The translations under genes were made by a program, and so were the position numbers. A DNA stretch of 64,000 bases from Pseudomonadales bacterium (GTDB taxonomy: Bacteria; Pseudomonadota; Gammaproteobacteria; Pseudomonadales; DC-out160). Position 1 is the stretch's first letter; each line of letters begins with the position of its first letter. Positions 1 to 64,000 of this stretch are shown here, piece after piece. Below the pieces are notes generated by a model. That model ran no database searches. It was not told where the DNA came from and saw only the letters and a list, made by a program, of their open reading frames with translations. The stretch is from positions 134,083 to 198,082 of the forward strand of contig JAHRWA010000008.1 in assembly GCA_019090455.1 (NCBI GenBank). Reading direction: 5' to 3'.

Positions 1-2
1 TT

Positions 3-497
3 ATGGAGATTCCCGATACCTATATTGTGAATAAATGCGATGAAAATATTTTGGCGCAACGCAGTTTAAATCTGCTAAAAACGAGTCTTCGTCAAGCTCA
101 GATAGTCGAGGAAGGAGTGGCTGAAAAGACACCGATATTCCTCACTAGCGCGATTAAGAAAATAGGGTTAGTCGAATTAGGCATTCACCTGTTGGCCATT
201 GCAGAGAAGAATAAATCCAGTGGTGGTACTGATCCCTCATTTGAAAAATCAGAAACGTTTTTCTTTCACCGTTGGGTAATGCTAGGGTTTGGTCAATTTG
301 GGCTCGAATTTTTGAATCAAATGACGCTGCAAACTCCCAATGTAAACCCAGACCTAACGGTAGACATAAGAGCAGGGGCCTCAGAAGATAGGGTGCCGAT
401 GACTACCTTTGAGCAGAGAAAGCGGGCTTTTTTGGATGCAATTTCCGAACACATTACTAAAGCCTTAGGTGAATCTCATTTTTTTGAGCGGCTGTAA
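3..497 (+). CDS. MeaB/ArgK-type P-loop GTPase, C-terminal fragment (5' end outside window)
   Basis: The reading frame is open to the window edge, so this is the C-terminal part of a longer gene. The visible protein starts with MEIPDTYIVNKCDE. The NKCD is the G4 guanine-specificity motif and the later LTSA fits G5; the arrangement GIMEIxDxxVVNKAD is typical of the MeaB/ArgK GTPases that chaperone cobalamin-dependent acyl-CoA mutases. The C-terminal 60 residues form the expected helical tail (EQRKRAFLDAISEHITKAL). The Walker A region and any mutase partner would lie upstream, outside the window. A GTPase domain fused to a mutase cannot be excluded. Confidence 0.7.
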   Translation: MEIPDTYIVNKCDENILAQRSLNLLKTSLRQAQIVEEGVAEKTPIFLTSAIKKIGLVELGIHLLAIAEKNKSSGGTDPSFEKSETFFFHRWVMLGFGQFGLEFLNQMTLQTPNVNPDLTVDIRAGASEDRVPMTTFEQRKRAFLDAISEHITKALGESHFFERL

Positions 498-561
498 TCT
501 TTACGCACTTTACCTTAAACAGAGTTACCCTATAATATTCAATATTGATCTTCGCAATGGA

Positions 562-1035
562 ATGGCGACTATGATTACTGATTTTCTTCAAAAAACCACT
601 ATTTTCATGGATCTAGATGCGAGACAGTTAGATGACCTTGCCATCCTATGTACTCGGCATGAATATTATGATGGTGAGATATTGATAAAAGAAAATAGTG
701 AAGATGACATTGATATATTCATTTTAATTGCGGGGGCCATCGAAATTGTGTCACGGGATTCTGAGCTGATTAGTGATGAAGTCGTGATCTCTAAGAATGA
801 AAAAGATCTTTTTGGTGAAATAGGCTGGCTGACCAATCGTAAGCGTACTGCCACAGTTCGTTGTGCGGGGACGGTTGAGGTGATACGAATTGATGGTGTT
901 GCGTTGCGAAATTATGTAGAGGTTAATACTCATGTGGGTTATATCGTAATGCGTCGGATGGCCATCAATCTGTCTTACAATCTGGCTGAAACCAGTAATT
1001 TACTGAAACAAATTCTCTGGAATAATAATATTTAA
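562..1035 (+). CDS. Cyclic nucleotide-binding domain protein
   Basis: A small protein of about 157 residues made almost only of one cNMP-binding domain. The phosphate-binding cassette is visible as FGEIGWLTNRKRTATV, with the conserved G-E and the R-x-A-T that contact the cyclic phosphate. There is no HTH, kinase or channel segment, so it is probably a stand-alone sensor or adaptor. The open frame reaches upstream to 469, inside the preceding gene, but homology begins near the ATGs at 562 and 571; neither has a strong Shine-Dalgarno, so the start is uncertain by three codons. Its partner is unknown. Confidence 0.75.
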   Translation: MATMITDFLQKTTIFMDLDARQLDDLAILCTRHEYYDGEILIKENSEDDIDIFILIAGAIEIVSRDSELISDEVVISKNEKDLFGEIGWLTNRKRTATVRCAGTVEVIRIDGVALRNYVEVNTHVGYIVMRRMAINLSYNLAETSNLLKQILWNNNI

Positions 1036-1060
1036 AGCCTATTCCCCGACAGTTCTATTA

Positions 1061-1108
1061 TCGGATAGTTCTATGATTGGATAGTTTTATGATCGGATAG
1101 TTCTATAG
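1061..1108. repeat. Three tandem copies of a 15-17 bp unit
   Basis: Successive units begin at 1061, 1078 and 1094 and share the core GGATAGTTYTAT. They lie between the cNMP-binding gene and yceH, ending about 40 bp before the yceH start. One of many short tandem duplications in this window; no coding or obvious operator role. Confidence 0.8.
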
Positions 1109-1147
1109 CCGCCTTCAGTTTTCATAACCTAATGAAAAGGAAATTAA

Positions 1148-1849
1148 GTGAACTTGACTTTGTCGCCTAATGAAACTCGCGTACTCGGAGTCCTCATTGA
1201 AAAGGCCATCACAACCCCAGATCAATATCCTTTATCTCTAAATGCACTGAATAACGGCTGCAACCAAAAAAGCAATCGCGAACCAGTAGTGAATTGGGAA
1301 GAGAGCGAGGTTCGGGCCATCGTGGATGAATTAGTTAAAAAGCGATTAGTCAGAGAGGATACGGGGTATAGCCGGCGAGTAGTGAAGTTTAAGCATTGGT
1401 TTTGTAATACGGAATTTGGTGACTTAAAGCTGACTGAGCAGGAGTTAGCAATAATATGCGTGCTTTTTTTACGGGGACCACAAACACCGGGAGAACTGAG
1501 GACGCGCACTAACCGCTTATGTCAGTTCTCAGACGTGTCAGTGGTGGAGTCGACTTTAGCGCAACTGATGGATCGGGATGATGGGCCTTTTTTGGTCAAA
1601 TTAGAGCGGGAACCGGGTAAGCGAGATTCGCGTTATGCCCATTTGTTTTGTGGCAAAGAGAGTTTTCATATTGCCTCCGCCAATGTCAATTCAACGGCTA
1701 ACACTGCGGGGCACATTAATACGAACACTATAGCGAGTGATTCCTCTATAGATAAAGCTGATCGTGTCGCGGTGCTTGAGCAGCAAGTCCTTGAATTACA
1801 GGATGATATTGTAAAAATCAAGTCGCAGCTGGCAGAGCTATTTGATTAA
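1148..1849 (+). CDS. yceH: YceH family (DUF480/UPF0502) protein
   Basis: The N-terminus LSPNETRVLGVLIEKAITTPDQYPLSLN and the following NGCNQKSNREPVV are hallmarks of the YceH/DUF480 family, two winged-helix domains of about 215 residues. This copy has 233 residues; the extra length is a low-complexity Asn/Thr/Ser linker near residues 178-200, followed by a C-terminal coiled coil (VAVLEQQVLELQDDIVKIKSQL) that is usual for the family. Translation starts at GTG 1148, with AAAGGA about 6 bp upstream. The family's biochemical role is not established; the fold suggests DNA binding or a regulatory role. Confidence 0.9.
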   Translation: MNLTLSPNETRVLGVLIEKAITTPDQYPLSLNALNNGCNQKSNREPVVNWEESEVRAIVDELVKKRLVREDTGYSRRVVKFKHWFCNTEFGDLKLTEQELAIICVLFLRGPQTPGELRTRTNRLCQFSDVSVVESTLAQLMDRDDGPFLVKLEREPGKRDSRYAHLFCGKESFHIASANVNSTANTAGHINTNTIASDSSIDKADRVAVLEQQVLELQDDIVKIKSQLAELFD

Positions 1850-1960
1850 TTAACGCTGTTTGATGTCGTCACTAGGCATTGAAGAGTATCAATTATGGCG
1901 GCATTGAATAGGTGTGATACACTTGCTGCGTTTTTTTAATCCACTTACTGAGAGAGTGAT

Positions 1961-2581
1961 ATGTCTGACAAATTTAAAACGGTAGAGCAGCGCGTTAGCT
2001 ACGGAATCGGTTTACAAATGGGGGATCAGTTGAGTAATGATCCTTTCGAGGGTCTCGAAATTGAGGCAGTTTTATCGGGTCTTTCCGATGCACTTAACGG
2101 CGCTGAACGTCAGGTAGAGCCGGCATTATTGGATGCAGCGTTCAAAGAAATTAGCGCACAAATTCAAAAGCAACAGGAAGAAGGCGCCGCTAAGTTTGCA
2201 GGTGAGGGAGAGAAATTCCTTATCGAGAATGCAGGTCGAGCTGAAGTGACAGTGACTCCATCCGGTTTGCAATACGAAATATTGACTGCGGGTGACGGCG
2301 ACAAGCCAACGATTGGTTCCACAGTTAGAACCCATTATCACGGTACATTAATTGACGGAAAAGTCTTTGATAGTTCTTATGAACGTGGTGAGCCTGCTGA
2401 ATTCCCAGTTAACGGTGTGATTGGCGGTTGGACTGAGGCTCTCTTGATGATGGGCGTTGGCTCTAAATGGCGTCTTTATGTACCTCATGAGCTAGCTTAT
2501 GGCGAGCGTGGTGCAGGTGGCGATATTGGTCCATACCAAGCATTAGTGTTTGATGTTGAATTGCTTGCTATCTTGAGCTGA
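1961..2581 (+). CDS. fklB: FKBP-type peptidyl-prolyl cis-trans isomerase (FklB/FKBP22-like)
   Basis: 206 residues, the usual length of FklB/FKBP22. Residues 1-85 form the helical dimerisation region (VEQRVSYGIGLQMGDQL). Residues 100-206 are the FKBP domain with the expected active-site landmarks VRTHYHGTLIDGKVFDSSY, FPVNGVIGGWTEAL and HELAYGERG. No signal peptide is present, so a cytoplasmic location is likely. It catalyses proline isomerisation in folding proteins. Single-gene unit: it has its own leader and is followed by a strong terminator. Confidence 0.95.
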   Translation: MSDKFKTVEQRVSYGIGLQMGDQLSNDPFEGLEIEAVLSGLSDALNGAERQVEPALLDAAFKEISAQIQKQQEEGAAKFAGEGEKFLIENAGRAEVTVTPSGLQYEILTAGDGDKPTIGSTVRTHYHGTLIDGKVFDSSYERGEPAEFPVNGVIGGWTEALLMMGVGSKWRLYVPHELAYGERGAGGDIGPYQALVFDVELLAILS

Positions 2582-2620
2582 TGATTTATGAACAGGGGAA
2601 AGTCTTTACCCTGTAAAAAG

Positions 2621-2671
2621 AAAGCCGAGTGAATTTTTGAATTTTATTTCAAAAGGGATCTCGGCTTTTTT
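2621..2671 (+). terminator. Rho-independent terminator after fklB
   Basis: AAGCCGAG at 2622-2629 pairs with CTCGGCTT at 2660-2667, followed by a T-run. Inside the long loop TTTTTGAA and TTCAAAA can pair and extend the stem. The A-run on the left flank means it could also serve the convergent DUF2914 gene. Confidence 0.8.
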
Positions 2672-2737
2672 GTGCCTTGGATTCGAAAGCCTGCCATTGC
2701 TGCTTAACGCTCTAGCGGCTACGGAAAAAGGTAAGGT

Positions 2738-3631
2738 CTAGAATTGAAATTGGCTCATAGCAAGGGTTTCGCCCTCGGCATTTTGTAACTCCACTAGCCA
2801 GTTTCCCTGCATATGAGGCTGAATAAATTTACTGGAATAACTTCTCCAGCGATTGGACCAAACGCCGATGGGGACAGTTGCGATTTTTTTTCCGTTAAGC
2901 GTCCACTTGTAGTAAAGGGTTTGATCCTTGAAATTTAGGGCATCAGAGTAGGCATAGATAGTGGCGATGTTATTGTGATCAAAACCAATATCACTAATAG
3001 ATCCGATAGGCTCATTATTTTTGACGCGCTTCGAAATGACGAACCGTTTAATGTGATTTGAAAATATTTCAGACTTCGTTTGTTGAAACGGGGAGGAAGA
3101 CAGATCCTCTACCGGATTGCTGTCCGCGTTAGATAGAGAGCTATCGATTAACGGGTTTTCAGATGGATTCGGTATGGTTGAAAGTGTTGGAGTTGTTGAT
3201 AGTTTTGATGAGGATGTTTTGACGGTTGAAGCTATTGGCGTCGTTGGTGGCGTTTGAATGGCAGGGTGAATCTTCTTGGTGGATATCGAAACGGGTATAG
3301 TGGCCGGATTTACAGTGGTTTTAGTCTTGAGTTGAGATCCAGGTTTTGTTTGAGGTATAGCCTTGGCAATATTAGCCGAGGGTGTGGAAGGCTTTGGATT
3401 TTCTATGATGGTAGTAGCAATATTGGGGTTCTCTTCATTATTGCTTAGTAGCCAATATGCACCTATCACCGTAACGATAAACACCGTCACAATGGCCGAT
3501 GAGGCCGCAACGACTCGGCCCCATAGAATGATTTCTGTCTGCACAGGTATGGCTTCTGTGGCTTCAGTCTCTTCAGTAGGTAGCTGAATGCGAATGTTGA
3601 GTTTTTTAGAATCTTTATGATTTTGGTTCAT
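2738..3631 (-). CDS. DUF2914 domain protein with one membrane anchor
   Basis: About 297 residues from the ATG at 3631, which has GAG about 9 bp upstream; an ATG at 3661 is in frame but lacks a ribosome site. Order: a short cytoplasmic N-terminus; one transmembrane helix near residues 40-62 (VVAASSAIVTVFIVTVIGAYWLL); a long low-complexity Pro/Thr/Ser linker; and a C-terminal domain of about 90 residues matching DUF2914 (YYKWTLNGKKIATVPIGVWSNRWRSYSSK, then GNWLVEL). The topology suggests a periplasmic C-terminal domain on a flexible stalk. Function is unknown; DUF2914 domains often sit in envelope proteins. Confidence 0.8.
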   Translation of the reverse strand: MNQNHKDSKKLNIRIQLPTEETEATEAIPVQTEIILWGRVVAASSAIVTVFIVTVIGAYWLLSNNEENPNIATTIIENPKPSTPSANIAKAIPQTKPGSQLKTKTTVNPATIPVSISTKKIHPAIQTPPTTPIASTVKTSSSKLSTTPTLSTIPNPSENPLIDSSLSNADSNPVEDLSSSPFQQTKSEIFSNHIKRFVISKRVKNNEPIGSISDIGFDHNNIATIYAYSDALNFKDQTLYYKWTLNGKKIATVPIGVWSNRWRSYSSKFIQPHMQGNWLVELQNAEGETLAMSQFQF

Positions 3632-3713
3632 GGAGTGCTCATGTTTGTTAGGTCGATACATCGGGGATAACTATCGATTTTTGAGATCAGATGAGAAAAC
3701 TGCTCTTCTAAAC

Positions 3714-4259
3714 TCAAAGGGATTGCTTCAGTGAAATAGGTGTTATTTCCAGCGTATGAAGAGTGTCGCCAATCCATACTTGTCCATCTTCTATTGTACA
3801 GTTTAATTGCATTGTGCGGGTGGCGAGTTGGGCGAGAGCCTGGGAGTTGATTTCGGGTAAGTTGATAACAGTGACATTATTAAAACGATTTAATTTAGTT
3901 TTGATTTGTTCCCACCAGATATCGGCAGCATTGCCCCCGTACGTATAGATTACAACTTGAACCGCACGACCGCTAGCTTTGCGGATGACCTTTTCATCGG
4001 GCAGGCCCACATCGATCCATGTTTCTATCTCTCCCGATAAGCTTTTTCCCCAAATAGAAGGTTCATCGTCAGCACTAAGGCCCTTAGTGAACTCCAGATT
4101 TTCGGTGGCATTTAAGGCGAAAGCCAATATCCTAACCATCATTCTCTCATCGGTTTCAGAGGGGTGTCTGGCGATGGTGAGTAGGTGGTTTTCATAATAG
4201 TGTCGATCCATATCTGTTAATTGCAGATCAACTTTGAATATGGTGGCCTTCAATGCCAT
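3714..4259 (-). CDS. yaeQ: YaeQ family protein
   Basis: 181 residues from the ATG at 4259, preceded by AAGGA with 9-bp spacing; the open frame extends further upstream but without homology. The start MALKATIFKVDLQLTDMDRHYY and the central DEPSIWGKSLSGEIETWIDVGLPDEK are the YaeQ signature, a family with a PD-(D/E)XK-like fold. E. coli YaeQ was reported to compensate for loss of RfaH; the true biochemical role is unsettled. It follows the NRPS/exporter unit on the same strand after a gap of about 170 bp and is probably separately transcribed. Confidence 0.93.
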   Translation of the reverse strand: MALKATIFKVDLQLTDMDRHYYENHLLTIARHPSETDERMMVRILAFALNATENLEFTKGLSADDEPSIWGKSLSGEIETWIDVGLPDEKVIRKASGRAVQVVIYTYGGNAADIWWEQIKTKLNRFNNVTVINLPEINSQALAQLATRTMQLNCTIEDGQVWIGDTLHTLEITPISLKQSL

Positions 4260-4433
4260 GATGCCGAATCCTTGATGAGGAAGAGGGGATGGCGTAATTT
4301 TACCGGATTGGCATGAGTGGGGCCAGCGGGTATTGTGTAGCAAATACTAATGATGTGACAGGTAATGCAAAAACCAGTTGCCGCAATAATGGAAAATCCT
4401 AAGTGGTTCAGCCGAGGTGAAATAGTCGGATAT

Positions 4434-6770
4434 TTAGGATGTTTGCTCCCTATATCCCCTTGAATGTTGAGTGCCGAAATACCGTTGATACCACCTTTCG
4501 TAATGTAACAATAATGCCGGCAGAAAAAACAGATCTAACAATAGTGCCATGCTGATTATCCCCATCAACATTGCCGCGGTTGTCATGTTGGGTATAAATG
4601 ATGAGAAAAAATTAGCACTCATACCCAGAGTGAGCGCTACCGTCGTGACGAACAAGGCAACGCCTGCGGTAGAAAATGCGTATTCGATACTGTCCTCGGG
4701 AGTCAATCCCTCGCCTCGACCTTTAAGATATTTAGTCATAAAGTGCACGGTGTCATCGACCACTAATCCAATACTAATGCTGAAAACAATACAGGCAGTT
4801 TGATTGACGTGGCCAATTAAAACGGCCCATAACCCATAAACAACCACAGCGGGAATGATGTTGGGTATTAGGCAAATCAATCCGTACCGTAAAGACCGGA
4901 TACCAATGATGATGACGATATTAATCAGTACTAGCGCGATGATGGAACCGCTGATCATGCTTTTCATAATGATGCCACCTAAGTTGGCGAACATCAGTGA
5001 TCGGCTAGCGCCTTGAGTCGCTAAAGCGGGAGCATGTTCAGTCAGCCAAGCCTGTGCTCTTGCATCCAGTTGAACCAGCTCTTGGTTGGGCATGGTATTG
5101 AGCGCCACCATGACTCGTAGTGATGAGCGTGCATTATCTAGATCGCGGCTAATATTTTCTCCAGCCGGTAAGGCCATTTCATATAGCAACATATATTGTG
5201 CCGCTAGCTCCCTTGATTCAGGTACGGTTTTCCAACTGGGGTCATCATCGTGCATGGCCATGTTAAGTTTTTTTGAAATGTCCGCATAGCTAAAGACATT
5301 GACGACGTTCTCTTGTTGTCGCAGCCAGCGTTGAAACTCATCAGCATGATTTAAAAAAACAGGATCATTCACATGACCGGATTCACCCGAATCCAAAGAA
5401 TATAGCAGGTATTGAAACCCAGAAAGATGCTCGTTGGCGAAGGTGACAGTCTTCTTAAAGGGGACATCATCCCCTAAGTATTCGATAACATCATCGTTGA
5501 TTTCCAGTGTAGGGATAAATGCAAACAGCACAGGTACGATGAATAAAACGATGAGAAATAAGCGGCGTTGATGGGCAATGGCGAACCGGCTAAAAGTCGT
5601 CATTAGCTGGCTTAAGGGTAACGGCTTTTGCTCCGCATTAATCGGTAGCCACAACATAACGCCGGGGGTCAGTGTTAATGTGAGAAGAAAAGCGATTAGG
5701 ACACCAATAGAGGTGACATTGCCAAAATCATGAAAGGCAGGGGAATCACTCATGTTCATGCCCAGGAAACCGATTGCGGTGGTGACGCTAGTCAACAAAA
5801 TAGGTTTGAAGTTTAAGCTTATGCTACGTTCCATGGCTTCCAATTTCGGATAACCTTTACGATATTCGATGATGTACTGCGTTAATAAATGCACGCTATC
5901 TGCCATGGCCAATAAAATCACCATAACGGGAGCCATCGCTGAAGTCGGGGAGAAGCTAAACCCCATCCAACCTGAAAGTCCAAGGGTCATTGCCACCGAC
6001 ATGACAATCGTAAACAACGTACCAAAGACGGATATTCCTGATCGTAATAGGAAACCGAGGATGAAAAAACACACCAAGAAACAGATCGGCATCAGAGTCA
6101 TAATGTCACTCTTAACCACATCAATCATGGATATTTCGAGAACGGGTCCCCCCATGTAATGTATGATGATTCCTGGTTTATTCGCTTTTGCGTCTGTGAT
6201 GATTTTTTCTAAAAAATCCACGTGCTCTTGTATTGCCGGAATACGCAGTTGCGGATCATCGGGTAACGCTAAATTAATAACGATGGAGACGACTTGAAAA
6301 TCTTCTGATACTAAACCCTTCGAAATATAATCATCGTTTCTGACGTATTCGCGAATAGACTCCAATTTATCTGGATTGAGAGACTCGGGGTCAGGAATCA
6401 GTTCTTCAATAAAAAAAGTATCATCACTAGAGTGTGAACGATTGGTTGTGGTGAGTGATTCCACATGAATGGAGTAGGGGGATTGCCATAGCTTTGCGGT
6501 TAAGGCTTTAGTGTGGCGAAGGTTCTCAATGGTAAAGGCGTCGCCGTGTGGGTACTTCATTAATACCATTACCTGATCTGCTTGCAGGTAAGTGTTCTCG
6601 ATTTCATCTAATAAATTGAGATCGACGTTCTCGCTAGAGAACATGTGACGAAAATCGCCATTGAGTTGTATTTTGGTTACACCGTAGAGGGAAGCCCCTA
6701 CCATTAGAAAGCTGGCAATAACAAAATATTTTCTGTGTTTAACAAGAAAGTGAGCTAGCGTGTCTAACAT
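4434..6770 (-). CDS. RND/MMPL-family exporter, probable partner of the NRPS
   Basis: 778 residues with the MMPL-type RND layout: transmembrane helix 1 near residues 14-32, a large periplasmic loop, a first helix bundle near 220-380, a second periplasmic loop, and a second bundle near 595-760. The second bundle carries SIGLVVDDTVHFMTKYLKG (around residue 668), the motif holding the intramembrane acidic residues of proton-driven RND pumps. This size matches the 'predicted exporter' branch that moves lipids or hydrophobic products, rather than the 1000-residue AcrB branch; no adaptor or outer-membrane channel gene is next to it. It starts 9 bp after the NRPS stop codon, so it is almost certainly co-transcribed and likely moves the NRPS product. 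Confidence 0.88.
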   Translation of the reverse strand: MLDTLAHFLVKHRKYFVIASFLMVGASLYGVTKIQLNGDFRHMFSSENVDLNLLDEIENTYLQADQVMVLMKYPHGDAFTIENLRHTKALTAKLWQSPYSIHVESLTTTNRSHSSDDTFFIEELIPDPESLNPDKLESIREYVRNDDYISKGLVSEDFQVVSIVINLALPDDPQLRIPAIQEHVDFLEKIITDAKANKPGIIIHYMGGPVLEISMIDVVKSDIMTLMPICFLVCFFILGFLLRSGISVFGTLFTIVMSVAMTLGLSGWMGFSFSPTSAMAPVMVILLAMADSVHLLTQYIIEYRKGYPKLEAMERSISLNFKPILLTSVTTAIGFLGMNMSDSPAFHDFGNVTSIGVLIAFLLTLTLTPGVMLWLPINAEQKPLPLSQLMTTFSRFAIAHQRRLFLIVLFIVPVLFAFIPTLEINDDVIEYLGDDVPFKKTVTFANEHLSGFQYLLYSLDSGESGHVNDPVFLNHADEFQRWLRQQENVVNVFSYADISKKLNMAMHDDDPSWKTVPESRELAAQYMLLYEMALPAGENISRDLDNARSSLRVMVALNTMPNQELVQLDARAQAWLTEHAPALATQGASRSLMFANLGGIIMKSMISGSIIALVLINIVIIIGIRSLRYGLICLIPNIIPAVVVYGLWAVLIGHVNQTACIVFSISIGLVVDDTVHFMTKYLKGRGEGLTPEDSIEYAFSTAGVALFVTTVALTLGMSANFFSSFIPNMTTAAMLMGIISMALLLDLFFLPALLLHYERWYQRYFGTQHSRGYREQTS

Positions 6771-6779
6771 AAAAATTCC

Positions 6780-9700
6780 TTATACTGAAAACGACGCACT
6801 TTCCTTAACGGCTCTTTTGATATCGTAGTCTAGCTTTTCGTACAAGCCCTGCGCGTTGTGCTGCTGTAAAATGGTTTCATGATTTCCTGCAACAATCCGG
6901 AAATTCATTTCCAACCGATCATCTTGATTCCACCCGACATCTGATAACATATTCTGTCCGTCGATGACAAGGGGTTCCTTAGCTCGGTAATGGTAAAGTG
7001 GCACATGGACCTGTGGTATACGGAAATGTTGTGCTATTTGTAACATCGCATTGTGGATAGATAAACGTCTTTCTATTTCAGAAAAACCAATATCGTCATT
7101 TAGAATTCGTAACATCACTAACTTCTGATAGATTATTCTCAACAATGTATCGGATTTTTCTGCGAGTTCATCAGCGGTCAGCCCCAGCATTTTAGGAATC
7201 GGAGTGTCTTTAAATATTTGAGATAATAAATTCTCGTTGCTGAGCACTTGTTTCATATCGTCGCTAGGATAATAGGTGTCGATAAGTCCTACCATCTGGA
7301 CGCTTAAGCCTTCTTGAGGTTGCTGTTCTATTTGGTTTGCCATTTCTAATGCAATTAATCCCCCCATGGAATGGCCCAAAAGGACAATGGGACCATTGAT
7401 ATGTTGTGCCTTCATCTCCTTAATGTATTGCATCGCTACCACATGCTGATCTTGCAAAGGAGTTTGACCGTCTTCCATTCCATAAGCTTGAATACCGACA
7501 CAGCGAGTACCGGAAAATTGATGTGCTAAATTTTTATAATTAAAGATGCTACCGCTAACCGGGTGAATCATAACAATAGTATGCTCGTCGCTAGTCTCGG
7601 CCCCGTGGTCTGGCGGGAGGGTGGACAGATCCACAATAGGGGACCAAACAGTTTGCAAGTCAATATTATCGATGATGGTTGCGAGTTCATGTAATACGGA
7701 ATTGGAGAATACGACTGTCAGAGGAAGTTTGATGTTGAAACTTTCTTTTATCAGTGCAACCAATTTGACCACTAACAGAGAGTGCCCCCCCAATTCGAAA
7801 AAATCATCATCACGCCAGACAGTCTTTAATGAAATTAACTTAGACCATAGGCCTGCCAATATTTTTTCGGTTTCTGTTGTTTTTTCAGATGAGTGTTTGA
7901 TGGGAGCGGGTTCAATAGCGGCTAATTTTTTTCTATCGATTTTTCCACTAATGGTTAAGGGCATTTTATCCATCACGATATAATGATGGGGTAACATTGA
8001 AGGGGGTAATTGGTTTGTGATGGTGTCTTTCAGCTGTTTTAATGTGGGATCATCTATAGATCGTTGACCTTTATCTGGATATGCCGAAATTGATTTGTTC
8101 CAAGTTAAATAGGCGGTTAATTGCTGTATTTTATTACGCTCTCCCTTTGAGTCTGTATTTTTCGACTGCCTCTCTTTTAGTAACACGGCGGCCTGAGAAA
8201 CTGCATCTTGACTGGTTAATGCCGTTTCCACTTCGCCGAGTTCAAAACGAATACCCCGCACTTTAACTTGGTGATCCATGCGACCCAGATAGTCTATTAG
8301 TCCACTTTGATTTAAACGCACCTTATCACCGGTACGGTATATTTTTTCACAAGAACTAGACTCATGAAAGGAACTGGACCGAGGAAAGTAATCAGGCAGC
8401 AGCGCACTATCCAAGTAATATTTTGTATTCAGCTCATCGCGATTTAAGTAACCTTGGCCCACACCATCGCCGCCTATATACAATTCTCCGATACAGCCTG
8501 CGGGTCGCATTCTTTGTTTGTTATCGAGAATGTAGAGTTGAGTATTTTGAATGGCTTTGCCGATAGTGACTGTGGGTGTGTTTTTAATTAACTCCGATGT
8601 CACCAACGTATCGCTAGACCATATCGTGGTTTCAGTGGGGCCATATACATTATATAGCGTCAGGTTTCGTTCCAAGATCTGGTTCGCTAGCGACGCATTC
8701 AGAGCCTCTCCGCCGCATAGTCCAATCACATTCTGTTTTCTGTTGTCTGGCGATAATCGCCATTGGGTCATCATTATTAATTGCCAGGTGGCAGGTGTCG
8801 CTTGAATAGTCGTGATTTGATAGGTATCCATTAATGCTGCGATGGCCTCACCATCTCGCGTATCACTGTCATTCGCCATGACGATTTTCGCGCCGGTCAT
8901 TAATGGCATCCACAATTCCAATCCCGCAATATCAAAGGCGATCGCGGTGAGCGCCAACATGGAGTTCTCTGAGGTGAATGCGAGCTTACGTTGATAATGG
9001 TCCAATAGATTATTCAGGTTCTTATGACTTATTTGAGCGCCTTTCGGTGTGCCCGTAGAACCTGACGTATACAATATATAGGCGGTGTTATTAGCCGAGT
9101 ATTGCGATGACTTGTTTTTTACTGAAAGGTCTGGTGCAGAAAGGATCGGTGCAGAAAGGTCCGGTGCTGGACTTGCTAGAAGAGAGTCATCGGATAGTGT
9201 ATCCAAACATAAATGTGCAATTTCATTTTCGGGAAGGTTAGAGCGTAGCGTACTGTGAGTAATGACTAATACGGGAAGAACATCCGTTATAATTCTATCG
9301 TTACGTTCAGGGGGATTGTCGATGGCTAAAGGCACATACGCGGCGCCCACTTGCCAGGTAGCCAATAATGCCGCGACCATTTTGGGAGAGCGGGGCAGGT
9401 GAACGGCGACTCGATCGCTTTCTTGTACGCCTTTCTCCCGCAGAATAACGGCTAAGTTTTCTGACGCATTTTGTAAGTCACCGTATGTCCAACTTTGTTG
9501 CTCAAAGATGATGGCATCTTTGAGTGGGTTTTGACGGAATTGTTCTGCAATTCTATTAGCCACTGTGGTGTTTTGAATTGGCTGATTTTCCCCGATAAGT
9601 TGATGGCTGATTACCTCCGCTTCACCCTCTAGCAAAATATCAATGGATGCCATGGATCGCTGATCGTCATGGATGATTTGTTTTGCGAGATGGACCACAC

Positions 9701-12700
9701 GCCGTAAAAAGTGCGCATCCGTAAATTGGTCATCTCGATACAGAAATTCTAACTTAGTGGTGTTCTTCAATATTTTTATACGAAACTGAGCTTGTTCAGT
9801 TCGGTTGCTGATTTCTTCGATGAGGGTGCGCTGATTGTTATGTTGTTCGTCAGGAATGTAAGTGATCAGATTAAACAAGAACCCTGTGGTAGTGTCAGCG
9901 AGTTTATCCAGATAAGCATCGGAAACGTCTAAGTGTGGTTTTCGTTTCTTCTGTTCACTTTTGAGGTATATCCAGGTATCTGAAATAGGCTGCTCATTGT
10001 CCAGCGCCGATTTTTGGAAAACGAAAGGAATTTTTCTTAGGTAACAACCCAGATGGGAAATCTTGCGTTTGGAAAAGGGCATATCCAATTCGAATAGGGG
10101 GAAATCCCCTTCGGGCTCAATCAATCTGTTCAGCACCATGCCGTAAAGTAGCTTGTAAAAAATAGCCGATGTGATTCGCTTTTGACGACAATACTGGCGG
10201 ATATCCAAAGACAGTTCTTTATCCATCATCAATGAGGATGACTTCAATAATTCCGATGACTTCAATAGAGACTTATCTAGGTCTAGTTGAGGTGGTTTTA
10301 ACACAGGTAACGCTTGGACCTGACTAAACTGCTGTTGCCAATAAGCTTCATCGGCTGGATCAGCTTCTAGAGCATGGGTGGCAGCACATTCCGCATTATA
10401 ATTTTGAAGATTCAATATAGGTCGATCGCTCACCGAGAATGCTTGCTGTGGGCCGAAGCATTGCTCCGCCATTTGTTGGCCATGTAGCTGCGCGGAGTAG
10501 CCGTCTAATAAAGCGTGATGACAAACAAAAACAAATATTTGTGTTTCTTGCGGAATATCGACGATGATGTAGCGACATAATCCGTAACGTGACGCGTCTG
10601 AGTTTTTTGGATTTAAATCAAAAGGGATCTCGAAACAAGATTTGATATATTGATCTGCGCTACTGCGTGTCGGGCAGGACTTGAATTCCAGTAGATCACT
10701 GAAGACAGCGTTGCCGGCATTTTCGATACAAAAATGTAAGTCATCTCCAAACCGCCAATCGCCTTCCACAACCCGTGCGCGCAACATGGGTTCCTGTTGA
10801 ATGATTCGCTCGATGGATAAAGCAATACGGTCTAAATCGAAAGGTTCTCGACTGTAAACCAGATAGCCATGATTGTCGGCGCTATTGTCTGGCTTGAGTT
10901 GCTGTCCCATTACAATTTGTTTTTGCATATAGGTTAGCGGTATCAGATAGTCGATCTGACTCTGTTCAACCCCTATCATAGAAAGATAATCCGCTTGTGG
11001 GATTGTGCTCAATTCACTAATGAGTTTATCGCCACTCTGGTATAAATTATCGATCAAATATTCAAAGCCAGTTGCGAGTAGTTTAGCTGTGGAGATGTCG
11101 AATTTATTGCTCTTATAGTGCAAGCTTGCTTTAAATGATCCCGCTTCTTTCCAAATCACCAGTTGCAGGTCAAAGATCAAATCTGCATTTTCTGCCTCAC
11201 CACTGATCCCGTCAAATTCGGTGAATTGTGAGCCGATGGGGGCGACCTCAGTACCGTCAATCAACTCACTCAGGTTATCCCAATTAAATTCTTCCCCAAG
11301 CTGAAAATCCTGGTAATTAAAACCGATTTGAGAACCGGGTAGCTTTCCGTTGCTCTTACCACTGCTACGATCTATTCCCAGTGATTCGGCCAGCACGTCT
11401 AGGGGGACATCTTGATTCGAAAAAGATTGTAAACTGAGATCCTTACAGGAATTTAAGTAATCTTTAACTGTTGTGGTCTCATCAACGGTAATGGGGATAA
11501 CAACACCATTGACAAATAAACCCACAATATCTTCTGTTTCGAGGAGATCCCTTCCCGCTGTAGGAACACCAATGGTGAGTTTCGCGGACTGACTAAAGCG
11601 AGAAACCAAAAGAGAGTACGCCGCTAAGTAATACATAAACGGACTAGAGGCATTTTCACCACAGTATTGCCGTACCTTCTCCGTTGTTGCGTCGGAGATC
11701 ATTATCGTTTGTGTGAGTCGTTGCAGTGAACTGATTGCAGCCATATGGGGCAAATCAGGTAAATTCAGTTGATGAGGGAAATCGTGTAATGCGGAACGCC
11801 AAAACTCAATCTTTTGTTGTAAGGCTTCGCCTTGTAAGTATTCTTTTTGCCAGACAGAAAAATCTTTATATTGCAGCGCGGGCTTTCCGTTAAGGTGGTG
11901 GTTATCTAAAAGGGAATCAGCATCCTCAGAATAATCTTGTTTATACTCAATATAAAGCTGCATTAGCTCTGATTGGATAAGCTTAATCGACCAACCGTCC
12001 GCCACGATATGATGCAAGCAGATACTGATAACCATATCGCTGATGACAGCCTCATGGGCTTGCTCATCACGACCGATCAAATAGAAAGAGACTCTAAAAA
12101 GATCATCGGTTGCCACATCAAAACCGTAACGACAATCCTTTGATATATGGTCCATGACCCTAGCGATAATGTCTTTTTGGGTGTCTTCTTTCTTTTCGGT
12201 GCTTTTGGGTGATTGCGTATAGTCTTCTATACGAACCTGCCAGTCTTGCTGGGGGGCATCGATTACCTGCCATCCTGTTCCGTCCATCTCGACAATTCGA
12301 GTCCGCAAACTTTCATGGCGAGCACGTAGCATTTTGAAAGCGCGTTCTAGCGCTCTCACATTCATCTTGCCTTGTAGTCGAATCGCCGTTGGAATATTGA
12401 AATGGCCCGAACGTGGCGACAACTGATCTAGAAACCACATGCGCTCTTGATTGTATGACAAGGGATAAAAAGGCGAGTCATTGTCCTCTGTTACGATAGG
12501 CACCAATTTTGGAGGCACTAATATCGAAACAGAAGACTTCGTGTTATTAAGAGATTGTGATGTGTCATTGGCTTCGATTGAGCGAGTAATATGATTTGCC
12601 ATATCGAGAAAACCGGGGTGCTCAAACACAAAGCGGAGACTGATCTGAAGGCCAAACTCATCCTTAATTCTAGCGCTTAAGCGCGCGACTAGTAGAGAAT

Positions 12701-15700
12701 GACCACCCAGTTGGAAAAAATCTCTGCCACTGAGTAACGGCTCTTGACCGAGGACGCATTCCCATATATTGAGCAGGCGAACTTCCACTTCAGTATTGGT
12801 TGTGATGAAATCCTGATGTCCTGGTGTGACATTCCACAGTAGCAACGCTTTACGATCAATTTTACCGTTGTTGGTTAACGGCCATTTATCCACTTTAGTG
12901 ATGTGAGTCGGTAACATGGTTTCCGGTAATGCGCCGGCTATAAAAGATAGAATAGATTCTGTAATCGTGTCAGGTGTGTTTTCTTTTTGACGGTTTAAAT
13001 CCTTTTTATTCACTTTTAAATCATTGTTATTATCTTTTACATCATTGTCATTCACTAGGGCGACAAAGGCTCTTAACTCGTAGTCGAAAACAGGATTGTC
13101 ATTCGACGCGTTCTTATCCACGGCGACGACTATGGCCAAACTAACGGCTGCATGTTCTTTAATTTTTTCTTCTATTTCATTTAGCTCTACTCGAAAGCCG
13201 CGAATTTTTATCTGATGATCACTTCTTCCGTTTATTTGTAGTTGACCCTCATGGTTATACTGAACTATATCCCCAGTTTTATAACCACGAATATCATTGC
13301 CTTTCGCATCCTTTATAATTCGAAAACGCTCGGCAGTTTGTATTGGATGGTTTAAGTAACCTGCGGCTAATCTGCCGGTTACCCACAATTCACCCAAGGT
13401 ACCAAACGGCGCGACTCTGCCAAAAGTATTCAATACCAATAAGGAGTGATGGTCGAAGGCTTGGCCTATGGGAATAACAGAAGTCAGTGGAGTAACCTGT
13501 GATGCAATTGTCTTAGAATCAATAGTAGTCTTAGAATCAAAAGTGTTCTCAGAATAAAAAGTAGTATCGATACACGCTTCCGTCAGACCATAAGAATTAA
13601 TGAGGCGAGTATTAGGGAGTGTGTGTTTTTTCAATCGTTCCAGGTCTGCTCGGTACCACATGTCGGAACCCACCACGATAGTGTTTAGTGGTGGCAATGC
13701 CGATTTTGTCTCATCCAAATAATCAAGCAAGTGGCGTAGTACTGCGGGTACAAATTCGGCGAATGAAATGTTCGTATGACATAACAAACGATACAGAGCG
13801 ACACCATCCATTAAGGTGTCTTGATCGCATAGGACGAGAGTGTCGCCGCTACAGAGTGCGCGTATCCAATCACCTGTGCAGACATCGAATGCCGTATTCG
13901 CCATTTGCAAATGATTCTGTCGTTGGAGTCCTAGTGAATACGCGTGTTTCCAAGCAACATAGGTTTCCAGTAGTGGACCATGCTGAACCACGACGCCTTT
14001 GGGTACTCCCGTCGTGCCCGAGGTATAGATTATATAGGCAGGGCTATTTGCGCTTATTGTAGGTAAGGAGGTAGGGCGCAGTGCTTTTTCCGCGTGAATG
14101 TTACGAAAACTAAGTACTTCACAGTTATGATTTAACGATGCACACAGTTGAGCCAGGCTATTTTCAGTCTCGTCGTCTACGATAAGATAGCGAATGCCGC
14201 AATCTTGTAACACCGTTTGTTTGCGATCCGCTGGCCAGTTAGGATCGATTGGAACATAACAACAACCCGACTTTAAGATTGACAGCATGGAGATAAAAAC
14301 AGAACTGGACTTTTCCATGCACAATGCAATACACAGCCCTTTCATCGGGGGCTGGTTATCATCAACACTGAGCTCTTGCAATGATGTGTTGAGGCGGATC
14401 TCATTCAGACGGGTTGTTAGCTTTAATACATCGGAGGCGAGTTGTCGGTAAGTAAATTGATGGTCACCATCGACTAAGGCGATTTCATCCCCATAGCGTT
14501 CGCATGCGAGAGTAAAGAGATCGGCGACTGAATTGACAGTGTTTGAAATGACCGTGTTTGAACATACAGAGTTGGGTAGAGCTAATGATCTATTGGATAG
14601 ATTAGCGAGAACTCTATTTTCGATTTTTTGTAACGCGTACCGATCAGACTCTAGAAGGATATCCACGTCCCCCCAAGTTTCTACCTCGTCTTTGACAATT
14701 TGATCGCTAATGGCAACCAGCCGATCTAAAAGCTGAAAGTCTTGGAATTGAGAGGTTTCATACATTAGTTTCAGGGAAACGCCTTTCTCCATGACTTGCG
14801 CAACAAACTGTACGCAATCGGAAGCCAAGGTGGGAAAGGGCATGTAGTCAATTGCAGAGCCGGCAATATCAACGGGTTTGGTGAAATGGTAGTAGTTAAA
14901 TGAGAACTGTAAGCCACTGGATTGATACAAACCGGCTAAACGCCGCAAGGAAACCATGCTGACTTTCTTTCGACTCTTTTGGTCTTGCCTCAGAAACGCA
15001 AAAACATCCGCAATTCTATCATCGGATTGAAATAGATCTCTTCGATAAAGCACCGGTACTTGATGAAGGAAGCAGCCAAACCCTCTGTCTTTCAGACCTG
15101 AGCGACCCGCCAATACATTTTTTATGACGAGGGAATGATTGTTCTGTGCGAGCTGGTACAAAGTGAAAGCAAACAGACCTTGAAAATAAAGCATGGGCGT
15201 TATTTTGTTTTGTCGGCAATACCGCGCAATCGGTTTCCAACGGTCTTCCCCTATGACCTGACTACACTCGGTAAAGCGTTGATGATTTCTCAGGTTGGTT
15301 TTGTTCTCAGAGGAATTTTGCTCAGAGATATTGTGTCTAGAAGAGAGGGGCGGTACGGGGAAACTTGTCGGTTCGTGCTCTTGTAGATAATGACGCCAGT
15401 ATGCCAGTGCAGCAGGGCTATCCGTCTCATCATGAAACCGTTTTGCTCTTTCGTTGAAGTCATTGTACTCATCGGAAGAACTGTAGTCATCGGAAGAACT
15501 AAAGTCATCGAAGTCATTCAAACGGCTGTAGACTTCTACTACTTTATTTCCGTGCAGTGCCAGGCTCACTCCGTCTAACATTAAATGATGACAAGAGCAG
15601 ATTAAGGCTAAGTAGCCGGGGTCAATTTCAATAATAATATATTGCACCAACGCTGCATTGACGAGTTCGTAGTCTTGATAAATAAAATCCTTGCTGCGTT

Positions 15701-17735
15701 CCAATATTGTGTCGCGTGTAATGTCGTGATCACCATAAAGCAGTACCGTTAATGCAAGGTCACCAGACTCTCTTGGTTTTTGTACGATGCCAGCATCGCC
15801 CGGATAATCCGTCGTGATCAGTTGATTGCGTAATGCGGGGTTACATTTTTCCACGTAGTGTAGTGCTTTGCGCCAAAGGGATTCATTTAATGTGAGATTC
15901 GCTAGCGCCAAATAGCCAAGAGTATTGGTGTCAGGGCCTTTAAATAAAGAGTCGTAATAAAAGTCCAATTGAGAAGGGGTGAGTTGCGTGCTTTGGTGCC
16001 CTGACATTGGTCGCTGTTTTATCGATTTTTCGGGATTAGACATCAGCCATTGCAATATATCTCGAAACTGCTTTGATAGTTCTTGAATATAATCAGTGTT
16101 AAACCGCGAGTTATCGAATTCCATCAGGAATTGATTTTGATTCGCTACGACGGTCATGGCTAGATCTGTTTTTGGTGTCACATGTTTATTAAAAACCAAC
16201 TGACACGGTTTTGATCCCAGAGTGATATCGATGCTGTCAGAATGAGGTTCGAGTGTTGCTTCTAAACTAAACGAGCAGTAACAACCTTGTTGCACGGCCT
16301 TTTGATCTTGCTGAGGCATGCCAGAAATGACCTGCTCAAAAGAGGCGCGATGATACTGTAGGCTCTCTAAAATCAGCTTGAAATTTTCTTCTAAAACAGT
16401 TTTAGCGCTTTTTTCAAAAAGATTCTCATTCCTTAAAATAACACTATTGACCAGCATGCCCACTGTGGGCCTTGAAGCCAAAGACCTATCCGCTACAGGC
16501 ATACCGATACAGATATCGTCGCGTTGAACATAGGTGGCAAGTAGAAATTGAAAAGCCGTAAAATAAAAAGCCGATTCAGAGATTGCTAATTTTTCTGTCA
16601 ATAGTTGAACTTGATGATTCAAGTTTTGAGGCAAGGTCATAACGATAATATTACTGGACCCAATGGAATCACCATGGGGAGGCAGACGTTGGCCTAAAGG
16701 GGCCCCACTTAATTTCTCAATCCAATAATCAACGGATGTTTGATTGTTTTCCTCAGAGTATGGTTGCACAGGTGAATTCTGTGGCAAAGTAGGTAATAGG
16801 GTTTCTGGACTTGTGAGTGAATTTGTAGTCGAGCTTGTGTCTGAACCTAAGTTTGAAGTGAGGCCAGTCAATAGTGTGTCGAGTTCTCGGCGTAAAATAT
16901 CCACGGACCAACCGTCGCAAGCGATATGGTGAACATTGACGAAGATAACCTGTTTCTCAATGCCCTGTATCTCAATGCCTCTACGTTTAAGTGTGTAGTG
17001 TGAAATACGAATGGGATATTCTGATTGAAGATTAAAAGGTGTTCGGTAGTGTTTGTTCTCCGTGTCTGAAAACCACTGATCAAAGGCTTCATCGGTATCA
17101 ATTTCTAAGCTAGATGCGCAATAGAATGAAGTCTCGAATGGCTTTTCCTTTGAATAATTATCACCTTCTATCTGATCAAAAATACTGTGCAAATTCGGAT
17201 GACGATTAACAAGGATGGTAAACGCTTGCTTTAATATTTCACTATCGACATTCTCAAAGATTAGGCTACCAGAGATATGATAAGCAGGGCTTGTTCTGTT
17301 CAGTAGGTATAAAAAATACAACCTGTTTTGGGCGGGAGTTAAAGGTTGCCAATTTGTGTCGTTTTTCTTGGATACTGTGTCGATGCTGATAGGCTGAAGC
17401 GTATCAAACAGTTCATCAGAATCGCTAGTGCCAAGTCGGTTTTCCCCAGTGGGGTGATTGATAGTGGGGTGATTGCAAGCGGAAAGCACTAAGTTGAGCG
17501 AGTCTTCAATGGTATCCGCCGTGTATAGTGCTTCTAGCTTTAAATTAACACCGAGGGTGTTCATTAATTCAGATCGAAATTGGGTTAGCTGGATTGAACT
17601 GACTCCCAGATCCCGAATGACTGTCCTATAAGAAATCCGTTGTGCTACCGCAATATCAGACCAGACCGCGAGGACGGTGTGTTGAATGAAAGCCGGGCTG
17701 TGGTTTTTCTTGTCGGTACTCATTGTGTCTACCAT
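6780..17735 (-). CDS. Two-module NRPS with tandem condensation domains: T-C-C*-A-T-C-C*-A-T-TE
   Basis: About 3651 residues. Domains by motif (approximate residues): carrier T0 with LGVSSIQL (Ser near 45); C1 from 129 (HHIACDGWS, 268); C2* from 584 (HHLMLDGVS, 716); A1 from 1069 (YTSGTTGVPKG, 1236; GYKTGD, 1481); T1 LGGHSLLV (1675); C3 from 1751 (HHIVADGWS, 1908); C4* from 2263 (HHALLDGYS, 2406); A2 from 2721 (YTSGSTGTPKG, 2889; YRTGD, 3132); T2 LGGHSLLV (3314); thioesterase with GHSMGG (3453). Hand alignment to the GrsA PheA pocket gives A1 code DVGEVGSIDK (ornithine-like) and A2 DILQLGVIWK (glycine-like). No loading domain precedes T0, so its substrate must arrive in trans. The start is ATG 17735, closely preceded by AAAGGA; a TTG at 17738 and an ATG at 17723 are alternatives. 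The gene is followed by an exporter. Inferred product: an acyl- or aminoacyl-Orn-Gly compound released by the thioesterase. Confidence 0.95.
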   Translation of the reverse strand: MVDTMSTDKKNHSPAFIQHTVLAVWSDIAVAQRISYRTVIRDLGVSSIQLTQFRSELMNTLGVNLKLEALYTADTIEDSLNLVLSACNHPTINHPTGENRLGTSDSDELFDTLQPISIDTVSKKNDTNWQPLTPAQNRLYFLYLLNRTSPAYHISGSLIFENVDSEILKQAFTILVNRHPNLHSIFDQIEGDNYSKEKPFETSFYCASSLEIDTDEAFDQWFSDTENKHYRTPFNLQSEYPIRISHYTLKRRGIEIQGIEKQVIFVNVHHIACDGWSVDILRRELDTLLTGLTSNLGSDTSSTTNSLTSPETLLPTLPQNSPVQPYSEENNQTSVDYWIEKLSGAPLGQRLPPHGDSIGSSNIIVMTLPQNLNHQVQLLTEKLAISESAFYFTAFQFLLATYVQRDDICIGMPVADRSLASRPTVGMLVNSVILRNENLFEKSAKTVLEENFKLILESLQYHRASFEQVISGMPQQDQKAVQQGCYCSFSLEATLEPHSDSIDITLGSKPCQLVFNKHVTPKTDLAMTVVANQNQFLMEFDNSRFNTDYIQELSKQFRDILQWLMSNPEKSIKQRPMSGHQSTQLTPSQLDFYYDSLFKGPDTNTLGYLALANLTLNESLWRKALHYVEKCNPALRNQLITTDYPGDAGIVQKPRESGDLALTVLLYGDHDITRDTILERSKDFIYQDYELVNAALVQYIIIEIDPGYLALICSCHHLMLDGVSLALHGNKVVEVYSRLNDFDDFSSSDDYSSSDEYNDFNERAKRFHDETDSPAALAYWRHYLQEHEPTSFPVPPLSSRHNISEQNSSENKTNLRNHQRFTECSQVIGEDRWKPIARYCRQNKITPMLYFQGLFAFTLYQLAQNNHSLVIKNVLAGRSGLKDRGFGCFLHQVPVLYRRDLFQSDDRIADVFAFLRQDQKSRKKVSMVSLRRLAGLYQSSGLQFSFNYYHFTKPVDIAGSAIDYMPFPTLASDCVQFVAQVMEKGVSLKLMYETSQFQDFQLLDRLVAISDQIVKDEVETWGDVDILLESDRYALQKIENRVLANLSNRSLALPNSVCSNTVISNTVNSVADLFTLACERYGDEIALVDGDHQFTYRQLASDVLKLTTRLNEIRLNTSLQELSVDDNQPPMKGLCIALCMEKSSSVFISMLSILKSGCCYVPIDPNWPADRKQTVLQDCGIRYLIVDDETENSLAQLCASLNHNCEVLSFRNIHAEKALRPTSLPTISANSPAYIIYTSGTTGVPKGVVVQHGPLLETYVAWKHAYSLGLQRQNHLQMANTAFDVCTGDWIRALCSGDTLVLCDQDTLMDGVALYRLLCHTNISFAEFVPAVLRHLLDYLDETKSALPPLNTIVVGSDMWYRADLERLKKHTLPNTRLINSYGLTEACIDTTFYSENTFDSKTTIDSKTIASQVTPLTSVIPIGQAFDHHSLLVLNTFGRVAPFGTLGELWVTGRLAAGYLNHPIQTAERFRIIKDAKGNDIRGYKTGDIVQYNHEGQLQINGRSDHQIKIRGFRVELNEIEEKIKEHAAVSLAIVVAVDKNASNDNPVFDYELRAFVALVNDNDVKDNNNDLKVNKKDLNRQKENTPDTITESILSFIAGALPETMLPTHITKVDKWPLTNNGKIDRKALLLWNVTPGHQDFITTNTEVEVRLLNIWECVLGQEPLLSGRDFFQLGGHSLLVARLSARIKDEFGLQISLRFVFEHPGFLDMANHITRSIEANDTSQSLNNTKSSVSILVPPKLVPIVTEDNDSPFYPLSYNQERMWFLDQLSPRSGHFNIPTAIRLQGKMNVRALERAFKMLRARHESLRTRIVEMDGTGWQVIDAPQQDWQVRIEDYTQSPKSTEKKEDTQKDIIARVMDHISKDCRYGFDVATDDLFRVSFYLIGRDEQAHEAVISDMVISICLHHIVADGWSIKLIQSELMQLYIEYKQDYSEDADSLLDNHHLNGKPALQYKDFSVWQKEYLQGEALQQKIEFWRSALHDFPHQLNLPDLPHMAAISSLQRLTQTIMISDATTEKVRQYCGENASSPFMYYLAAYSLLVSRFSQSAKLTIGVPTAGRDLLETEDIVGLFVNGVVIPITVDETTTVKDYLNSCKDLSLQSFSNQDVPLDVLAESLGIDRSSGKSNGKLPGSQIGFNYQDFQLGEEFNWDNLSELIDGTEVAPIGSQFTEFDGISGEAENADLIFDLQLVIWKEAGSFKASLHYKSNKFDISTAKLLATGFEYLIDNLYQSGDKLISELSTIPQADYLSMIGVEQSQIDYLIPLTYMQKQIVMGQQLKPDNSADNHGYLVYSREPFDLDRIALSIERIIQQEPMLRARVVEGDWRFGDDLHFCIENAGNAVFSDLLEFKSCPTRSSADQYIKSCFEIPFDLNPKNSDASRYGLCRYIIVDIPQETQIFVFVCHHALLDGYSAQLHGQQMAEQCFGPQQAFSVSDRPILNLQNYNAECAATHALEADPADEAYWQQQFSQVQALPVLKPPQLDLDKSLLKSSELLKSSSLMMDKELSLDIRQYCRQKRITSAIFYKLLYGMVLNRLIEPEGDFPLFELDMPFSKRKISHLGCYLRKIPFVFQKSALDNEQPISDTWIYLKSEQKKRKPHLDVSDAYLDKLADTTTGFLFNLITYIPDEQHNNQRTLIEEISNRTEQAQFRIKILKNTTKLEFLYRDDQFTDAHFLRRVVHLAKQIIHDDQRSMASIDILLEGEAEVISHQLIGENQPIQNTTVANRIAEQFRQNPLKDAIIFEQQSWTYGDLQNASENLAVILREKGVQESDRVAVHLPRSPKMVAALLATWQVGAAYVPLAIDNPPERNDRIITDVLPVLVITHSTLRSNLPENEIAHLCLDTLSDDSLLASPAPDLSAPILSAPDLSVKNKSSQYSANNTAYILYTSGSTGTPKGAQISHKNLNNLLDHYQRKLAFTSENSMLALTAIAFDIAGLELWMPLMTGAKIVMANDSDTRDGEAIAALMDTYQITTIQATPATWQLIMMTQWRLSPDNRKQNVIGLCGGEALNASLANQILERNLTLYNVYGPTETTIWSSDTLVTSELIKNTPTVTIGKAIQNTQLYILDNKQRMRPAGCIGELYIGGDGVGQGYLNRDELNTKYYLDSALLPDYFPRSSSFHESSSCEKIYRTGDKVRLNQSGLIDYLGRMDHQVKVRGIRFELGEVETALTSQDAVSQAAVLLKERQSKNTDSKGERNKIQQLTAYLTWNKSISAYPDKGQRSIDDPTLKQLKDTITNQLPPSMLPHHYIVMDKMPLTISGKIDRKKLAAIEPAPIKHSSEKTTETEKILAGLWSKLISLKTVWRDDDFFELGGHSLLVVKLVALIKESFNIKLPLTVVFSNSVLHELATIIDNIDLQTVWSPIVDLSTLPPDHGAETSDEHTIVMIHPVSGSIFNYKNLAHQFSGTRCVGIQAYGMEDGQTPLQDQHVVAMQYIKEMKAQHINGPIVLLGHSMGGLIALEMANQIEQQPQEGLSVQMVGLIDTYYPSDDMKQVLSNENLLSQIFKDTPIPKMLGLTADELAEKSDTLLRIIYQKLVMLRILNDDIGFSEIERRLSIHNAMLQIAQHFRIPQVHVPLYHYRAKEPLVIDGQNMLSDVGWNQDDRLEMNFRIVAGNHETILQQHNAQGLYEKLDYDIKRAVKESASFSV
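9125..9169. repeat. Three 15-bp in-frame duplications in NRPS A2 linker
   Basis: Units at 9125, 9140 and 9155 share AAAGG-TC-GGTGC. On the coding strand they produce a repeated (D/I)LSAP motif in a loop just before the A2 nucleotide-binding motif. Confidence 0.8.
13510..13563. repeat. Three 18-bp in-frame duplications in NRPS A1
   Basis: Units begin at 13510, 13528 and 13546, the first two nearly identical (GTCTTAGAATCAAWAGTR) and the third diverged. They encode repeated (T/F)DSKT-like residues in a surface insertion of A1 after the conserved SYGLTEACID region. Confidence 0.8.
14535..14564. repeat. Two 15-bp in-frame duplications before NRPS A1
   Basis: GACAGTGTTTGAAAT at 14535 is followed directly by GACCGTGTTTGAACA at 14550. 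On the coding strand they give SNTVI then SNTVN in the linker between C2* and A1. Confidence 0.75.
15470..15505. repeat. Two 18-bp in-frame duplications inside NRPS C2*
   Basis: Units start at 15470 and 15488 (CATCGGAAGAACTRWAGT). They encode the acidic FSSSDDYSSSDEY stretch in a loop of C2*. Confidence 0.8.
16955..16984. repeat. Two 15-bp in-frame duplications inside NRPS C1
   Basis: TCTCAATGCCCTGTA at 16955 and TCTCAATGCCTCTAC at 16970. They encode GIEIQ then GIEKQ in the loop just before the HHIACDG motif of C1. Confidence 0.7.
17446..17475. repeat. Two 15-bp in-frame duplications after NRPS T0
   Basis: CCAGTGGGGTGATTG at 17446 and ATAGTGGGGTGATTG at 17461. They encode INHPT then NHPTG in the linker between the N-terminal carrier and C1. 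Confidence 0.75.
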
Positions 17736-18268
17736 CAATCCTTTTGAGAATTCGCGTGATCGTTGAATTTTAATGAACTTAAGACACTATTTCGTAAACG
17801 TAGTACTTATAATAAAAATTTATTCTCTAATGTTGGCTGCATTTTTATTATGCTAATCATGGTAGTAAGGCAAAAGTAGAGGTGTGGCATGCTAAAAATA
17901 GTTTACTTAAAAAGGTGATAGCCGATTGTATAGATCATGTGGTTTTGTCGTAAACCGTGAGCGACGTGAAAAACGGTAATGTTAGTTTTACTGTGATTAG
18001 TTTTACTTTGAAGAGCAGCAAGCTGTATGAGATTCAATCTGTCAGTGCCATTAGCTATTTGCGTTGGCATCGTAATACGAGAGATAGTGTGGACTCAATG
18101 AAATAAAATATAAATTAAGATGTAACACCTGCTTGCACAACAACTTGCTTATACAACTTTTTACCGTTTACCATTTACATAGTGGAGTAGCGTCGATGCA
18201 AGAATATTGAAGCAAGGCACCTATGATTACATGAGAACTAAAATCCTAAATCACCTATGAGAATATTC
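17736..18268. other. Divergent intergenic region, NRPS / monooxygenase pseudogene
   Basis: 533 bp without a recognisable gene. It should hold the NRPS promoter; the stretch nearest the NRPS is AT-rich, with TATTATAAG-like sequence on the minus strand near 17805-17815, but no confident -35/-10 pair. A 15-bp tandem duplication lies at 17982-18011 (TTAGTTTTACTGTGA, then TTAGTTTTACTTTGA). Confidence 0.5.
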
Positions 18269-19463
18269 ATGAAAACAGACGTATTGATTATTGCTGCAGG
18301 TCCGGCAGGCTTAGCTGCGGCGTATGAGCTAAAACAACAGGGCATCACTCCTAGGATTATTGAGCAGTAGCATAACGTGGGGATGCCTTGGCGAAATCGA
18401 CATGAGCAATTATGCCTGAATACACACCGAGATCTTTCACATCTACCGGGATTAAAAATGTCGGATAATTATCCTGGTTTCCCCTCTCGTGATCAACTAG
18501 TGGCTTATCTTGAGGAGTATGTTGAATTCCTCGGTTTGCCTATTGAGTATGGTGTTGAGTTGTTGAAGGTCGAAGTATTGGAGGTTGAAGCAAAAGAAAG
18601 CAAGGGCTGGAATGTCACGGTACAAATGACAAATGACAAATGCCACAGAGGAAACCCAGCTGGAAGCCATTCAAGCAATACACGTTATTATTTCAACCGG
18701 CTCGGATCGCAGGCCCTTCATACCCCACTGGCCAGGTAAAGATAAATACAGGGGTGTATTTAGGAATGCTAAACATTACGTTGGCAAGAGTGTATTGCTG
18801 ATTGGATCTGGTAATTCAGGGTTGGATGTCGGCAACTATTTGGCGAAAGAGGCGATTAAGGCACCTTATATGTCTGTTCGTACGGGGACTTGGATCATGC
18901 CCAAGAGTTTGTTCGGAATTTCCCTTCAGCCCATTGTTATCTATACCCAGTGGCTACCACGTAAGGCGCTGGATTTTGCTTTGGTGTGGATGGGTCGGTT
19001 GATCTATGGGGATCTCACTAAGTTGGGATTGCCAAGACCCTCAAAGGGACCTGTAACGCGTCAAATTGAAGACAATCAAGTTCCTTCCTTAGATGATGGT
19101 TTTATCGCTTCGGTCAAAAAAGGATTGTTTAGTTTCGTTCCCGATATCCAGTCTTTTAATGAGGATGGTGTCGAGTTAGCCGATGGTAGAATGCTTCGTC
19201 CTGATTTCATTATCTGTGCCACGGGGTATCGTTTGGGGCTAGAAGATATGGTGGGTGATTTGGGCGTTCTCAATGAAAAGGGGGTTCTGAAATTCCTAGC
19301 AGATGAAGGATTAAATGATTTTCCTGGATTATGGTTCTTTGGTTTGAACACGTCCATTTATGGCAATTTTTACGCGCAACTGGGTGAATCTAAGCGCCTA
19401 GCCGAGAAAATTTGTGGGCAACTTGAAATAGAGGATAGAGGGTTAAGCGGGGAGTCGTGTTGA
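18269..19463 (+). pseudogene. FMO/CzcO-like flavoprotein monooxygenase, broken by a stop codon and a frameshift
   Basis: Reading from ATG 18269 gives MKTDVLIIAAGPAGLAAAYEL, an FAD-binding Rossmann start with Ala replacing the first Gly of GxGxxG. An in-frame TAG at 18368 follows IIEQ. The frame then resumes with PWRNRHEQLCLNTHRDLSHLPG, typical of these monooxygenases. A second lesion is a 7-bp unit ACAAATG present three times at 18622-18642: removing one copy exactly rejoins the two frames. Downstream the NADPH site (LLIGSGNSGLDV) and the FMO-type ATGY motif (FIICATGYR) are intact. The fold spans about 398 codons, near full length, so decay looks recent. It faces away from the NRPS gene and may once have served it, but this is not shown. 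Readthrough of the TAG would not rescue the frameshift. Confidence 0.88.
18622..18642 (+). repeat. Triplicated 7-bp unit causing the pseudogene frameshift
   Basis: ACAAATG occurs at 18622, 18629 and 18636. Deleting one copy in silico restores a continuous frame reading QMTNATEETQ across the junction. Confidence 0.9.
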
Positions 19464-19468
19464 CCGAG

Positions 19469-22390
19469 TTAGGCGTGATCCAACCAGCTGTTGATTTTTG
19501 CTAGTAGCTTATCTGGGTCAATGGGTTTTGTTATGTAGTCATTTGCTCCGGCCGAAATGCATATCTCTCTGTCATCATCTGACGCTTTTGCAGTGAAAGC
19601 AATAATGGGTAATGAGCTGAATCTTGGGTCTTTTCGAATTCGGTGTAGGGCTTCAATGCCGTCCATACCAGGCATCATTATGTCCATGAGTATAAGGTCT
19701 TTGTCTTGAGCCGTATTGAGAGAGTCAATGGCTTGCTGACCATTCTTAGCAATTTCAATTTCGAAATTATTCTCTTCCAATATGGCGGAAATAGAGTAAA
19801 TATTTCTTACATCATCATCGACTACCAACAGTTTTCTTACATGAGGCACGGTCGCAGTTTCGTGTTGCTTGATAGCTGCAAATCCAAAGTGTTTTGTTGT
19901 TTCAGTGAGTTCTTGTTTGGTTTCATTAGCGACAATAGAATTTGTGTTGTCAACGATATCGTGTGTGATTTTTTTAGTGATTAGCGGCGGTGGGGTAAGA
20001 ATTTGAGCGCCTTCAATATTGACGTGCTCGGGTAGTAGTAGTGTGAAAGACGATCCCATCCCGTCATCTGATGATGTAATACTTAAATCACCGTGTAATA
20101 GTCCAGTCAATTTTTTCGAAATACTCAATCCTAATCCAGTACCACCGAAATTTCGGCTGGTAGTGCCATCTGCTTGTTTGAATGCTTCGAAGACAAGACT
20201 TTGTTTGTCTTTTTTGATTCCTATACCCGTATCTCTGACGGTTAGCGCTAGCGTGCTAGTTGGGTTGAGACCCTTTTTGTTTAACAGCATATTTCGAGAA
20301 GGACGGGAAATGTCGAAATAGACTCCCCCTGATTGCGTAAACTTAAAAGCATTTGATAATAAGTTCTTCAGAATTTGTTCAACACGTTGTCGATCTGTCC
20401 GTATGGTGTTAGGAAGGTTTTCCGCGATATTGATTTCAAACTCAAGGTTTTTCTCGCTTGCTAAATGTTCAAAACTGAATTGTATATTGCGCTTGATAAT
20501 GTCGAGGGGCAAATCTTCCAGGACGATCTGTAACTTTCCTTCCTCTACCTTTGAGAGATCCAAGATGTCATTAATCAGTGCCAGTAGATCCGTACCCGCT
20601 GAATGTATGACTTCACAATGTTCAATCTGTTTGTCAATGAGGTTGTTTTTTCTATTTTCCGACAAACTTTTAGAGAGAAGCAAAATACAGTTCAATGGCG
20701 TACGTAGTTCATGGGACATTGTGGAAAGAAATTCCGATTTGTATTTGTTGCTAGCTTCCAAATCTTTCGATTTTGTCCGTAGCACTTCTTGTGCTTTCTC
20801 TAATTTAATATTTTGAGAATGAAAACTCTCTTTTTGTTGTTCAAGGTGCATTGCTTGTTCGGCAAGTTCATCGTTAGTCAGTTCTAGTTTTTCTTGTTGC
20901 AACAGCATGTTTTTTTCTGACGTTATTAATGCATCGGTTTGTTGCTGTAGTTCTTGGTTGCTGGTTCGCAATTGTTCTTGCTGTGATTGCATTCTTAAAT
21001 CAGATTCTTTAAGTGCAACGGCTTGTTTTTCTAGACCGGTATTTGCATTCTGTAACTCAAGTTGTTGCTTCTTCATGGAAATGGCTTGTTCTTGAGTTTG
21101 TTCGAGCATGTTAGCAATTTGGATTCGAGAAAGGGCTGAATTGATAGCAATACCGATGTTGTCTGAAATGCGATCTAGAAGTTCCTTTTCTCGAATCTCT
21201 ATAGAACCCATGGAGCCAAGCTCAATGACGGCGACGAGTTGACTGTCATAAAGTATGGGGGTCAGTAATATACTATGAGGGGGTGCGCTTCCTAAGCTAG
21301 AAGAGACCTCCATGTAATTATTCGGTAGCTCTCTGAGATAAATTTGTTTCTTCTCTCGTGCGCACTGTCCTACTAGCGATTCTCCTAAGTCATAACTGGT
21401 TTTTTTGTTATCTTGCTTGACGTAAGCGTAGTTTGATTTTTGATGCAATTTCTGAGACTTGGGGTCGTATAAATAGAGTGTACCCACATGGCAATGAGTC
21501 GTGGAGGCGGCAAACTCGATTATATTGAGGCATAGCTCCTCTAAGCTTGGGTCGCCTTGCATCCGTGCACTCGATTCGGCAATTTGGGACTGTAGGCGTT
21601 CCTTTCGATGGTCTTCCTCCGTGCGGTCTTTGAGTTTGTCCCGCATGGTGCTGATGGCCTTCAATAAATGGCCGGTTTCATCTTCAGTGTCTATGTTGAT
21701 TTCAGTGGTCCAATCCCCGTCGGCAATTTTATCGGCAGTATTCATAGCGTGGTTGAGGCCGTGAGTTAGCATATTAGTGATATAAACGCTGAAAAAAACG
21801 AGGGTAGTGACAATCGCGAAGGAGATCATCGCTCCTGTTCGCCAAGCCTGACGGTTGTTAATTCTCACACTTTCTAGTCTATGGGCAAATTGCACAGTGA
21901 TTTTTGTGCGGAGTTTTTTGAGTTTGTTTTCTAGGGCGTGTGCGGCGCTGTCAATGATGGGTACCAATTGGAGTAGTTCATCGGTTCCAATTGAGTCGGA
22001 GAGCATACCTGACGCAACGGTGTGGGATGCTTCGTAATACACCTGAAGATCAAATAGAATGTTCTCAACCTGATTTCTGACGTCAGGAGAGAGGACGCTG
22101 ATTTCTTGTAAGCCTTGTATGGTTTTACGATATATCATTTTTGTGGAATCAAGTTCCAGCTTTTCGCCAGTATCCACTGCAGAGGAAAATCCCGTTTTCA
22201 TATTACCGATGGCGATGGAGGTATCATTCACTATTTTTAGTATAGGAAAGTCAGTGCTTTGAATTCGGGTTAAATGGGCGTTTGTTGAAACAGAAACAAA
22301 ATAGTTCGACGTTAGGTAAATGACGAAACCGACAACGGCTATACTCGATATGAGCATAACCTTTCTTCTGACTGGCCAGCTCTTAAACAA
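19469..22390 (-). CDS. Hybrid sensor histidine kinase / response regulator (HAMP-GAF-HisKA-HATPase-REC)
   Basis: 973 residues. TM1 near 14-32, a periplasmic helical sensor of about 150 residues, TM2 near 187-207, HAMP 208-262, GAF about 290-425, a long Gln-rich coiled coil about 430-550, HisKA with STMSHELRTP (His near 556), an HATPase with NLLSNAFKF, DTGIGI and GGTGLGLSI, and a C-terminal receiver with ILMDIMMPGMDG (Asp near 900) and a TAKAS...ITKP core. All catalytic motifs are intact. It shares a receiver-on-kinase arrangement with stress-type hybrid kinases; no separate output regulator is adjacent. The longest start is TTG 22390; the ATG 13 codons later is a credible alternative. Gene end converges on the pseudogene with a 5-bp gap. 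Its upstream region is shared divergently with the porin gene. Confidence 0.92.
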   Translation of the reverse strand: MFKSWPVRRKVMLISSIAVVGFVIYLTSNYFVSVSTNAHLTRIQSTDFPILKIVNDTSIAIGNMKTGFSSAVDTGEKLELDSTKMIYRKTIQGLQEISVLSPDVRNQVENILFDLQVYYEASHTVASGMLSDSIGTDELLQLVPIIDSAAHALENKLKKLRTKITVQFAHRLESVRINNRQAWRTGAMISFAIVTTLVFFSVYITNMLTHGLNHAMNTADKIADGDWTTEINIDTEDETGHLLKAISTMRDKLKDRTEEDHRKERLQSQIAESSARMQGDPSLEELCLNIIEFAASTTHCHVGTLYLYDPKSQKLHQKSNYAYVKQDNKKTSYDLGESLVGQCAREKKQIYLRELPNNYMEVSSSLGSAPPHSILLTPILYDSQLVAVIELGSMGSIEIREKELLDRISDNIGIAINSALSRIQIANMLEQTQEQAISMKKQQLELQNANTGLEKQAVALKESDLRMQSQQEQLRTSNQELQQQTDALITSEKNMLLQQEKLELTNDELAEQAMHLEQQKESFHSQNIKLEKAQEVLRTKSKDLEASNKYKSEFLSTMSHELRTPLNCILLLSKSLSENRKNNLIDKQIEHCEVIHSAGTDLLALINDILDLSKVEEGKLQIVLEDLPLDIIKRNIQFSFEHLASEKNLEFEINIAENLPNTIRTDRQRVEQILKNLLSNAFKFTQSGGVYFDISRPSRNMLLNKKGLNPTSTLALTVRDTGIGIKKDKQSLVFEAFKQADGTTSRNFGGTGLGLSISKKLTGLLHGDLSITSSDDGMGSSFTLLLPEHVNIEGAQILTPPPLITKKITHDIVDNTNSIVANETKQELTETTKHFGFAAIKQHETATVPHVRKLLVVDDDVRNIYSISAILEENNFEIEIAKNGQQAIDSLNTAQDKDLILMDIMMPGMDGIEALHRIRKDPRFSSLPIIAFTAKASDDDREICISAGANDYITKPIDPDKLLAKINSWLDHA

Positions 22391-22628
22391 ACCCAGATCC
22401 CATCTTCATTTTTCCCCTTTGTTATCGTGCATGCTGTTCAGTTCGCACCTCTCATTGTTAACGATAGCGTATCTAACCACTGGTTGAGTAAAAAGTAGAT
22501 TGTTGGGCAGCCAAGCTTATTCGTTACTACACTCATCTAAAGGGTCACTAATGAGTATTGGTAGAATTCATAGGTGAAAACAAGAGCTAAGGGTTGACTC
22601 AGACTATTGTTAATGAAGGGAAGAAACT

Positions 22629-23738
22629 ATGAGGCGAGGGAGACGTACAAAATTAACTGGCTGGATTTTCGCTTTTGGCCTGTTAGCTAATGTGTGCGTT
22701 TATGCCGGAGACAATCCGCTAAAGATCGCAGGCTTCGCCTCTGCAGGTATGATAACAGGCGACTTAGATGCGGATTTGTTGATGGGGTCTGACATTGTCA
22801 GCAAATCTTCCAGATTTGGTACCGACAACACTCTCGGTATACATATTACTGCGGAGATGAATGAGTATGTTAGTTTCACTGGGCAGTTGCTGGCGAAAGG
22901 CCTAATTGAAGCGTATAGCCTGGAAGCGCATTGGGCCTTTATTGATTTTCACCCGAGGCACAATCTTTCAATAAGAGGGGGGCGCTTGGTACTTCCGGTA
23001 CAGATGGGCTCAGAGTATGTGGATGTGGCTTACGCGTATCCCTGGGTGAGACCGCCGATTGAAATCTATTCTGGAATCCCATTTACCTCCTACTCTGGCG
23101 TGGACTTGCTATACACCGTCAAAATTGGAGACTCTCGTTTGATACTCCAGCCTTTTGCGGGGTCTGTGCCTCCTACTGAGTCGGTGGGGCTTTCGGTGGA
23201 CGTGGAATCTGGTTTTGGTGTAAATGCCAGTTTGCAGTTTGAGTATGGCATGGTCAAGGTTAATGTCGCGCAGATAGAGAACGTCATAATATCCTCTGAA
23301 AATATTGCAGCAGGAATCGATTTAAACCTTATTGCTTTTGGTGCAGATTTGGAAATGGGAAAATTTGTGTTCATTACGGAGTATATGAAAAAGGCATTCG
23401 ACTTAAGTGGCCTAATCACCTATTCAGATGTAAACGGCGATGCCTGGTTTTTAACTCTGGGCTACCGGATGGGAAATATACTGCCTCATATAACCTACTC
23501 CAGCGCAGGCTCGGATGTGACGCAAATTATATTGCTGGGAGTGCAATTCCCAACGGCGCCGTTGGTCTATAAGCAGCACTCAATCACCCTTGGCGTACGT
23601 TATGATATTTTGCCTCGGACGGCTTTAAAAATTGAATTTCAACAAATTCATCCACAAGATGAATCTTGGGGGCTATTTAGGCAAGAGCCGAAAGAGAAAG
23701 TTAAATTGCTGAGTCTTGTTATCGATGTTACTTTTTAA
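22629..23738 (+). CDS. Outer-membrane porin-like beta-barrel protein
   Basis: 369 residues with an N-terminal signal peptide (TGWIFAFGLLANVCVYA, cleavage after about residue 26) and a body of alternating amphipathic strands such as LSIRGGRLVLPVQMGS. It ends in LVIDVTF, a C-terminal Phe as recognised by the Bam machinery. Strand patterns resemble porins of the phosphate-selective O/P type, but identity cannot be fixed by eye. ATG 22629 has AAGGGAAG upstream. A PstS-like gene follows after 26 bp, so the two likely form an operon divergent from the sensor kinase. Confidence 0.75.
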   Translation: MRRGRRTKLTGWIFAFGLLANVCVYAGDNPLKIAGFASAGMITGDLDADLLMGSDIVSKSSRFGTDNTLGIHITAEMNEYVSFTGQLLAKGLIEAYSLEAHWAFIDFHPRHNLSIRGGRLVLPVQMGSEYVDVAYAYPWVRPPIEIYSGIPFTSYSGVDLLYTVKIGDSRLILQPFAGSVPPTESVGLSVDVESGFGVNASLQFEYGMVKVNVAQIENVIISSENIAAGIDLNLIAFGADLEMGKFVFITEYMKKAFDLSGLITYSDVNGDAWFLTLGYRMGNILPHITYSSAGSDVTQIILLGVQFPTAPLVYKQHSITLGVRYDILPRTALKIEFQQIHPQDESWGLFRQEPKEKVKLLSLVIDVTF

Positions 23739-23764
23739 TTTAAAAAAAAGGGGGAAGAGGCTTA

Positions 23765-24196
23765 GTGAAAAGTAACTGGATTGCCCAGCTTTGTTTGCTA
23801 TGCCTCTTTAGTCTCAGTAGCCCATTCTGCTTTGCGGAATTGGCTATTATTGTGCACCCAAAGAATACACTACAGGTGTTGAGCAAAGCTGAGCTAAAGC
23901 GAATTTACCTAGGTGTGACTGAGGTTTTTCCAAATGGCTTGCTAATTTCGGCAGTTGATCAGCCAAAGCAAAGCAGTATGAAGAGAGAGTTTTATAAAAA
24001 AGTCGTGGGCAAAGGTCTACCTCAAGTATCCGCTTATTGGTCGCGCCGGATTTTTACGGGTAAAGGCGTACCCCCAAGGGCATTAAAGAGTGATGGCGAG
24101 ATAAAGGCCTGGATAGCCTCCCACCCAGAAAGTATCGCCTATATCGATGTGAAGAACGTGGATCATAGTGTAAAAACGATTTTTAGCGTTAAATAA
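23765..24196 (+). CDS. Small PstS-like periplasmic binding protein
   Basis: 143 residues starting at GTG 23765 behind a strong GGGGGAAGAGG ribosome site. A signal peptide ends near FCFA. The mature part LAIIVHPKNTLQVLSKAELKRIYLGVTEVFPNG, then KREFYKKVVGKGLPQVSAYWSRRIFTGKG, is a one-lobe version of the PstS fold seen in small 'phosphate ABC transporter substrate-binding' proteins, which have no linked permease. With the porin and sensor kinase next door it may act as a ligand sensor in the periplasm rather than in transport. Confidence 0.75.
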   Translation: MKSNWIAQLCLLCLFSLSSPFCFAELAIIVHPKNTLQVLSKAELKRIYLGVTEVFPNGLLISAVDQPKQSSMKREFYKKVVGKGLPQVSAYWSRRIFTGKGVPPRALKSDGEIKAWIASHPESIAYIDVKNVDHSVKTIFSVK

Positions 24197-24214
24197 ACGT
24201 TTGTATTAACGCTA
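24184..24214 (+). terminator. Hairpin overlapping the end of the PstS-like gene
   Basis: TAGCGTTAA at 24184-24192 is a perfect 9-bp match to TTAACGCTA at 24206-24214, with a 13-nt loop, followed by ATATTTTAATTTT. It overlaps the stop codon. The T-tract is weak, so termination strength is uncertain. Confidence 0.5.
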
Positions 24215-24568
24215 ATATTTTAATTTTCTAATGGTAACCCCCCGATCTTCATCCTCCTTTTTTTGACCATTCTCCCTCTCTGAACAACTTCATTTGCGAC
24301 ACAATCTCAATACTCTTACAATACGGTCTGTTAACCACTCCCATAGTTAGCCTTTCTTGAAGTTATCCATGCTTAATCCTGCACATAGTTAATTATGTTC
24401 ATAGTTAAATAGTTAAATAGTTAAAAAGGTCTATCGGTCTATCGGTTCATATTTAACAGTGCTAGTGGCATGTTGGTTGACATTGAGAGCTGGGCAGCAA
24501 CGATTTAAAGGGTTTTTTTACAAAACCCGTTTTACACATAATAATAGATTGAGAAGTAGGAGCTATAA
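24197..24568. other. Intergenic region with tandem repeats and a hairpin
   Basis: 372 bp without a gene. It holds three copies of ATAGTTAA at 24401-24424, two copies of GGTCTATC at 24428-24443, and a hairpin GGGTTTT/AAAACCC at 24510-24528 about 40 bp before the acyl-CoA dehydrogenase start. The hairpin might be an mRNA leader element; this is not established. Confidence 0.5.
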
Positions 24569-25732
24569 ATGAATTTTGATATGTCAGAAGAGCAGCGCAT
24601 GATCCTTGCGTACGGGGATAATGTAGCTAAAAAGTATGACCGCACTTATTGGATGCAGTGTGCAGCGGAAAACCGCTCCCCGCGAGAGTTGTTTGATCAA
24701 ATTGCGAAAGACGGATTTATCGGAATGATGGTGGATGAGGAATACGGTGGTGCAGGCCTGGGTATGATGGAGCTTGCGCTCCTTATGGAAGGGCTTGCTT
24801 CAAATGGAATCCCCTTATTAAGTTTGGTTGTGGGTTCCGGAATGGCCATGCCTCTGCTGAATAAGCATGGCAGTGAGGAAATTAAAAGCCGGTTATTACC
24901 TGATGCTTGTAGCGGTAAAACGAAACTCTGTTTTGCCATAACGGAACCTGACGCGGGTAGCAACACGATAAAAATTACCACCACGGCGAAAGCTCAGGGT
25001 GATGGCACTTATCGTTTGAATGGCCAAAAATACTTTATCTCCGACGCGGATGATTCCGATTACGTTTTGTTGGTTACGCGAACCACTCCAATGGGCGAGA
25101 CGAAGAAAAAAACCGATGGCTTTACGTTATTTATGGTGGACCTGAAAGCGAAGGGTATCGATATGACACGTATCGATATGAGTATACCCGTTCCTGAGAA
25201 TCAGATGACTCTTTTCTTTGATGATGTGGTGCTAACCGATGGTGATATCGTAGGTGAAAAGGATAAGGGTTTTCAAATACTGTTTGATTGCTTGAATCCG
25301 GAACGTATTCTGGTAGGGGCTGTGAGTACTGGGTTGGGTCGTTATGCATTAGGTAAAGCGGTTGAATATGCTAATGATCGTGTTGTATTTAAAGGTCCTA
25401 TAGGGGCATATCAAGGACTGCAACATCCTTTAGCACAAGCAAAGACTGAAATCGAAATGTCGTCATTGATGACCTACAAGGCTGCGTGGATGTTTGACCA
25501 AGGCCGACCTGCCGGAGAATATTCTAGCTACGTTAAATACTTCTCAGCTGAAGCGGCATGTCACGCTGTGGATTCATCATTGCAGTGTTTTGGCGGTAAT
25601 GGTTTTACTAAGGAATACGGCATTTTTGATATTTATCCCATGACTCGTTTACTGAGAACTGCTCCTCTGAATCGAGAGATGGTGTTGAACTATATTGGTC
25701 AAAACGTATTGGGTCTGCCGCGTTCGTACTAG
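24569..25732 (+). CDS. Acyl-CoA dehydrogenase
   Basis: 387 residues, the usual length. Start MNFDMSEEQRMILAYGDNVAKKY; the FAD/substrate signature CFAITEPDAGSN is near residue 130, and FGGNGFTKEYGIFDIYP is in the C-terminal helical domain. The end PLNREMVLNYIGQNVLGLPRSY places a Glu (in REM) about where the catalytic base of the YEGTSQ motif lies in classical members, so the base may be this Glu. The enzyme should desaturate an acyl-CoA at alpha-beta; substrate unknown. AGGAG precedes ATG 24569. It is monocistronic, with a terminator at 25760. Residues around IDMTRIDMS come from a 15-bp tandem duplication at 25156-25185. Confidence 0.93.
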   Translation: MNFDMSEEQRMILAYGDNVAKKYDRTYWMQCAAENRSPRELFDQIAKDGFIGMMVDEEYGGAGLGMMELALLMEGLASNGIPLLSLVVGSGMAMPLLNKHGSEEIKSRLLPDACSGKTKLCFAITEPDAGSNTIKITTTAKAQGDGTYRLNGQKYFISDADDSDYVLLVTRTTPMGETKKKTDGFTLFMVDLKAKGIDMTRIDMSIPVPENQMTLFFDDVVLTDGDIVGEKDKGFQILFDCLNPERILVGAVSTGLGRYALGKAVEYANDRVVFKGPIGAYQGLQHPLAQAKTEIEMSSLMTYKAAWMFDQGRPAGEYSSYVKYFSAEAACHAVDSSLQCFGGNGFTKEYGIFDIYPMTRLLRTAPLNREMVLNYIGQNVLGLPRSY

Positions 25733-25759
25733 TATAAAAAAGAAAACTAGATCAAGACC

Positions 25760-25794
25760 CCCATCGCTTTCCATAAGGCTAAGTGATGGGTTTT
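25760..25794 (+). terminator. Rho-independent terminator after acyl-CoA dehydrogenase
   Basis: CCCATCGCTT at 25760-25769 pairs with AAGTGATGGG at 25781-25790 (one G-T wobble), followed by TTTT. Confidence 0.75.
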
Positions 25795-25823
25795 AAAATA
25801 TTGAAGACTACGAAAATTATCCA

Positions 25824-25834
25824 CCCCCCCCCCC
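25824..25834. repeat. Poly-C tract of 11 bases
   Basis: An uninterrupted C11 run in the 379-bp gap 25733-26111, 277 bp upstream of the TonB receptor start. The rest of this gap has the dehydrogenase terminator and nothing else recognised. Such runs are prone to slippage; here it lies outside coding sequence. Confidence 0.9.
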
Positions 25835-26111
25835 TTCAAACCTCCACCCATTCATCTCATTACCTATGGCTAGATAAGCATCTTTGGTGTCGTGTACGCA
25901 GTGATATTTTATGGTTGTTGAGTTTTGATTGCCATTGATTGTCATTGGCTGTTCTAGCGGCAAGAATTTGCTGGATTTGGTGTTCGCAGACTATAGTGAG
26001 AGGAGTGATCGAACAATTTCGACGGTCCATTTCGTCATATCACATAGTTCATCATAAAACATTATAAGGCGCGTGATTTAATATTCTTTATTTTTATTAA
26101 GCGAGTCCGAA

Positions 26112-28085
26112 ATGGTTTCTAAGTGTCTATTATTCTTTGTGCTTATTATTTTTACTCGCACCCTTACAGCGGAGTTAGTGGCACTAGAGTTAGATGAACT
26201 CGAATCGATATTCAATTTGGATATTACTGAATTGTCCCAGGTCGAATATACGGTGGCTTCTACAAAACCTGAATCACTGACGACTACGCCGGCCATTGTC
26301 GCATTGTATACGATAAGTGAAATGCAATTGATTGGACAGCATACCCTGCGGGATATCTTGTCGATGATTCCCGGTTTCACCATTCAGGATTCCAGTCTGG
26401 GCAGTACTACGGTTATGATCAGAGGCGTGACGGAAACGTTTAATCAAAAAGTGCTGTTTTTAGTTGACGATGTTCCTTACTGGATGCCGTCACATGGAGA
26501 TATTCCCTTGTTAGGGGTTCCCATTTCTGCGATTGAATCAGTTGAAGTTATTCGTGGACCCGGTGCGGTTATCTACGGTACTAACGCCTCAACTGGGGTG
26601 ATCAAAATAGTGACCAAACGACAGGATAGAAATGAACTCAGCGCCGTGCTTGGTCATCATGATAGATATAATGTGAATGGTTATTTTCATCATCGGTTTG
26701 AATCCAAAGGCGAATTCGATTTGGCCTTTGAAACTCAAATCGATAATGGCTATCACGGCTCACTGTTTAACTACGGAATACCGCCTTCATTTGCGATGCC
26801 TGTGGCACCTCCTACTGACGGTGTGATCAGAAAACCGTTTGAATCTTCATCCTTGTTATTCAATTATCGATATCATAACTTTCACTTAGCTTTACAGAAC
26901 TTTAGTTCCACGGTTAATGGTCATGCGGGCTTTTCTTCAACCGCCAATGCGTCAAAACTGGAAGAGGATGGTTTTTTAATTAGGGTTGATAATAGCTGGA
27001 ATGTTGGTCAGTCTCGTTGGAAGGTTTTTGCAGATTACAATCAGTTTTATTTGACCATCCCTTTGAGAAATCATCCCACTGAAGGCACCGATGCTAAATT
27101 TAAATTTGATAGTGACGGAGCGGATAACTTTCGAAGCCGTATCGGGATCAACGCTGATTTTGCATTCGGGAAGAAAGTTACCCTCTTTTCAGGGGTTGAA
27201 AATGAATTCAGATCTACAGGAAATTATGAGGTCATTTCTATTTCCGACAATAGTGTGTTGGCGACTCTATTTCCCAAAAACACAACAAAGGAATTGGCAG
27301 TCTATACGCAGCTAGATTGGCAATTGAATAATTGGCGATTATTATTGGGAGGACGTTACACAGACAATGAGAAAAGTGGATCGGAAGCCACTCCTCGTTT
27401 GTCAGCGGTGTATGCGTTCAATCAAAATAAATCATTAAAGTTTCTCCATTCGGTGGGATTTAACTCGCCGAATTTTTCTCAGCAGTTAATACAAATTCCG
27501 GGTGCCATAACAGGGCATGAAGATCTCGTAGCGGAAAGAATAACGTCGTCAGATATAGCGTATTCCGTGACACGAGATGCATCGCTCTATGTCGCGAATA
27601 TATATTATTACTACGCCGAAGATTTTATTACTCGCGTTCTCGAATCTGATGGTAATCATTTTAGAAATGCCAGTAATTTTCACCGCTATGGATTTGAACT
27701 TGAATACAAGAGCGTGCTAGATGATTGGAAGTTCAATAGCAATTTTAGCTATCATCATCAAGGTAATCGCAGTATTACGGGAGATGACACCGCCTTGTTT
27801 GCTCCTAGAGTGTCAGCCAATATTGGGTTGGTCTATCGTCTGTCCTCTCGTCATCATGTGGGAGGTGTTTTTCGTTACATTGGCTCGAGAGTGACGGCAC
27901 CGACACTCATTCAAATAGACTTAAATTATCATTACAAAGTAGGAAAACATATCTGTTACATTTCGTTAAAAAATATGACTGATGAATCGATTTTACACCC
28001 TGATATTCAGAATTATTCAATTACCCGACTTGTTCCAGGCGGCGATAGCCGTCAGATTGAAGCCGGATTTACCTATAGGTTATAG
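26112..28085 (+). CDS. TonB-dependent outer-membrane receptor, first gene of a YfiR/c-di-GMP operon
   Basis: 657 residues. Signal peptide to about residue 20 (FFVLIIFTRTLTA). The plug domain spans about 55-165 with TLRDILSMIPGFTI, VMIRGV, VLFLVDDVP, IESVEVIRGPGAVIYGTNASTGVIKIVTK, all standard TonB-receptor landmarks. A 22-strand barrel of the expected length follows, ending in QIEAGFTYRL. The next gene, a yfiR homologue, starts 2 bp after the stop and a GGDEF-EAL gene overlaps that one, so this receptor is probably the outer-membrane sensor of a c-di-GMP pathway rather than only a nutrient importer. The ligand is unknown. The ribosome site is weak. Confidence 0.9.
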   Translation: MVSKCLLFFVLIIFTRTLTAELVALELDELESIFNLDITELSQVEYTVASTKPESLTTTPAIVALYTISEMQLIGQHTLRDILSMIPGFTIQDSSLGSTTVMIRGVTETFNQKVLFLVDDVPYWMPSHGDIPLLGVPISAIESVEVIRGPGAVIYGTNASTGVIKIVTKRQDRNELSAVLGHHDRYNVNGYFHHRFESKGEFDLAFETQIDNGYHGSLFNYGIPPSFAMPVAPPTDGVIRKPFESSSLLFNYRYHNFHLALQNFSSTVNGHAGFSSTANASKLEEDGFLIRVDNSWNVGQSRWKVFADYNQFYLTIPLRNHPTEGTDAKFKFDSDGADNFRSRIGINADFAFGKKVTLFSGVENEFRSTGNYEVISISDNSVLATLFPKNTTKELAVYTQLDWQLNNWRLLLGGRYTDNEKSGSEATPRLSAVYAFNQNKSLKFLHSVGFNSPNFSQQLIQIPGAITGHEDLVAERITSSDIAYSVTRDASLYVANIYYYYAEDFITRVLESDGNHFRNASNFHRYGFELEYKSVLDDWKFNSNFSYHHQGNRSITGDDTALFAPRVSANIGLVYRLSSRHHVGGVFRYIGSRVTAPTLIQIDLNYHYKVGKHICYISLKNMTDESILHPDIQNYSITRLVPGGDSRQIEAGFTYRL

Positions 28086-28087
28086 AA

Positions 28088-28657
28088 ATGTACCGTATAG
28101 TGAAGTCCACATTTTGTCGAAACGTGTTGTTTTTTTGCATTCTTCTTTTGGAGATTGTGAGTCCTAGTTATGCAGAGGGGACAATTACTCTCTCCAAATC
28201 CAAAATAAAATTAAGTTATCTGGTTAATTTTGCTCGCTATGTTCGATGGCCAACTAATGCATTCAATAGCTCAGGTTCACCTGTGGTTATTGCTATTGAT
28301 ATCGAACACCCTTATTCCGAGACGCTTGATAATAAAAAGGTAGGGATCACTAAAGAAGGGCGCGACATAGTTTTCAAATCCTGTTCGACTCCACCAGAAT
28401 CAAAGGACGTTCACATTATATATATTCAAGAAGGTGCTTCCACTTTTGTTGGTATTGACGCCAAGCAGTTTGGGGGGAGTACGCTCACTGTTGGTGATGC
28501 TCAAGATTTTATCCACTCTGGTGGTGTTATACAGCTAATGGATCGAGGGAAAAATATCGCATTTTCTATCAATCAAAAAATGGCTCAAAAATTGGGATTA
28601 AACATACACTATAAAATATTAAAAATGGCGCAACCTCTTGTAGGTACCGATACGTGA
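28088..28657 (+). CDS. YfiR/DUF4154 family periplasmic protein
   Basis: 189 residues. Signal peptide ends near SPSYA (residue 29). The mature start KIKLSYLVNFARYVRWP and the end GGVIQLMDRGKNIAFSINQKMAQKLGLNI match the YfiR (DUF4154) family. In Pseudomonas, YfiR is a periplasmic inhibitor of the diguanylate cyclase YfiN; an analogous brake on the next gene's product is likely. It starts 2 bp after the TonB receptor and overlaps the next gene by 4 bp (GTGA), indicating translational coupling. Confidence 0.9.
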   Translation: MYRIVKSTFCRNVLFFCILLLEIVSPSYAEGTITLSKSKIKLSYLVNFARYVRWPTNAFNSSGSPVVIAIDIEHPYSETLDNKKVGITKEGRDIVFKSCSTPPESKDVHIIYIQEGASTFVGIDAKQFGGSTLTVGDAQDFIHSGGVIQLMDRGKNIAFSINQKMAQKLGLNIHYKILKMAQPLVGTDT

Positions 28658-28707
28658 AAAGTCTTTGGTTCGTGAAAAGACCCTGGCTCGTGGAAAGAAA
28701 ATGGCTA
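28654..28707 (+). repeat. Three 18-bp tandem repeats covering the start codon of the GGDEF-EAL gene
   Basis: Units begin at 28654, 28672 and 28690, each starting GTGRAAAG and ending TGGYTM. They encode MKSLWF, VKRPWL and VERKWL, so three in-frame GTG codons occupy equivalent positions. Confidence 0.9.
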
Positions 28708-31305
28708 CCCATTAAAGGGATTCAAAGTAAATTGTCACTGATTTTGTTGGTTGCAAATATGTTGGCTCTTTTCATGGTGACGATGACTATTGTTTTTTAC
28801 GAGAATTCGCGCTATCAACCTGATCTTCTGTTAGAACTTAATATACAAGGCGACATGATTAATGAGCACTTAGATGTCGCTATGAGTTTTGATGATAGAG
28901 TGTCAGCAAAGGAAAGTTTGGCCGCGTTTAGTCTTAACAAAAATATACCCATCGCTATGGTTATTGCGAGCGACGGGACCTTGTTTGCCTCTCATATCAT
29001 AGAGGGATACAGTCCGCCTTCTAAGCTGCCATCAGAACCAGGACATGTGTTTTATAAAGATCGATTGGTCTTAGTCAAAGAAATAGCGAGTGCGAATCAG
29101 TCTCTAGGATTACTCTTGATCGAGCATACTACGCCATTGTGGCGAGAGAGAATGTTGGAGTATAGCCCCTTTTTTCTGGTGACCGCATTCACACTGATTT
29201 TACTCGACCTGCTGATTACTCTTGGTGCAAGAAAGTACATTGTTCAGCCGCTAGGTCAATTAACGAAAATGGCTGAAAAGATATCGATCTCTCATAATTA
29301 CCGATTACGAGCCGATGTGAATTCAATCGATGAGGTTGGAATTTTGTCTCAAACGTTAAATGAACTGCTGAGTGTCACTGAAACTAATCAGAATTCGATA
29401 CTCAAATCGAATTATCAATTGGAGAAGAAAACGTTGGAGCTTGAGGGACAAAGAGGTGTGGCCGAAGCTGCGACAATGAATTATAAAAATTTGGTTAAAA
29501 ATCATGAGCTTTTGTTGAGTTCTGCTGGCGAGGGTATTATTAGTTTAGATTTGAGCGGGCATATTACTTCAGTTAATCCCAAAGCCGCCAGCCTTCTAGA
29601 GGTCGATGCAGAAGACTTAGTTTCACAGGCAATCAGTCAATATTTTGTTAAAGGGAAAGATGTTAAAAATCGCAATAACGATTCAGTTTTGTTGGCATAT
29701 TGGGAGCAGTCTTCGATTTTTTCCTCGTTGACTAACGGTGCCTGTTGCAAAGTGGAAAACGAGGTGTGGTTGTCGCAAAGAGGAAACGAATTTAATGTCG
29801 GGTATTCATTTTCCTCAATCGTTGATGATGATAATAATTGTATTGGTGGCGTCGTAATGTTCCAAGACATAACATCTCGAAAAGTAGCGGAAGGGAAGTT
29901 GTTAGAGCTTGCGAATTACGACCCTCTGACACACATTGCCAATCGCCGCTATTTTGGTAATCTACTAGAAAAAGCCATAACCGATGCTCGAGGAGATAAT
30001 CGATATCTGGCGTTGTTATTTATCGATATCGACCACTTTAAGATGGTTAACGATACCTATGGGCATCATACAGGGGATGTGGTGTTGTTAGAGGTGGCCA
30101 AAAAAATCCTTTACTGTGTTAGATCAGATGATGTTGTTTCGCGATTAGCGGGGGATGAGTTTGCCGTTTTACTGTCTAATATGTCAGGAGCTCTCGATGC
30201 CAAGTTGGTTGCAGAGGATATTATTCGCGAACTTTCAATGCCTCATATTATCGATACTCATGAAGTGTATGCGCAAGCCAGTATCGGCATTGCTATGTAT
30301 CCTGCTGTGGGTGATAGCGGAGAAGAGCTAATGCATGCGGCAGATTCGGCTATGTATCAGGCAAAGAAATCAGGACGCCATCGAATTTGTTTTTACGAGG
30401 AGAAATTACATCAGGATGCAGAAACTCGAAACCACATAGTGCAAGCACTGAATGTGGCCATTGCAAAGAACGAATTTGAAATCGTGTATCAACCTAAAAT
30501 TAATTTGGCAAGTTGTGAGATGATAGGTGTTGAAGCGCTACTGAGATGGAAATGTCAGGGGGAAATGATACCGCCTGATGTTTTCATTCCCATCGCGGAA
30601 GATATGGGTAAGATATCGGAGATAGGTGAATGGGTATTAAATTCAGTTTGCAGACAAATGGGGGTTTGGCAAAGAAAATATAAACCGTGTTTGAATATGC
30701 GGGTTTCGGTTAATGTCTCCCCGCGCCAGTTACGCACCGGTGCTTTCGATTTAACAATAAAAAACGCGTTAAGAAATGCCTCGTTGAGCGCCCAATGTTT
30801 GGATATCGAAATAACGGAAACCGCCGTTATGGAAAATCCAGATGCAGTTGTAATGGAGTTAGAGCGCATTCGAAATTTGGGCGTTAGTATTTCAATAGAT
30901 GATTTTGGAACGGGGTATTCTTCTTTAAATTATTTAAAGAAACTACCGATTGACGTTTTAAAGATTGATAAATCCTTCACTCTTGATATTGGAAATAACA
31001 CCAATGATGAAGCGATAGTCAAAGCGGTAATCGCTATCGCTCATAGTATGGACCTAGAGGTAATTGCCGAGGGAGTGGAGTCTCTAGAGCAATTGATGTT
31101 TCTACAAGCGAATGGCTGCGAGCAAGTGCAAGGATATTTTTATTCTAAGCCACTCACCCCGGAAAAATTTGAACAGTTATTGGTTAACGATGATTGGAAA
31201 TTTAAAAAAATATTCTCTGATTTAAATCGAGATCCAGACAAGAGCGACCTGATGGTAGGTCTAACCTCTACAGATATGTATAGCCCGAATCGTACCCGAC
31301 ACTAA
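28654..31305 (+). CDS. Membrane GGDEF-EAL protein with HAMP and PAS domains
   Basis: 883 residues from GTG 28654. TM1 about 27-49, a periplasmic sensor of about 120 residues of YfiN/CHASE type, TM2 about 172-192, HAMP 193-245, PAS about 285-400, GGDEF about 415-580 and EAL about 595-850. The cyclase motif is AGDEF (near residue 500), a first-position variant that can retain activity. The EAL motif is intact (GVEALLRW near 626), as are DDFGTGYSSL and VIAEGVE. The protein may make or degrade c-di-GMP, controlled by YfiR and the TonB receptor of the same operon. The N-terminus is encoded by three 18-bp tandem repeats, so GTGs at 28672 and 28690 are also possible starts. Confidence 0.92.
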   Translation: MKSLWFVKRPWLVERKWLPIKGIQSKLSLILLVANMLALFMVTMTIVFYENSRYQPDLLLELNIQGDMINEHLDVAMSFDDRVSAKESLAAFSLNKNIPIAMVIASDGTLFASHIIEGYSPPSKLPSEPGHVFYKDRLVLVKEIASANQSLGLLLIEHTTPLWRERMLEYSPFFLVTAFTLILLDLLITLGARKYIVQPLGQLTKMAEKISISHNYRLRADVNSIDEVGILSQTLNELLSVTETNQNSILKSNYQLEKKTLELEGQRGVAEAATMNYKNLVKNHELLLSSAGEGIISLDLSGHITSVNPKAASLLEVDAEDLVSQAISQYFVKGKDVKNRNNDSVLLAYWEQSSIFSSLTNGACCKVENEVWLSQRGNEFNVGYSFSSIVDDDNNCIGGVVMFQDITSRKVAEGKLLELANYDPLTHIANRRYFGNLLEKAITDARGDNRYLALLFIDIDHFKMVNDTYGHHTGDVVLLEVAKKILYCVRSDDVVSRLAGDEFAVLLSNMSGALDAKLVAEDIIRELSMPHIIDTHEVYAQASIGIAMYPAVGDSGEELMHAADSAMYQAKKSGRHRICFYEEKLHQDAETRNHIVQALNVAIAKNEFEIVYQPKINLASCEMIGVEALLRWKCQGEMIPPDVFIPIAEDMGKISEIGEWVLNSVCRQMGVWQRKYKPCLNMRVSVNVSPRQLRTGAFDLTIKNALRNASLSAQCLDIEITETAVMENPDAVVMELERIRNLGVSISIDDFGTGYSSLNYLKKLPIDVLKIDKSFTLDIGNNTNDEAIVKAVIAIAHSMDLEVIAEGVESLEQLMFLQANGCEQVQGYFYSKPLTPEKFEQLLVNDDWKFKKIFSDLNRDPDKSDLMVGLTSTDMYSPNRTRH

Positions 31306-31360
31306 TTCCCTATCATAAAAAAAGTTTTGGATCATAGCCTAAGGCGGGTATGCAGTGAGT

Positions 31361-31978
31361 TTAATTTAGCGGTTTAAACGCGGTTAAGAACAGTTTCAAT
31401 TTTTGATTTTCCTTTTTTGTTAGCCCCGATACTTTATCTTTGATTTCGCTAAGACTGCCGATTAGATCATTCCAAACTAGATCGGTTTTTCCGTCAAAAA
31501 GTCCCAGTCCGCAATTGTAGCTAGCCTTGTTCAGTTGTACCCAACCTTGCCAGGAGGGATGTTCAAATTGAACTGTGATCGATTCTTTTGGCGCTAGCTG
31601 CGGATCGTATAGGGCTTTTAACGCCACCAGATCCCAACCGGGATTGTGGTAGTTGTCCGGTTCATTTCGTTGGGGGAATGAAACTAACGACCAGCGCACC
31701 ATTGCCAAGACCACGGGTTCTAGGGATTCCCCGATTGAGGTTAAACCGTAAGGTGCACTTTTACTGTTATTTTGTTTGATGATGATTCCGTCAGCTTCCA
31801 ATTCCTTGAGTCGGGTAGCCAATAGGTTCGTGCCCATTCCTGGGAGGTCAGTTAATAACTCACCGTAACGCATGGGTTTGACTAGCAATCCTCTAATAAT
31901 GAGTAATGTCCAACGTTCACCGATTAGGTCTGAGGCTTGGGCTAGTGCGCAATTTTGTTTGTACATTCGTTTTTTCAT
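31361..31978 (-). CDS. HxlR-family winged-helix transcriptional regulator
   Basis: 205 residues. The N-terminal 100 residues are a clear HxlR domain: CALAQASDLIGERWTLLIIRGLL, MRYGELLTDLPGMGTNLLATRLKELEADGII, then YGLTSIGESLEPVV. The C-terminal 100 residues are an extension resembling SCP2-like or unknown ligand domains found in some HxlR proteins. It is divergent from a small membrane protein gene, with a duplicated TATTTTAAAGTA element between them, so autoregulation and control of that gene are likely. Confidence 0.9.
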   Translation of the reverse strand: MKKRMYKQNCALAQASDLIGERWTLLIIRGLLVKPMRYGELLTDLPGMGTNLLATRLKELEADGIIIKQNNSKSAPYGLTSIGESLEPVVLAMVRWSLVSFPQRNEPDNYHNPGWDLVALKALYDPQLAPKESITVQFEHPSWQGWVQLNKASYNCGLGLFDGKTDLVWNDLIGSLSEIKDKVSGLTKKENQKLKLFLTAFKPLN

Positions 31979-32000
31979 ATTGCATAGCTTAGCAAGTTAC

Positions 32001-32036
32001 TATACTATTTTAAAGTACTATAGTATTTTAAAGTAT
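32001..32036. promoter_or_regulatory. Candidate HxlR operator: two direct repeats
   Basis: TATTTTAAAGTA occurs at 32006-32017 and 32024-32035, 18 bp apart, close to two helical turns. Each lies within an AT-rich, partly palindromic context (TACTATTTTAAAGTA). The position between the regulator and its divergent neighbour fits an operator; this is inference. Confidence 0.55.
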
Positions 32037-32147
32037 CTATTGTTTTAAAATAATATGACATTTTCGGTTATTGACTGTAGATAACTAATTATCCACAGTC
32101 AGTTCGAATGGAACAGAAATTAACTCATGATATAAAGGACTAAAACT

Positions 32148-32546
32148 ATGAATGTGAACGGCTCGTTAAAAACTGCATTTAGAACCAATGCCCTGTTTTC
32201 GTCAATGTCCGCTACTTTTATGGTGGTGGCGTCGAGTTGGGTTGCTTATCAACTCGGGGGGCTTTCTGAGGTCTGGCTTTATGCTGGCGCTCTAGCATTG
32301 TTGGTCTTTGCGGCACAGCTGGTTGGGCTATCCCTGATGGCAGATCAAAAGCCTCTGTTCGTGAGCTATGTTATTGTCTCGGACTGGCTATTTGTTATAG
32401 GTGTTGCGTTGGCGATTCTATTCTATGGGCAGGCGATTACGTTGACTGGACATGTGATGTTGATTGCTGTGGCGTTGGTTGTAGCGGTGCTTGCCGTATG
32501 GCAAAAGAGGGCTTGGGTTGTCGGGGCGCGAGTTCAGGCCATTTAG
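32148..32546 (+). CDS. Small four-helix membrane protein, unknown function
   Basis: 132 residues with four predicted transmembrane helices: about 14-36, 42-63, 70-93 and 99-120 (for example VWLYAGALALLVFAAQLVGL and LFVIGVALAILFYG). No family recognised with certainty; size and layout resemble small integral membrane proteins placed opposite HxlR regulators. It has its own start behind TAAAGGAC. The stop codon lies in the first unit of a 17-bp tandem repeat. Confidence 0.7.
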   Translation: MNVNGSLKTAFRTNALFSSMSATFMVVASSWVAYQLGGLSEVWLYAGALALLVFAAQLVGLSLMADQKPLFVSYVIVSDWLFVIGVALAILFYGQAITLTGHVMLIAVALVVAVLAVWQKRAWVVGARVQAI

Positions 32547-32589
32547 TTGGGTTTACCATTTAGTTGGGTTAACAATGTAGTCTGGTTTA
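32539..32589 (+). repeat. Three 17-bp tandem repeats
   Basis: Units at 32539 and 32556 differ by one base (CCATTTAGTTGGGTTTA and CCATTTAGTTGGGTTAA). A diverged third begins at 32573. The array overlaps the end of the membrane protein gene and runs up to the AraC gene leader. Confidence 0.85.
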
Positions 32590-32598
32590 AAAAATAGA

Positions 32599-33468
32599 GT
32601 GAGTTGTATCAATATGACTTCGGGTGCAAGTAGGTCCACACCTATATCATCAACGCCAAGACAATCCACAAGCGATCAATATCGGCCCTTTCAACCGATA
32701 CTGTCGGTTGCAGGGTTGAGCCGTTTTGGGATATCTCTCGAAGAAGCATCGACTTGCAAACCATTAAAAAATAGCGTGCATTCCTATCTTCAAATCAAGG
32801 TGGCTAAGCCCATTTCTTATGCAGTGATTCCTGACGGTACTCAAGCGGTTTTTATTTCACCCCAAGGTTCCATTATTAGCGGGGCTCAATCTCAAGCTTG
32901 TGATGTTCCTATACTGGAGTCGGGTGACTATTTTGGCATTCGGTTTTTCCCTGGTGCTTTACGCCACTTTTTTGATTTAAACCTATATGATATTACAGAT
33001 CAGTTTACCGATAGCGGCTATTTTCCTTGTGCTAATTTTCAGGTGCTTCACCACACTATCTATGAACAAGACAGCTTCCGGCAACGAGCCAATGTTTGTG
33101 AACAATGGCTGTTACAGCATTACCACCCGCAACCCGTTACGCCTTTTGATCTTGCGCTGTCTCTGATATATCAATCTTTTGGCAATATCAAGATTAGTGA
33201 ATTAGCAACGAAAACGGAATGGACCAGTCGTCATCTTATTCGTCAGTTTCGAAAGCACACGGGATTAAGCACTAAGACGTTTTCACAAATTATACGAATT
33301 CAGCATGCTTGTAGGCAGCTCTGTATCAAACCGAGCGGTTCTTCGACTACCGCACTGGATCTGGGGTTCTTCGATCAGGCTCATCTTTTAAATGATTACA
33401 AGAAACGCCTACTATCGAACCCAAGTGAATTTTTCGATCGATTCAGGTCCGATTTTTCCAATCCCTAG
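32599..33468 (+). CDS. AraC-family transcriptional regulator
   Basis: 289 residues from GTG 32599; ATG 32614 is an alternative five codons in, with GAGTGAG about 10 bp before it. The C-terminal 100 residues form the double HTH: IKISELATKTEWTSRHLIRQFRKHTGLSTKTFSQIIRIQHA, then ALDLGFFDQAHLLNDYKKRLLSNPSEF. The N-terminal 185 residues are a sensor region of unknown ligand, not a clear cupin. It is followed 58 bp later by a Rieske oxygenase gene on the same strand, its likely target. Confidence 0.88.
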   Translation: MSCINMTSGASRSTPISSTPRQSTSDQYRPFQPILSVAGLSRFGISLEEASTCKPLKNSVHSYLQIKVAKPISYAVIPDGTQAVFISPQGSIISGAQSQACDVPILESGDYFGIRFFPGALRHFFDLNLYDITDQFTDSGYFPCANFQVLHHTIYEQDSFRQRANVCEQWLLQHYHPQPVTPFDLALSLIYQSFGNIKISELATKTEWTSRHLIRQFRKHTGLSTKTFSQIIRIQHACRQLCIKPSGSSTTALDLGFFDQAHLLNDYKKRLLSNPSEFFDRFRSDFSNP

Positions 33469-33526
33469 TTTAGCGAATCGGTAACACTGTTTCTTAATCC
33501 CGTCATTGTGAAAGTGAGACATTAAG

Positions 33527-34711
33527 ATGCAGACCTCGAATCAAATAATCCCTATACAAGACTTGGACTCCGTTAAGGCTCCTCTTGATGAAGCGTCTTT
33601 TTTACCTCCTGATTTTTATGGTCGTGATAGCCATTTTGTATTGGAGAAAGAGAGAGTCCTGAAAAATAATTGGCTAGTGGTTGGGCGTTGGGAGCAAGTA
33701 GAAAAGAGGGGTGACTACTTCACCATTGACTTGCTCGAAGAGCCGCTGCTTATTGTTCGTGATAAAAATGAGGTAAAGGTGCTATCCAACGTGTGTCTGC
33801 ATCGAGCTGGGCCTGTGGCAAAGGATAGCGGGAATCGCAAGAGCTTTACCTGCCCCTATCATCTATGGAGTTATGAGTTAGATGGCTCTTTCAAAACGGC
33901 CCCGCATATGGAGCAGGCTAAAAACTTCAATAAAAAGAATTGTTCTCTAAACGAGTTTCCCGTTACAGAATGGCAAGGTTTTATTTTCGTAAATCTCTCT
34001 AAAAATGCTGCCCCGTTAGTATTAGATGGAATAGGTGGGTTAGATGAAATAGTCAGCCCTTATAATCTCCATAAATTAAAACGACTTGAGCCTATCCATT
34101 TTAGTTGTCCTTGGGACTGGAAGATCAGCGTTGAAAACGTGATGGAGTTTTACCATTACCCTGGCGTTCATGCCGATACCGTTGGTGCATCCTTCGATAT
34201 TCGCAGCAGTACCGACGCAGAGTTTGATAAAATGGTGGAGACACTGGGGGCGAAAAATCAATATGACGCGGGTCAAGGGAAATCCTATGCTTACGGGATG
34301 CAATCCAGCAAGCAATCTCTTAATATCCCCGGTATGCCAGCTTATGAGTTGTCACTGCATTTGAATGATAAACAAATTGGTGTTCATGTCTTCCCTAATT
34401 TATCGCTAATCATCACTCCTACCTTTACCGTTTGGCCTCACATTATTATCGAATCCGAAAACCATCACCGTTTGGAATATATTCTGTTAGTGCATCCCGA
34501 ATTCGCTGCCCACGCTGATCACCATCAAGCTAGAGAATATTTGCGTGATATGATTCAACGTATTCACGAAGAAGACATGCCCATACTGGCGCATGTCGCA
34601 AAAGGGCTTAAATCAGAAAATCACGTGGCCGGTAGAATTTGTCGTTTGGAATATATCATTTGGCAATTTCACAATTGGATGTTGGAGCAACTCACAAGCT
34701 TCAGAGAATGA
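33527..34711 (+). CDS. Rieske [2Fe-2S] aromatic-ring-hydroxylating-type oxygenase, alpha subunit
   Basis: 394 residues. The Rieske cluster ligands are visible as CLH near residue 90 and CPYH about 19 residues later. The mononuclear iron site appears as WKISVENVMEFYHYPGVH near 200-215, with the two His and the Asn/Glu of the bridging helix; Glu replaces the more usual Asp before YH. No beta subunit, ferredoxin or reductase gene is adjacent, so electron partners must be elsewhere. The AraC gene precedes it. Substrate unknown; choline/carnitine-like or aromatic acids are both possible. It is followed by the convergent polymerase gene. Confidence 0.9.
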   Translation: MQTSNQIIPIQDLDSVKAPLDEASFLPPDFYGRDSHFVLEKERVLKNNWLVVGRWEQVEKRGDYFTIDLLEEPLLIVRDKNEVKVLSNVCLHRAGPVAKDSGNRKSFTCPYHLWSYELDGSFKTAPHMEQAKNFNKKNCSLNEFPVTEWQGFIFVNLSKNAAPLVLDGIGGLDEIVSPYNLHKLKRLEPIHFSCPWDWKISVENVMEFYHYPGVHADTVGASFDIRSSTDAEFDKMVETLGAKNQYDAGQGKSYAYGMQSSKQSLNIPGMPAYELSLHLNDKQIGVHVFPNLSLIITPTFTVWPHIIIESENHHRLEYILLVHPEFAAHADHHQAREYLRDMIQRIHEEDMPILAHVAKGLKSENHVAGRICRLEYIIWQFHNWMLEQLTSFRE

Positions 34712-34777
34712 TAAGTGGTTAAAAAAAAGGGGTATAAATAGCGGGATTAATAATGAGTGACGTAGCAGTTAGCCTTA

Positions 34778-37345
34778 TTACTCAAACATACCTAACTGCC
34801 GATCAAATAAAGCATTAAAACTCGTGCCCAAAAATTGTAAAATACCATCCGCGATGGGTTCAATTTGACGTTCTATATACAACTCATAATCAAGAGGGTT
34901 GCGAATATACTCAATGGGCTCGGGACCATTTAAGGTCATCACGTATTGAACCCAGCCACCGCGTTGGTATTTTAACGGCAAGCCCTTAAGCGCATTTTGC
35001 TCATCGGCAATTCTCGCTGCGCGTACATGGGGTGGTACGTTACGTTGATATTCTTCCAAGCGGCGGCGTAATCGCTTGCGGTAGACTAATTGCTCATCGC
35101 GTTTTCCACTGCGTATTTCATTTGTTATTTGGGTAACGTAATCTTTCCAGGGCTCTTCATAAAATATACGTCGATACAATTCACGCTGAAATTCACGTGC
35201 CACGAGTGTCCAATCGGTACGGACTGTTTCTAGGCCTTTGAAAACCAAATCTAACTCACTGCCGGTGTCCGTTAATGTTTCCACTAATCCGGCGTAGCGT
35301 TTTTTGCTGCCCCTATCAGAACCGCGAATGGTAGGCATAATAAAACGTTTAAAATGCGTTTCGAATTCAATTTCTAAATGACTCTCTAGCTGATACTTTG
35401 TTTTCAATTGATCAGACCACCAGGTATTTAATGCTGAAGCGAGTGTCTTTCCTTGCTCCTGGATAGCTTTCGTTGCCGTGTCTTTGGGTTGCCCCTCTAA
35501 CCAAACAAAAACAGAATCGGTATCACCATAAATAACGCGGTAACCTCTATCCTCAATAAAATCTTTGCTACGAGTGAGAATGTCGTGACCCCGTAATGTA
35601 ATGGAGCTGGGTAATCGTGAATCAAAGAAACGACAGCCGGGAGTTCCTAGTACACCGTAAAAACTATTCATCAATATTTTTATTGCTTGGGAAACCGCAG
35701 GATTTTTTTGTTGCTTCGCGTTATCCCGTGCTGCCCATAACTCATCAATAACATCCGGCAAAATATGATGCTGTTTATCAAATACGGCACCATTATAGCC
35801 GGGTACTAGGTTCTCTAAATCAGAAACCGTTGACTCTTGTTGATCACGAACATCGTCCCGGGGCGAAGCGAGCAGGCCAAGGCATAAACCTAAGGGGTCA
35901 ATTTTAAAAGTGCGTATTATGCTGGGGTATAGGCTTTTAAAATCCAACACTAAAACGTGATCATACATGCCGGGCTCTGAGTTCATGACATAGCCACCGG
36001 GGCTACCGATACCCATAGGGTTTTCGGGTAAATTAGGGGCAACGAAACCGGCCCGATGTAGCCGTGGCAAATAGCGGTTATCGAAAGAGGCTACGGACCC
36101 ACCGAATCTGTCCATGGCTAAACCCGTTAGCTGCGCACGCTCTATGGCAAAGTCGTTGAGTCGTGTTTTTTCAAAGATGTCCCATACTAATTGACAGTCT
36201 TCTAAGTTATAAGCAGCGAGAGAGATTTTATCTTGTGTGAACAGCGTTGTTATCTCCTCCCCTCGGGCATCGACATTGTGTATCAACTTTCCGCGATTGA
36301 GCAATTCACCGGACACGTGTTGCAAAGAAAAGCTCTCAAAATTGTAAGTGGCCGATTTGAGGGTATCAATACCATCCAATACTAAACGCCCAGGCAAGGT
36401 CAGCGTATAGTGCTCCTTATTATCGCGCGATTGTCGCCAATCACATTCAGTATTCGCACGACCTAATGATAATCGGAGACGCAAATGCTCCGCTTTACGC
36501 TGCAAGAAACGCAAGTCAAAATTAATCACAGCCCAGCCAATAATAATATCTGGATCAATTTGACTGAAACGTTGTAAAAACGCTGTCATCAAAGAGAGCT
36601 CATCATTAAAGTAGAATAGATATGAGGGATGATGGGTTTTTGATTGATTGTTAGTGACCTGGTTATCATCAGATGAACCAATCATGAAAACATAACGCTC
36701 GCAGTAGGCAGCGTTTTTCGTCTGCTTTGCTAATACAGCAATTGAATATAATTGTTCTCCTATCATAGAGGTTTCTATATCGAGAGACACTACCGTATAA
36801 CTTGGCACATACTCTGCGCGTTGTATTTTCGGATTTTGTATGCGTCTATATCCCTGTTCCTGTACAAGTTTACCTTGCACTTGCATAGCACCCGTTACAA
36901 ATCGTTCCATAAGAAAGCGGTCTGTGGGATTGATGTCAGCCTCTAACGGTGCCAAGCCTATGGTGCGCAGCTCTCTTCGGGCACGATACAATAAGGTTTG
37001 CTTTTTAAAGTACACAGCGTGCATGGGCTGATGATTGAAATTCTTGAGCGCTACGGTTTTGTCGTACCACAAACCGCTAGGGTTTTGAGAGTTTAATGCC
37101 TTACCAACACAGCTATTAAGTACGTGTCGTGTTTTTTCAATATTGGTAGAGCAAACAAAAAAGACACTGTCTTGATTAGCGATATCCAGTAATAAAGGAC
37201 CTTCGTCCGTGGTCAGCCAATAGTGTAACGTTAACGCGGGGCGATCGATCCATTGACGCGTTAAGAGAAAGCCCTTGGTTACAGTTGTTGTGGTAGTTGT
37301 GGTAGTTGTGGCGGTTGTGGAAGTTGTCGGAATAGTTCTTGTCAC
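34778..37345 (-). CDS. polB: DNA polymerase II (family B)
   Basis: 855 residues against 783 in E. coli. The 3'-5' exonuclease shows DIET (near residue 188) and YNLEDCQLVWD. The polymerase shows motif A DFKSLYPSII (near 467), KILMNSFYGVLG, and motif C YGDTDSVF (near 605). All catalytic Asp residues are present, so it should be an active damage-inducible polymerase that restarts stalled forks. Odd: the first 23 residues are nearly all Thr, encoded by 9-bp tandem repeats; normal homology begins at KGFLLTRQW, where E. coli has the equivalent GFILTRHW. No clear LexA box was seen upstream. Confidence 0.95.
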   Translation of the reverse strand: MTRTIPTTSTTATTTTTTTTTVTKGFLLTRQWIDRPALTLHYWLTTDEGPLLLDIANQDSVFFVCSTNIEKTRHVLNSCVGKALNSQNPSGLWYDKTVALKNFNHQPMHAVYFKKQTLLYRARRELRTIGLAPLEADINPTDRFLMERFVTGAMQVQGKLVQEQGYRRIQNPKIQRAEYVPSYTVVSLDIETSMIGEQLYSIAVLAKQTKNAAYCERYVFMIGSSDDNQVTNNQSKTHHPSYLFYFNDELSLMTAFLQRFSQIDPDIIIGWAVINFDLRFLQRKAEHLRLRLSLGRANTECDWRQSRDNKEHYTLTLPGRLVLDGIDTLKSATYNFESFSLQHVSGELLNRGKLIHNVDARGEEITTLFTQDKISLAAYNLEDCQLVWDIFEKTRLNDFAIERAQLTGLAMDRFGGSVASFDNRYLPRLHRAGFVAPNLPENPMGIGSPGGYVMNSEPGMYDHVLVLDFKSLYPSIIRTFKIDPLGLCLGLLASPRDDVRDQQESTVSDLENLVPGYNGAVFDKQHHILPDVIDELWAARDNAKQQKNPAVSQAIKILMNSFYGVLGTPGCRFFDSRLPSSITLRGHDILTRSKDFIEDRGYRVIYGDTDSVFVWLEGQPKDTATKAIQEQGKTLASALNTWWSDQLKTKYQLESHLEIEFETHFKRFIMPTIRGSDRGSKKRYAGLVETLTDTGSELDLVFKGLETVRTDWTLVAREFQRELYRRIFYEEPWKDYVTQITNEIRSGKRDEQLVYRKRLRRRLEEYQRNVPPHVRAARIADEQNALKGLPLKYQRGGWVQYVMTLNGPEPIEYIRNPLDYELYIERQIEPIADGILQFLGTSFNALFDRQLGMFE
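37284..37328. repeat. Five 9-bp repeats encoding a poly-Thr N-terminus of polB
   Basis: Units starting at 37284, 37293, 37302, 37311 and 37320, consensus GTAGTTGTG on the plus strand, encode Thr-Thr-Thr triplets on the coding strand. Confidence 0.85.
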
Positions 37346-37618
37346 AGTTTAATAGATCCGGGCTAAGTTTGGTTGGTCCGTCTTTCATCAATCTTTTTTG
37401 TAAACCAGTGCATTGTAAATCATTTTTTTCAGTTGCAAGTATACCTCAGCTCTGTAGTGCTTTGGTCAAGTAGTCGATTAGGGCTCAATGCATCGCTATT
37501 TCGGTTTGTGGTACTGACAAGTCGGGATTTTTTCATTTTATTTAAAATTGTGATACATCGGTGTCAACCATTTGAATCCTGAGGCGTTAACTAGGGTAAA
37601 ACAAATGGAGATCTTTAA

Positions 37619-39673
37619 ATGAAAAAATTCAATCTGGTATTACCTTTACTCTTCTTTTCTGCCACATCGCTATCTATTGGCTGTCAAGGAGCAGAGCGCC
37701 ACGCCCCGATCATTCAGTCTGATCGTAGTCCACCCCAGGTGAGTGTGGACGATGATAGCGACAGTTTAGCCTTGCCTGGGTGTGTACAAGTGCAGGGTTT
37801 TAGTCAGACGTTACAGTTTTTTAACGCGATGGATTCTGGATTTGAAGCGGCTATTGGGTCAGGTGATGGAGTACAGTTGTTCGCTAAAGGAGGGCTAACG
37901 CTATCGTCATGGGCCGTGGGAGGCGAAGCCTATGATCGGGCTTCAGTTGAAAGCGGTTGTCTGGAGAACAGCGATACACCACAACTTGGCGTACTGTCTG
38001 TCAGCGGTAATTTCGGTGATGACGTGACTTCGTGGGTCGATGGTATTAACGCAGCCGTAGAAGGGGTGCTCATCAATAATTTAGAGATGGAGGTTCTCGT
38101 GTTGGAAAGCGTTATCGGTGGACCTTCTGGAGAAATATGTTTGTCTACTGAGGTCACTCCTGAGAATGGGAGGGGATGCGATGGAGATGGTTTTGGTGAC
38201 GTGGTGCGAGCTTCAGAGCAATATCCCTATATTAAGCAAGCGATAGAGGAAGTGGTGGAAGCACAAAATTTAGAGAACGTCACACTAAGAGCCGGTGTTT
38301 TCCCGACGGTAGCATCGTGCTCAAATTATTGCGATTCCAAAGGTCATTTGAATGCCGCTTTTCGTTACGAAATTGGTCATAATATAGGGCTAAGTTATCT
38401 TGAGAACAACACGTTAGCGATGCGTTCGGAGTCAGGGGATGAGCGGGGTACTCGAATAGTAGAAACGATTCCGTGTGAGAATAATGATGATTTAGACGTC
38501 TCCTGCGAGTTAGTGTTATTGGCATTAGATCCTGATGAAATCAACATGCCTCAAGACGATGCGTTGAAGGAAATAACCATTGCTCTGGCTATTCGTACAC
38601 CTAAGAATGGGGATCTTAACGCTAAGGCAGTGATGTTTGATGCCGGCGGAAAAGGAGAGGGGTATGGACCGACTTTCGGTTCAATGTCGCCTGGCAATTA
38701 TCGTGCTGGTGGTAATGGCTATGGAGATGATTTGATAAAATGGTATAACGATCTGGGTTATATCACTGTTGATGTGATTTATGGCTGTTCTGCTGGTGGG
38801 CTTTGCCAAGATGGCATCATTGACGATTTGTTACATTATGAAGGTGGAGTCGGGGGCTGGTTTAGAGATACGGGTGGCGCAGGTTATGTCGGTGTCGGTG
38901 CGCGAGAGCTGGCCATTATAAAATGGATCTATGCACAATCCGGTTCGCCAATCGCAATTCACGCTCATTCTTCGGGGTCAGGTAGAGTGATGGCTGCCCT
39001 TACACGATATGATGCAGCACCGTATATTTCCGATATCGTTTTTGATGGTGGGCCCGTTTTTGCCTACATCCCGTGGTATTGCGAAACATTAGAAAATAAG
39101 AAAGGCCAAAAACGCCAGGAGACATTCGGTCCTTTGGGTCCACTATCGTTGTCACCCTTTTATCTCAAAGGACAGCAAAATCACAGAAAAAACTATGACA
39201 ATGCGCGGGACGATAACAATGGCGTTCAAGATGCTAACGGGGCTTACCAATATTGTAGTGAAGGGATTTATGATAGAACTCGAATGTTAGATGACTCCCT
39301 CTTTTATAGTGCTGTGGAGCGTTCCTTCCCGGATCTCAATATCGGAGTCGTGCTCGGTGGACTCGACGAGTCACCTGCTCCTGCACATGCCCGATTGTGG
39401 TTTAACGGATACCAGTTTGGAGATGTCACCATTCCGGCTATATCCGCTAAAAATCTGAGTATTGTTCAAGGCTATTGTGAGAGTGATAGCGCAGGGACCT
39501 ATACTCATAGTGATTTGACCCACTCTTGTCGTGATTGGGACGCTGATTTATTCCCGACGACAGAATCGGTTGTTTATGACGGCGATCTCGCGGGGACAAC
39601 TCACAATACCACTAACGATAGAAACGGTGCGCAAACTGTCTTTAATCTAATGAAGGCATTTTTGGGTGATTAA
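37619..39673 (+). CDS. Unusual lipoprotein: metzincin-like N half and alpha/beta-hydrolase-like C half
   Basis: 684 residues with a lipoprotein signal peptide (lipobox SIGC, Cys22); GGAG precedes the ATG. In the N-terminal half, residues 250-260 read YEIGHNIGLSY. This copies the zinc-protease consensus HExxHxxGxxH except that the first and third His are Tyr, so catalytic zinc binding looks lost. The C-terminal half has FDAGGKGEGYGPTF and, near residue 447, IAIHAHSSGSGRVMAAL, which resembles the nucleophile elbow (small-x-Ser-x-Gly) of an alpha/beta hydrolase, followed by ISDIVFDGGPVF. I do not recognise a described family with this combination. Probably an envelope-anchored or surface protein. 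No operon partner. Confidence 0.7.
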   Translation: MKKFNLVLPLLFFSATSLSIGCQGAERHAPIIQSDRSPPQVSVDDDSDSLALPGCVQVQGFSQTLQFFNAMDSGFEAAIGSGDGVQLFAKGGLTLSSWAVGGEAYDRASVESGCLENSDTPQLGVLSVSGNFGDDVTSWVDGINAAVEGVLINNLEMEVLVLESVIGGPSGEICLSTEVTPENGRGCDGDGFGDVVRASEQYPYIKQAIEEVVEAQNLENVTLRAGVFPTVASCSNYCDSKGHLNAAFRYEIGHNIGLSYLENNTLAMRSESGDERGTRIVETIPCENNDDLDVSCELVLLALDPDEINMPQDDALKEITIALAIRTPKNGDLNAKAVMFDAGGKGEGYGPTFGSMSPGNYRAGGNGYGDDLIKWYNDLGYITVDVIYGCSAGGLCQDGIIDDLLHYEGGVGGWFRDTGGAGYVGVGARELAIIKWIYAQSGSPIAIHAHSSGSGRVMAALTRYDAAPYISDIVFDGGPVFAYIPWYCETLENKKGQKRQETFGPLGPLSLSPFYLKGQQNHRKNYDNARDDNNGVQDANGAYQYCSEGIYDRTRMLDDSLFYSAVERSFPDLNIGVVLGGLDESPAPAHARLWFNGYQFGDVTIPAISAKNLSIVQGYCESDSAGTYTHSDLTHSCRDWDADLFPTTESVVYDGDLAGTTHNTTNDRNGAQTVFNLMKAFLGD

Positions 39674-39782
39674 CCTGGCCTAGTGTCTTTTTTGTATTTT
39701 GGTTTAGTTGATTCTTACGGTAAGATTGGGCTGTGTGTGCTAATCCCTCAAACCGATTATCTTCTATAAAAGGACTTTAGAA

Positions 39783-41060
39783 ATGGCTGAATCTTATAAG
39801 CATAAATTCTTAGCTTTTCGGACTCGATGGTTACATAAACTGGTGGGCCTGTTAGTGGCAGTGGAAAAGCCGACTTTATTTACGGGTCCGGGTTCTAGTA
39901 CCCAGTTGTGCCAGACCTTGCAATACCACGATCACAAAAAAGTACTGATTGTAACCGATGCTGTCTTGGTCAAGCTGAATGTGATTGGTCCGATTCAAAA
40001 GAGCTTAGAAGACAACGGTGTGGAAGTTGCCGTCTTTTCAGAGGTCGAACCCGACCCAACTGATACCGTGGCGGAAAAAGGAGCGGGAATCTTTACCCAA
40101 GAGCAGTGCGACTGTGTTCTAGCCGTGGGCGGCGGGTCATCCATTGATGCAGCCAAAACGATTGCCAGTATGGTGACGAACCCAAACCTCACCTTAAGTG
40201 ATCTCGCTTCCGCGTTTAAGTCAAAGAAACGTGCCAAGAGTATTTATGCGATTCCCACCACATCAGGAACCGGGTCTGAAGTATCCGTAGCCGCTGTTAT
40301 CTCTGATTCTGTGACCCATGAAAAACTGCTGATCAGTGTGCCGGGCATGATGCCATTAGCAGCAGCAATCGATACGAATATCATAAAGGGGATGCCGCCT
40401 CAGGTGACCGCGCCAACGGGAATGGATGCGTTAACTCACGCGATCGAAGCCTTTATTGCGAGATCTGCCAGTTATGAATCGGATTATTACGCTAAGTCTG
40501 CGGTAAAGATAATAATGGAGAATCTGCCCAAATCGTATCGTGATGGCAACGATATTAAAGCGCGAGAATTAATGGGAATCGCGGCGTTTTATGCGGGTTA
40601 TGCCTTTTCAAAATCGCTGTTAGGTTACGTTCATAGTATCTCTCATCGATTAAGTAAAAACTACGGAACACCTCATGGCTTGGCCAATGCGATGGTGTTG
40701 CCTCACGTGTTAGATTTTTCTAAAGATAAAATTGAAGGTCGTTTATCAGAGCTGGCGATTGCCATTGGTGAAGACGATACAAAATCGGAATCAATCTTGG
40801 CTCAGTTGTTTATTGATCGTGTCGTGGCGCTTAGCGCGGAAGTAGGCATACCTACCTCCCTCGACAAACTAGTGGAATCCGATATTGAAGAAATAGCGGA
40901 AAAAGCACTGGAGGAAGCGCATTTTATTTATGCGGTTCCTAAGTATATGAGTGCGGAGGAGTGTGCTGGTGTTGTTCGTCAATTATTGCCTAAACCCGAG
41001 GCTCAGCGGGTTCAAAATGCTGAGATCAAAAAGAATGTTGTAGAGAACTCTGTGAGTTAA
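39783..41060 (+). CDS. Iron-containing alcohol dehydrogenase
   Basis: 425 residues. The NAD(P) site is GGGSSIDAAK; the metal and catalytic region is visible as PTGMDALTHAIEAF (Asp, His ligands), then HSISHRLSKNYGTPHGLANAMVLPH with two more His. All ligands of group III alcohol dehydrogenases are present. An N-terminal extension of about 30 residues (HKFLAFRTRWLHKLVGLLVAVEKPTLFTGPG) is typical of one subgroup. It likely interconverts an alcohol and an aldehyde; the aldehyde dehydrogenase at 48 kb could take the product, but the genes are not linked. AAAGGAC precedes the ATG. Confidence 0.93.
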   Translation: MAESYKHKFLAFRTRWLHKLVGLLVAVEKPTLFTGPGSSTQLCQTLQYHDHKKVLIVTDAVLVKLNVIGPIQKSLEDNGVEVAVFSEVEPDPTDTVAEKGAGIFTQEQCDCVLAVGGGSSIDAAKTIASMVTNPNLTLSDLASAFKSKKRAKSIYAIPTTSGTGSEVSVAAVISDSVTHEKLLISVPGMMPLAAAIDTNIIKGMPPQVTAPTGMDALTHAIEAFIARSASYESDYYAKSAVKIIMENLPKSYRDGNDIKARELMGIAAFYAGYAFSKSLLGYVHSISHRLSKNYGTPHGLANAMVLPHVLDFSKDKIEGRLSELAIAIGEDDTKSESILAQLFIDRVVALSAEVGIPTSLDKLVESDIEEIAEKALEEAHFIYAVPKYMSAEECAGVVRQLLPKPEAQRVQNAEIKKNVVENSVS

Positions 41061-41416
41061 AGAACGAGTAAAATAGCCTCCGTATTCATTCCTTTGTATT
41101 TGCAGATTAGGTGAAGGGATGAGCGGGAGGCGAGTGTCCTCTCGCAATTTAGAAACCAATTTATCCCCTCCCATTTCCCCTGCTCTGTTGATCAATGACG
41201 AAGCTATCTCTGTGCAGTTGTGCAGTTGAGCAGTTGTGTAAGTCGAAAGCGGTTCATCCATCCCCACTATTGAAATATAAATTGGTGATTCCCCATCATT
41301 TCTGCTGCAGGTATCTGTTTTTACGCCTGCAATAAAGATTGAGTTGAAAATCACCAGCACATAAATGATAATAGTAATGATTCGTATTAACGTTATGATC
41401 AATGGATGAGGTAGAA
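41061..41416. other. Intergenic region with 8-bp tandem repeats
   Basis: 356 bp. Three 8-bp units (TGTGCAGT, TGTGCAGT, TGAGCAGT) lie at 41211-41234. A minus-strand open frame of 139 codons crosses this region and the dehydrogenase 3' end; I do not call it. No regulatory site recognised. Confidence 0.45.
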
Positions 41417-43690
41417 ATGAACTTTCAATTTAGTAGTAAAGAGTACTCAGGTTTTAGACTGAGGGTGTTATATAAAAGTGTTGTGCTGATTTTTTTGTTA
41501 ATTGATGGTGTTGCTTCTGTGGCAGCGGAAAGTGTACCCGCTATTGATCCCGTTAGTGTCGTAGGGAAAATTCGTTTGGGTGATTACCGGGATGATTTTA
41601 CCGATTCGGCCACCAAAACATACACCCATGAGTTTGATATTCCTCAACCAGTAGACATTATTAATCAAGAGTTAATCGACAGTCAGTTAGCACTAGATTT
41701 GGGGCAGGTTTACCGAAATTCGGCTTCTGTGAATGTGGTTGATCCTTTAGGGCATACCAATATTAGAGGGTTTCGCTTGAATGAAAATAGTGGTGGTATT
41801 CTTAAAAACGGACTGCGAGAAGTCAGTCAGGGGTTTTCTTTTCAGCCATTGGCTAATATCGAAAAAATCGAAGTGCTAAAGGGGAGTAGCTCAGCGTTAT
41901 ACGGTCGAGGGGAGCCGGGGGGTATTATAAATCTTATAACGAAAAAGCCAAAAAAAGAAAATTTTGTTAGAACGACTTTAATCGGGGGCGCTAATGATTT
42001 TGGCCAGTTTAATATCGATGCCAATCAAGCGCTGACTGAAGATTTATTGTTTCGTCTAAACTTACAAGTGAATGATCAGAATAGTTTTCGTGATGGAGTC
42101 GAGCTTGAGCGACAGTTTATTTCGCCCATTGTTAGTTATCAAATCGGCAAGAGCCAGAAGCTGACTGCCGAATTTGAATTGAACCGATTCACTCAGACTC
42201 GAGATCAAGGTGTGGCTATGATCAATGGTAATATCGAGGCTTTACCTAAGAGCCGTTATTTGGGGGGCGATACGAAAGTAGATACGCAAATCTACACCTT
42301 TCAGTTAACCCATGAATGGTTTGTAAACGACAACTGGGCGTTAAATACCAAGTTTCGTTTGGGCCATGATGACACTGATGATGAATTATTTAATCCGGTG
42401 GCTGAGTCTCAGCAACAGTTATTAAACAACCCAATGCTATGGGCTGACAGTGAAGCGCGGGTGTATCGTACGTTGAGTTCGGCTGACGATGTAAAAGATG
42501 AATTGAATCTGGATATTAATATCGTTGGCGAATTGAATTGGCGAGGTGTTGAGCACGGACTATTGTTTGGATTGAACATCAATCGTCGTCAAGTAGATCG
42601 CAAATCTTTATTGCACTATAACGCAACCCTACATGGAACTTTGGCCGGAATCGATCCCGCGCTTGCATTCTATGGAGCCGTATCCTTTGTTGATCCTTTC
42701 GATCCGAAAAATTCAGAATTAATTTATTTACCGGTAGGTCTAGGGGCTGTATCGTCGTTGGAATACTTGTTTACGGACAGTGTGACGCTGGAAAATACAA
42801 AAACCGAAATTGTATCGAGCGGTTTGTATTTCCAAGATCAAATCCGCTTGAATGATCAATGGTTGGTATTGTTAGGAGCCCGCTATGACTACAACGTTCA
42901 CAAGCTTGATCAAGCCAGTTTAAACGTACCGTTTTTCCTAGGGGGAGTGATCGCATCGAATCCTCATATTAACGCCAAGCAAAGTGATGGTAAGTTTGTG
43001 CCTAAAGCGGGACTTGTCTATCAACCGATGGACACTATTTCTTTATACGCAAGCTATGCTCGCCAATATGACTTGGCGCTAGTCGCTGCTGACGTTCGCC
43101 CTATTGAATCTAATGCGCAAGAGTACGGTGGCAAATGGGAAATTATTGATGGTCTAGCTGCCTCTGTGGCCTATTTTAATATCCGCAAGACTAACATCGT
43201 CGATCCCAGCAATCTTCTGCAACCCGATGTGGTCGATGAAGTGGAAAGCAAGGGTTACGAATTTTCAGTGCTCGGTCGGATGTCGCCGCATTGGGTGATT
43301 AGCACCAATTATTCTGAGTATGACGCGGAAATAACGGTCGATGCGGATAACATTGCCAATGAAGGAAACCGTGCTAGGGGAACACCGACGCGTAGCGGCA
43401 GTGTGTGGATGAAGTATGAAGTTGAAAAGTACGGTAAAATGGGGTTAAGCCTTGCACTGGGTATCAATCATGTGGGGGCTCGCCCGGGGGATAATAGTAA
43501 TAGTTTTGATCTGCCGAGTTACACACTGCTGGATGCTACGGTAGCCTATCAGGCTAGTGAAAATTTTAGTGCACGATTGCGAGTTGAAAATTTAACGAAT
43601 GAGCGATGGTTTAGTGGGGCTTTTCATTCCCAATCTATCTTCCCTGGATATGGTAGTCGCGCTGTTTTAGCGGTGGACTATCAACTCTAA
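41417..43690 (+). CDS. TonB-dependent siderophore-type receptor
   Basis: 757 residues from ATG 41417 (GAGG 7 bp upstream); an in-frame ATG at 41402 is less well placed. Signal peptide ends near SVAAES. Plug landmarks: PQPVDIINQELIDSQLALDLGQVYRN, VNVVDPLGHTNIRGF, IEKIEVLKGSSSALYGRGEPGGIINLITK. These match the FhuA/FpvA-like siderophore receptor family. The barrel ends RAVLAVDYQL. No Fur box was identified with confidence. It is monocistronic with a strong terminator. It probably imports a ferric siderophore made by other organisms; no siderophore synthesis genes for it are visible. Confidence 0.93.
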   Translation: MNFQFSSKEYSGFRLRVLYKSVVLIFLLIDGVASVAAESVPAIDPVSVVGKIRLGDYRDDFTDSATKTYTHEFDIPQPVDIINQELIDSQLALDLGQVYRNSASVNVVDPLGHTNIRGFRLNENSGGILKNGLREVSQGFSFQPLANIEKIEVLKGSSSALYGRGEPGGIINLITKKPKKENFVRTTLIGGANDFGQFNIDANQALTEDLLFRLNLQVNDQNSFRDGVELERQFISPIVSYQIGKSQKLTAEFELNRFTQTRDQGVAMINGNIEALPKSRYLGGDTKVDTQIYTFQLTHEWFVNDNWALNTKFRLGHDDTDDELFNPVAESQQQLLNNPMLWADSEARVYRTLSSADDVKDELNLDINIVGELNWRGVEHGLLFGLNINRRQVDRKSLLHYNATLHGTLAGIDPALAFYGAVSFVDPFDPKNSELIYLPVGLGAVSSLEYLFTDSVTLENTKTEIVSSGLYFQDQIRLNDQWLVLLGARYDYNVHKLDQASLNVPFFLGGVIASNPHINAKQSDGKFVPKAGLVYQPMDTISLYASYARQYDLALVAADVRPIESNAQEYGGKWEIIDGLAASVAYFNIRKTNIVDPSNLLQPDVVDEVESKGYEFSVLGRMSPHWVISTNYSEYDAEITVDADNIANEGNRARGTPTRSGSVWMKYEVEKYGKMGLSLALGINHVGARPGDNSNSFDLPSYTLLDATVAYQASENFSARLRVENLTNERWFSGAFHSQSIFPGYGSRAVLAVDYQL

Positions 43691-43714
43691 AAACCTTGAG
43701 TAAGCCTATTGACT

Positions 43715-43751
43715 AAAAAAGCCAGCACCGCTTATTCGGGCTGGCTTTTTT
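43715..43751 (+). terminator. Strong Rho-independent terminator after TonB receptor
   Basis: AAAAAAGCCAGC at 43715-43726 pairs perfectly with GCTGGCTTTTTT at 43740-43751, with a 13-nt loop. Confidence 0.92.
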
Positions 43752-43887
43752 AGTGCTCGTTATAGTCGTAGATTAAGCTCTTTTTTGTTCATTACAATTG
43801 TGCTTAGAGGGCTCTGATGAAATTCGAGTTGCCGGTATACATAACTATCGTTATGAGGAATGCCGTTATAACAATTCTAGCTATAAA

Positions 43888-43932
43888 GATTGTAGTTAAG
43901 TTGATTGTCGTTAAAATGATTGCAGTTAAAAT
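43888..43932. repeat. Three 15-bp tandem repeats upstream of the desaturase
   Basis: GATTGTAGTTAAGTT at 43888, GATTGTCGTTAAAAT at 43903 and GATTGCAGTTAAAAT at 43918. The array ends about 40 bp before the desaturase start and so lies in its leader or promoter. Confidence 0.9.
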
Positions 43933-43974
43933 GACGGTAAACATGAATAATAACTAGAATAGGGCACACCGATC

Positions 43975-45099
43975 ATGACAGATCAGTTAAATCAAGCTGC
44001 GCGCGTATTGAATGAAAATAAAGGCGCAATTATCGAGAAATACGCCATACGCAGCGACGCCCGCGCATACTGGCAAATGACGACAACACTGATTCCTTAT
44101 TTTATCTTATTTTATTTGGCGATTGAAAGCCTAGCCATTTCTTATTGGCTGAGTGCTGTGATGATAGGCGTGTTAATTTTATTTTTAATGCGTGTGTTTA
44201 TGATGATGCACGATTGTGGCCATAAATGTATTTTTAAAACACCGGCTTTAAATTCCATTTTTGGCTTTATCATGGGCGTGCTTTGCGGGATTCCTCAATA
44301 TGTCTGGTCTCGGCACCACGCCTATCATCATGCAACCAATGGTAACTGGAATAAGTATCGAGGGCCTTTGGCAGTGTTGTCTACCGAGGAATATTCGCAG
44401 CTTTCGGAGAAAAAACAAAAGTCCTATCAAAATTCTCGCAAGATATTGCTAGCTCCCTTCGGCGGCTTTATGTATTTTATTTTTAATCCACGCGTTACTT
44501 GGCTTAAGGGTAATATCGAATTTATTGCTTATTTTATAAAAGCTCGGAAATCTGGGTCTAATAATTCATTCAAACAAATAGCGAGTGAATTCAAAACTAA
44601 TTACTGGGCAAACTGGCAGGAGTACCGCCATATGACGGCAAACAATGTGGTTTTATTCATTGTTTGGGCCGCAGCGGCTGGGTACTTTGGTTGGATGGAG
44701 TTTTTCTCAGTGTACGTCATCGTTATTTCTTTATCCGGCGCTTTGGGTATTATTCTATTCACTATTCAGCATAATTTTGAAGGCTCTTATGCCACAGGCG
44801 ATGCGGACTGGAATTATTATGCTGCTTCTTTAGCGGGTACGAGTTATTTAGATCTGCCCAAAATATTGCATTGGTTTACGGCTGATATTGGTTATCATCA
44901 TGTGCATCATCTATCGGCTCGAATTCCTAATTACCGTTTAGTTGATTGCCATACCGAATACACTCATTTATTTGGGGAAGTTTCGCGGATTGCTCTAAGC
45001 GATGTGGCTGAGGCTTTTCGTTATATTCTTTGGGATAACGTCAATCATAAAATGGTGTCAGTGCAAGAGTATGAAACAGCGCAAGAAAACGCTGCGTAG
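43975..45099 (+). CDS. Membrane fatty-acid desaturase
   Basis: 374 residues with the three His boxes of acyl-lipid/acyl-CoA desaturases: HDCGH (near 79-83), HHAYHH (near 115-120) and HHVHH (near 308-312), which bind the di-iron centre. Hydrophobic helices precede the first box and lie between boxes two and three. The spacing suits a delta-12/omega-3-like or delta-9-like soluble-lipid desaturase of 370 residues; regiospecificity cannot be told. It needs a ferredoxin or cytochrome partner that is not adjacent. Likely adjusts membrane fluidity. It converges with the PQQ-dehydrogenase gene. Confidence 0.92.
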   Translation: MTDQLNQAARVLNENKGAIIEKYAIRSDARAYWQMTTTLIPYFILFYLAIESLAISYWLSAVMIGVLILFLMRVFMMMHDCGHKCIFKTPALNSIFGFIMGVLCGIPQYVWSRHHAYHHATNGNWNKYRGPLAVLSTEEYSQLSEKKQKSYQNSRKILLAPFGGFMYFIFNPRVTWLKGNIEFIAYFIKARKSGSNNSFKQIASEFKTNYWANWQEYRHMTANNVVLFIVWAAAAGYFGWMEFFSVYVIVISLSGALGIILFTIQHNFEGSYATGDADWNYYAASLAGTSYLDLPKILHWFTADIGYHHVHHLSARIPNYRLVDCHTEYTHLFGEVSRIALSDVAEAFRYILWDNVNHKMVSVQEYETAQENAA

Positions 45100-45134
45100 T
45101 GGTGACGTCAAAACGGCCTGCCTTCCCGCGTCCA

Positions 45135-47909
45135 TTAGGGACATTCAGATAGGCTGTCGATCCACAAGCTAACGATTTCAACTCCGTCATCATCTACGAG
45201 GGCGGAGCCCAAAGGAGGCATTTCGTCGCCTTCATTACAACCAGAAACCCCTGCTCGACAGTCCAGTCTCTTTATCATTGTTGAGTTCAAGGCATCACCT
45301 GGGCTCATAATAGCGCGGGCCTCTCCCATCAGGTGAGTGGGATTTACATTACAAATATTCATGTTTGAGTCGGGTGTGTTGATATGAAAATCCAGATCAA
45401 CATTGGTAGGGCCGCTTGATTGATGACATTGAGCGCAGTTGGTGTGTAGGTAGGCACGCGCGCGATCATGGATGCTGGCTGAGATGTCGTCGGGGTCCGT
45501 GAGACGATCTAAATTGTTTCCAATGTCGGTGAGCGAGGATGTAAACAGGTCGATACTATTGAGAGTAAATAGTTGATTCGCATGTATGCCGGTTGTGTCA
45601 TATAGCAAACTTTTGTTGAGCTGCTGTGTTTCGGGTCCTAGGGTTATTCCCGCTACGGTGGTGTGGCATATCATGCAATCGGTGGAGCTTGGGAAGATAT
45701 AAGTCTGATTTTCTTTGATAATGGTTTTACCGTTTAACAGTAATGTTGCGTCGGTTTCTGACTCATTCCATTCATAACTGTAGCCGCCCCAACTACCATC
45801 GGCGTGGCGTGCCAATAATCGGGTTTCTATTCGGCGATCATCTAAGAGAAAGTTTTTCACCAATACCGAGTTAGGCGGAAAGGTCCAATCACCATTAGTT
45901 TCAACCGAAATTTGTCCGTCGTTTGGAAGGGCCATCCAGCGCTCTTTGACAGCGCCATCGGACCAAAATTTGGCATTAATATCGTAGGGTATTAATCCTG
46001 ATGCCATAGCAAGAGGATTGTCACTATCGATACAGCCGGTTTCTGATAGTTGATCGGGGAATGTATCGTCAACGCTTTCCGATGCAGCGTCTATGCGGTG
46101 AATGAAGCCGTTAGAAAAATCGAGGGCATAGAGTTCACCTTGGTTATCCTCAGCAAAAGAACTGATAAAAAAGCTCGCAGAGATTAGCTCCTCAGTGACT
46201 GGATTGGTACCGCTAGGATCGCTAATTCCCCAAATGGGACCGGAGCCATAGTCGCTAAATAAATAGGTACCATAAAGGGCTGGAATCGCATTGCCGCGAT
46301 ACACGTAACCTCCCGTCACTGAAAAGCCTTGGTTACGATTGTATTCGTAAATCGGTGCGTCGTAATCCTCTTGAGACTGACACTCGAAGGTATTAAAAAC
46401 GTTATTACCTTCGTAACAACGCCAGCCGTAATTACCGCCTTTCTTAACTATATCGATTTCTTCCCAGTTGTTTTGTCCGACATCGCCAACATAAATGTCA
46501 CCAGTGACACGGTCGAAACTCCAACGCCATGGGTTTCGTAGACCCAGGGCAAAGGTTTCATCTAAAGTGCTGGTGTTCACGTAGGGATTGTCTAAAGGAA
46601 TACTGTAATTGTTGCCATTGGCGGGTGTGTCAATATCAATGCGTAGCATCTTGCCTAGTAGGCTGAGAGGGTTCTGAGCGTAGTTTTCTGGGTCGCCGCT
46701 ACTGCCGCCATCGCCTAAACCAATATACAAATAACCATCCGGTCCAAATAGTATATTTCCGCCATTGTGATTACTGTAGGGTTGATCTATGCGCATTATT
46801 TCCAGCTCTGAATCAAAATCCAGTATTAATTCATTGGTGATATTAAACCGGGAAATAACGGATTGGTGATCATCCGGGCCGCCACTGACGGAATAGTAAA
46901 TAAAAATAAATCCATTGGTTGAAAAGTCGGGATGAAAGTCCAACCCTAATAATCCTTTTTCGCTACCGGTGGATATTCGGCTGCCAAAATCCGCTACCAA
47001 CGTCGTAGTATTATCCCCGTCGAGGAAAGATCGAATTGTTCCACCTTGTTCAGCAACATACCATCGTTGGTTGGCCGATTGACGCAGGGCAACGGGTTTG
47101 AAAAAACTGAGGTTCGGAAAGACGCGAGTTAGCTGAATATCGGAAGATAGATTGGGAGGAGTAGTAATGACGCAACTGTTGTTCGTCGGTCGGACGGATA
47201 GACCAGAAATTGAATCGTCTTGATCGAGGATGGTAATTTGAAAATCGTGAATGATGCTGTGAATGCTATCGGATAGGGTGATCTCTAGTTGATAGGTATT
47301 ATTGCCGTCACTATCGTTCGGGCTTTCGTAATCAGGTGCGGTGTTAAAAAGCAGTATTCCGCTTTCGGTATGAATGGAAAACAGAGATTGATCAACCCCA
47401 CCTGAGAGTGAATAAGAAAGGCTGTCACCATCAAGGTCGAATGCGATGACAGTCGTTACCGTAGTGGAATTCTCTTCAATGGAAATGGTATCACCTAGAT
47501 TGATAGTGGGTGCAAGATCGTTTTGGTTTAACACTGTGATTGTCATGACTTGTGTGACGGAAGGGGTGTCAATTGCAGAAGCTTGAACTTGAATTTGATA
47601 ACGATTATTTTCGTCAGCATCGTTCGGGTTTTCATAATCGGGAGCAAGAAGGAAGGAGAGGGCTCCGGATTCACTATCAATACTCAATAACGATTGATCG
47701 TCGCCACCGGTTAATTGATAACTGACGGTATTTGTTGCCGGGTGAGTTGAGGAAATATTGGCGATGAATAGTGTGTTTTCTTCAACGTCGATGAGAGATT
47801 CTGAGTTAAAGACGAGTGCGTCGGCGTTCACATTCTTTGATGAGCCCCCGCAACTACTAATAAAAACAGACATGATCAGAGATAAAAATAGAGGCTGAAA
47901 ATAATTCAC
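45135..47909 (-). CDS. Lipoprotein fusion: cadherin-like repeats, PQQ sugar dehydrogenase, two heme c motifs
   Basis: About 924 residues from GTG 47909; an in-frame TTG at 48011 would add 34 residues. The GTG start puts a Cys (FISSC) at residue 20, a normal lipoprotein signal peptide, which favours it. Two cadherin-like repeats follow (each with DQSLxSIxSESGxLxF then PDYExPxDxD). Next is a soluble glucose/sorbosone dehydrogenase (PQQ) propeller with GLLGLDFHPDFSTNGFIFI, GDGGSSGDPENYAQN and FALGLRNPWRWSFD. The C-terminal 300 residues carry two heme motifs, CMICH near 744 and CAQCH near 823. Likely a surface or periplasmic sugar or aldehyde oxidase that passes electrons to its own cytochrome part. 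The gene stands alone. Confidence 0.88.
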   Translation of the reverse strand: MNYFQPLFLSLIMSVFISSCGGSSKNVNADALVFNSESLIDVEENTLFIANISSTHPATNTVSYQLTGGDDQSLLSIDSESGALSFLLAPDYENPNDADENNRYQIQVQASAIDTPSVTQVMTITVLNQNDLAPTINLGDTISIEENSTTVTTVIAFDLDGDSLSYSLSGGVDQSLFSIHTESGILLFNTAPDYESPNDSDGNNTYQLEITLSDSIHSIIHDFQITILDQDDSISGLSVRPTNNSCVITTPPNLSSDIQLTRVFPNLSFFKPVALRQSANQRWYVAEQGGTIRSFLDGDNTTTLVADFGSRISTGSEKGLLGLDFHPDFSTNGFIFIYYSVSGGPDDHQSVISRFNITNELILDFDSELEIMRIDQPYSNHNGGNILFGPDGYLYIGLGDGGSSGDPENYAQNPLSLLGKMLRIDIDTPANGNNYSIPLDNPYVNTSTLDETFALGLRNPWRWSFDRVTGDIYVGDVGQNNWEEIDIVKKGGNYGWRCYEGNNVFNTFECQSQEDYDAPIYEYNRNQGFSVTGGYVYRGNAIPALYGTYLFSDYGSGPIWGISDPSGTNPVTEELISASFFISSFAEDNQGELYALDFSNGFIHRIDAASESVDDTFPDQLSETGCIDSDNPLAMASGLIPYDINAKFWSDGAVKERWMALPNDGQISVETNGDWTFPPNSVLVKNFLLDDRRIETRLLARHADGSWGGYSYEWNESETDATLLLNGKTIIKENQTYIFPSSTDCMICHTTVAGITLGPETQQLNKSLLYDTTGIHANQLFTLNSIDLFTSSLTDIGNNLDRLTDPDDISASIHDRARAYLHTNCAQCHQSSGPTNVDLDFHINTPDSNMNICNVNPTHLMGEARAIMSPGDALNSTMIKRLDCRAGVSGCNEGDEMPPLGSALVDDDGVEIVSLWIDSLSECP

Positions 47910-48261
47910 GTATTTGACTCTTATTGCAGGTTTTTGAATGTAGGGAAGTATAGGTGTATGAAAGTCATTATAACAGATGCCCGTGGAGTAGAAGTGGTAC
48001 GTGAGTCGCAAGAATATGAGTGCCGATTACAAGAGTGCCTGTTCCTCAGTAATAGACCTTCAGTAATAGACTAAAGGAAAAACGATGATGCATCATTGCT
48101 ACCTATAGCTATAGTTTGCCTTAAACTAATTTATTTAAACTATCGAACCCTTTGATAATATGGATTCTGAAGTTAGTATAGATTCCGAAGTTAATGATAG
48201 ATCTTGAAATAGACCTAGAATCACAAATCCAATTAGAAATACCTATATGAAGGAGCACGGC
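47910..48261. other. Divergent intergenic region with 18-19 bp repeats
   Basis: 352 bp between the PQQ lipoprotein and aldehyde dehydrogenase genes. GATTCTGAAGTTAGTATA at 48163 and GATTCCGAAGTTAATGATA at 48181 form a tandem pair, with a weaker third unit after 48200. No promoter called. Confidence 0.5.
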
Positions 48262-49683
48262 ATGTACGATTATCGTCAGTTTTATATCAACGGGAAATGG
48301 ACGGATCCTGTTGAACCTAATGATTTTGAAGTTACCAACCCCGCGACTGAAAAATCCATCGGAACAATCAGTTTAGGCAGCTCAGCCGACGTAGATAAAG
48401 CCGTTGCAGCAGCAAAAGCAGCCTTTGAAAGCTATTCGCAAACCAGCGTGGAAGAGCGAGTCAAGTTGCTGCAAAAGGTATTGGCTGGTTATCAACAGAG
48501 GTTGGGTGATATCGGTAAAGCCATTAGCGCAGAAATGGGTGCCCCTAAAGGCTTGGCGAATGCTGCTCAGGCACCGGCGGGCATGGCTCACTTGATGAGT
48601 GCTATTGAAATTTTAAAAAATTACCCCTTTGAAGAAAGGCGTGGTGGCACGAACTTAGTCAAAGAACCCATTGGCGTTTGCGCCTTAATCACACCTTGGA
48701 ACTGGCCGATCAATCAAATTGCTGCGAAAGTCGCTCCCGCTTTAGCTGCAGGCTGTACCGTAGTCCTTAAGCCCAGCGAAATCGCCCCTATAGATGCGGC
48801 AATCTTGGCTGAAATAATCGATGAAGCCGGCTTTCCGCCGGGAGTATTCAATCTAGTCAACGGTGATGGCCCCGGCGTGGGTGTTGCACTCACCAGCCAT
48901 CCTGACGTGGATATGGTGTCTTTCACTGGCAGTACCAGGGCCGGAGTTGCCATTGCAAAAAATGCTGCGGATACCATTAAACGAGTAGCCCAAGAATTGG
49001 GCGGAAAATCCGCCAATATCATATTACCCAGCGCTGATTTGGAGTCGGCGGTCGCGGGAGGGGTTACCAGCGTGTTCACCAACACGGGTCAATCTTGCAA
49101 CGCTCCAACTCGAATGCTAGTACACGAAGATCAACTCGCTGTAGCAGCCCAAATCGCGAAAGCGGCGGCTGAGAAAACCGTTGTCGGAGAGCCGACAGAA
49201 AAAGGTGTGACGATGGGGCCCGTGGTGAGCGAAACGCAATGGGATAAAATACAAGTTTTGATTCAAAAAGGGATAGACGAAGGCGCCGATCTTGTTACCG
49301 GTGGTACGGGTAAGCCTGAAGGTTTAGAAACCGGTTACTTCGTAAAACCCACCATATTCTCTAATGTCACCAATGACATGAGCATCGCACAACAAGAAGT
49401 CTTTGGCCCAGTATTGTCGATATTGCCTTATAAAGACGAGGAAGATGCCATTCGTATTGCAAATGATACGGTGTACGGACTGTCAGGTTATGTCTCAGGG
49501 GATATTGAAGAAGCTCGCAAAGTCGCGAAACGCTTAAGAACAGGCAACGTTCATCTCAACGGTGCACCACCCGATTTTGGCGGTCCTTTCGGAGGGTACA
49601 AACAATCTGGTAACGGGCGCGAATGGGGTGTATTAGGCTTCGAAGAATATCTGGAAATAAAAGCGATCATGGGATATTCCTAA
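48262..49683 (+). CDS. NAD(P)-dependent aldehyde dehydrogenase
   Basis: 473 residues from ATG 48262, six bases after a strong AAGGAG; an in-frame ATG at 48247 lies in front of that site and is unlikely. The general base is in QELGGKS (Glu near 244) and the nucleophile in NTGQSCNAPTRM (Cys near 279). The NAD site shows PWNWPINQIAAKVAPALAAGCTVVLKPSE. A standard class of aldehyde dehydrogenases close to those acting on long-chain or aromatic aldehydes; substrate unknown. It is monocistronic with its own terminator. Confidence 0.94.
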   Translation: MYDYRQFYINGKWTDPVEPNDFEVTNPATEKSIGTISLGSSADVDKAVAAAKAAFESYSQTSVEERVKLLQKVLAGYQQRLGDIGKAISAEMGAPKGLANAAQAPAGMAHLMSAIEILKNYPFEERRGGTNLVKEPIGVCALITPWNWPINQIAAKVAPALAAGCTVVLKPSEIAPIDAAILAEIIDEAGFPPGVFNLVNGDGPGVGVALTSHPDVDMVSFTGSTRAGVAIAKNAADTIKRVAQELGGKSANIILPSADLESAVAGGVTSVFTNTGQSCNAPTRMLVHEDQLAVAAQIAKAAAEKTVVGEPTEKGVTMGPVVSETQWDKIQVLIQKGIDEGADLVTGGTGKPEGLETGYFVKPTIFSNVTNDMSIAQQEVFGPVLSILPYKDEEDAIRIANDTVYGLSGYVSGDIEEARKVAKRLRTGNVHLNGAPPDFGGPFGGYKQSGNGREWGVLGFEEYLEIKAIMGYS

Positions 49684-49714
49684 GCCTGCTAGTTTCGAGT
49701 AGTTTGTAAGAGGA

Positions 49715-49741
49715 GGGGCTTGAGTGTAAGCCCCTTTTTTT
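49715..49741 (+). terminator. Rho-independent terminator after aldehyde dehydrogenase
   Basis: GGGGCTT at 49715-49721 pairs with AAGCCCC at 49728-49734, followed by seven T. Confidence 0.9.
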
Positions 49742-49819
49742 GTGAGCAAAAGAATTGCTAGGAAATGCACCGTATAAAAGATAGGTGCTCACTGAAAGAA
49801 ATCTAATAAATTGGAATGA

Positions 49820-50501
49820 AACAGAGCCCGGATTGTATTCGCCACCAACTCATCAAAGCTCGAACAACCTTAGCGAATCAACTGCGGGGTTTACTGGCGG
49901 AGTACGGAATTATTGTGAAAAAACCATTGCTGAACTTCGATTACGGGTTCCACTGATTCTGGAGGATACAGAAAATCAATTCATCGTTACTGGCCGCCTC
50001 TTCATTAACGAGTTGTATCAAGAGTTGCTAAGCATAGACAAACGCAAGAAGTTTAATGAGACAACATCTATGGCTTTACTCCAAGACAGTGATGATTGTC
50101 GGCGCAGGTTATGCGGAGGATAGGGCCCACAGTCTTTCGTACCAAAATAAGTTCGATCAATGATGCAAAGCAATTTTAAAACGGCCGCCAAATGGCTGCA
50201 GGGGTAGGCTTAACACCGAAGCAGCATGCCAGCGGCGAGGTTTCGCGCATGCCGAGGATCAGTAATCGAGGCATCAGGTGTTGAGAAAACAGCTAATCTA
50301 TGATGCTCGCGCTGTACTGTTCTGGTGTGAAGACAAAGACGATGCATTAAGTTTATGCTTCAATTTTCACTCAAAACTAAACATAAATAATGTGTGCTTG
50401 TAGTCCTTGCCAATAAACTTACTCGTATTGCGTGGACGCTATTGGCAAAAGGAGAAAACTACAATGTAAGTGTATTAACTAATCCCTCAGTTGTGGCCTA
50501 A
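49820..50501 (+). pseudogene. IS110-family transposase remnant, frameshifted
   Basis: Reading all frames gives consecutive pieces of one IS110-type transposase. They are RHQLIKARTTLANQLRGLLAEYGI near 49840-49915, then after a shift TIAELRLRVPLILEDTEN and INELYQELLSIDKR. Next come NGRQMAAGVGLTPKQHASGEVSRMP near 50180-50250, LRKQLIYDARAVLFW after another shift, and finally LVVLANKLTRIAWTLLAKGENYN to the stop at 50499. The N-terminal DEDD catalytic part is missing. At least three frameshifts and a stop show it is long dead. IS110 elements lack terminal inverted repeats, so its exact ends are not defined. Confidence 0.85.
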
Positions 50502-50908
50502 GAGAATATCTACAACAACAAAGAAAATCAATTAGGAGTTCCTGTCATGTGGTTTTATCAAGAGTGGAAGGAACGTTTTTGGCTTCCCCAAAACCTGACC
50601 TAGAACAAAGACCATTAAGGTCATATGGGAGGTTAGGAGAGGAAGTCATTTTTGAATTTCATTAGGGTTCAGTACAAACACTAACGCGCTATAAAGAAGC
50701 CGGATATATGTCAAAACAGTCACTACTCTTGTCGTGCCAATACTGAAAAAATTAAAGCGGTTAATTTAAGAAAATGATGATCAGTATCGGGCCCACTAGT
50801 CGTGGTATCGTTGAGCTTACTCGGCTTTAAAATGGATCTGTTTAATGGTTTTATAATAAAAAGTGTTGAATTCGATGGGGCGTCCATATCTGTTCTTTTG
50901 TACCGCAT
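50502..50908. other. Non-coding stretch between IS110 remnant and first OMP paralogue
   Basis: 407 bp. No intact gene and no family recognised; only short open frames without homology signal. It probably belongs to the same decayed insertion zone. Confidence 0.4.
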
Positions 50909-51922
50909 TTAAAATGCGGAAACGAGACCCATATGAAAAAAGAAGACATTGTCTAGATTAATATCTAACACGTTAACAATTGTTTGGCTCGATATATTTC
51001 CGTTCGCATCTATTTGTCCTTTCGTGAAGCCGTAGTAATCATATCCGATGTTCATGACAAAGGATGCAAAACTATTGAAATTGTGCTTCATATAAATGTT
51101 GGAGTTAATGCCATAAAAAATTGGAACTTCCCAGCTCTCTAGATACTGTTTTATATCCTGGTTGTCGGTAAAATCTATATCTGCACCACCTACGGACATC
51201 AAAATGCCTACAGAAAATTCCGTTTCTCTTTCGTTAATTAAGTATCGTTTGAACAGAAAAGAAACGCCTTCACTTTTAAACTTGGTATCAAATATTTCGT
51301 CAGAAACACTGATTCCCTCTACAAAAGGTGAGTACGGTTTTTGATATTCAATTTGGTAGGCACCAAAACCAAAATAAATATCATCACTATAAGATGCGGG
51401 GAATTCATACATAATTCGACCTTTCTCAAACTCTACAAGCTGGGAAAGGAATTGGCTTTGGACGAAAGTAGACTGCTGGCCATCGAAATTAGTATAGGTT
51501 TTATTTTTTTCCGCCGTTAATGAGGCTAAGAACCCTGCTTTATCGTATGTAATTCTTAAGCCCTTTCCCGTGTCAATGTTCATAAAGGGCCAATCGATTG
51601 AAAGCTGCTCCATTGCGTTTTTACCTTTTAGTGAAACCACGCTGGATAACAATGCGCTTTGTTCAATTTTGTCTTCTGGAGTCCAAATGTATTGTATCTT
51701 TGGGAGAATATTTACGTCCAGATTAAAGTTTTCCATCATTGGCGAAAAATCAATTGTAGCTACCAAGGCGTTAAGGCCTGTGGTTTTGTAGTTAACATCT
51801 TCGATGCCCACGGGTTCCCAATTGGACCAATAGTATTCAATGCTGAATTCTACATTTCGCTCGTATGCAGAGGCTTCGAAAGTGAGTAACGATAAAAAAA
51901 TAAATAGGTTAACTTTATTCAT
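50909..51922 (-). CDS. Outer-membrane beta-barrel-like protein, paralogue 1
   Basis: 337 residues with a signal peptide (FIFLSLLTFEASA, cleavage near residue 19) and alternating aromatic-rich strands (VEFSIEYYWSNW, KGRIMYEFP, IYFGFGAYQIEY). It ends in FFHMGLVSAF with a terminal Phe, the outer-membrane assembly signature. No named family recognised. It is about three-quarters identical by eye to the protein at 53155-54168, including the start, centre and end. GGAAG precedes the ATG. The function is unknown; surface exposure is likely. Confidence 0.75.
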   Translation of the reverse strand: MNKVNLFIFLSLLTFEASAYERNVEFSIEYYWSNWEPVGIEDVNYKTTGLNALVATIDFSPMMENFNLDVNILPKIQYIWTPEDKIEQSALLSSVVSLKGKNAMEQLSIDWPFMNIDTGKGLRITYDKAGFLASLTAEKNKTYTNFDGQQSTFVQSQFLSQLVEFEKGRIMYEFPASYSDDIYFGFGAYQIEYQKPYSPFVEGISVSDEIFDTKFKSEGVSFLFKRYLINERETEFSVGILMSVGGADIDFTDNQDIKQYLESWEVPIFYGINSNIYMKHNFNSFASFVMNIGYDYYGFTKGQIDANGNISSQTIVNVLDINLDNVFFFHMGLVSAF

Positions 51923-52461
51923 GGTTTCTTCCCGTTTTTTATAGTTTGATTTGTAGTTGGGCTTATTTTACTAGCTGGAAATTTGCATTATAAAACAGTA
52001 GCGAAAGCAGCATTTGCGTAACAATACGAACATCTTCCGCTGACGACATAAAAAATTTCGAGTAGAAATGTTAGGCGCAGACCGTATAAAAAGATAAATC
52101 AGCAAGAAATATTTAGTTGTGTCAGAGCGAAAAAGCACTCGATTGCGTTAGATTAAGTTTATTCGAAATCAGAAAATACAAAATAAAAACGCGTTCATCA
52201 TACTTCAGGAAAGCTGTATTCACTAGAGTTAATTGCCACGAATAGAGTTTTATCAAACGCGAAAGGAAAACATCTGAAGAGATGAAGGGTGCCTGTATTG
52301 GCAAATTCACACTAGAGCCTAGCATTATTGAAAAGTAAGTCGAAGCCGCTTTTGCTGAGAATATAGTTTGTCAGTACAGACTTTTAATTACTGAAATTGA
52401 AGTTACGACAGATAAGCCACGCTGTATTACCCCTACATTTAGCCGATTGGTGTCGGTTACG
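51923..52461. other. Non-coding stretch between OMP paralogue 1 and IS66 remnant
   Basis: About 540 bp. The first 70 bp resemble the sequence upstream of paralogue 2, so the duplicated unit included the promoter. ACCGTATAAAAAGATA at 52081 resembles ACCGTATAAAAGATA at 49769. Nothing else is recognised. Confidence 0.45.
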
Positions 52462-53150
52462 ATGGCTTCATTAGAAAAACAAAGTGTCACCCAGATTGTT
52501 CTAGCCAATAAAAGCGACGAAATAAAAGTAAGTTGCTATTTTTAGGTGATGGGCGGTTTTGTTCTTTAATAGAAAGCGCTATACGGTTTGCGTCACAAGC
52601 CATTTGGTAAGAGCAGTGAAAAGAATGTTGTGCCGGTTGAGTTATTTGATGAGGCGGAACTGAGCGTTAGCAAACTCGAGTGTGATCAACCGCCAGTTCC
52701 TGAGTCTAACCTCGGGGAAAAGAAAAAATGGCGGGTGCAAACCCTTCGCAAAAGAGCTTCCCTGTGTTGGGGTTTACCATTCTTTAAGTGAGAATGAAAA
52801 AAAACAATGCGATCAGCACTGTTTTCTATTTAGTCAAAGAAGAATTAGATATCATTCCTGCAAAGGAAAAAATACGTACAATATTACCAAAAACCAGTTT
52901 ACGAAGAGATCGGCAACCGTATGATAAAAAGTACTACCTTCGCCAATACATATTTTACCAAAAACGAAGGTGAATTTGCGTGCATGGGCCTACATTGTGA
53001 TTTCAACATACGCCAACAGTCGGCCATAGTATCCTTAGAAATAATATTTCAGCGTTATGGCGGCGATTTATTGAAAATAAATATGACAAAATGGATTGTT
53101 CGGTTAGTGAATTCATTACAGCCGTTACTTGATTTGTATAGGGATTCATT
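52462..53150 (+). pseudogene. IS66-family TnpC transposase remnant, N-terminal half, frameshifted
   Basis: Pieces in shifting frames follow the order of IS66 TnpC. They are VTQIVLANKSDEI near 52490-52525; LRHKPFGKSSEKNVVPVELFDEAE near 52588-52660; GCKPFAKELPCVGVYHSLSENEK near 52710-52800; KEELDIIPAKEKIRTI near 52836-52885; and RQQSAIVSLEIIFQRYGGDLLKINMTKWIVRL to LQPLLDLYRD near 53010-53150. The match stops around TnpC residue 230, with no catalytic C-terminal half. Its end lies only a few bases before the stop codon of the convergent OMP paralogue 2. Confidence 0.82.
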
Positions 53151-53154
53151 TACT

Positions 53155-54168
53155 TTAAATTGCGGTAACGATGCCGATATGAAAAAAGAATACATTGTCG
53201 AGATTTATATCTAATACGCCATGAATTTTGTCGCTCGATATATTTCCGTTCGCATCTGTTTTTCCTTTTGCGAAGTCGTAGGAATCATAGCCGATGTTCA
53301 TGACAAGTGATGTAAATCTATTGAAATTGTGTTGCAAGAAAATGTTGGAGTTAAGTCCGAAAAATGTTGGGACCTCCAAGGTCTCTAGGTACTGTTCAAT
53401 ATTCTGGTTGTCAGTGAAATCTATATTCGCTTCACCTGCAGACAATATAAAGCTTATATAAAATTTAGTTTCTTTTTCGTTAATGAAGTATTTTTTTACT
53501 AGAACAGATACGCCTTCACTTTTGAACCTGGCATCAAATATTTCGTCAGAAACACTGATTCCCTCTCTAAAAGGTGAGTACGGTTTTCGATATTCAATTT
53601 GGTAGGCACCAAAACCAAAAAAAACATTCTCTCTATTGTCGGAGGGGAATTCATACATGATTCGACCTTTCTCAAACTCCACAAGTTGAGATAGGTATTG
53701 GCTTTGGGCAATAGTGGACTGTTGACCATCGAAATTAGTATAGGTTCTATTTTCTTCGGTCGTTAATAATGCTAAGAACCCAGCTTTATCGTATGTAATC
53801 CTTAAGCCCTCTCCTGTGTCAATGTTCACAAAGGGCCAGTCGATTGAAAGCTGCTCCATTGCGTTCTTACCTTTTAGTGAAATCACGCTGGATAATAATG
53901 AGCTTTGTTCAATTTTGTCTTCTGGAGTCCAAATGTATTGTATCTTTGGGAAAATATTTACGTCCAGTTTAAAGTTTTCTATCATTGGCGAAAAATCAAT
54001 TGTAGCTACCCAGGCGTTAAGGCCAGTGGTTTTGTAATTAACGCCTTCGATGCCTACGGGTTTCCAGTTGGACCAATAGTACTCCATGCTAAATTCTACA
54101 TTTCGCTCATATGCAGAGGCATCGAAAGTGAGTAATGACAAAAAAACATATAGGCAAAATTTATTCAT
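53155..54168 (-). CDS. Outer-membrane beta-barrel-like protein, paralogue 2
   Basis: 337 residues from ATG 54168 (GGAGGG upstream); an in-frame start at 54180 lies before that ribosome site. Signal peptide ends at FDASA. Sequence parallels paralogue 1 through its whole length (for example NVEFSMEYYWSNWKPVGIE and VLDINLDNVFFFHIGIVTAI). The last residue is Ile rather than the Phe of paralogue 1, which may weaken the assembly signal. The 3' end abuts an IS66 remnant, so its native downstream sequence has been replaced. Confidence 0.75.
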   Translation of the reverse strand: MNKFCLYVFLSLLTFDASAYERNVEFSMEYYWSNWKPVGIEGVNYKTTGLNAWVATIDFSPMIENFKLDVNIFPKIQYIWTPEDKIEQSSLLSSVISLKGKNAMEQLSIDWPFVNIDTGEGLRITYDKAGFLALLTTEENRTYTNFDGQQSTIAQSQYLSQLVEFEKGRIMYEFPSDNRENVFFGFGAYQIEYRKPYSPFREGISVSDEIFDARFKSEGVSVLVKKYFINEKETKFYISFILSAGEANIDFTDNQNIEQYLETLEVPTFFGLNSNIFLQHNFNRFTSLVMNIGYDSYDFAKGKTDANGNISSDKIHGVLDINLDNVFFFHIGIVTAI

Positions 54169-54882
54169 GATTCCCTCCATATTTTTATATTTTGAATCGT
54201 AGGTAGGTCCACTTTACTGTCTGGTAAAGTGGATATAATAAAGTAGGTTAAGGAACCTTAACCATTATAGTTACTGATTTCAATACGTCTCTATGCTGGT
54301 GGTACTACTCATGTGGTTCTATATCTTCTTTTAAATGTCTAAGGCATGTACTGGAAAAAATAGATAAATCCTAGCATCTCAGATACTGAGATAGGCGCCG
54401 CATGAAAAGATAGCTGAATTCAACTTGCGGTTGCGTTGGCATTAGGTCTGGCCTGGCGGAACATAGAACACAAGCATGATACTCAAATTAAAAATATGGA
54501 TCTTTAGTGTTTAGATCAATGAAACTCATTTTGTTGTTGAGGCTGGGCAGAGCAGATCGCATTGATCGGGTTATTGGCACTATCAACAAGCCGAATCCTC
54601 GTCAGTCTATGGTCTTCCACTATATTTTAAAACTTCTTATTGTAAAAGATACCCAAAGAAGAATCTGCAGATGCCTGAATTTAATTCTAATAAACCCATG
54701 GCATAAAAAGGGTGGCTTAAAGGGTGCTAGCAATTTATGCTAGTCAGTTAAATCTACGCACATCACGATTTTTATATTGCTTGCCTAGAGTCCAAAACGG
54801 CATCTATTTTACAGCAACATTTACCTCCAAAAATAACAACGAAATCACAGTGTAAGAACAACGAGAGAGTAACGAGGCAGTT
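54169..54882. other. Intergenic region upstream of the acyl-CoA dehydrogenase pair
   Basis: 714 bp. The part next to paralogue 2 resembles the paralogue 1 promoter region. A 78-codon open frame at 54507-54743 has no recognisable homology and is not called. GGCGCCGCATGAAAAGATA at 54394 loosely matches the motif at 49769 and 52081. No promoter called. Confidence 0.4.
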
Positions 54883-56109
54883 ATGGCAGATTCCCCAAAA
54901 GTGTTAGATGAATTTCGATTGGAAGTGCGCTCATGGTTAGCGAGCCACTTTCCTGCATCCTTAAGTGGTAAAGCGGCTGGTGTCGGCTTGGGTACGAATA
55001 TCCAAGGTGAGTTGGCCGATGATGCGGAACAGTGGCGTAAGGCCCTAGCGGATAAAGGTTGGGGTGCGGCTACTTGGCCTGTGGAATACGGCGGGGCGGG
55101 TTTAAGCCAAAAGCATGTGCGGGTGATTAATGACGAAATGGGAAAGGTCGGTGCGTTTAACCCGATGACGGTATTAGCCGGTATGGGCGTTACCATGGTA
55201 GGTCCCACGATTTTAGAATATGGCACGGACGCACAAAAATTGCGACATTTGCCGGGTATGGCAAGCGGTGAGGTGTGTTGGTGTTTGGGTTATTCTGAGC
55301 CAGGCGCGGGTTCTGATTTAGCGGCCTTAACGTCTAAAGCAGAAGACAAAGGCGATCATTGGTTGGTGAACGGTCAGAAGGTCTGGACTTCCGGTGCCAA
55401 TATTGCCCAATGGTGTGGTGCTCTGGTACGAACCGATCCTAAAGCCGAAAAACGCAATGGAATTAGTTTTGTCATGATGCCTATGGATCAGCCGGGTATC
55501 GAAACACGATTGATTAAACTGATTACCGGTACCTCGCCGTTTTGTGAAATGTTTTTTAATGACGCGAAAGCAGAAAAAGGCGAATTGCTCGGAAAACTCA
55601 ATGACGGTTGGTCTTTGGGAAAACGTCTATTGCAACATGAGCGCCAGAGCCAAACCGGTGAAGGTGGGCCTCGCCCTGTAGCAGGTACTCGGGCAACGTT
55701 GACGGATATCGCTAAAGATTATGTCGGGACTGACGACAATGGCATGTTAGACGACCCAGATTTACGCTTACGTTTAGCCGAGCATCTAATGAGTGCGAAA
55801 GCGCATCGTTTAACGATTTCTCGTATCGCAGCGGAAGCCAAAGGCAATGTTAAAGTCACCGCCGTTGCCTCTATTTTGAAAAACTCGGCCACCGACGTGT
55901 CACAGATACGCTCTGAACTATTGTTGGAGATGGCGGGTCATCAAGGCATTGGGTGGGAAGGGGATGCCTATGATGAAAGTGAATTAGAAAATGTACGAGC
56001 GTGGTTATTCGGCAAGGCGATGTCGATTTATGGGGGGTCTTACGAAGTGCAGAAGAATATCATTTCTAAGAACATTCTAGGCTTACCCGAAACGACTCAA
56101 AAAGGTTAA
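54883..56109 (+). CDS. Acyl-CoA dehydrogenase, likely subunit of a heteromeric pair
   Basis: 408 residues. The central signature CLGYSEPGAGSDLAAL and QKVWTSGANIAQWC are typical; the C-terminal segment is FGKAMSIYGGSYEVQKNIISKNILGLPE. Where classical enzymes have the catalytic Glu in YEGTSQ, this one has YGG; a Glu lies four residues later. The longer insertion (GPRPVAGTRATLTDIAKDY) is typical of large-subunit-type members. A second dehydrogenase gene starts 5 bp after its stop, so the two are likely co-translated and could form an alpha2-beta2 enzyme as known for steroid side-chain dehydrogenases. GAGG precedes the ATG. Confidence 0.9.
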   Translation: MADSPKVLDEFRLEVRSWLASHFPASLSGKAAGVGLGTNIQGELADDAEQWRKALADKGWGAATWPVEYGGAGLSQKHVRVINDEMGKVGAFNPMTVLAGMGVTMVGPTILEYGTDAQKLRHLPGMASGEVCWCLGYSEPGAGSDLAALTSKAEDKGDHWLVNGQKVWTSGANIAQWCGALVRTDPKAEKRNGISFVMMPMDQPGIETRLIKLITGTSPFCEMFFNDAKAEKGELLGKLNDGWSLGKRLLQHERQSQTGEGGPRPVAGTRATLTDIAKDYVGTDDNGMLDDPDLRLRLAEHLMSAKAHRLTISRIAAEAKGNVKVTAVASILKNSATDVSQIRSELLLEMAGHQGIGWEGDAYDESELENVRAWLFGKAMSIYGGSYEVQKNIISKNILGLPETTQKG

Positions 56110-56114
56110 TTATT

Positions 56115-57287
56115 ATGGCAGCACTAACAGAAGAACAAGTAATGATAAAAGACCAGGCTGTTGCTTGGGTCACTAAGAAAACGCCAGTAAAGAAATTTCG
56201 AGAAATGCGTGATGCGGATCTTGAACATAGTTTTAGCGCAGAGACTTGGGCTGAAATGGCAGAAATGGGTTGGGCCGGATTATTAGTGCCGGAGCAATAC
56301 GGTGGTTCTGGTCTGGGTTATTTAACTTTCGGTTTGGTACTAGAGCAATTGGGTACACAACTTACCGCTTCACCTCTTTTTGCTTCCGCTTTAGTAGGAG
56401 CCTCCGCGATCATGCTGGCGGGTTCTGAAAATCAAAAACTCGCACTATTACCTACCATTGCTGATGGTAGCGCAATTGTGACTTTGGCGGTGGAAGAAAC
56501 GGCACGACATGCACCTGAAAAAATCGCATTATCCGCTGAAAAAGCGTCAGGGGGTTTTAAGTTAAACGGCTCTAAAACTTTTGTACTGGAAGGCATGGCG
56601 GCAACGACTTTTATTGTGGCTGCACGCACCAGTGGTAAGGCCGGTGATAAAACGGGAATCTCTTTGTTTATCGTACCAGCAGATACTAAAGGGCTTTCGC
56701 GGATTAAACGAAATACGCTAGATAGCCGTGGTTACGCAGATGTGGTTTTTAAAGATTTGGTCATTTCTGAAGATGCTCTCTTAGGTGATGTGGATGAGGG
56801 CTTTGGTATTCTTGAAAGTGTTCTGGATCGCGCTAGAGCGGGTATCGGTGCGGAGATGCTAGGTTGTGCTTCACAGTCATTTGATATGACCCTGGAATAT
56901 TTAAAAACGCGAGTACAGTTTGGGAAAGTCATTGGTTCGTTCCAGGCCTTGGGACATCGTGCTGCGGGTTTATTTACTCAAAAAGAATTAGCCCGTTCGT
57001 GTGTTGAAGCGGCTCTTCAAGCTATTGATGACAGTATTGATAAAGACAGTGGTGTTACAAAAGAAAGTAAGGCGGGTGAGATTCCTAAAATGTCATCACT
57101 TTCCAAATGTAAGGTAGGGGACTTCTTACACGCCATGTCTAATGAGTTAATTCAAATACACGGTGGTATTGGGATGACTGATGAATTCGATGCGGGTTTA
57201 TATTTAAAGCGCGCGCGGGTATTAGAAACGGCTTATGGTAATCAGGCTTATCATCGTAATCGATTTGCTGTCTTGTCTGGTTTCTAG
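56115..57287 (+). CDS. Acyl-CoA dehydrogenase, second of pair
   Basis: 390 residues. Start LTEEQVMIKDQAVAWVTKKTPVKKFREMRD, FGLVLEQLGTQL, and IHGGIGMTDEFDAGLYLKRARVLETAYGNQAYHRNRFAVLSGF. The C-terminus matches the small-subunit-type group of dehydrogenases that usually pair with a partner; the usual acidic motif CxAxTEPxAGSD is missing and replaced by VTLAVEETARHAPEKIA, so FAD and substrate contacts probably depend on the partner. It lies 5 bp after the first gene. Substrate unknown; the neighbouring meta-cleavage cluster suggests a ring or side-chain degradation role. Confidence 0.9.
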   Translation: MAALTEEQVMIKDQAVAWVTKKTPVKKFREMRDADLEHSFSAETWAEMAEMGWAGLLVPEQYGGSGLGYLTFGLVLEQLGTQLTASPLFASALVGASAIMLAGSENQKLALLPTIADGSAIVTLAVEETARHAPEKIALSAEKASGGFKLNGSKTFVLEGMAATTFIVAARTSGKAGDKTGISLFIVPADTKGLSRIKRNTLDSRGYADVVFKDLVISEDALLGDVDEGFGILESVLDRARAGIGAEMLGCASQSFDMTLEYLKTRVQFGKVIGSFQALGHRAAGLFTQKELARSCVEAALQAIDDSIDKDSGVTKESKAGEIPKMSSLSKCKVGDFLHAMSNELIQIHGGIGMTDEFDAGLYLKRARVLETAYGNQAYHRNRFAVLSGF

Positions 57288-57319
57288 GGCTGGATTATTA
57301 CATTTCTTAAATGAACTTT

Positions 57320-57361
57320 GAGATCACTAGATAAGGCGAAGAGGCTTTGTCGAGTGATCTC
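57320..57361. terminator. Hairpin between convergent genes
   Basis: GAGATCACT at 57320-57328 and AGTGATCTC at 57353-57361 form a perfect 9-bp stem, with further pairing inside (GATAA-GC with GC-TTGTC). No T-run follows on either strand, so a role as a terminator is uncertain. Confidence 0.4.
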
Positions 57362-57386
57362 AGTGTCCGTTAAGCGGCTTCGTCGA

Positions 57387-58151
57387 CTAAACGACTTTCA
57401 GCGAAACATCCCCCAAGTGCTGAAAATGCGCAATGATAGCATCACCGGGTTCAACGGCAACCGCTGAGGTGATACTGCCGGTCATCACAATACTACCCGC
57501 CGGTAACACCTGATCTCTCTCGGCTAACATATTCACCAGCATGGCAACACTCGCCGCTGGATTGCCAAGCACGGCAGCCCCAGCACCCACTTCGACAACC
57601 GAACCATTCTTCTCCACAACTACACCGATCGTACGTAGGTCCAATTCATCCACTAGCAGCGGACGTCCGCCAATCACAAATCGGGAAGCGGAGGCGTTAT
57701 CTGCGATGGCACTGGCTAAGTCGATTTCACAATCCTGATACCGAGAATCACTGATACCTATCGTGGGTACAATAAAATCGGTTGCGGCTAACACCTTTCC
57801 TATATGGCAGCCGGGACCGGCCAACTCTTCACTGGTTACAAAGGCAATTTCGGCTTCGACTTTAGGATGAAGGAGCTCTTTAGTATTGATCTCACCACCT
57901 TGGGGGACACTACAATAATCGGCTAGAAAACCGTAGTGTGCTTGGTCGACGTTGGGGTTCATGCCAGCCATTTTCATTCCGACGATGCGAGTGCCACGGG
58001 CTTCTTTACGGGCGCGAATGGCCCATTGAATATCCTGTGCATCGTGAATGCTTAAGTCGGGATGTTGATCTGTTATTTTTACGATACCGCGATTTTCTTG
58101 TTCTGCATTTTCAAGAAGTTCGACGATTTCTGCGATTTGTTGTTCAGTCAT
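57387..58151 (-). CDS. dmpH: 4-oxalocrotonate (2-oxo-3-hexenedioate) decarboxylase, DmpH/XylI-like
   Basis: 254 residues. [70 protein letters not shown] and [25 protein letters not shown] follow DmpH closely. It is about 10 residues shorter than DmpH; the missing part is the segment after KMxG, normally about KMGLTSWAKMAQMGVETPIYG, here [15 protein letters not shown]. It should decarboxylate 2-oxo-3-hexenedioate to 2-oxopent-4-enoate. It is the last gene of the minus-strand cluster and overlaps the aldolase by 4 bp. The hydratase at 60.1 kb is a paralogue, so a second hydratase role is an alternative. Confidence 0.85.
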
Positions 58152-59179
58152 TGAGACGCTTTCCTTTCTTTAGCCATAGTCAATGCCATGTCTTCTATCA
58201 TGTCCTCCTGGCCCCCAACCGCTTTGCGGCGACCCATCTCGAGTAGTAGTTCCCGAGCAGGGATACCGTATTTTTCCTCCGCGCGTTTGGCGAAGAGTAA
58301 AAAAGAGGAATACACGCCAGCGTAACCTAGAGTCAGTGAATTGCGATCAATGCGTACGGGGAAATCCATCATCGGTGTCACCAGCTCTTCCGCGACATCC
58401 GCAATTTTGAAAACGTCCACGCCGGTTTCAATTCCCATTCGATCACAGACCGCGACGAAAACTTCCATGGGTGTGTTACCCGCACCTGCACCCATACCGC
58501 CGCAAGCGCAGTCAATACGATTTGCACCGGCTTCAACAGCCGCCAGAGAATTTGCGATACCCATGGATAAATTGTGATGACCGTGAAAACCGAGTTCCGT
58601 TTCAGGCTGTAGTTTTTCACGGAATAGGCTAATACGCGCCGCCACATCGTCCGGCAACATGTAACCTGCCGAGTCTGTGACGTAAATACAGTTAGCGCCA
58701 TAGGACTCCATCAATAGCGCTTGTTCAACTAATTTATCGGGCTCGATCATATGAGCCATCATTAGGAAGCCCACGGTATCTAGCCCCATCTCTCTGCCTA
58801 GTTTGATGTGTTGAAATGACACGTCAGCTTCAGTGCAGTGAGTGGCAACTCTAATAGTGGAGATACCGCAGTCGGCTGCCATTCTTAAATGGTCAACTGT
58901 ACCCACGCCGGGTAATAACAACGCAGACACTTTGGCTTGCTTCAAATTTGGAATGACTGCGCGTAAATATTCTTCGTCACTAGCAGCGGGAAAACCCCAG
59001 TTGACTGACGCTCCTCCCAGACCGTCTCCGTGAGTGACTTCTATTAAAGGGACTCCCGCATCATCCAAGCCTTGTGAAACCGTTTGCATTTCTTCAATGG
59101 AGATTTGATGTTGTTTGGCGTGCATGCCATCGCGCAGACTCATATCGTGCACGGTAATTTTTCTGCCTCTAAGATCCAT
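58148..59179 (-). CDS. dmpG: 4-hydroxy-2-oxovalerate aldolase (DmpG/MhpE-like)
   Basis: 343 residues from ATG 59179, behind AGAGGAG; the frame is open further upstream into the previous gene. A TIM-barrel of the HMG-CoA lyase type: [20 protein letters not shown] with the metal-binding Asp, [24 protein letters not shown] with the HxH metal ligands, and [16 protein letters not shown]. Length is the family norm. It cleaves 4-hydroxy-2-oxovalerate to pyruvate and acetaldehyde and usually forms a channelling complex with the acetaldehyde dehydrogenase encoded just upstream (13-bp gap). Confidence 0.95.
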
Positions 59180-59192
59180 GATGACTCCTCTG

Positions 59193-60110
59193 TTAAGCGA
59201 CGTTGCGAATGGGTAATTCAATTCTGCCGCTGGCAGCTTCTTCTGCTAGCATTTCAGCAGTGCGTAGACCCGCTGCGGTCATAATATCGAGATTACCTGC
59301 GTATTTTGGTAAGAAATCACCGAGGCCTTCGACTTCCATAAAAACGGAGACTCGGTTGCCGTCAAAGATGGGACCATTCACGAGCTTATAACCGGGGACA
59401 TATTCCTGAACGGCTGCGACCATCTCATGGATCGAACGGGTAATCGCTGCTTGATCAGGTTCATCTGCTGTCAGGCAGTGAACCGTATCCCGCATAACCA
59501 TCGGAGGTTCTGCCGGATTGATAATGATAATCGCTTTGCCTTTTTTAGCGCCACCCACTTGCTCAACGCCAGCCGAGGTAGTGCGAGTAAACTCATCGAT
59601 ATTCATACGTGTGCCGGGGCCCACTGACTGTGATGCAACAGTGGCAATGATTTCGCCGTAGTCCACAGGCTGAACTTGAGATATTGCGGCCACCATGGGA
59701 ATGGTAGCTTGGCCGCCACAAGTGACCATATTGACATTCATTTCGAGCTTTTCTGCATGTGCCTTGAGGTTAACCGGCGGGATGCAAAAGGGACCAATCG
59801 CCGCCGGTGTTAGATCCACCATGATTACGCCAAGCTCATTTAGCTTACGACTATTGTCGGCGTGGACGTAAGCTGAGGTAGCGTCGAAGGCGATTCGGAT
59901 GTCATCGGCAATGACTTGATCCAACATGCCATCCACACCACCGGCTGTGGTTTTTATACCAAAGTCCTTAGCGCGCTTGAGACCTTCTGAATCCGCTTCA
60001 ATACCCACCATCCAGACTGGCTCAATCCATTCGCTACGCATCGCTTTCATTAATAAATCGGTACCGATGTTACCGGAGCCGATAATGGCCGCTCTTAATT
60101 TCTTGCTCAT
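59193..60110 (-). CDS. dmpF: Acetaldehyde dehydrogenase, CoA-acylating (DmpF/MhpF-like)
   Basis: 305 residues from ATG 60110, with GAGGTAAAG upstream. NAD-binding [12 protein letters not shown] at the N-terminus; catalytic Cys in [14 protein letters not shown] (near residue 131); then [15 protein letters not shown], all family hallmarks. It turns acetaldehyde from the aldolase into acetyl-CoA inside the aldolase-dehydrogenase complex. Positioned between hydratase and aldolase genes as in the dmp, xyl and tes/hsa clusters. Confidence 0.95.
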
Positions 60111-60140
60111 CACTTTACCTCGTTTTGAAAGATGCCAGGT

Positions 60141-60926
60141 TTAAACAAACCGGACAGAAGCGGAACCGATTCCGCCGATATCCACACGCATATGATCGCC
60201 TGGTACAACGGATTCCAAAGGTACTAGAGAGCCCGATAAAATAACTTCTCCCGCCTTCAGGCTAATCCCGAATTCACCAAGGGTGTTTGCCAACCAGGTG
60301 ACACAGTTAACGGGTGATCCCAGTGCTGCTGCGCCTGCGCCGGTGCTTAACACGGCCCCATTTTTTTCCACCACCATACCGCAAGTGACTAAATCTACTT
60401 TGCGAGGATCTACGGCGCTATCACCTAAGACAAATAATCCGCAGGAGGCGTTATCGGCGACGGTATCTTGTACTTTGATATTCCAATCTTCAACCCGTGA
60501 ATCCACAATTTCAAAACAGGGGAGAACGCATTCCGTAGCGCGAATGACATCGGCATTGGTAATGCCCGGTCCAATCAAATCACGTTTTAAAATAAAAGCG
60601 ATTTCACCTTCAGCGCGAGGCTGAATCATCTTGGTCGAAATCGGCATCTCGGCACCGCTGGCGTAAACCATGTCATCGGTCAAGTAACCGAAATCAGGCT
60701 GATAGACACTTAGCATATCTTGCACTGCTTTACTGGTAAGGCCGATCTTCTTGCCAATAATTTTTGCGCCGGCTTCTACTCGACGATCCAGCATGCGCAA
60801 AGAAATATAGTAGGCATCATCGATGGTGATATCTTCGAATCGGTCGGTCAGTGGTTTGACGGTGGTGCGGTTAATCAGGGCGTCGTATAACTCGTCGCCA
60901 CACTGGGTGATCAGCTTTTTATCCAT
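60141..60926 (-). CDS. dmpE: 2-oxopent-4-enoate hydratase (DmpE/MhpD-like)
   Basis: 261 residues, the exact family length. Landmarks: KIIGKKIGLTSKAVQDML, QPDFGYLTDDMVY, QPRAEGEIAFILKRDL, EIVDSRVEDWNIKVQDTVADNASCGLFVLG, LVTCGMVVEKNGAVLSTGAGAAALGSPVNCVTWLANTLG. It hydrates 2-oxopent-4-enoate (or 2-hydroxypenta-2,4-dienoate) to 4-hydroxy-2-oxovalerate, feeding the aldolase. GAGA precedes the ATG; the acetaldehyde dehydrogenase follows after 30 bp. Confidence 0.93.
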   Translation of the reverse strand: MDKKLITQCGDELYDALINRTTVKPLTDRFEDITIDDAYYISLRMLDRRVEAGAKIIGKKIGLTSKAVQDMLSVYQPDFGYLTDDMVYASGAEMPISTKMIQPRAEGEIAFILKRDLIGPGITNADVIRATECVLPCFEIVDSRVEDWNIKVQDTVADNASCGLFVLGDSAVDPRKVDLVTCGMVVEKNGAVLSTGAGAAALGSPVNCVTWLANTLGEFGISLKAGEVILSGSLVPLESVVPGDHMRVDIGGIGSASVRFV

Positions 60927-61000
60927 GGGTTTCTCATTGTTAAATGCTTAAAAATAAGTGTTGAGCTTTTCAAAATTGTTAAGTGGATACTTAAAACAGT

Positions 61001-61038
61001 GAGTCCATAACGAACGGTTACCCGTGAGTTATGGGCTC
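61001..61038 (-). terminator. Hairpin between hydrolase and hydratase genes
   Basis: GAGTCCATAAC at 61001-61011 pairs with GTTATGGGCTC at 61028-61038 (one mismatch), with ACGG/CCGT pairing inside the loop. In the minus-strand direction it is followed by ACTGTTTTAAG. It may end or attenuate transcription between the hydrolase and the downstream four genes. Confidence 0.5.
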
Positions 61039-61076
61039 TAGTTTGGCAATATAACGGGGCGAAAAGGGCAGCCTAT

Positions 61077-61937
61077 TTAATCGCGACCGAAGAATCCCAT
61101 TACGGTTGATTCGAATTCATCTTTACGTTCTATCATCGACCAATGACCCGAATCGAAGAAAGTGTGTAGTTCGGCTTTAGGGATCAGTCGCATCGGTAAT
61201 AATGCGTTGTCGAGAGGTGTTACACGGTCGTCACGACCCCAGAGAATCAAGGTGGGTGCTTCGATCTTACTGAGGAATTCCATTCGAGAAATCGCACCAG
61301 GACCACTTAGTACTTTACCCATCATTGCCACGGCTTTTGGCGAGTACATTTTCTGAATCGCTTCGTTACCCTCTTTTTTGATGGCTTGAGCGTAACGCTC
61401 ATCTATAAATTCGTCGGTGATGAGGCTCTGGTCGTGGACCATTGATCTCATCCAAGTGATGATGTTTTCACGGGTGGGGTCGGCTACGAATTGCCCGAGT
61501 AGCTTGATGCCCTCAGCAGGAGCGGGGTTGAATACAGGCATACCGACACCGCCAATACAAGCTAGTCGATTGACTCGCTCTGGATGACTGGAAGCTACTT
61601 TTGCAGCGACGCCGCCGCCCATGGAATTGCCTAAGATGTTGGCCTTGTCGACTCCGACACCATCAAGGAAACGGATAACTGCACCGGGAGCATTGACTAT
61701 GGGATGGCCTTTGACATCGTCCGAGCCACCAAACCCAGGCATATCGAGTAATAAGCAGCGGAACTGCTTAGTGAATGCGCCGAGATTTTCGCGGAAGTTG
61801 GCCCAACCACTGACGCCCGGTCCGGAGCCGTGCAAGCACAATAGAACAGGCCCTTCTCCCACGTCGTGGTAATGGAGATTCCCCTCCGGGGTTTCAAGTG
61901 TCTTACTGGTTTCTTCGAAGGTATAAGTAGTTGTCAT
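61077..61937 (-). CDS. Alpha/beta-hydrolase, meta-cleavage product hydrolase (BphD/HsaD/DmpD-like)
   Basis: 286 residues from ATG 61937, 8 bases after AGGAG. The oxyanion-loop HGSGPGVSGWANFRENLGAF is the HGxGPG signature of carbon-carbon bond hydrolases; the nucleophile lies in GNSMGGG (Ser105). The acid is in WGRDDRVTPLDNA and the His in DSGHWSMIE. This is the full triad and typical length of the BphD/HsaD/DmpD group, which cleave meta-ring-fission products to 2-hydroxypenta-2,4-dienoate plus an acid. The exact substrate (aromatic or steroid-derived) is not known. It is the first gene of the minus-strand cluster. Confidence 0.9.
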   Translation of the reverse strand: MTTTYTFEETSKTLETPEGNLHYHDVGEGPVLLCLHGSGPGVSGWANFRENLGAFTKQFRCLLLDMPGFGGSDDVKGHPIVNAPGAVIRFLDGVGVDKANILGNSMGGGVAAKVASSHPERVNRLACIGGVGMPVFNPAPAEGIKLLGQFVADPTRENIITWMRSMVHDQSLITDEFIDERYAQAIKKEGNEAIQKMYSPKAVAMMGKVLSGPGAISRMEFLSKIEAPTLILWGRDDRVTPLDNALLPMRLIPKAELHTFFDSGHWSMIERKDEFESTVMGFFGRD

Positions 61938-62440
61938 CAATCATTCTCCTAAATTGAAGTGTGGTTTATTTTAATATTTTTATTGTGGGGATAATTCGTG
62001 GTGTTGATCAGACGCTTCTAGCAACAATTATAAATAGTCTATTTCTAACACGACCCGTTAATGGTCGATCGTAAAATAACTATAACCTATGGAAGGTTGC
62101 TTCTCATAGACTTACCTGAATCCTAATAAATCTATAACTCGTGCATCCTGTGCCCTTTTTTAGAAGAGAGTTTATGGGAATAAATTATTATATTGAAGGT
62201 ATCGCTTTATTGAATAGGTATTTTTTTTGAGTACGCACCGTTTCATTGAAAGCATTGTTTTTATGTTTTAGAGCGTCATACTGGCAGTTGGCCTAGTCTT
62301 GACGTACTGTCGATCTGCTCAGTTATTTAAGACTCAATCTCTACCTATGCAAATAAATTGGGCCAAGAAAAGCATAAAAGAGTATTCAATACGTTTGCCT
62401 TATTGTGAAGTAAGGTGAACTCAACAAGGGAATGAATTAG
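61938..62440. other. Divergent intergenic region
   Basis: 503 bp between the hydrolase gene and the VWA lipoprotein, which face away from each other. It should contain both promoters. A TTGACG occurs near 62308, but no matching -10 element is convincing. No repeat or RNA recognised. Confidence 0.4.
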
Positions 62441-63964
62441 ATGAAAAAACTTTATAGAAATACTGCAATGTTAACGATGATCTTACCGGCGTGCCTTTTG
62501 CTTCAGGGCTGCGGACCGGGTGGACTTGGTGCGACGCCAGGTGGTGTCCAAGATATGCAGTCTGCCAGGGCACTCGTTCAGCAAGGTGTTGTGCCGTCTC
62601 CTTCTGCATTTCTGCCCGAGGGGATGCTATCCGAATTTGACCTGCCCATCAGCGGAGATGTTTGTACGGACGCGCTTTGCTTAGATGCGGCTTTGGGCAT
62701 AGCGCCCGATGAGAATGGTGTGGCCTCTGAGTGGGTTCAAATAGGACTCTCCTCTGGCATTGATCCCGACAACTTCGTGCGTTCTTCAATCGCAACTGTA
62801 TATTGTATCGATGTTTCAGGATCTATGGGGTGGGGCAGCGGGGAAAATCGTCCGGCTAATATCGCAGCTGATTTGTTGGCCTCCATTACGGCGCAAATAA
62901 ACGCCGGCGATGATGTGGCGATAGTCACCTATGGTAACACAGCGATGGAGCACTTGAGCTTTACCGCTGGCGATGATCCTGCGATTACAAATGCGCTCAA
63001 TACATTACCTGCAGGTGGTGGTACCGCAATGATGGCTGGACTCGCTAAAGCGTACAACGTAGCAGCGCAATACAGTGGTGGCGCTGATCAAGTGAGAGTT
63101 ATGTTGTTTACAGATGAACAACCTAATATTGGTAGTACTGAGCCCGGTTCATTTCGGGACCTAGTGGAAGCGAATGGTTTTCAAGGTGTAGGTATCACCA
63201 TCTTTGGTTTAGGGTTGGGGCTTAACAGCGAGTTATTTAGCTTTATGGCTGATGTACTTGGGGCCAATGCTTTCTCATTGTCAAATGTAGAGCAAGTGCC
63301 GGGATTTATGGATGACAACTGGCCCTGGTTTGTGAGTCCTATTGCTAAAAATCTCAATATTGCGACAACCACGACGGATGTTAATTTTGTAAAAGGCTAC
63401 GGATTTCCGGGCAGTGGAAATACAGTGGAAGAAGCGATGAATGTGGCGACTGTATTTTTGAGTAAAAATAAAGGCGCGTTAATTCTTAAATTCCACACTG
63501 AAGGCGAGACATCCTTTGCTGCCGGTTCTGGCGCTTCACTGACCATTGATTATGAAGACATCGACGGCACCCCGCACAACAATACTTTGCAAGCCTATTA
63601 CGATGGAACACCGCTTGATGGCAATGGCTACTATATGCCAGAGCCTTCGGTTCTCAAGGCAATGGCGCTAGTGACATTGGTGGAAGGCATGCGAAGTTCA
63701 GCAGAGGCTTATAGTTTCTATAATGCGGGTGGGGATGCATCGCCTGAAAATATCGTTGCACAGGATTTGGCAATTGGTATTCTCAGTGGGGTTTTGACTC
63801 GCTTTGATTCGGACGCACTAATGATAAATGAACCTGCGTATACTGCAGAGGCCGACTTCTGGGCACAACTGTTAACGTTAATGCAAGCAGGGGCTCCTCA
63901 GGGAAATTTATATGGCTACGACTATTCCTTGTTGGACCGTATTCCTGATAATAGTAGTGAATGA
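62441..63964 (+). CDS. VWA-domain lipoprotein
   Basis: 507 residues. A lipoprotein signal peptide ends in LLQGC (Cys24). The von Willebrand A domain begins with VYCIDVSGSMGWGS; DVSGS (124-128) is an intact MIDAS metal site, followed by GGGTAMMAGL (Thr ligand) and LFTDEQPNIG (Asp). The C-terminal 200 residues are a beta-rich then helical region similar to that found with Yfbk/TadG-type VWA proteins; no clear enzyme domain. It is probably surface or periplasmic, binding a protein ligand. A short spacing to a possible next ATG at 63995 suggests an operon continuing beyond the window. Confidence 0.85.
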   Translation: MKKLYRNTAMLTMILPACLLLQGCGPGGLGATPGGVQDMQSARALVQQGVVPSPSAFLPEGMLSEFDLPISGDVCTDALCLDAALGIAPDENGVASEWVQIGLSSGIDPDNFVRSSIATVYCIDVSGSMGWGSGENRPANIAADLLASITAQINAGDDVAIVTYGNTAMEHLSFTAGDDPAITNALNTLPAGGGTAMMAGLAKAYNVAAQYSGGADQVRVMLFTDEQPNIGSTEPGSFRDLVEANGFQGVGITIFGLGLGLNSELFSFMADVLGANAFSLSNVEQVPGFMDDNWPWFVSPIAKNLNIATTTTDVNFVKGYGFPGSGNTVEEAMNVATVFLSKNKGALILKFHTEGETSFAAGSGASLTIDYEDIDGTPHNNTLQAYYDGTPLDGNGYYMPEPSVLKAMALVTLVEGMRSSAEAYSFYNAGGDASPENIVAQDLAIGILSGVLTRFDSDALMINEPAYTAEADFWAQLLTLMQAGAPQGNLYGYDYSLLDRIPDNSSE

Positions 63965-64000
63965 ATATTAAATTAGGAAGTAGGGATAATTGATATGAAT

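Follow-up and report, generated by a model that had tools for sequence, protein, structure and literature searches.

A predicted two-domain serine esterase lipoprotein combining SGNH/GDSL-type and alpha/beta-hydrolase modules in a Pseudomonadales bacterium

Analysis of a 64,000-nucleotide stretch of DNA from a Pseudomonadales bacterium, referred to here as the window, revealed a gene whose 684-residue product is probably a bifunctional surface esterase, exported and lipid-anchored, with an SGNH/GDSL-type domain followed by an alpha/beta-hydrolase domain. In this reading, the folds are those given by prediction, and from these and the sequence we infer the lipid anchoring, the activity, the double specificity and the substrate. 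An earlier note had described the protein as a lipoprotein joining a pseudo-protease of the metzincin class to a hydrolase. A probable two-half lipoprotein with a serine hydrolase in its second half is what we find as well, but the first half is almost certainly not a metzincin. The pseudo-metzincin is a false lead, and its place is taken by two conserved, predicted esterase domains that lack a Pfam family. The features of the gene, all on the forward strand, are as follows.

37619–39673, forward: gene for the predicted 684-residue two-domain serine esterase lipoprotein (open reading frame)
37619–37681, forward: signal peptide, read directly from the sequence
37682–37684, forward: Cys22 of a lipobox-like ..SIGC, seen in the sequence as ..SIGC-Q
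37772–38404, forward: N-terminal half, predicted SGNH/GDSL-type esterase domain, residues 52–262 (profile, homologues, AF2 with Foldseek and VIA)
37802–37804, forward: Ser62, proposed SGNH nucleophile in block I, GFSQ (conservation, structural register)
38009–38011, forward: Asn131, candidate oxyanion Asn of block III, in SGNF (follows model strand 75–79)
38333–38347, forward: Asp239-x-x-x-His243, candidate block V, DSKGH (conservation in 11 rows)
38366–38398, forward: YEIGHNIGLSY, residues 250–260, in the C-terminal helix of the predicted SGNH domain (model helix)
38471–39667, forward: C-terminal half, predicted alpha/beta-hydrolase domain, residues 285–683 (homologues, AF2 with Foldseek and VIA)
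38969–38971, forward: Ser451, predicted nucleophile elbow, AHSSG (invariant in 6/6 rows; strand then helix in the model)
39365–39367, forward: Asp583, proposed triad acid, GGLD (invariant in 6/6 rows)
39602–39604, forward: His662, proposed triad base, THNTT (invariant in 6/6 rows)

The reading frame begins with ATG and contains no internal stop, and the genome holds a single copy of the gene. The ..SIGC-Q sequence at Cys22 conforms to what we take to be the lipobox pattern and, judged from these residues, the product is a probable bacterial lipoprotein, anchored by lipid. Neither Pfam nor NCBIfam assigns the protein to a family at a meaningful score, and neither half reaches a cut-off; Aida_N scores best, at 15.7 bits where 25 would be required, which amounts to noise. 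Sequence searches of the PDB returned nothing significant, the second-ranked match in one of them being a weak one to the PAF acetylhydrolase 1bwr (E = 0.81).

For the C-terminal half, we are highly confident that the predicted alpha/beta-hydrolase fold is the correct assignment. A scan of genomes by contig yielded one relative, L002, which matches this half only and comes from a Myxococcales metagenome-assembled genome (MAG). A two-row profile extended the family to 6 of 377 Myxococcota genomes, that of L002 included, with five strong matches, of which one also contributes a row to the search profile, and one weak match. In the resulting six-row alignment (A2), from which a partial match in genome G834 (L027) was left out, Ser451, Asp583 and His662 are invariant (6/6). 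The AF2 model calculated on this alignment has a pLDDT of 65.9 and a pTM of 0.75. In it, a strand (model residues 163–168) leads through Ser169 into a helix (170–182), forming a nucleophile elbow; model residues 200–271 constitute a long insertion with pLDDT below 50. Foldseek returned 254 PDB matches at E ≤ 0.001, headed by alpha/beta-hydrolases (best E = 3.4e-6, probability 1.00). Superposition by VIA-align gave a Z-score of 16.9 with an rmsd of 2.8 over 216 residues; the neighbours include many feruloyl and acetyl-xylan esterases, together with lipases and a PETase-like enzyme. The earlier note had placed a serine elbow about 190 residues beyond its metzincin-like motif and had called the second half hydrolase-like, and on both points it was right. 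CE1 enzymes have the alpha/beta-hydrolase fold; as to membership of the CE1/feruloyl esterase family, the comparison covered the Pfam models, among which none of the six C-half members has a match.

The N-terminal half very probably adopts an SGNH/GDSL-type fold, as judged from its predicted structure. Used alone as a query against the 377 Myxococcota genomes, it found three relatives at E < 0.001 and 26 at E ≤ 0.1. A profile of this half that includes the window protein as a row matches that protein at E = 2.5e-88, and a four-row profile matched 12 of these genomes at E ≤ 0.01. Ten of the 12 matches cover the full length, at E ≤ 7.5e-58, and three of the ten are themselves rows of the four-row profile. 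The window protein and the ten homologues make up an 11-row alignment (A6), which omits the matches L063, a 124-residue open frame, and L064 (E = 0.0066). In the taxonomic order of the closest relative (63 genomes), there is no N-half match besides that relative.

The AF2 model of this half, calculated on A6, has a mean pLDDT of 69.1 and a pTM of 0.75, with the first 70 residues, the Ser62 segment among them, mostly below 50. SGNH-type hydrolases, some of them placed in that class by title, occupy the first ten Foldseek ranks in the PDB (E = 1.3e-4 to 1.7e-3, probability 0.99–1.00); the best is the PAF acetylhydrolase 1bwq (E = 1.3e-4, probability 1.00). Below rank 10, oxidoreductases and flavodoxin-like folds are interspersed at lower probability. 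The best VIA-align Z-score is 12.3, where models without a clear match typically peak at 7–8, and the score is still 10.1 at rank 50; the titles listed are mostly of esterases, lipases, PAF acetylhydrolases and O-acetyltransferases. The best matches, 2vpt (rmsd 3.6 over 171 residues) and 5b5l (rmsd 3.5 over 169), are carbohydrate esterases. The alignment with 5b5l, entitled 'acetyl esterase mutant S10A', starts at model residue 5 and residue 1 of the target, so that, assuming no gap from there, model Ser14, which corresponds to Ser62, falls on Ser10. A weak match of one homologue, L034, to PF13472 Lipase_GDSL_2 (E = 4.4e-4; 21.2 bits, below the cut-off of 32.9) also points to the SGNH class.

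The SGNH features are present by prediction: an alpha/beta/alpha fold, a serine after the first strand, in a segment of low confidence, and a histidine before the last helix. The putative serine (GFSQ/GVSVT) and histidine (GHLN/GPHFT) are each conserved in 10 of the 11 rows of A6, L034 being the exception in both instances. PMC9487903, which defines the SGNH blocks, gives block V as DxxH, places CE6 within the SGNH class and gives HQGE as block III of CE6/SASA. The spacing in the window protein is D-x-x-x-H, and the acid, Asp239, is Asp in three rows and missing in eight. For blocks II and III, the window protein has a Gly and Asn131, which are unaligned across the family and poorly kept: Asn131 of SGNF and the Asn of the GCNW rows occupy different columns, and the placement of these blocks in the family is unreliable. 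SASA/CE6 was considered as the family of this half. The SGNH fold class held and the family did not, as PF03629 has no match in the window protein or in the whole genome and block III reads SGNF, not HQGE; among genomes of the same class as the window, 1 of 56 has a match to SASA.

These results leave little room for a metzincin. The earlier note had read YEIGHNIGLSY at residues 250–260, letters that are indeed there, as a copy of HExxHxxGxxH with two zinc-binding histidines replaced by tyrosine. The E, H and G do match; they are only three of the five defining positions, with Tyr at positions 1 and 11, and this is a chance-level likeness. Among 5000 shuffles of the 684-residue sequence, 1256 contain some 11-mer matching at least three of the five positions; because such matches are so frequent, the motif carries little weight alone. 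The exact ExxHxxG pattern arises 0.069 times per shuffle and occurs five times in 37 long open reading frames of the window (18,736 residues, picked mechanically and some surely not genes), in which the full HExxHxxGxxH has no occurrence. A search for homologues with the intact motif found HExxH in none of the ten. The columns of A6 vary (Y/Q/G/A, E/A/V, H/A/R/K/Q/N and G/A/S), and the last position is Tyr in 11/11 rows, with no sign of the lost histidine that had been proposed. In the AF2 model, the motif lies just after GHL within the terminal helix (model 198–221, residues 246–269), along which the block-mean pLDDT drops from 82 to 59. The N-half model matches SGNH hydrolases, although the lack of metzincins from the match list is not in itself proof. 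We conclude that YEIGHNIGLSY is a chance look-alike in the last helix of the predicted esterase domain, and the metzincin reading was dropped. A degenerate metzincin acting as a pseudo-protease binding domain beside one active hydrolase domain would account for the three matching positions and for Met268, which follows the motif, but in view of the shuffles, the homologues and the predicted fold, we regard it as exceedingly improbable.

A serine nucleophile and an acyl-enzyme mechanism are established for both the SGNH and the alpha/beta-hydrolase superfamilies. The protein would be exported and held on its lipid anchor, each domain attacking an ester via a serine acyl-enzyme, the N-terminal one through Ser62, His243 and perhaps Asp239, and the C-terminal one through Ser451–Asp583–His662. 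With a shared anchor, one chain could free a single substrate, most likely an acylated polysaccharide, possibly a uronate-containing one, of two kinds of acyl group, in the manner of the fused acetyl/feruloyl esterases of Bacteroidetes. Against this two-esterase reading stand the moderate confidence of both models, the irregular blocks III and V, the sub-threshold Pfam scores of both halves and two points taken up below, the residues of L034 and the distance of the homologues with glycan neighbours. It seems rather likely that both serine sites are active. The opposing idea of one dead and one active domain, put forward in the earlier note, runs against the presence of both the usual SGNH serine and histidine in the window protein. 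In a related alternative, the N-terminal half keeps the SGNH fold without hydrolysing anything, and binds substrate or presents the C-terminal half, the only active domain. Poor conservation of blocks II and III and of the Asp across the family would fit this, as would the loss of both residues in L034 (described below), but with the serine and histidine retained in 10 of 11 rows, we consider it improbable.

The two halves are independent modules, found apart and recombined. Fusion of one to the other is seen only in the window protein. The C-half stands alone in lipoprotein-like open reading frames of Myxococcota (L023, L024 and L025) and in a longer open frame, L026. Outside the gene pair of G644, described next, nine N-half loci (L080, L082–L089) have no C-half match, and the C-half loci with neighbouring DNA (L002, L077, L078, L079 and L090) have no N-half match; several contigs in both sets end near the gene. 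In genome G644, the N-half homologue L034 (1300–2067) lies 118 bases upstream of an intact C-half homologue (reading frame from 2186) on the same strand. L034 has Leu for the Ser and Ser for the His, and from its sequence it may be a pseudo-enzyme partner, perhaps no enzyme. A further arrangement is found in a Myxococcales MAG (G509), where L002 (2–3307) is a continuous 1102-residue frame with a penicillin amidase domain (PF01804, E = 1.2e-81) in its N-terminal part and the C-half alpha/beta-hydrolase. A joint MAFFT alignment of the fusion with its single-domain relatives (A4) was discarded since the N-half rows were misaligned onto the C-half.

No other of the 145 relatives in the window's own lineage matched at E ≤ 0.001; in the wider class (369 genomes), a further 19 genomes matched at E = 0.01–0.5, all over short lengths and taken as chance. 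The C-half profile gave one other match among 205 genomes of the lineage, a 42-residue piece at E = 0.0019, also taken as chance. Searches of viral contigs, PHROGs and plasmids found no relative, one of the plasmid searches giving three chance matches at E ≥ 1.

The window gene is surrounded by genes for DNA polymerase II (divergent), an Fe-alcohol dehydrogenase, a TonB receptor, a fatty acid desaturase and a Rieske oxygenase, none of which points to a substrate. The dehydrogenase gene lies 109 bases downstream, and a search of the interval turned up no terminator-like site, so that co-transcription is possible; in one genome of the same genus, the neighbours beside the dehydrogenase differ. 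Elsewhere in the window, on the reverse strand, are a 3652-residue open reading frame (6780–17738) and a 958-residue protein combining domains of the glucose/sorbosone dehydrogenase and cadherin types (45135–48011).

The loci of the homologues bear on the substrate. A recurrent Myxococcota locus (L086, 4815–9273; L083, L085, L087 and L089) comprises an SGNH lipoprotein of the N-half family, a divergent heparinase-II/III-like gene and a GH88 gene. Of the ten N-half homologues, five adjoin both Hepar_II_III_C (E = 5e-14 to 5e-17) and GH88 (E = 1e-49 to 1e-54) genes; at a sixth locus, L088, BLAST identifies a truncated relative of the Hepar_II_III_C gene that has no Pfam match. The heparinase-II/III-like and GH88 classes degrade uronate-containing polysaccharides, so that an accompanying SGNH esterase would fit acyl removal, and from its gene content the locus looks like one for uronate-glycan degradation. 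It bears on the window protein only indirectly, because these five homologues form a more distant branch (20–22% identity); no such genes lie beside the closest N-half relatives, L053 and L034, or in the window. A carbohydrate substrate is, on this evidence, a plausible but tentative assignment. That the protein is instead a lipid or polyester hydrolase (a lipase or depolymerase) or an acyltransferase would suit the lipases and PETase-like enzyme near the C-half, the TesA, PAF acetylhydrolase and OatA acyltransferase domain near the SGNH half, and window neighbours that include the dehydrogenase, TonB receptor and desaturase and no glycan genes; but half of the N-half relatives have glycan-degrading neighbours, and a choice of substrate cannot rest on structural neighbours alone; we think this reading rather unlikely. 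More speculatively, the two unnamed esterase families may constitute a modular secreted system, mainly of Myxococcota, that jointly frees a glycan or matrix polymer, acylated and uronate-containing, of two different acyl substituents, a proposal we regard as doubtful at present. Its forms would be the separate lipoproteins, the adjacent gene pair, the fusion in the window and the fusion of the C-half to penicillin amidase.

Searches of an open-access library brought up no paper recognised as describing either family; if active, the two halves would found new families of esterases, possibly of carbohydrate esterases. The closest parallels in architecture are the CE6–CE1 fusions of Bacteroides ovatus and Flavobacterium johnsoniae, with an N-terminal acetyl esterase and a C-terminal feruloyl esterase and, in the B. 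ovatus enzyme, intramolecular synergy (PMC7110780), and Fll4 of Flavimarina, another fused SGNH and alpha/beta-hydrolase esterase (PMC12247016). As predicted for the window protein, the CE6–CE1 fusions of Bacteroidetes carry an SGNH-type and then an alpha/beta-hydrolase esterase in one chain. The window protein differs in that its halves score below the Pfam and NCBIfam cut-offs, its block III lacks the HQGE of SASA/CE6 and its gene lies outside a glycan locus; it is known here from sequence and models alone. Taken singly, the N-half shares its predicted fold, the serine after the first strand and the histidine before the last helix with SGNH/GDSL hydrolases (CE3 2vpt and 5b5s, acetyl esterase 5b5l, 1bwq and TesA 5tic), but at 9–13% identity, with D-x-x-x-H for DxxH and no Pfam match. 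The C-half shares its predicted fold and Ser–Asp–His order with feruloyl esterases (7xrh and 7z2v), cephalosporin C deacetylase/CE7 (1l7a and 7xmj) and dienelactone hydrolases, but at about 9–15% identity, with the long low-confidence insertion and no Pfam family. The protein of L002 (MAG contig JALSIO010000008.1) has a C-half homologue at 44% identity with the same triad, but its N-terminal partner is the penicillin amidase domain rather than an SGNH domain; the catalytic domain to which the C-half is fused varies from one bacterium to another.
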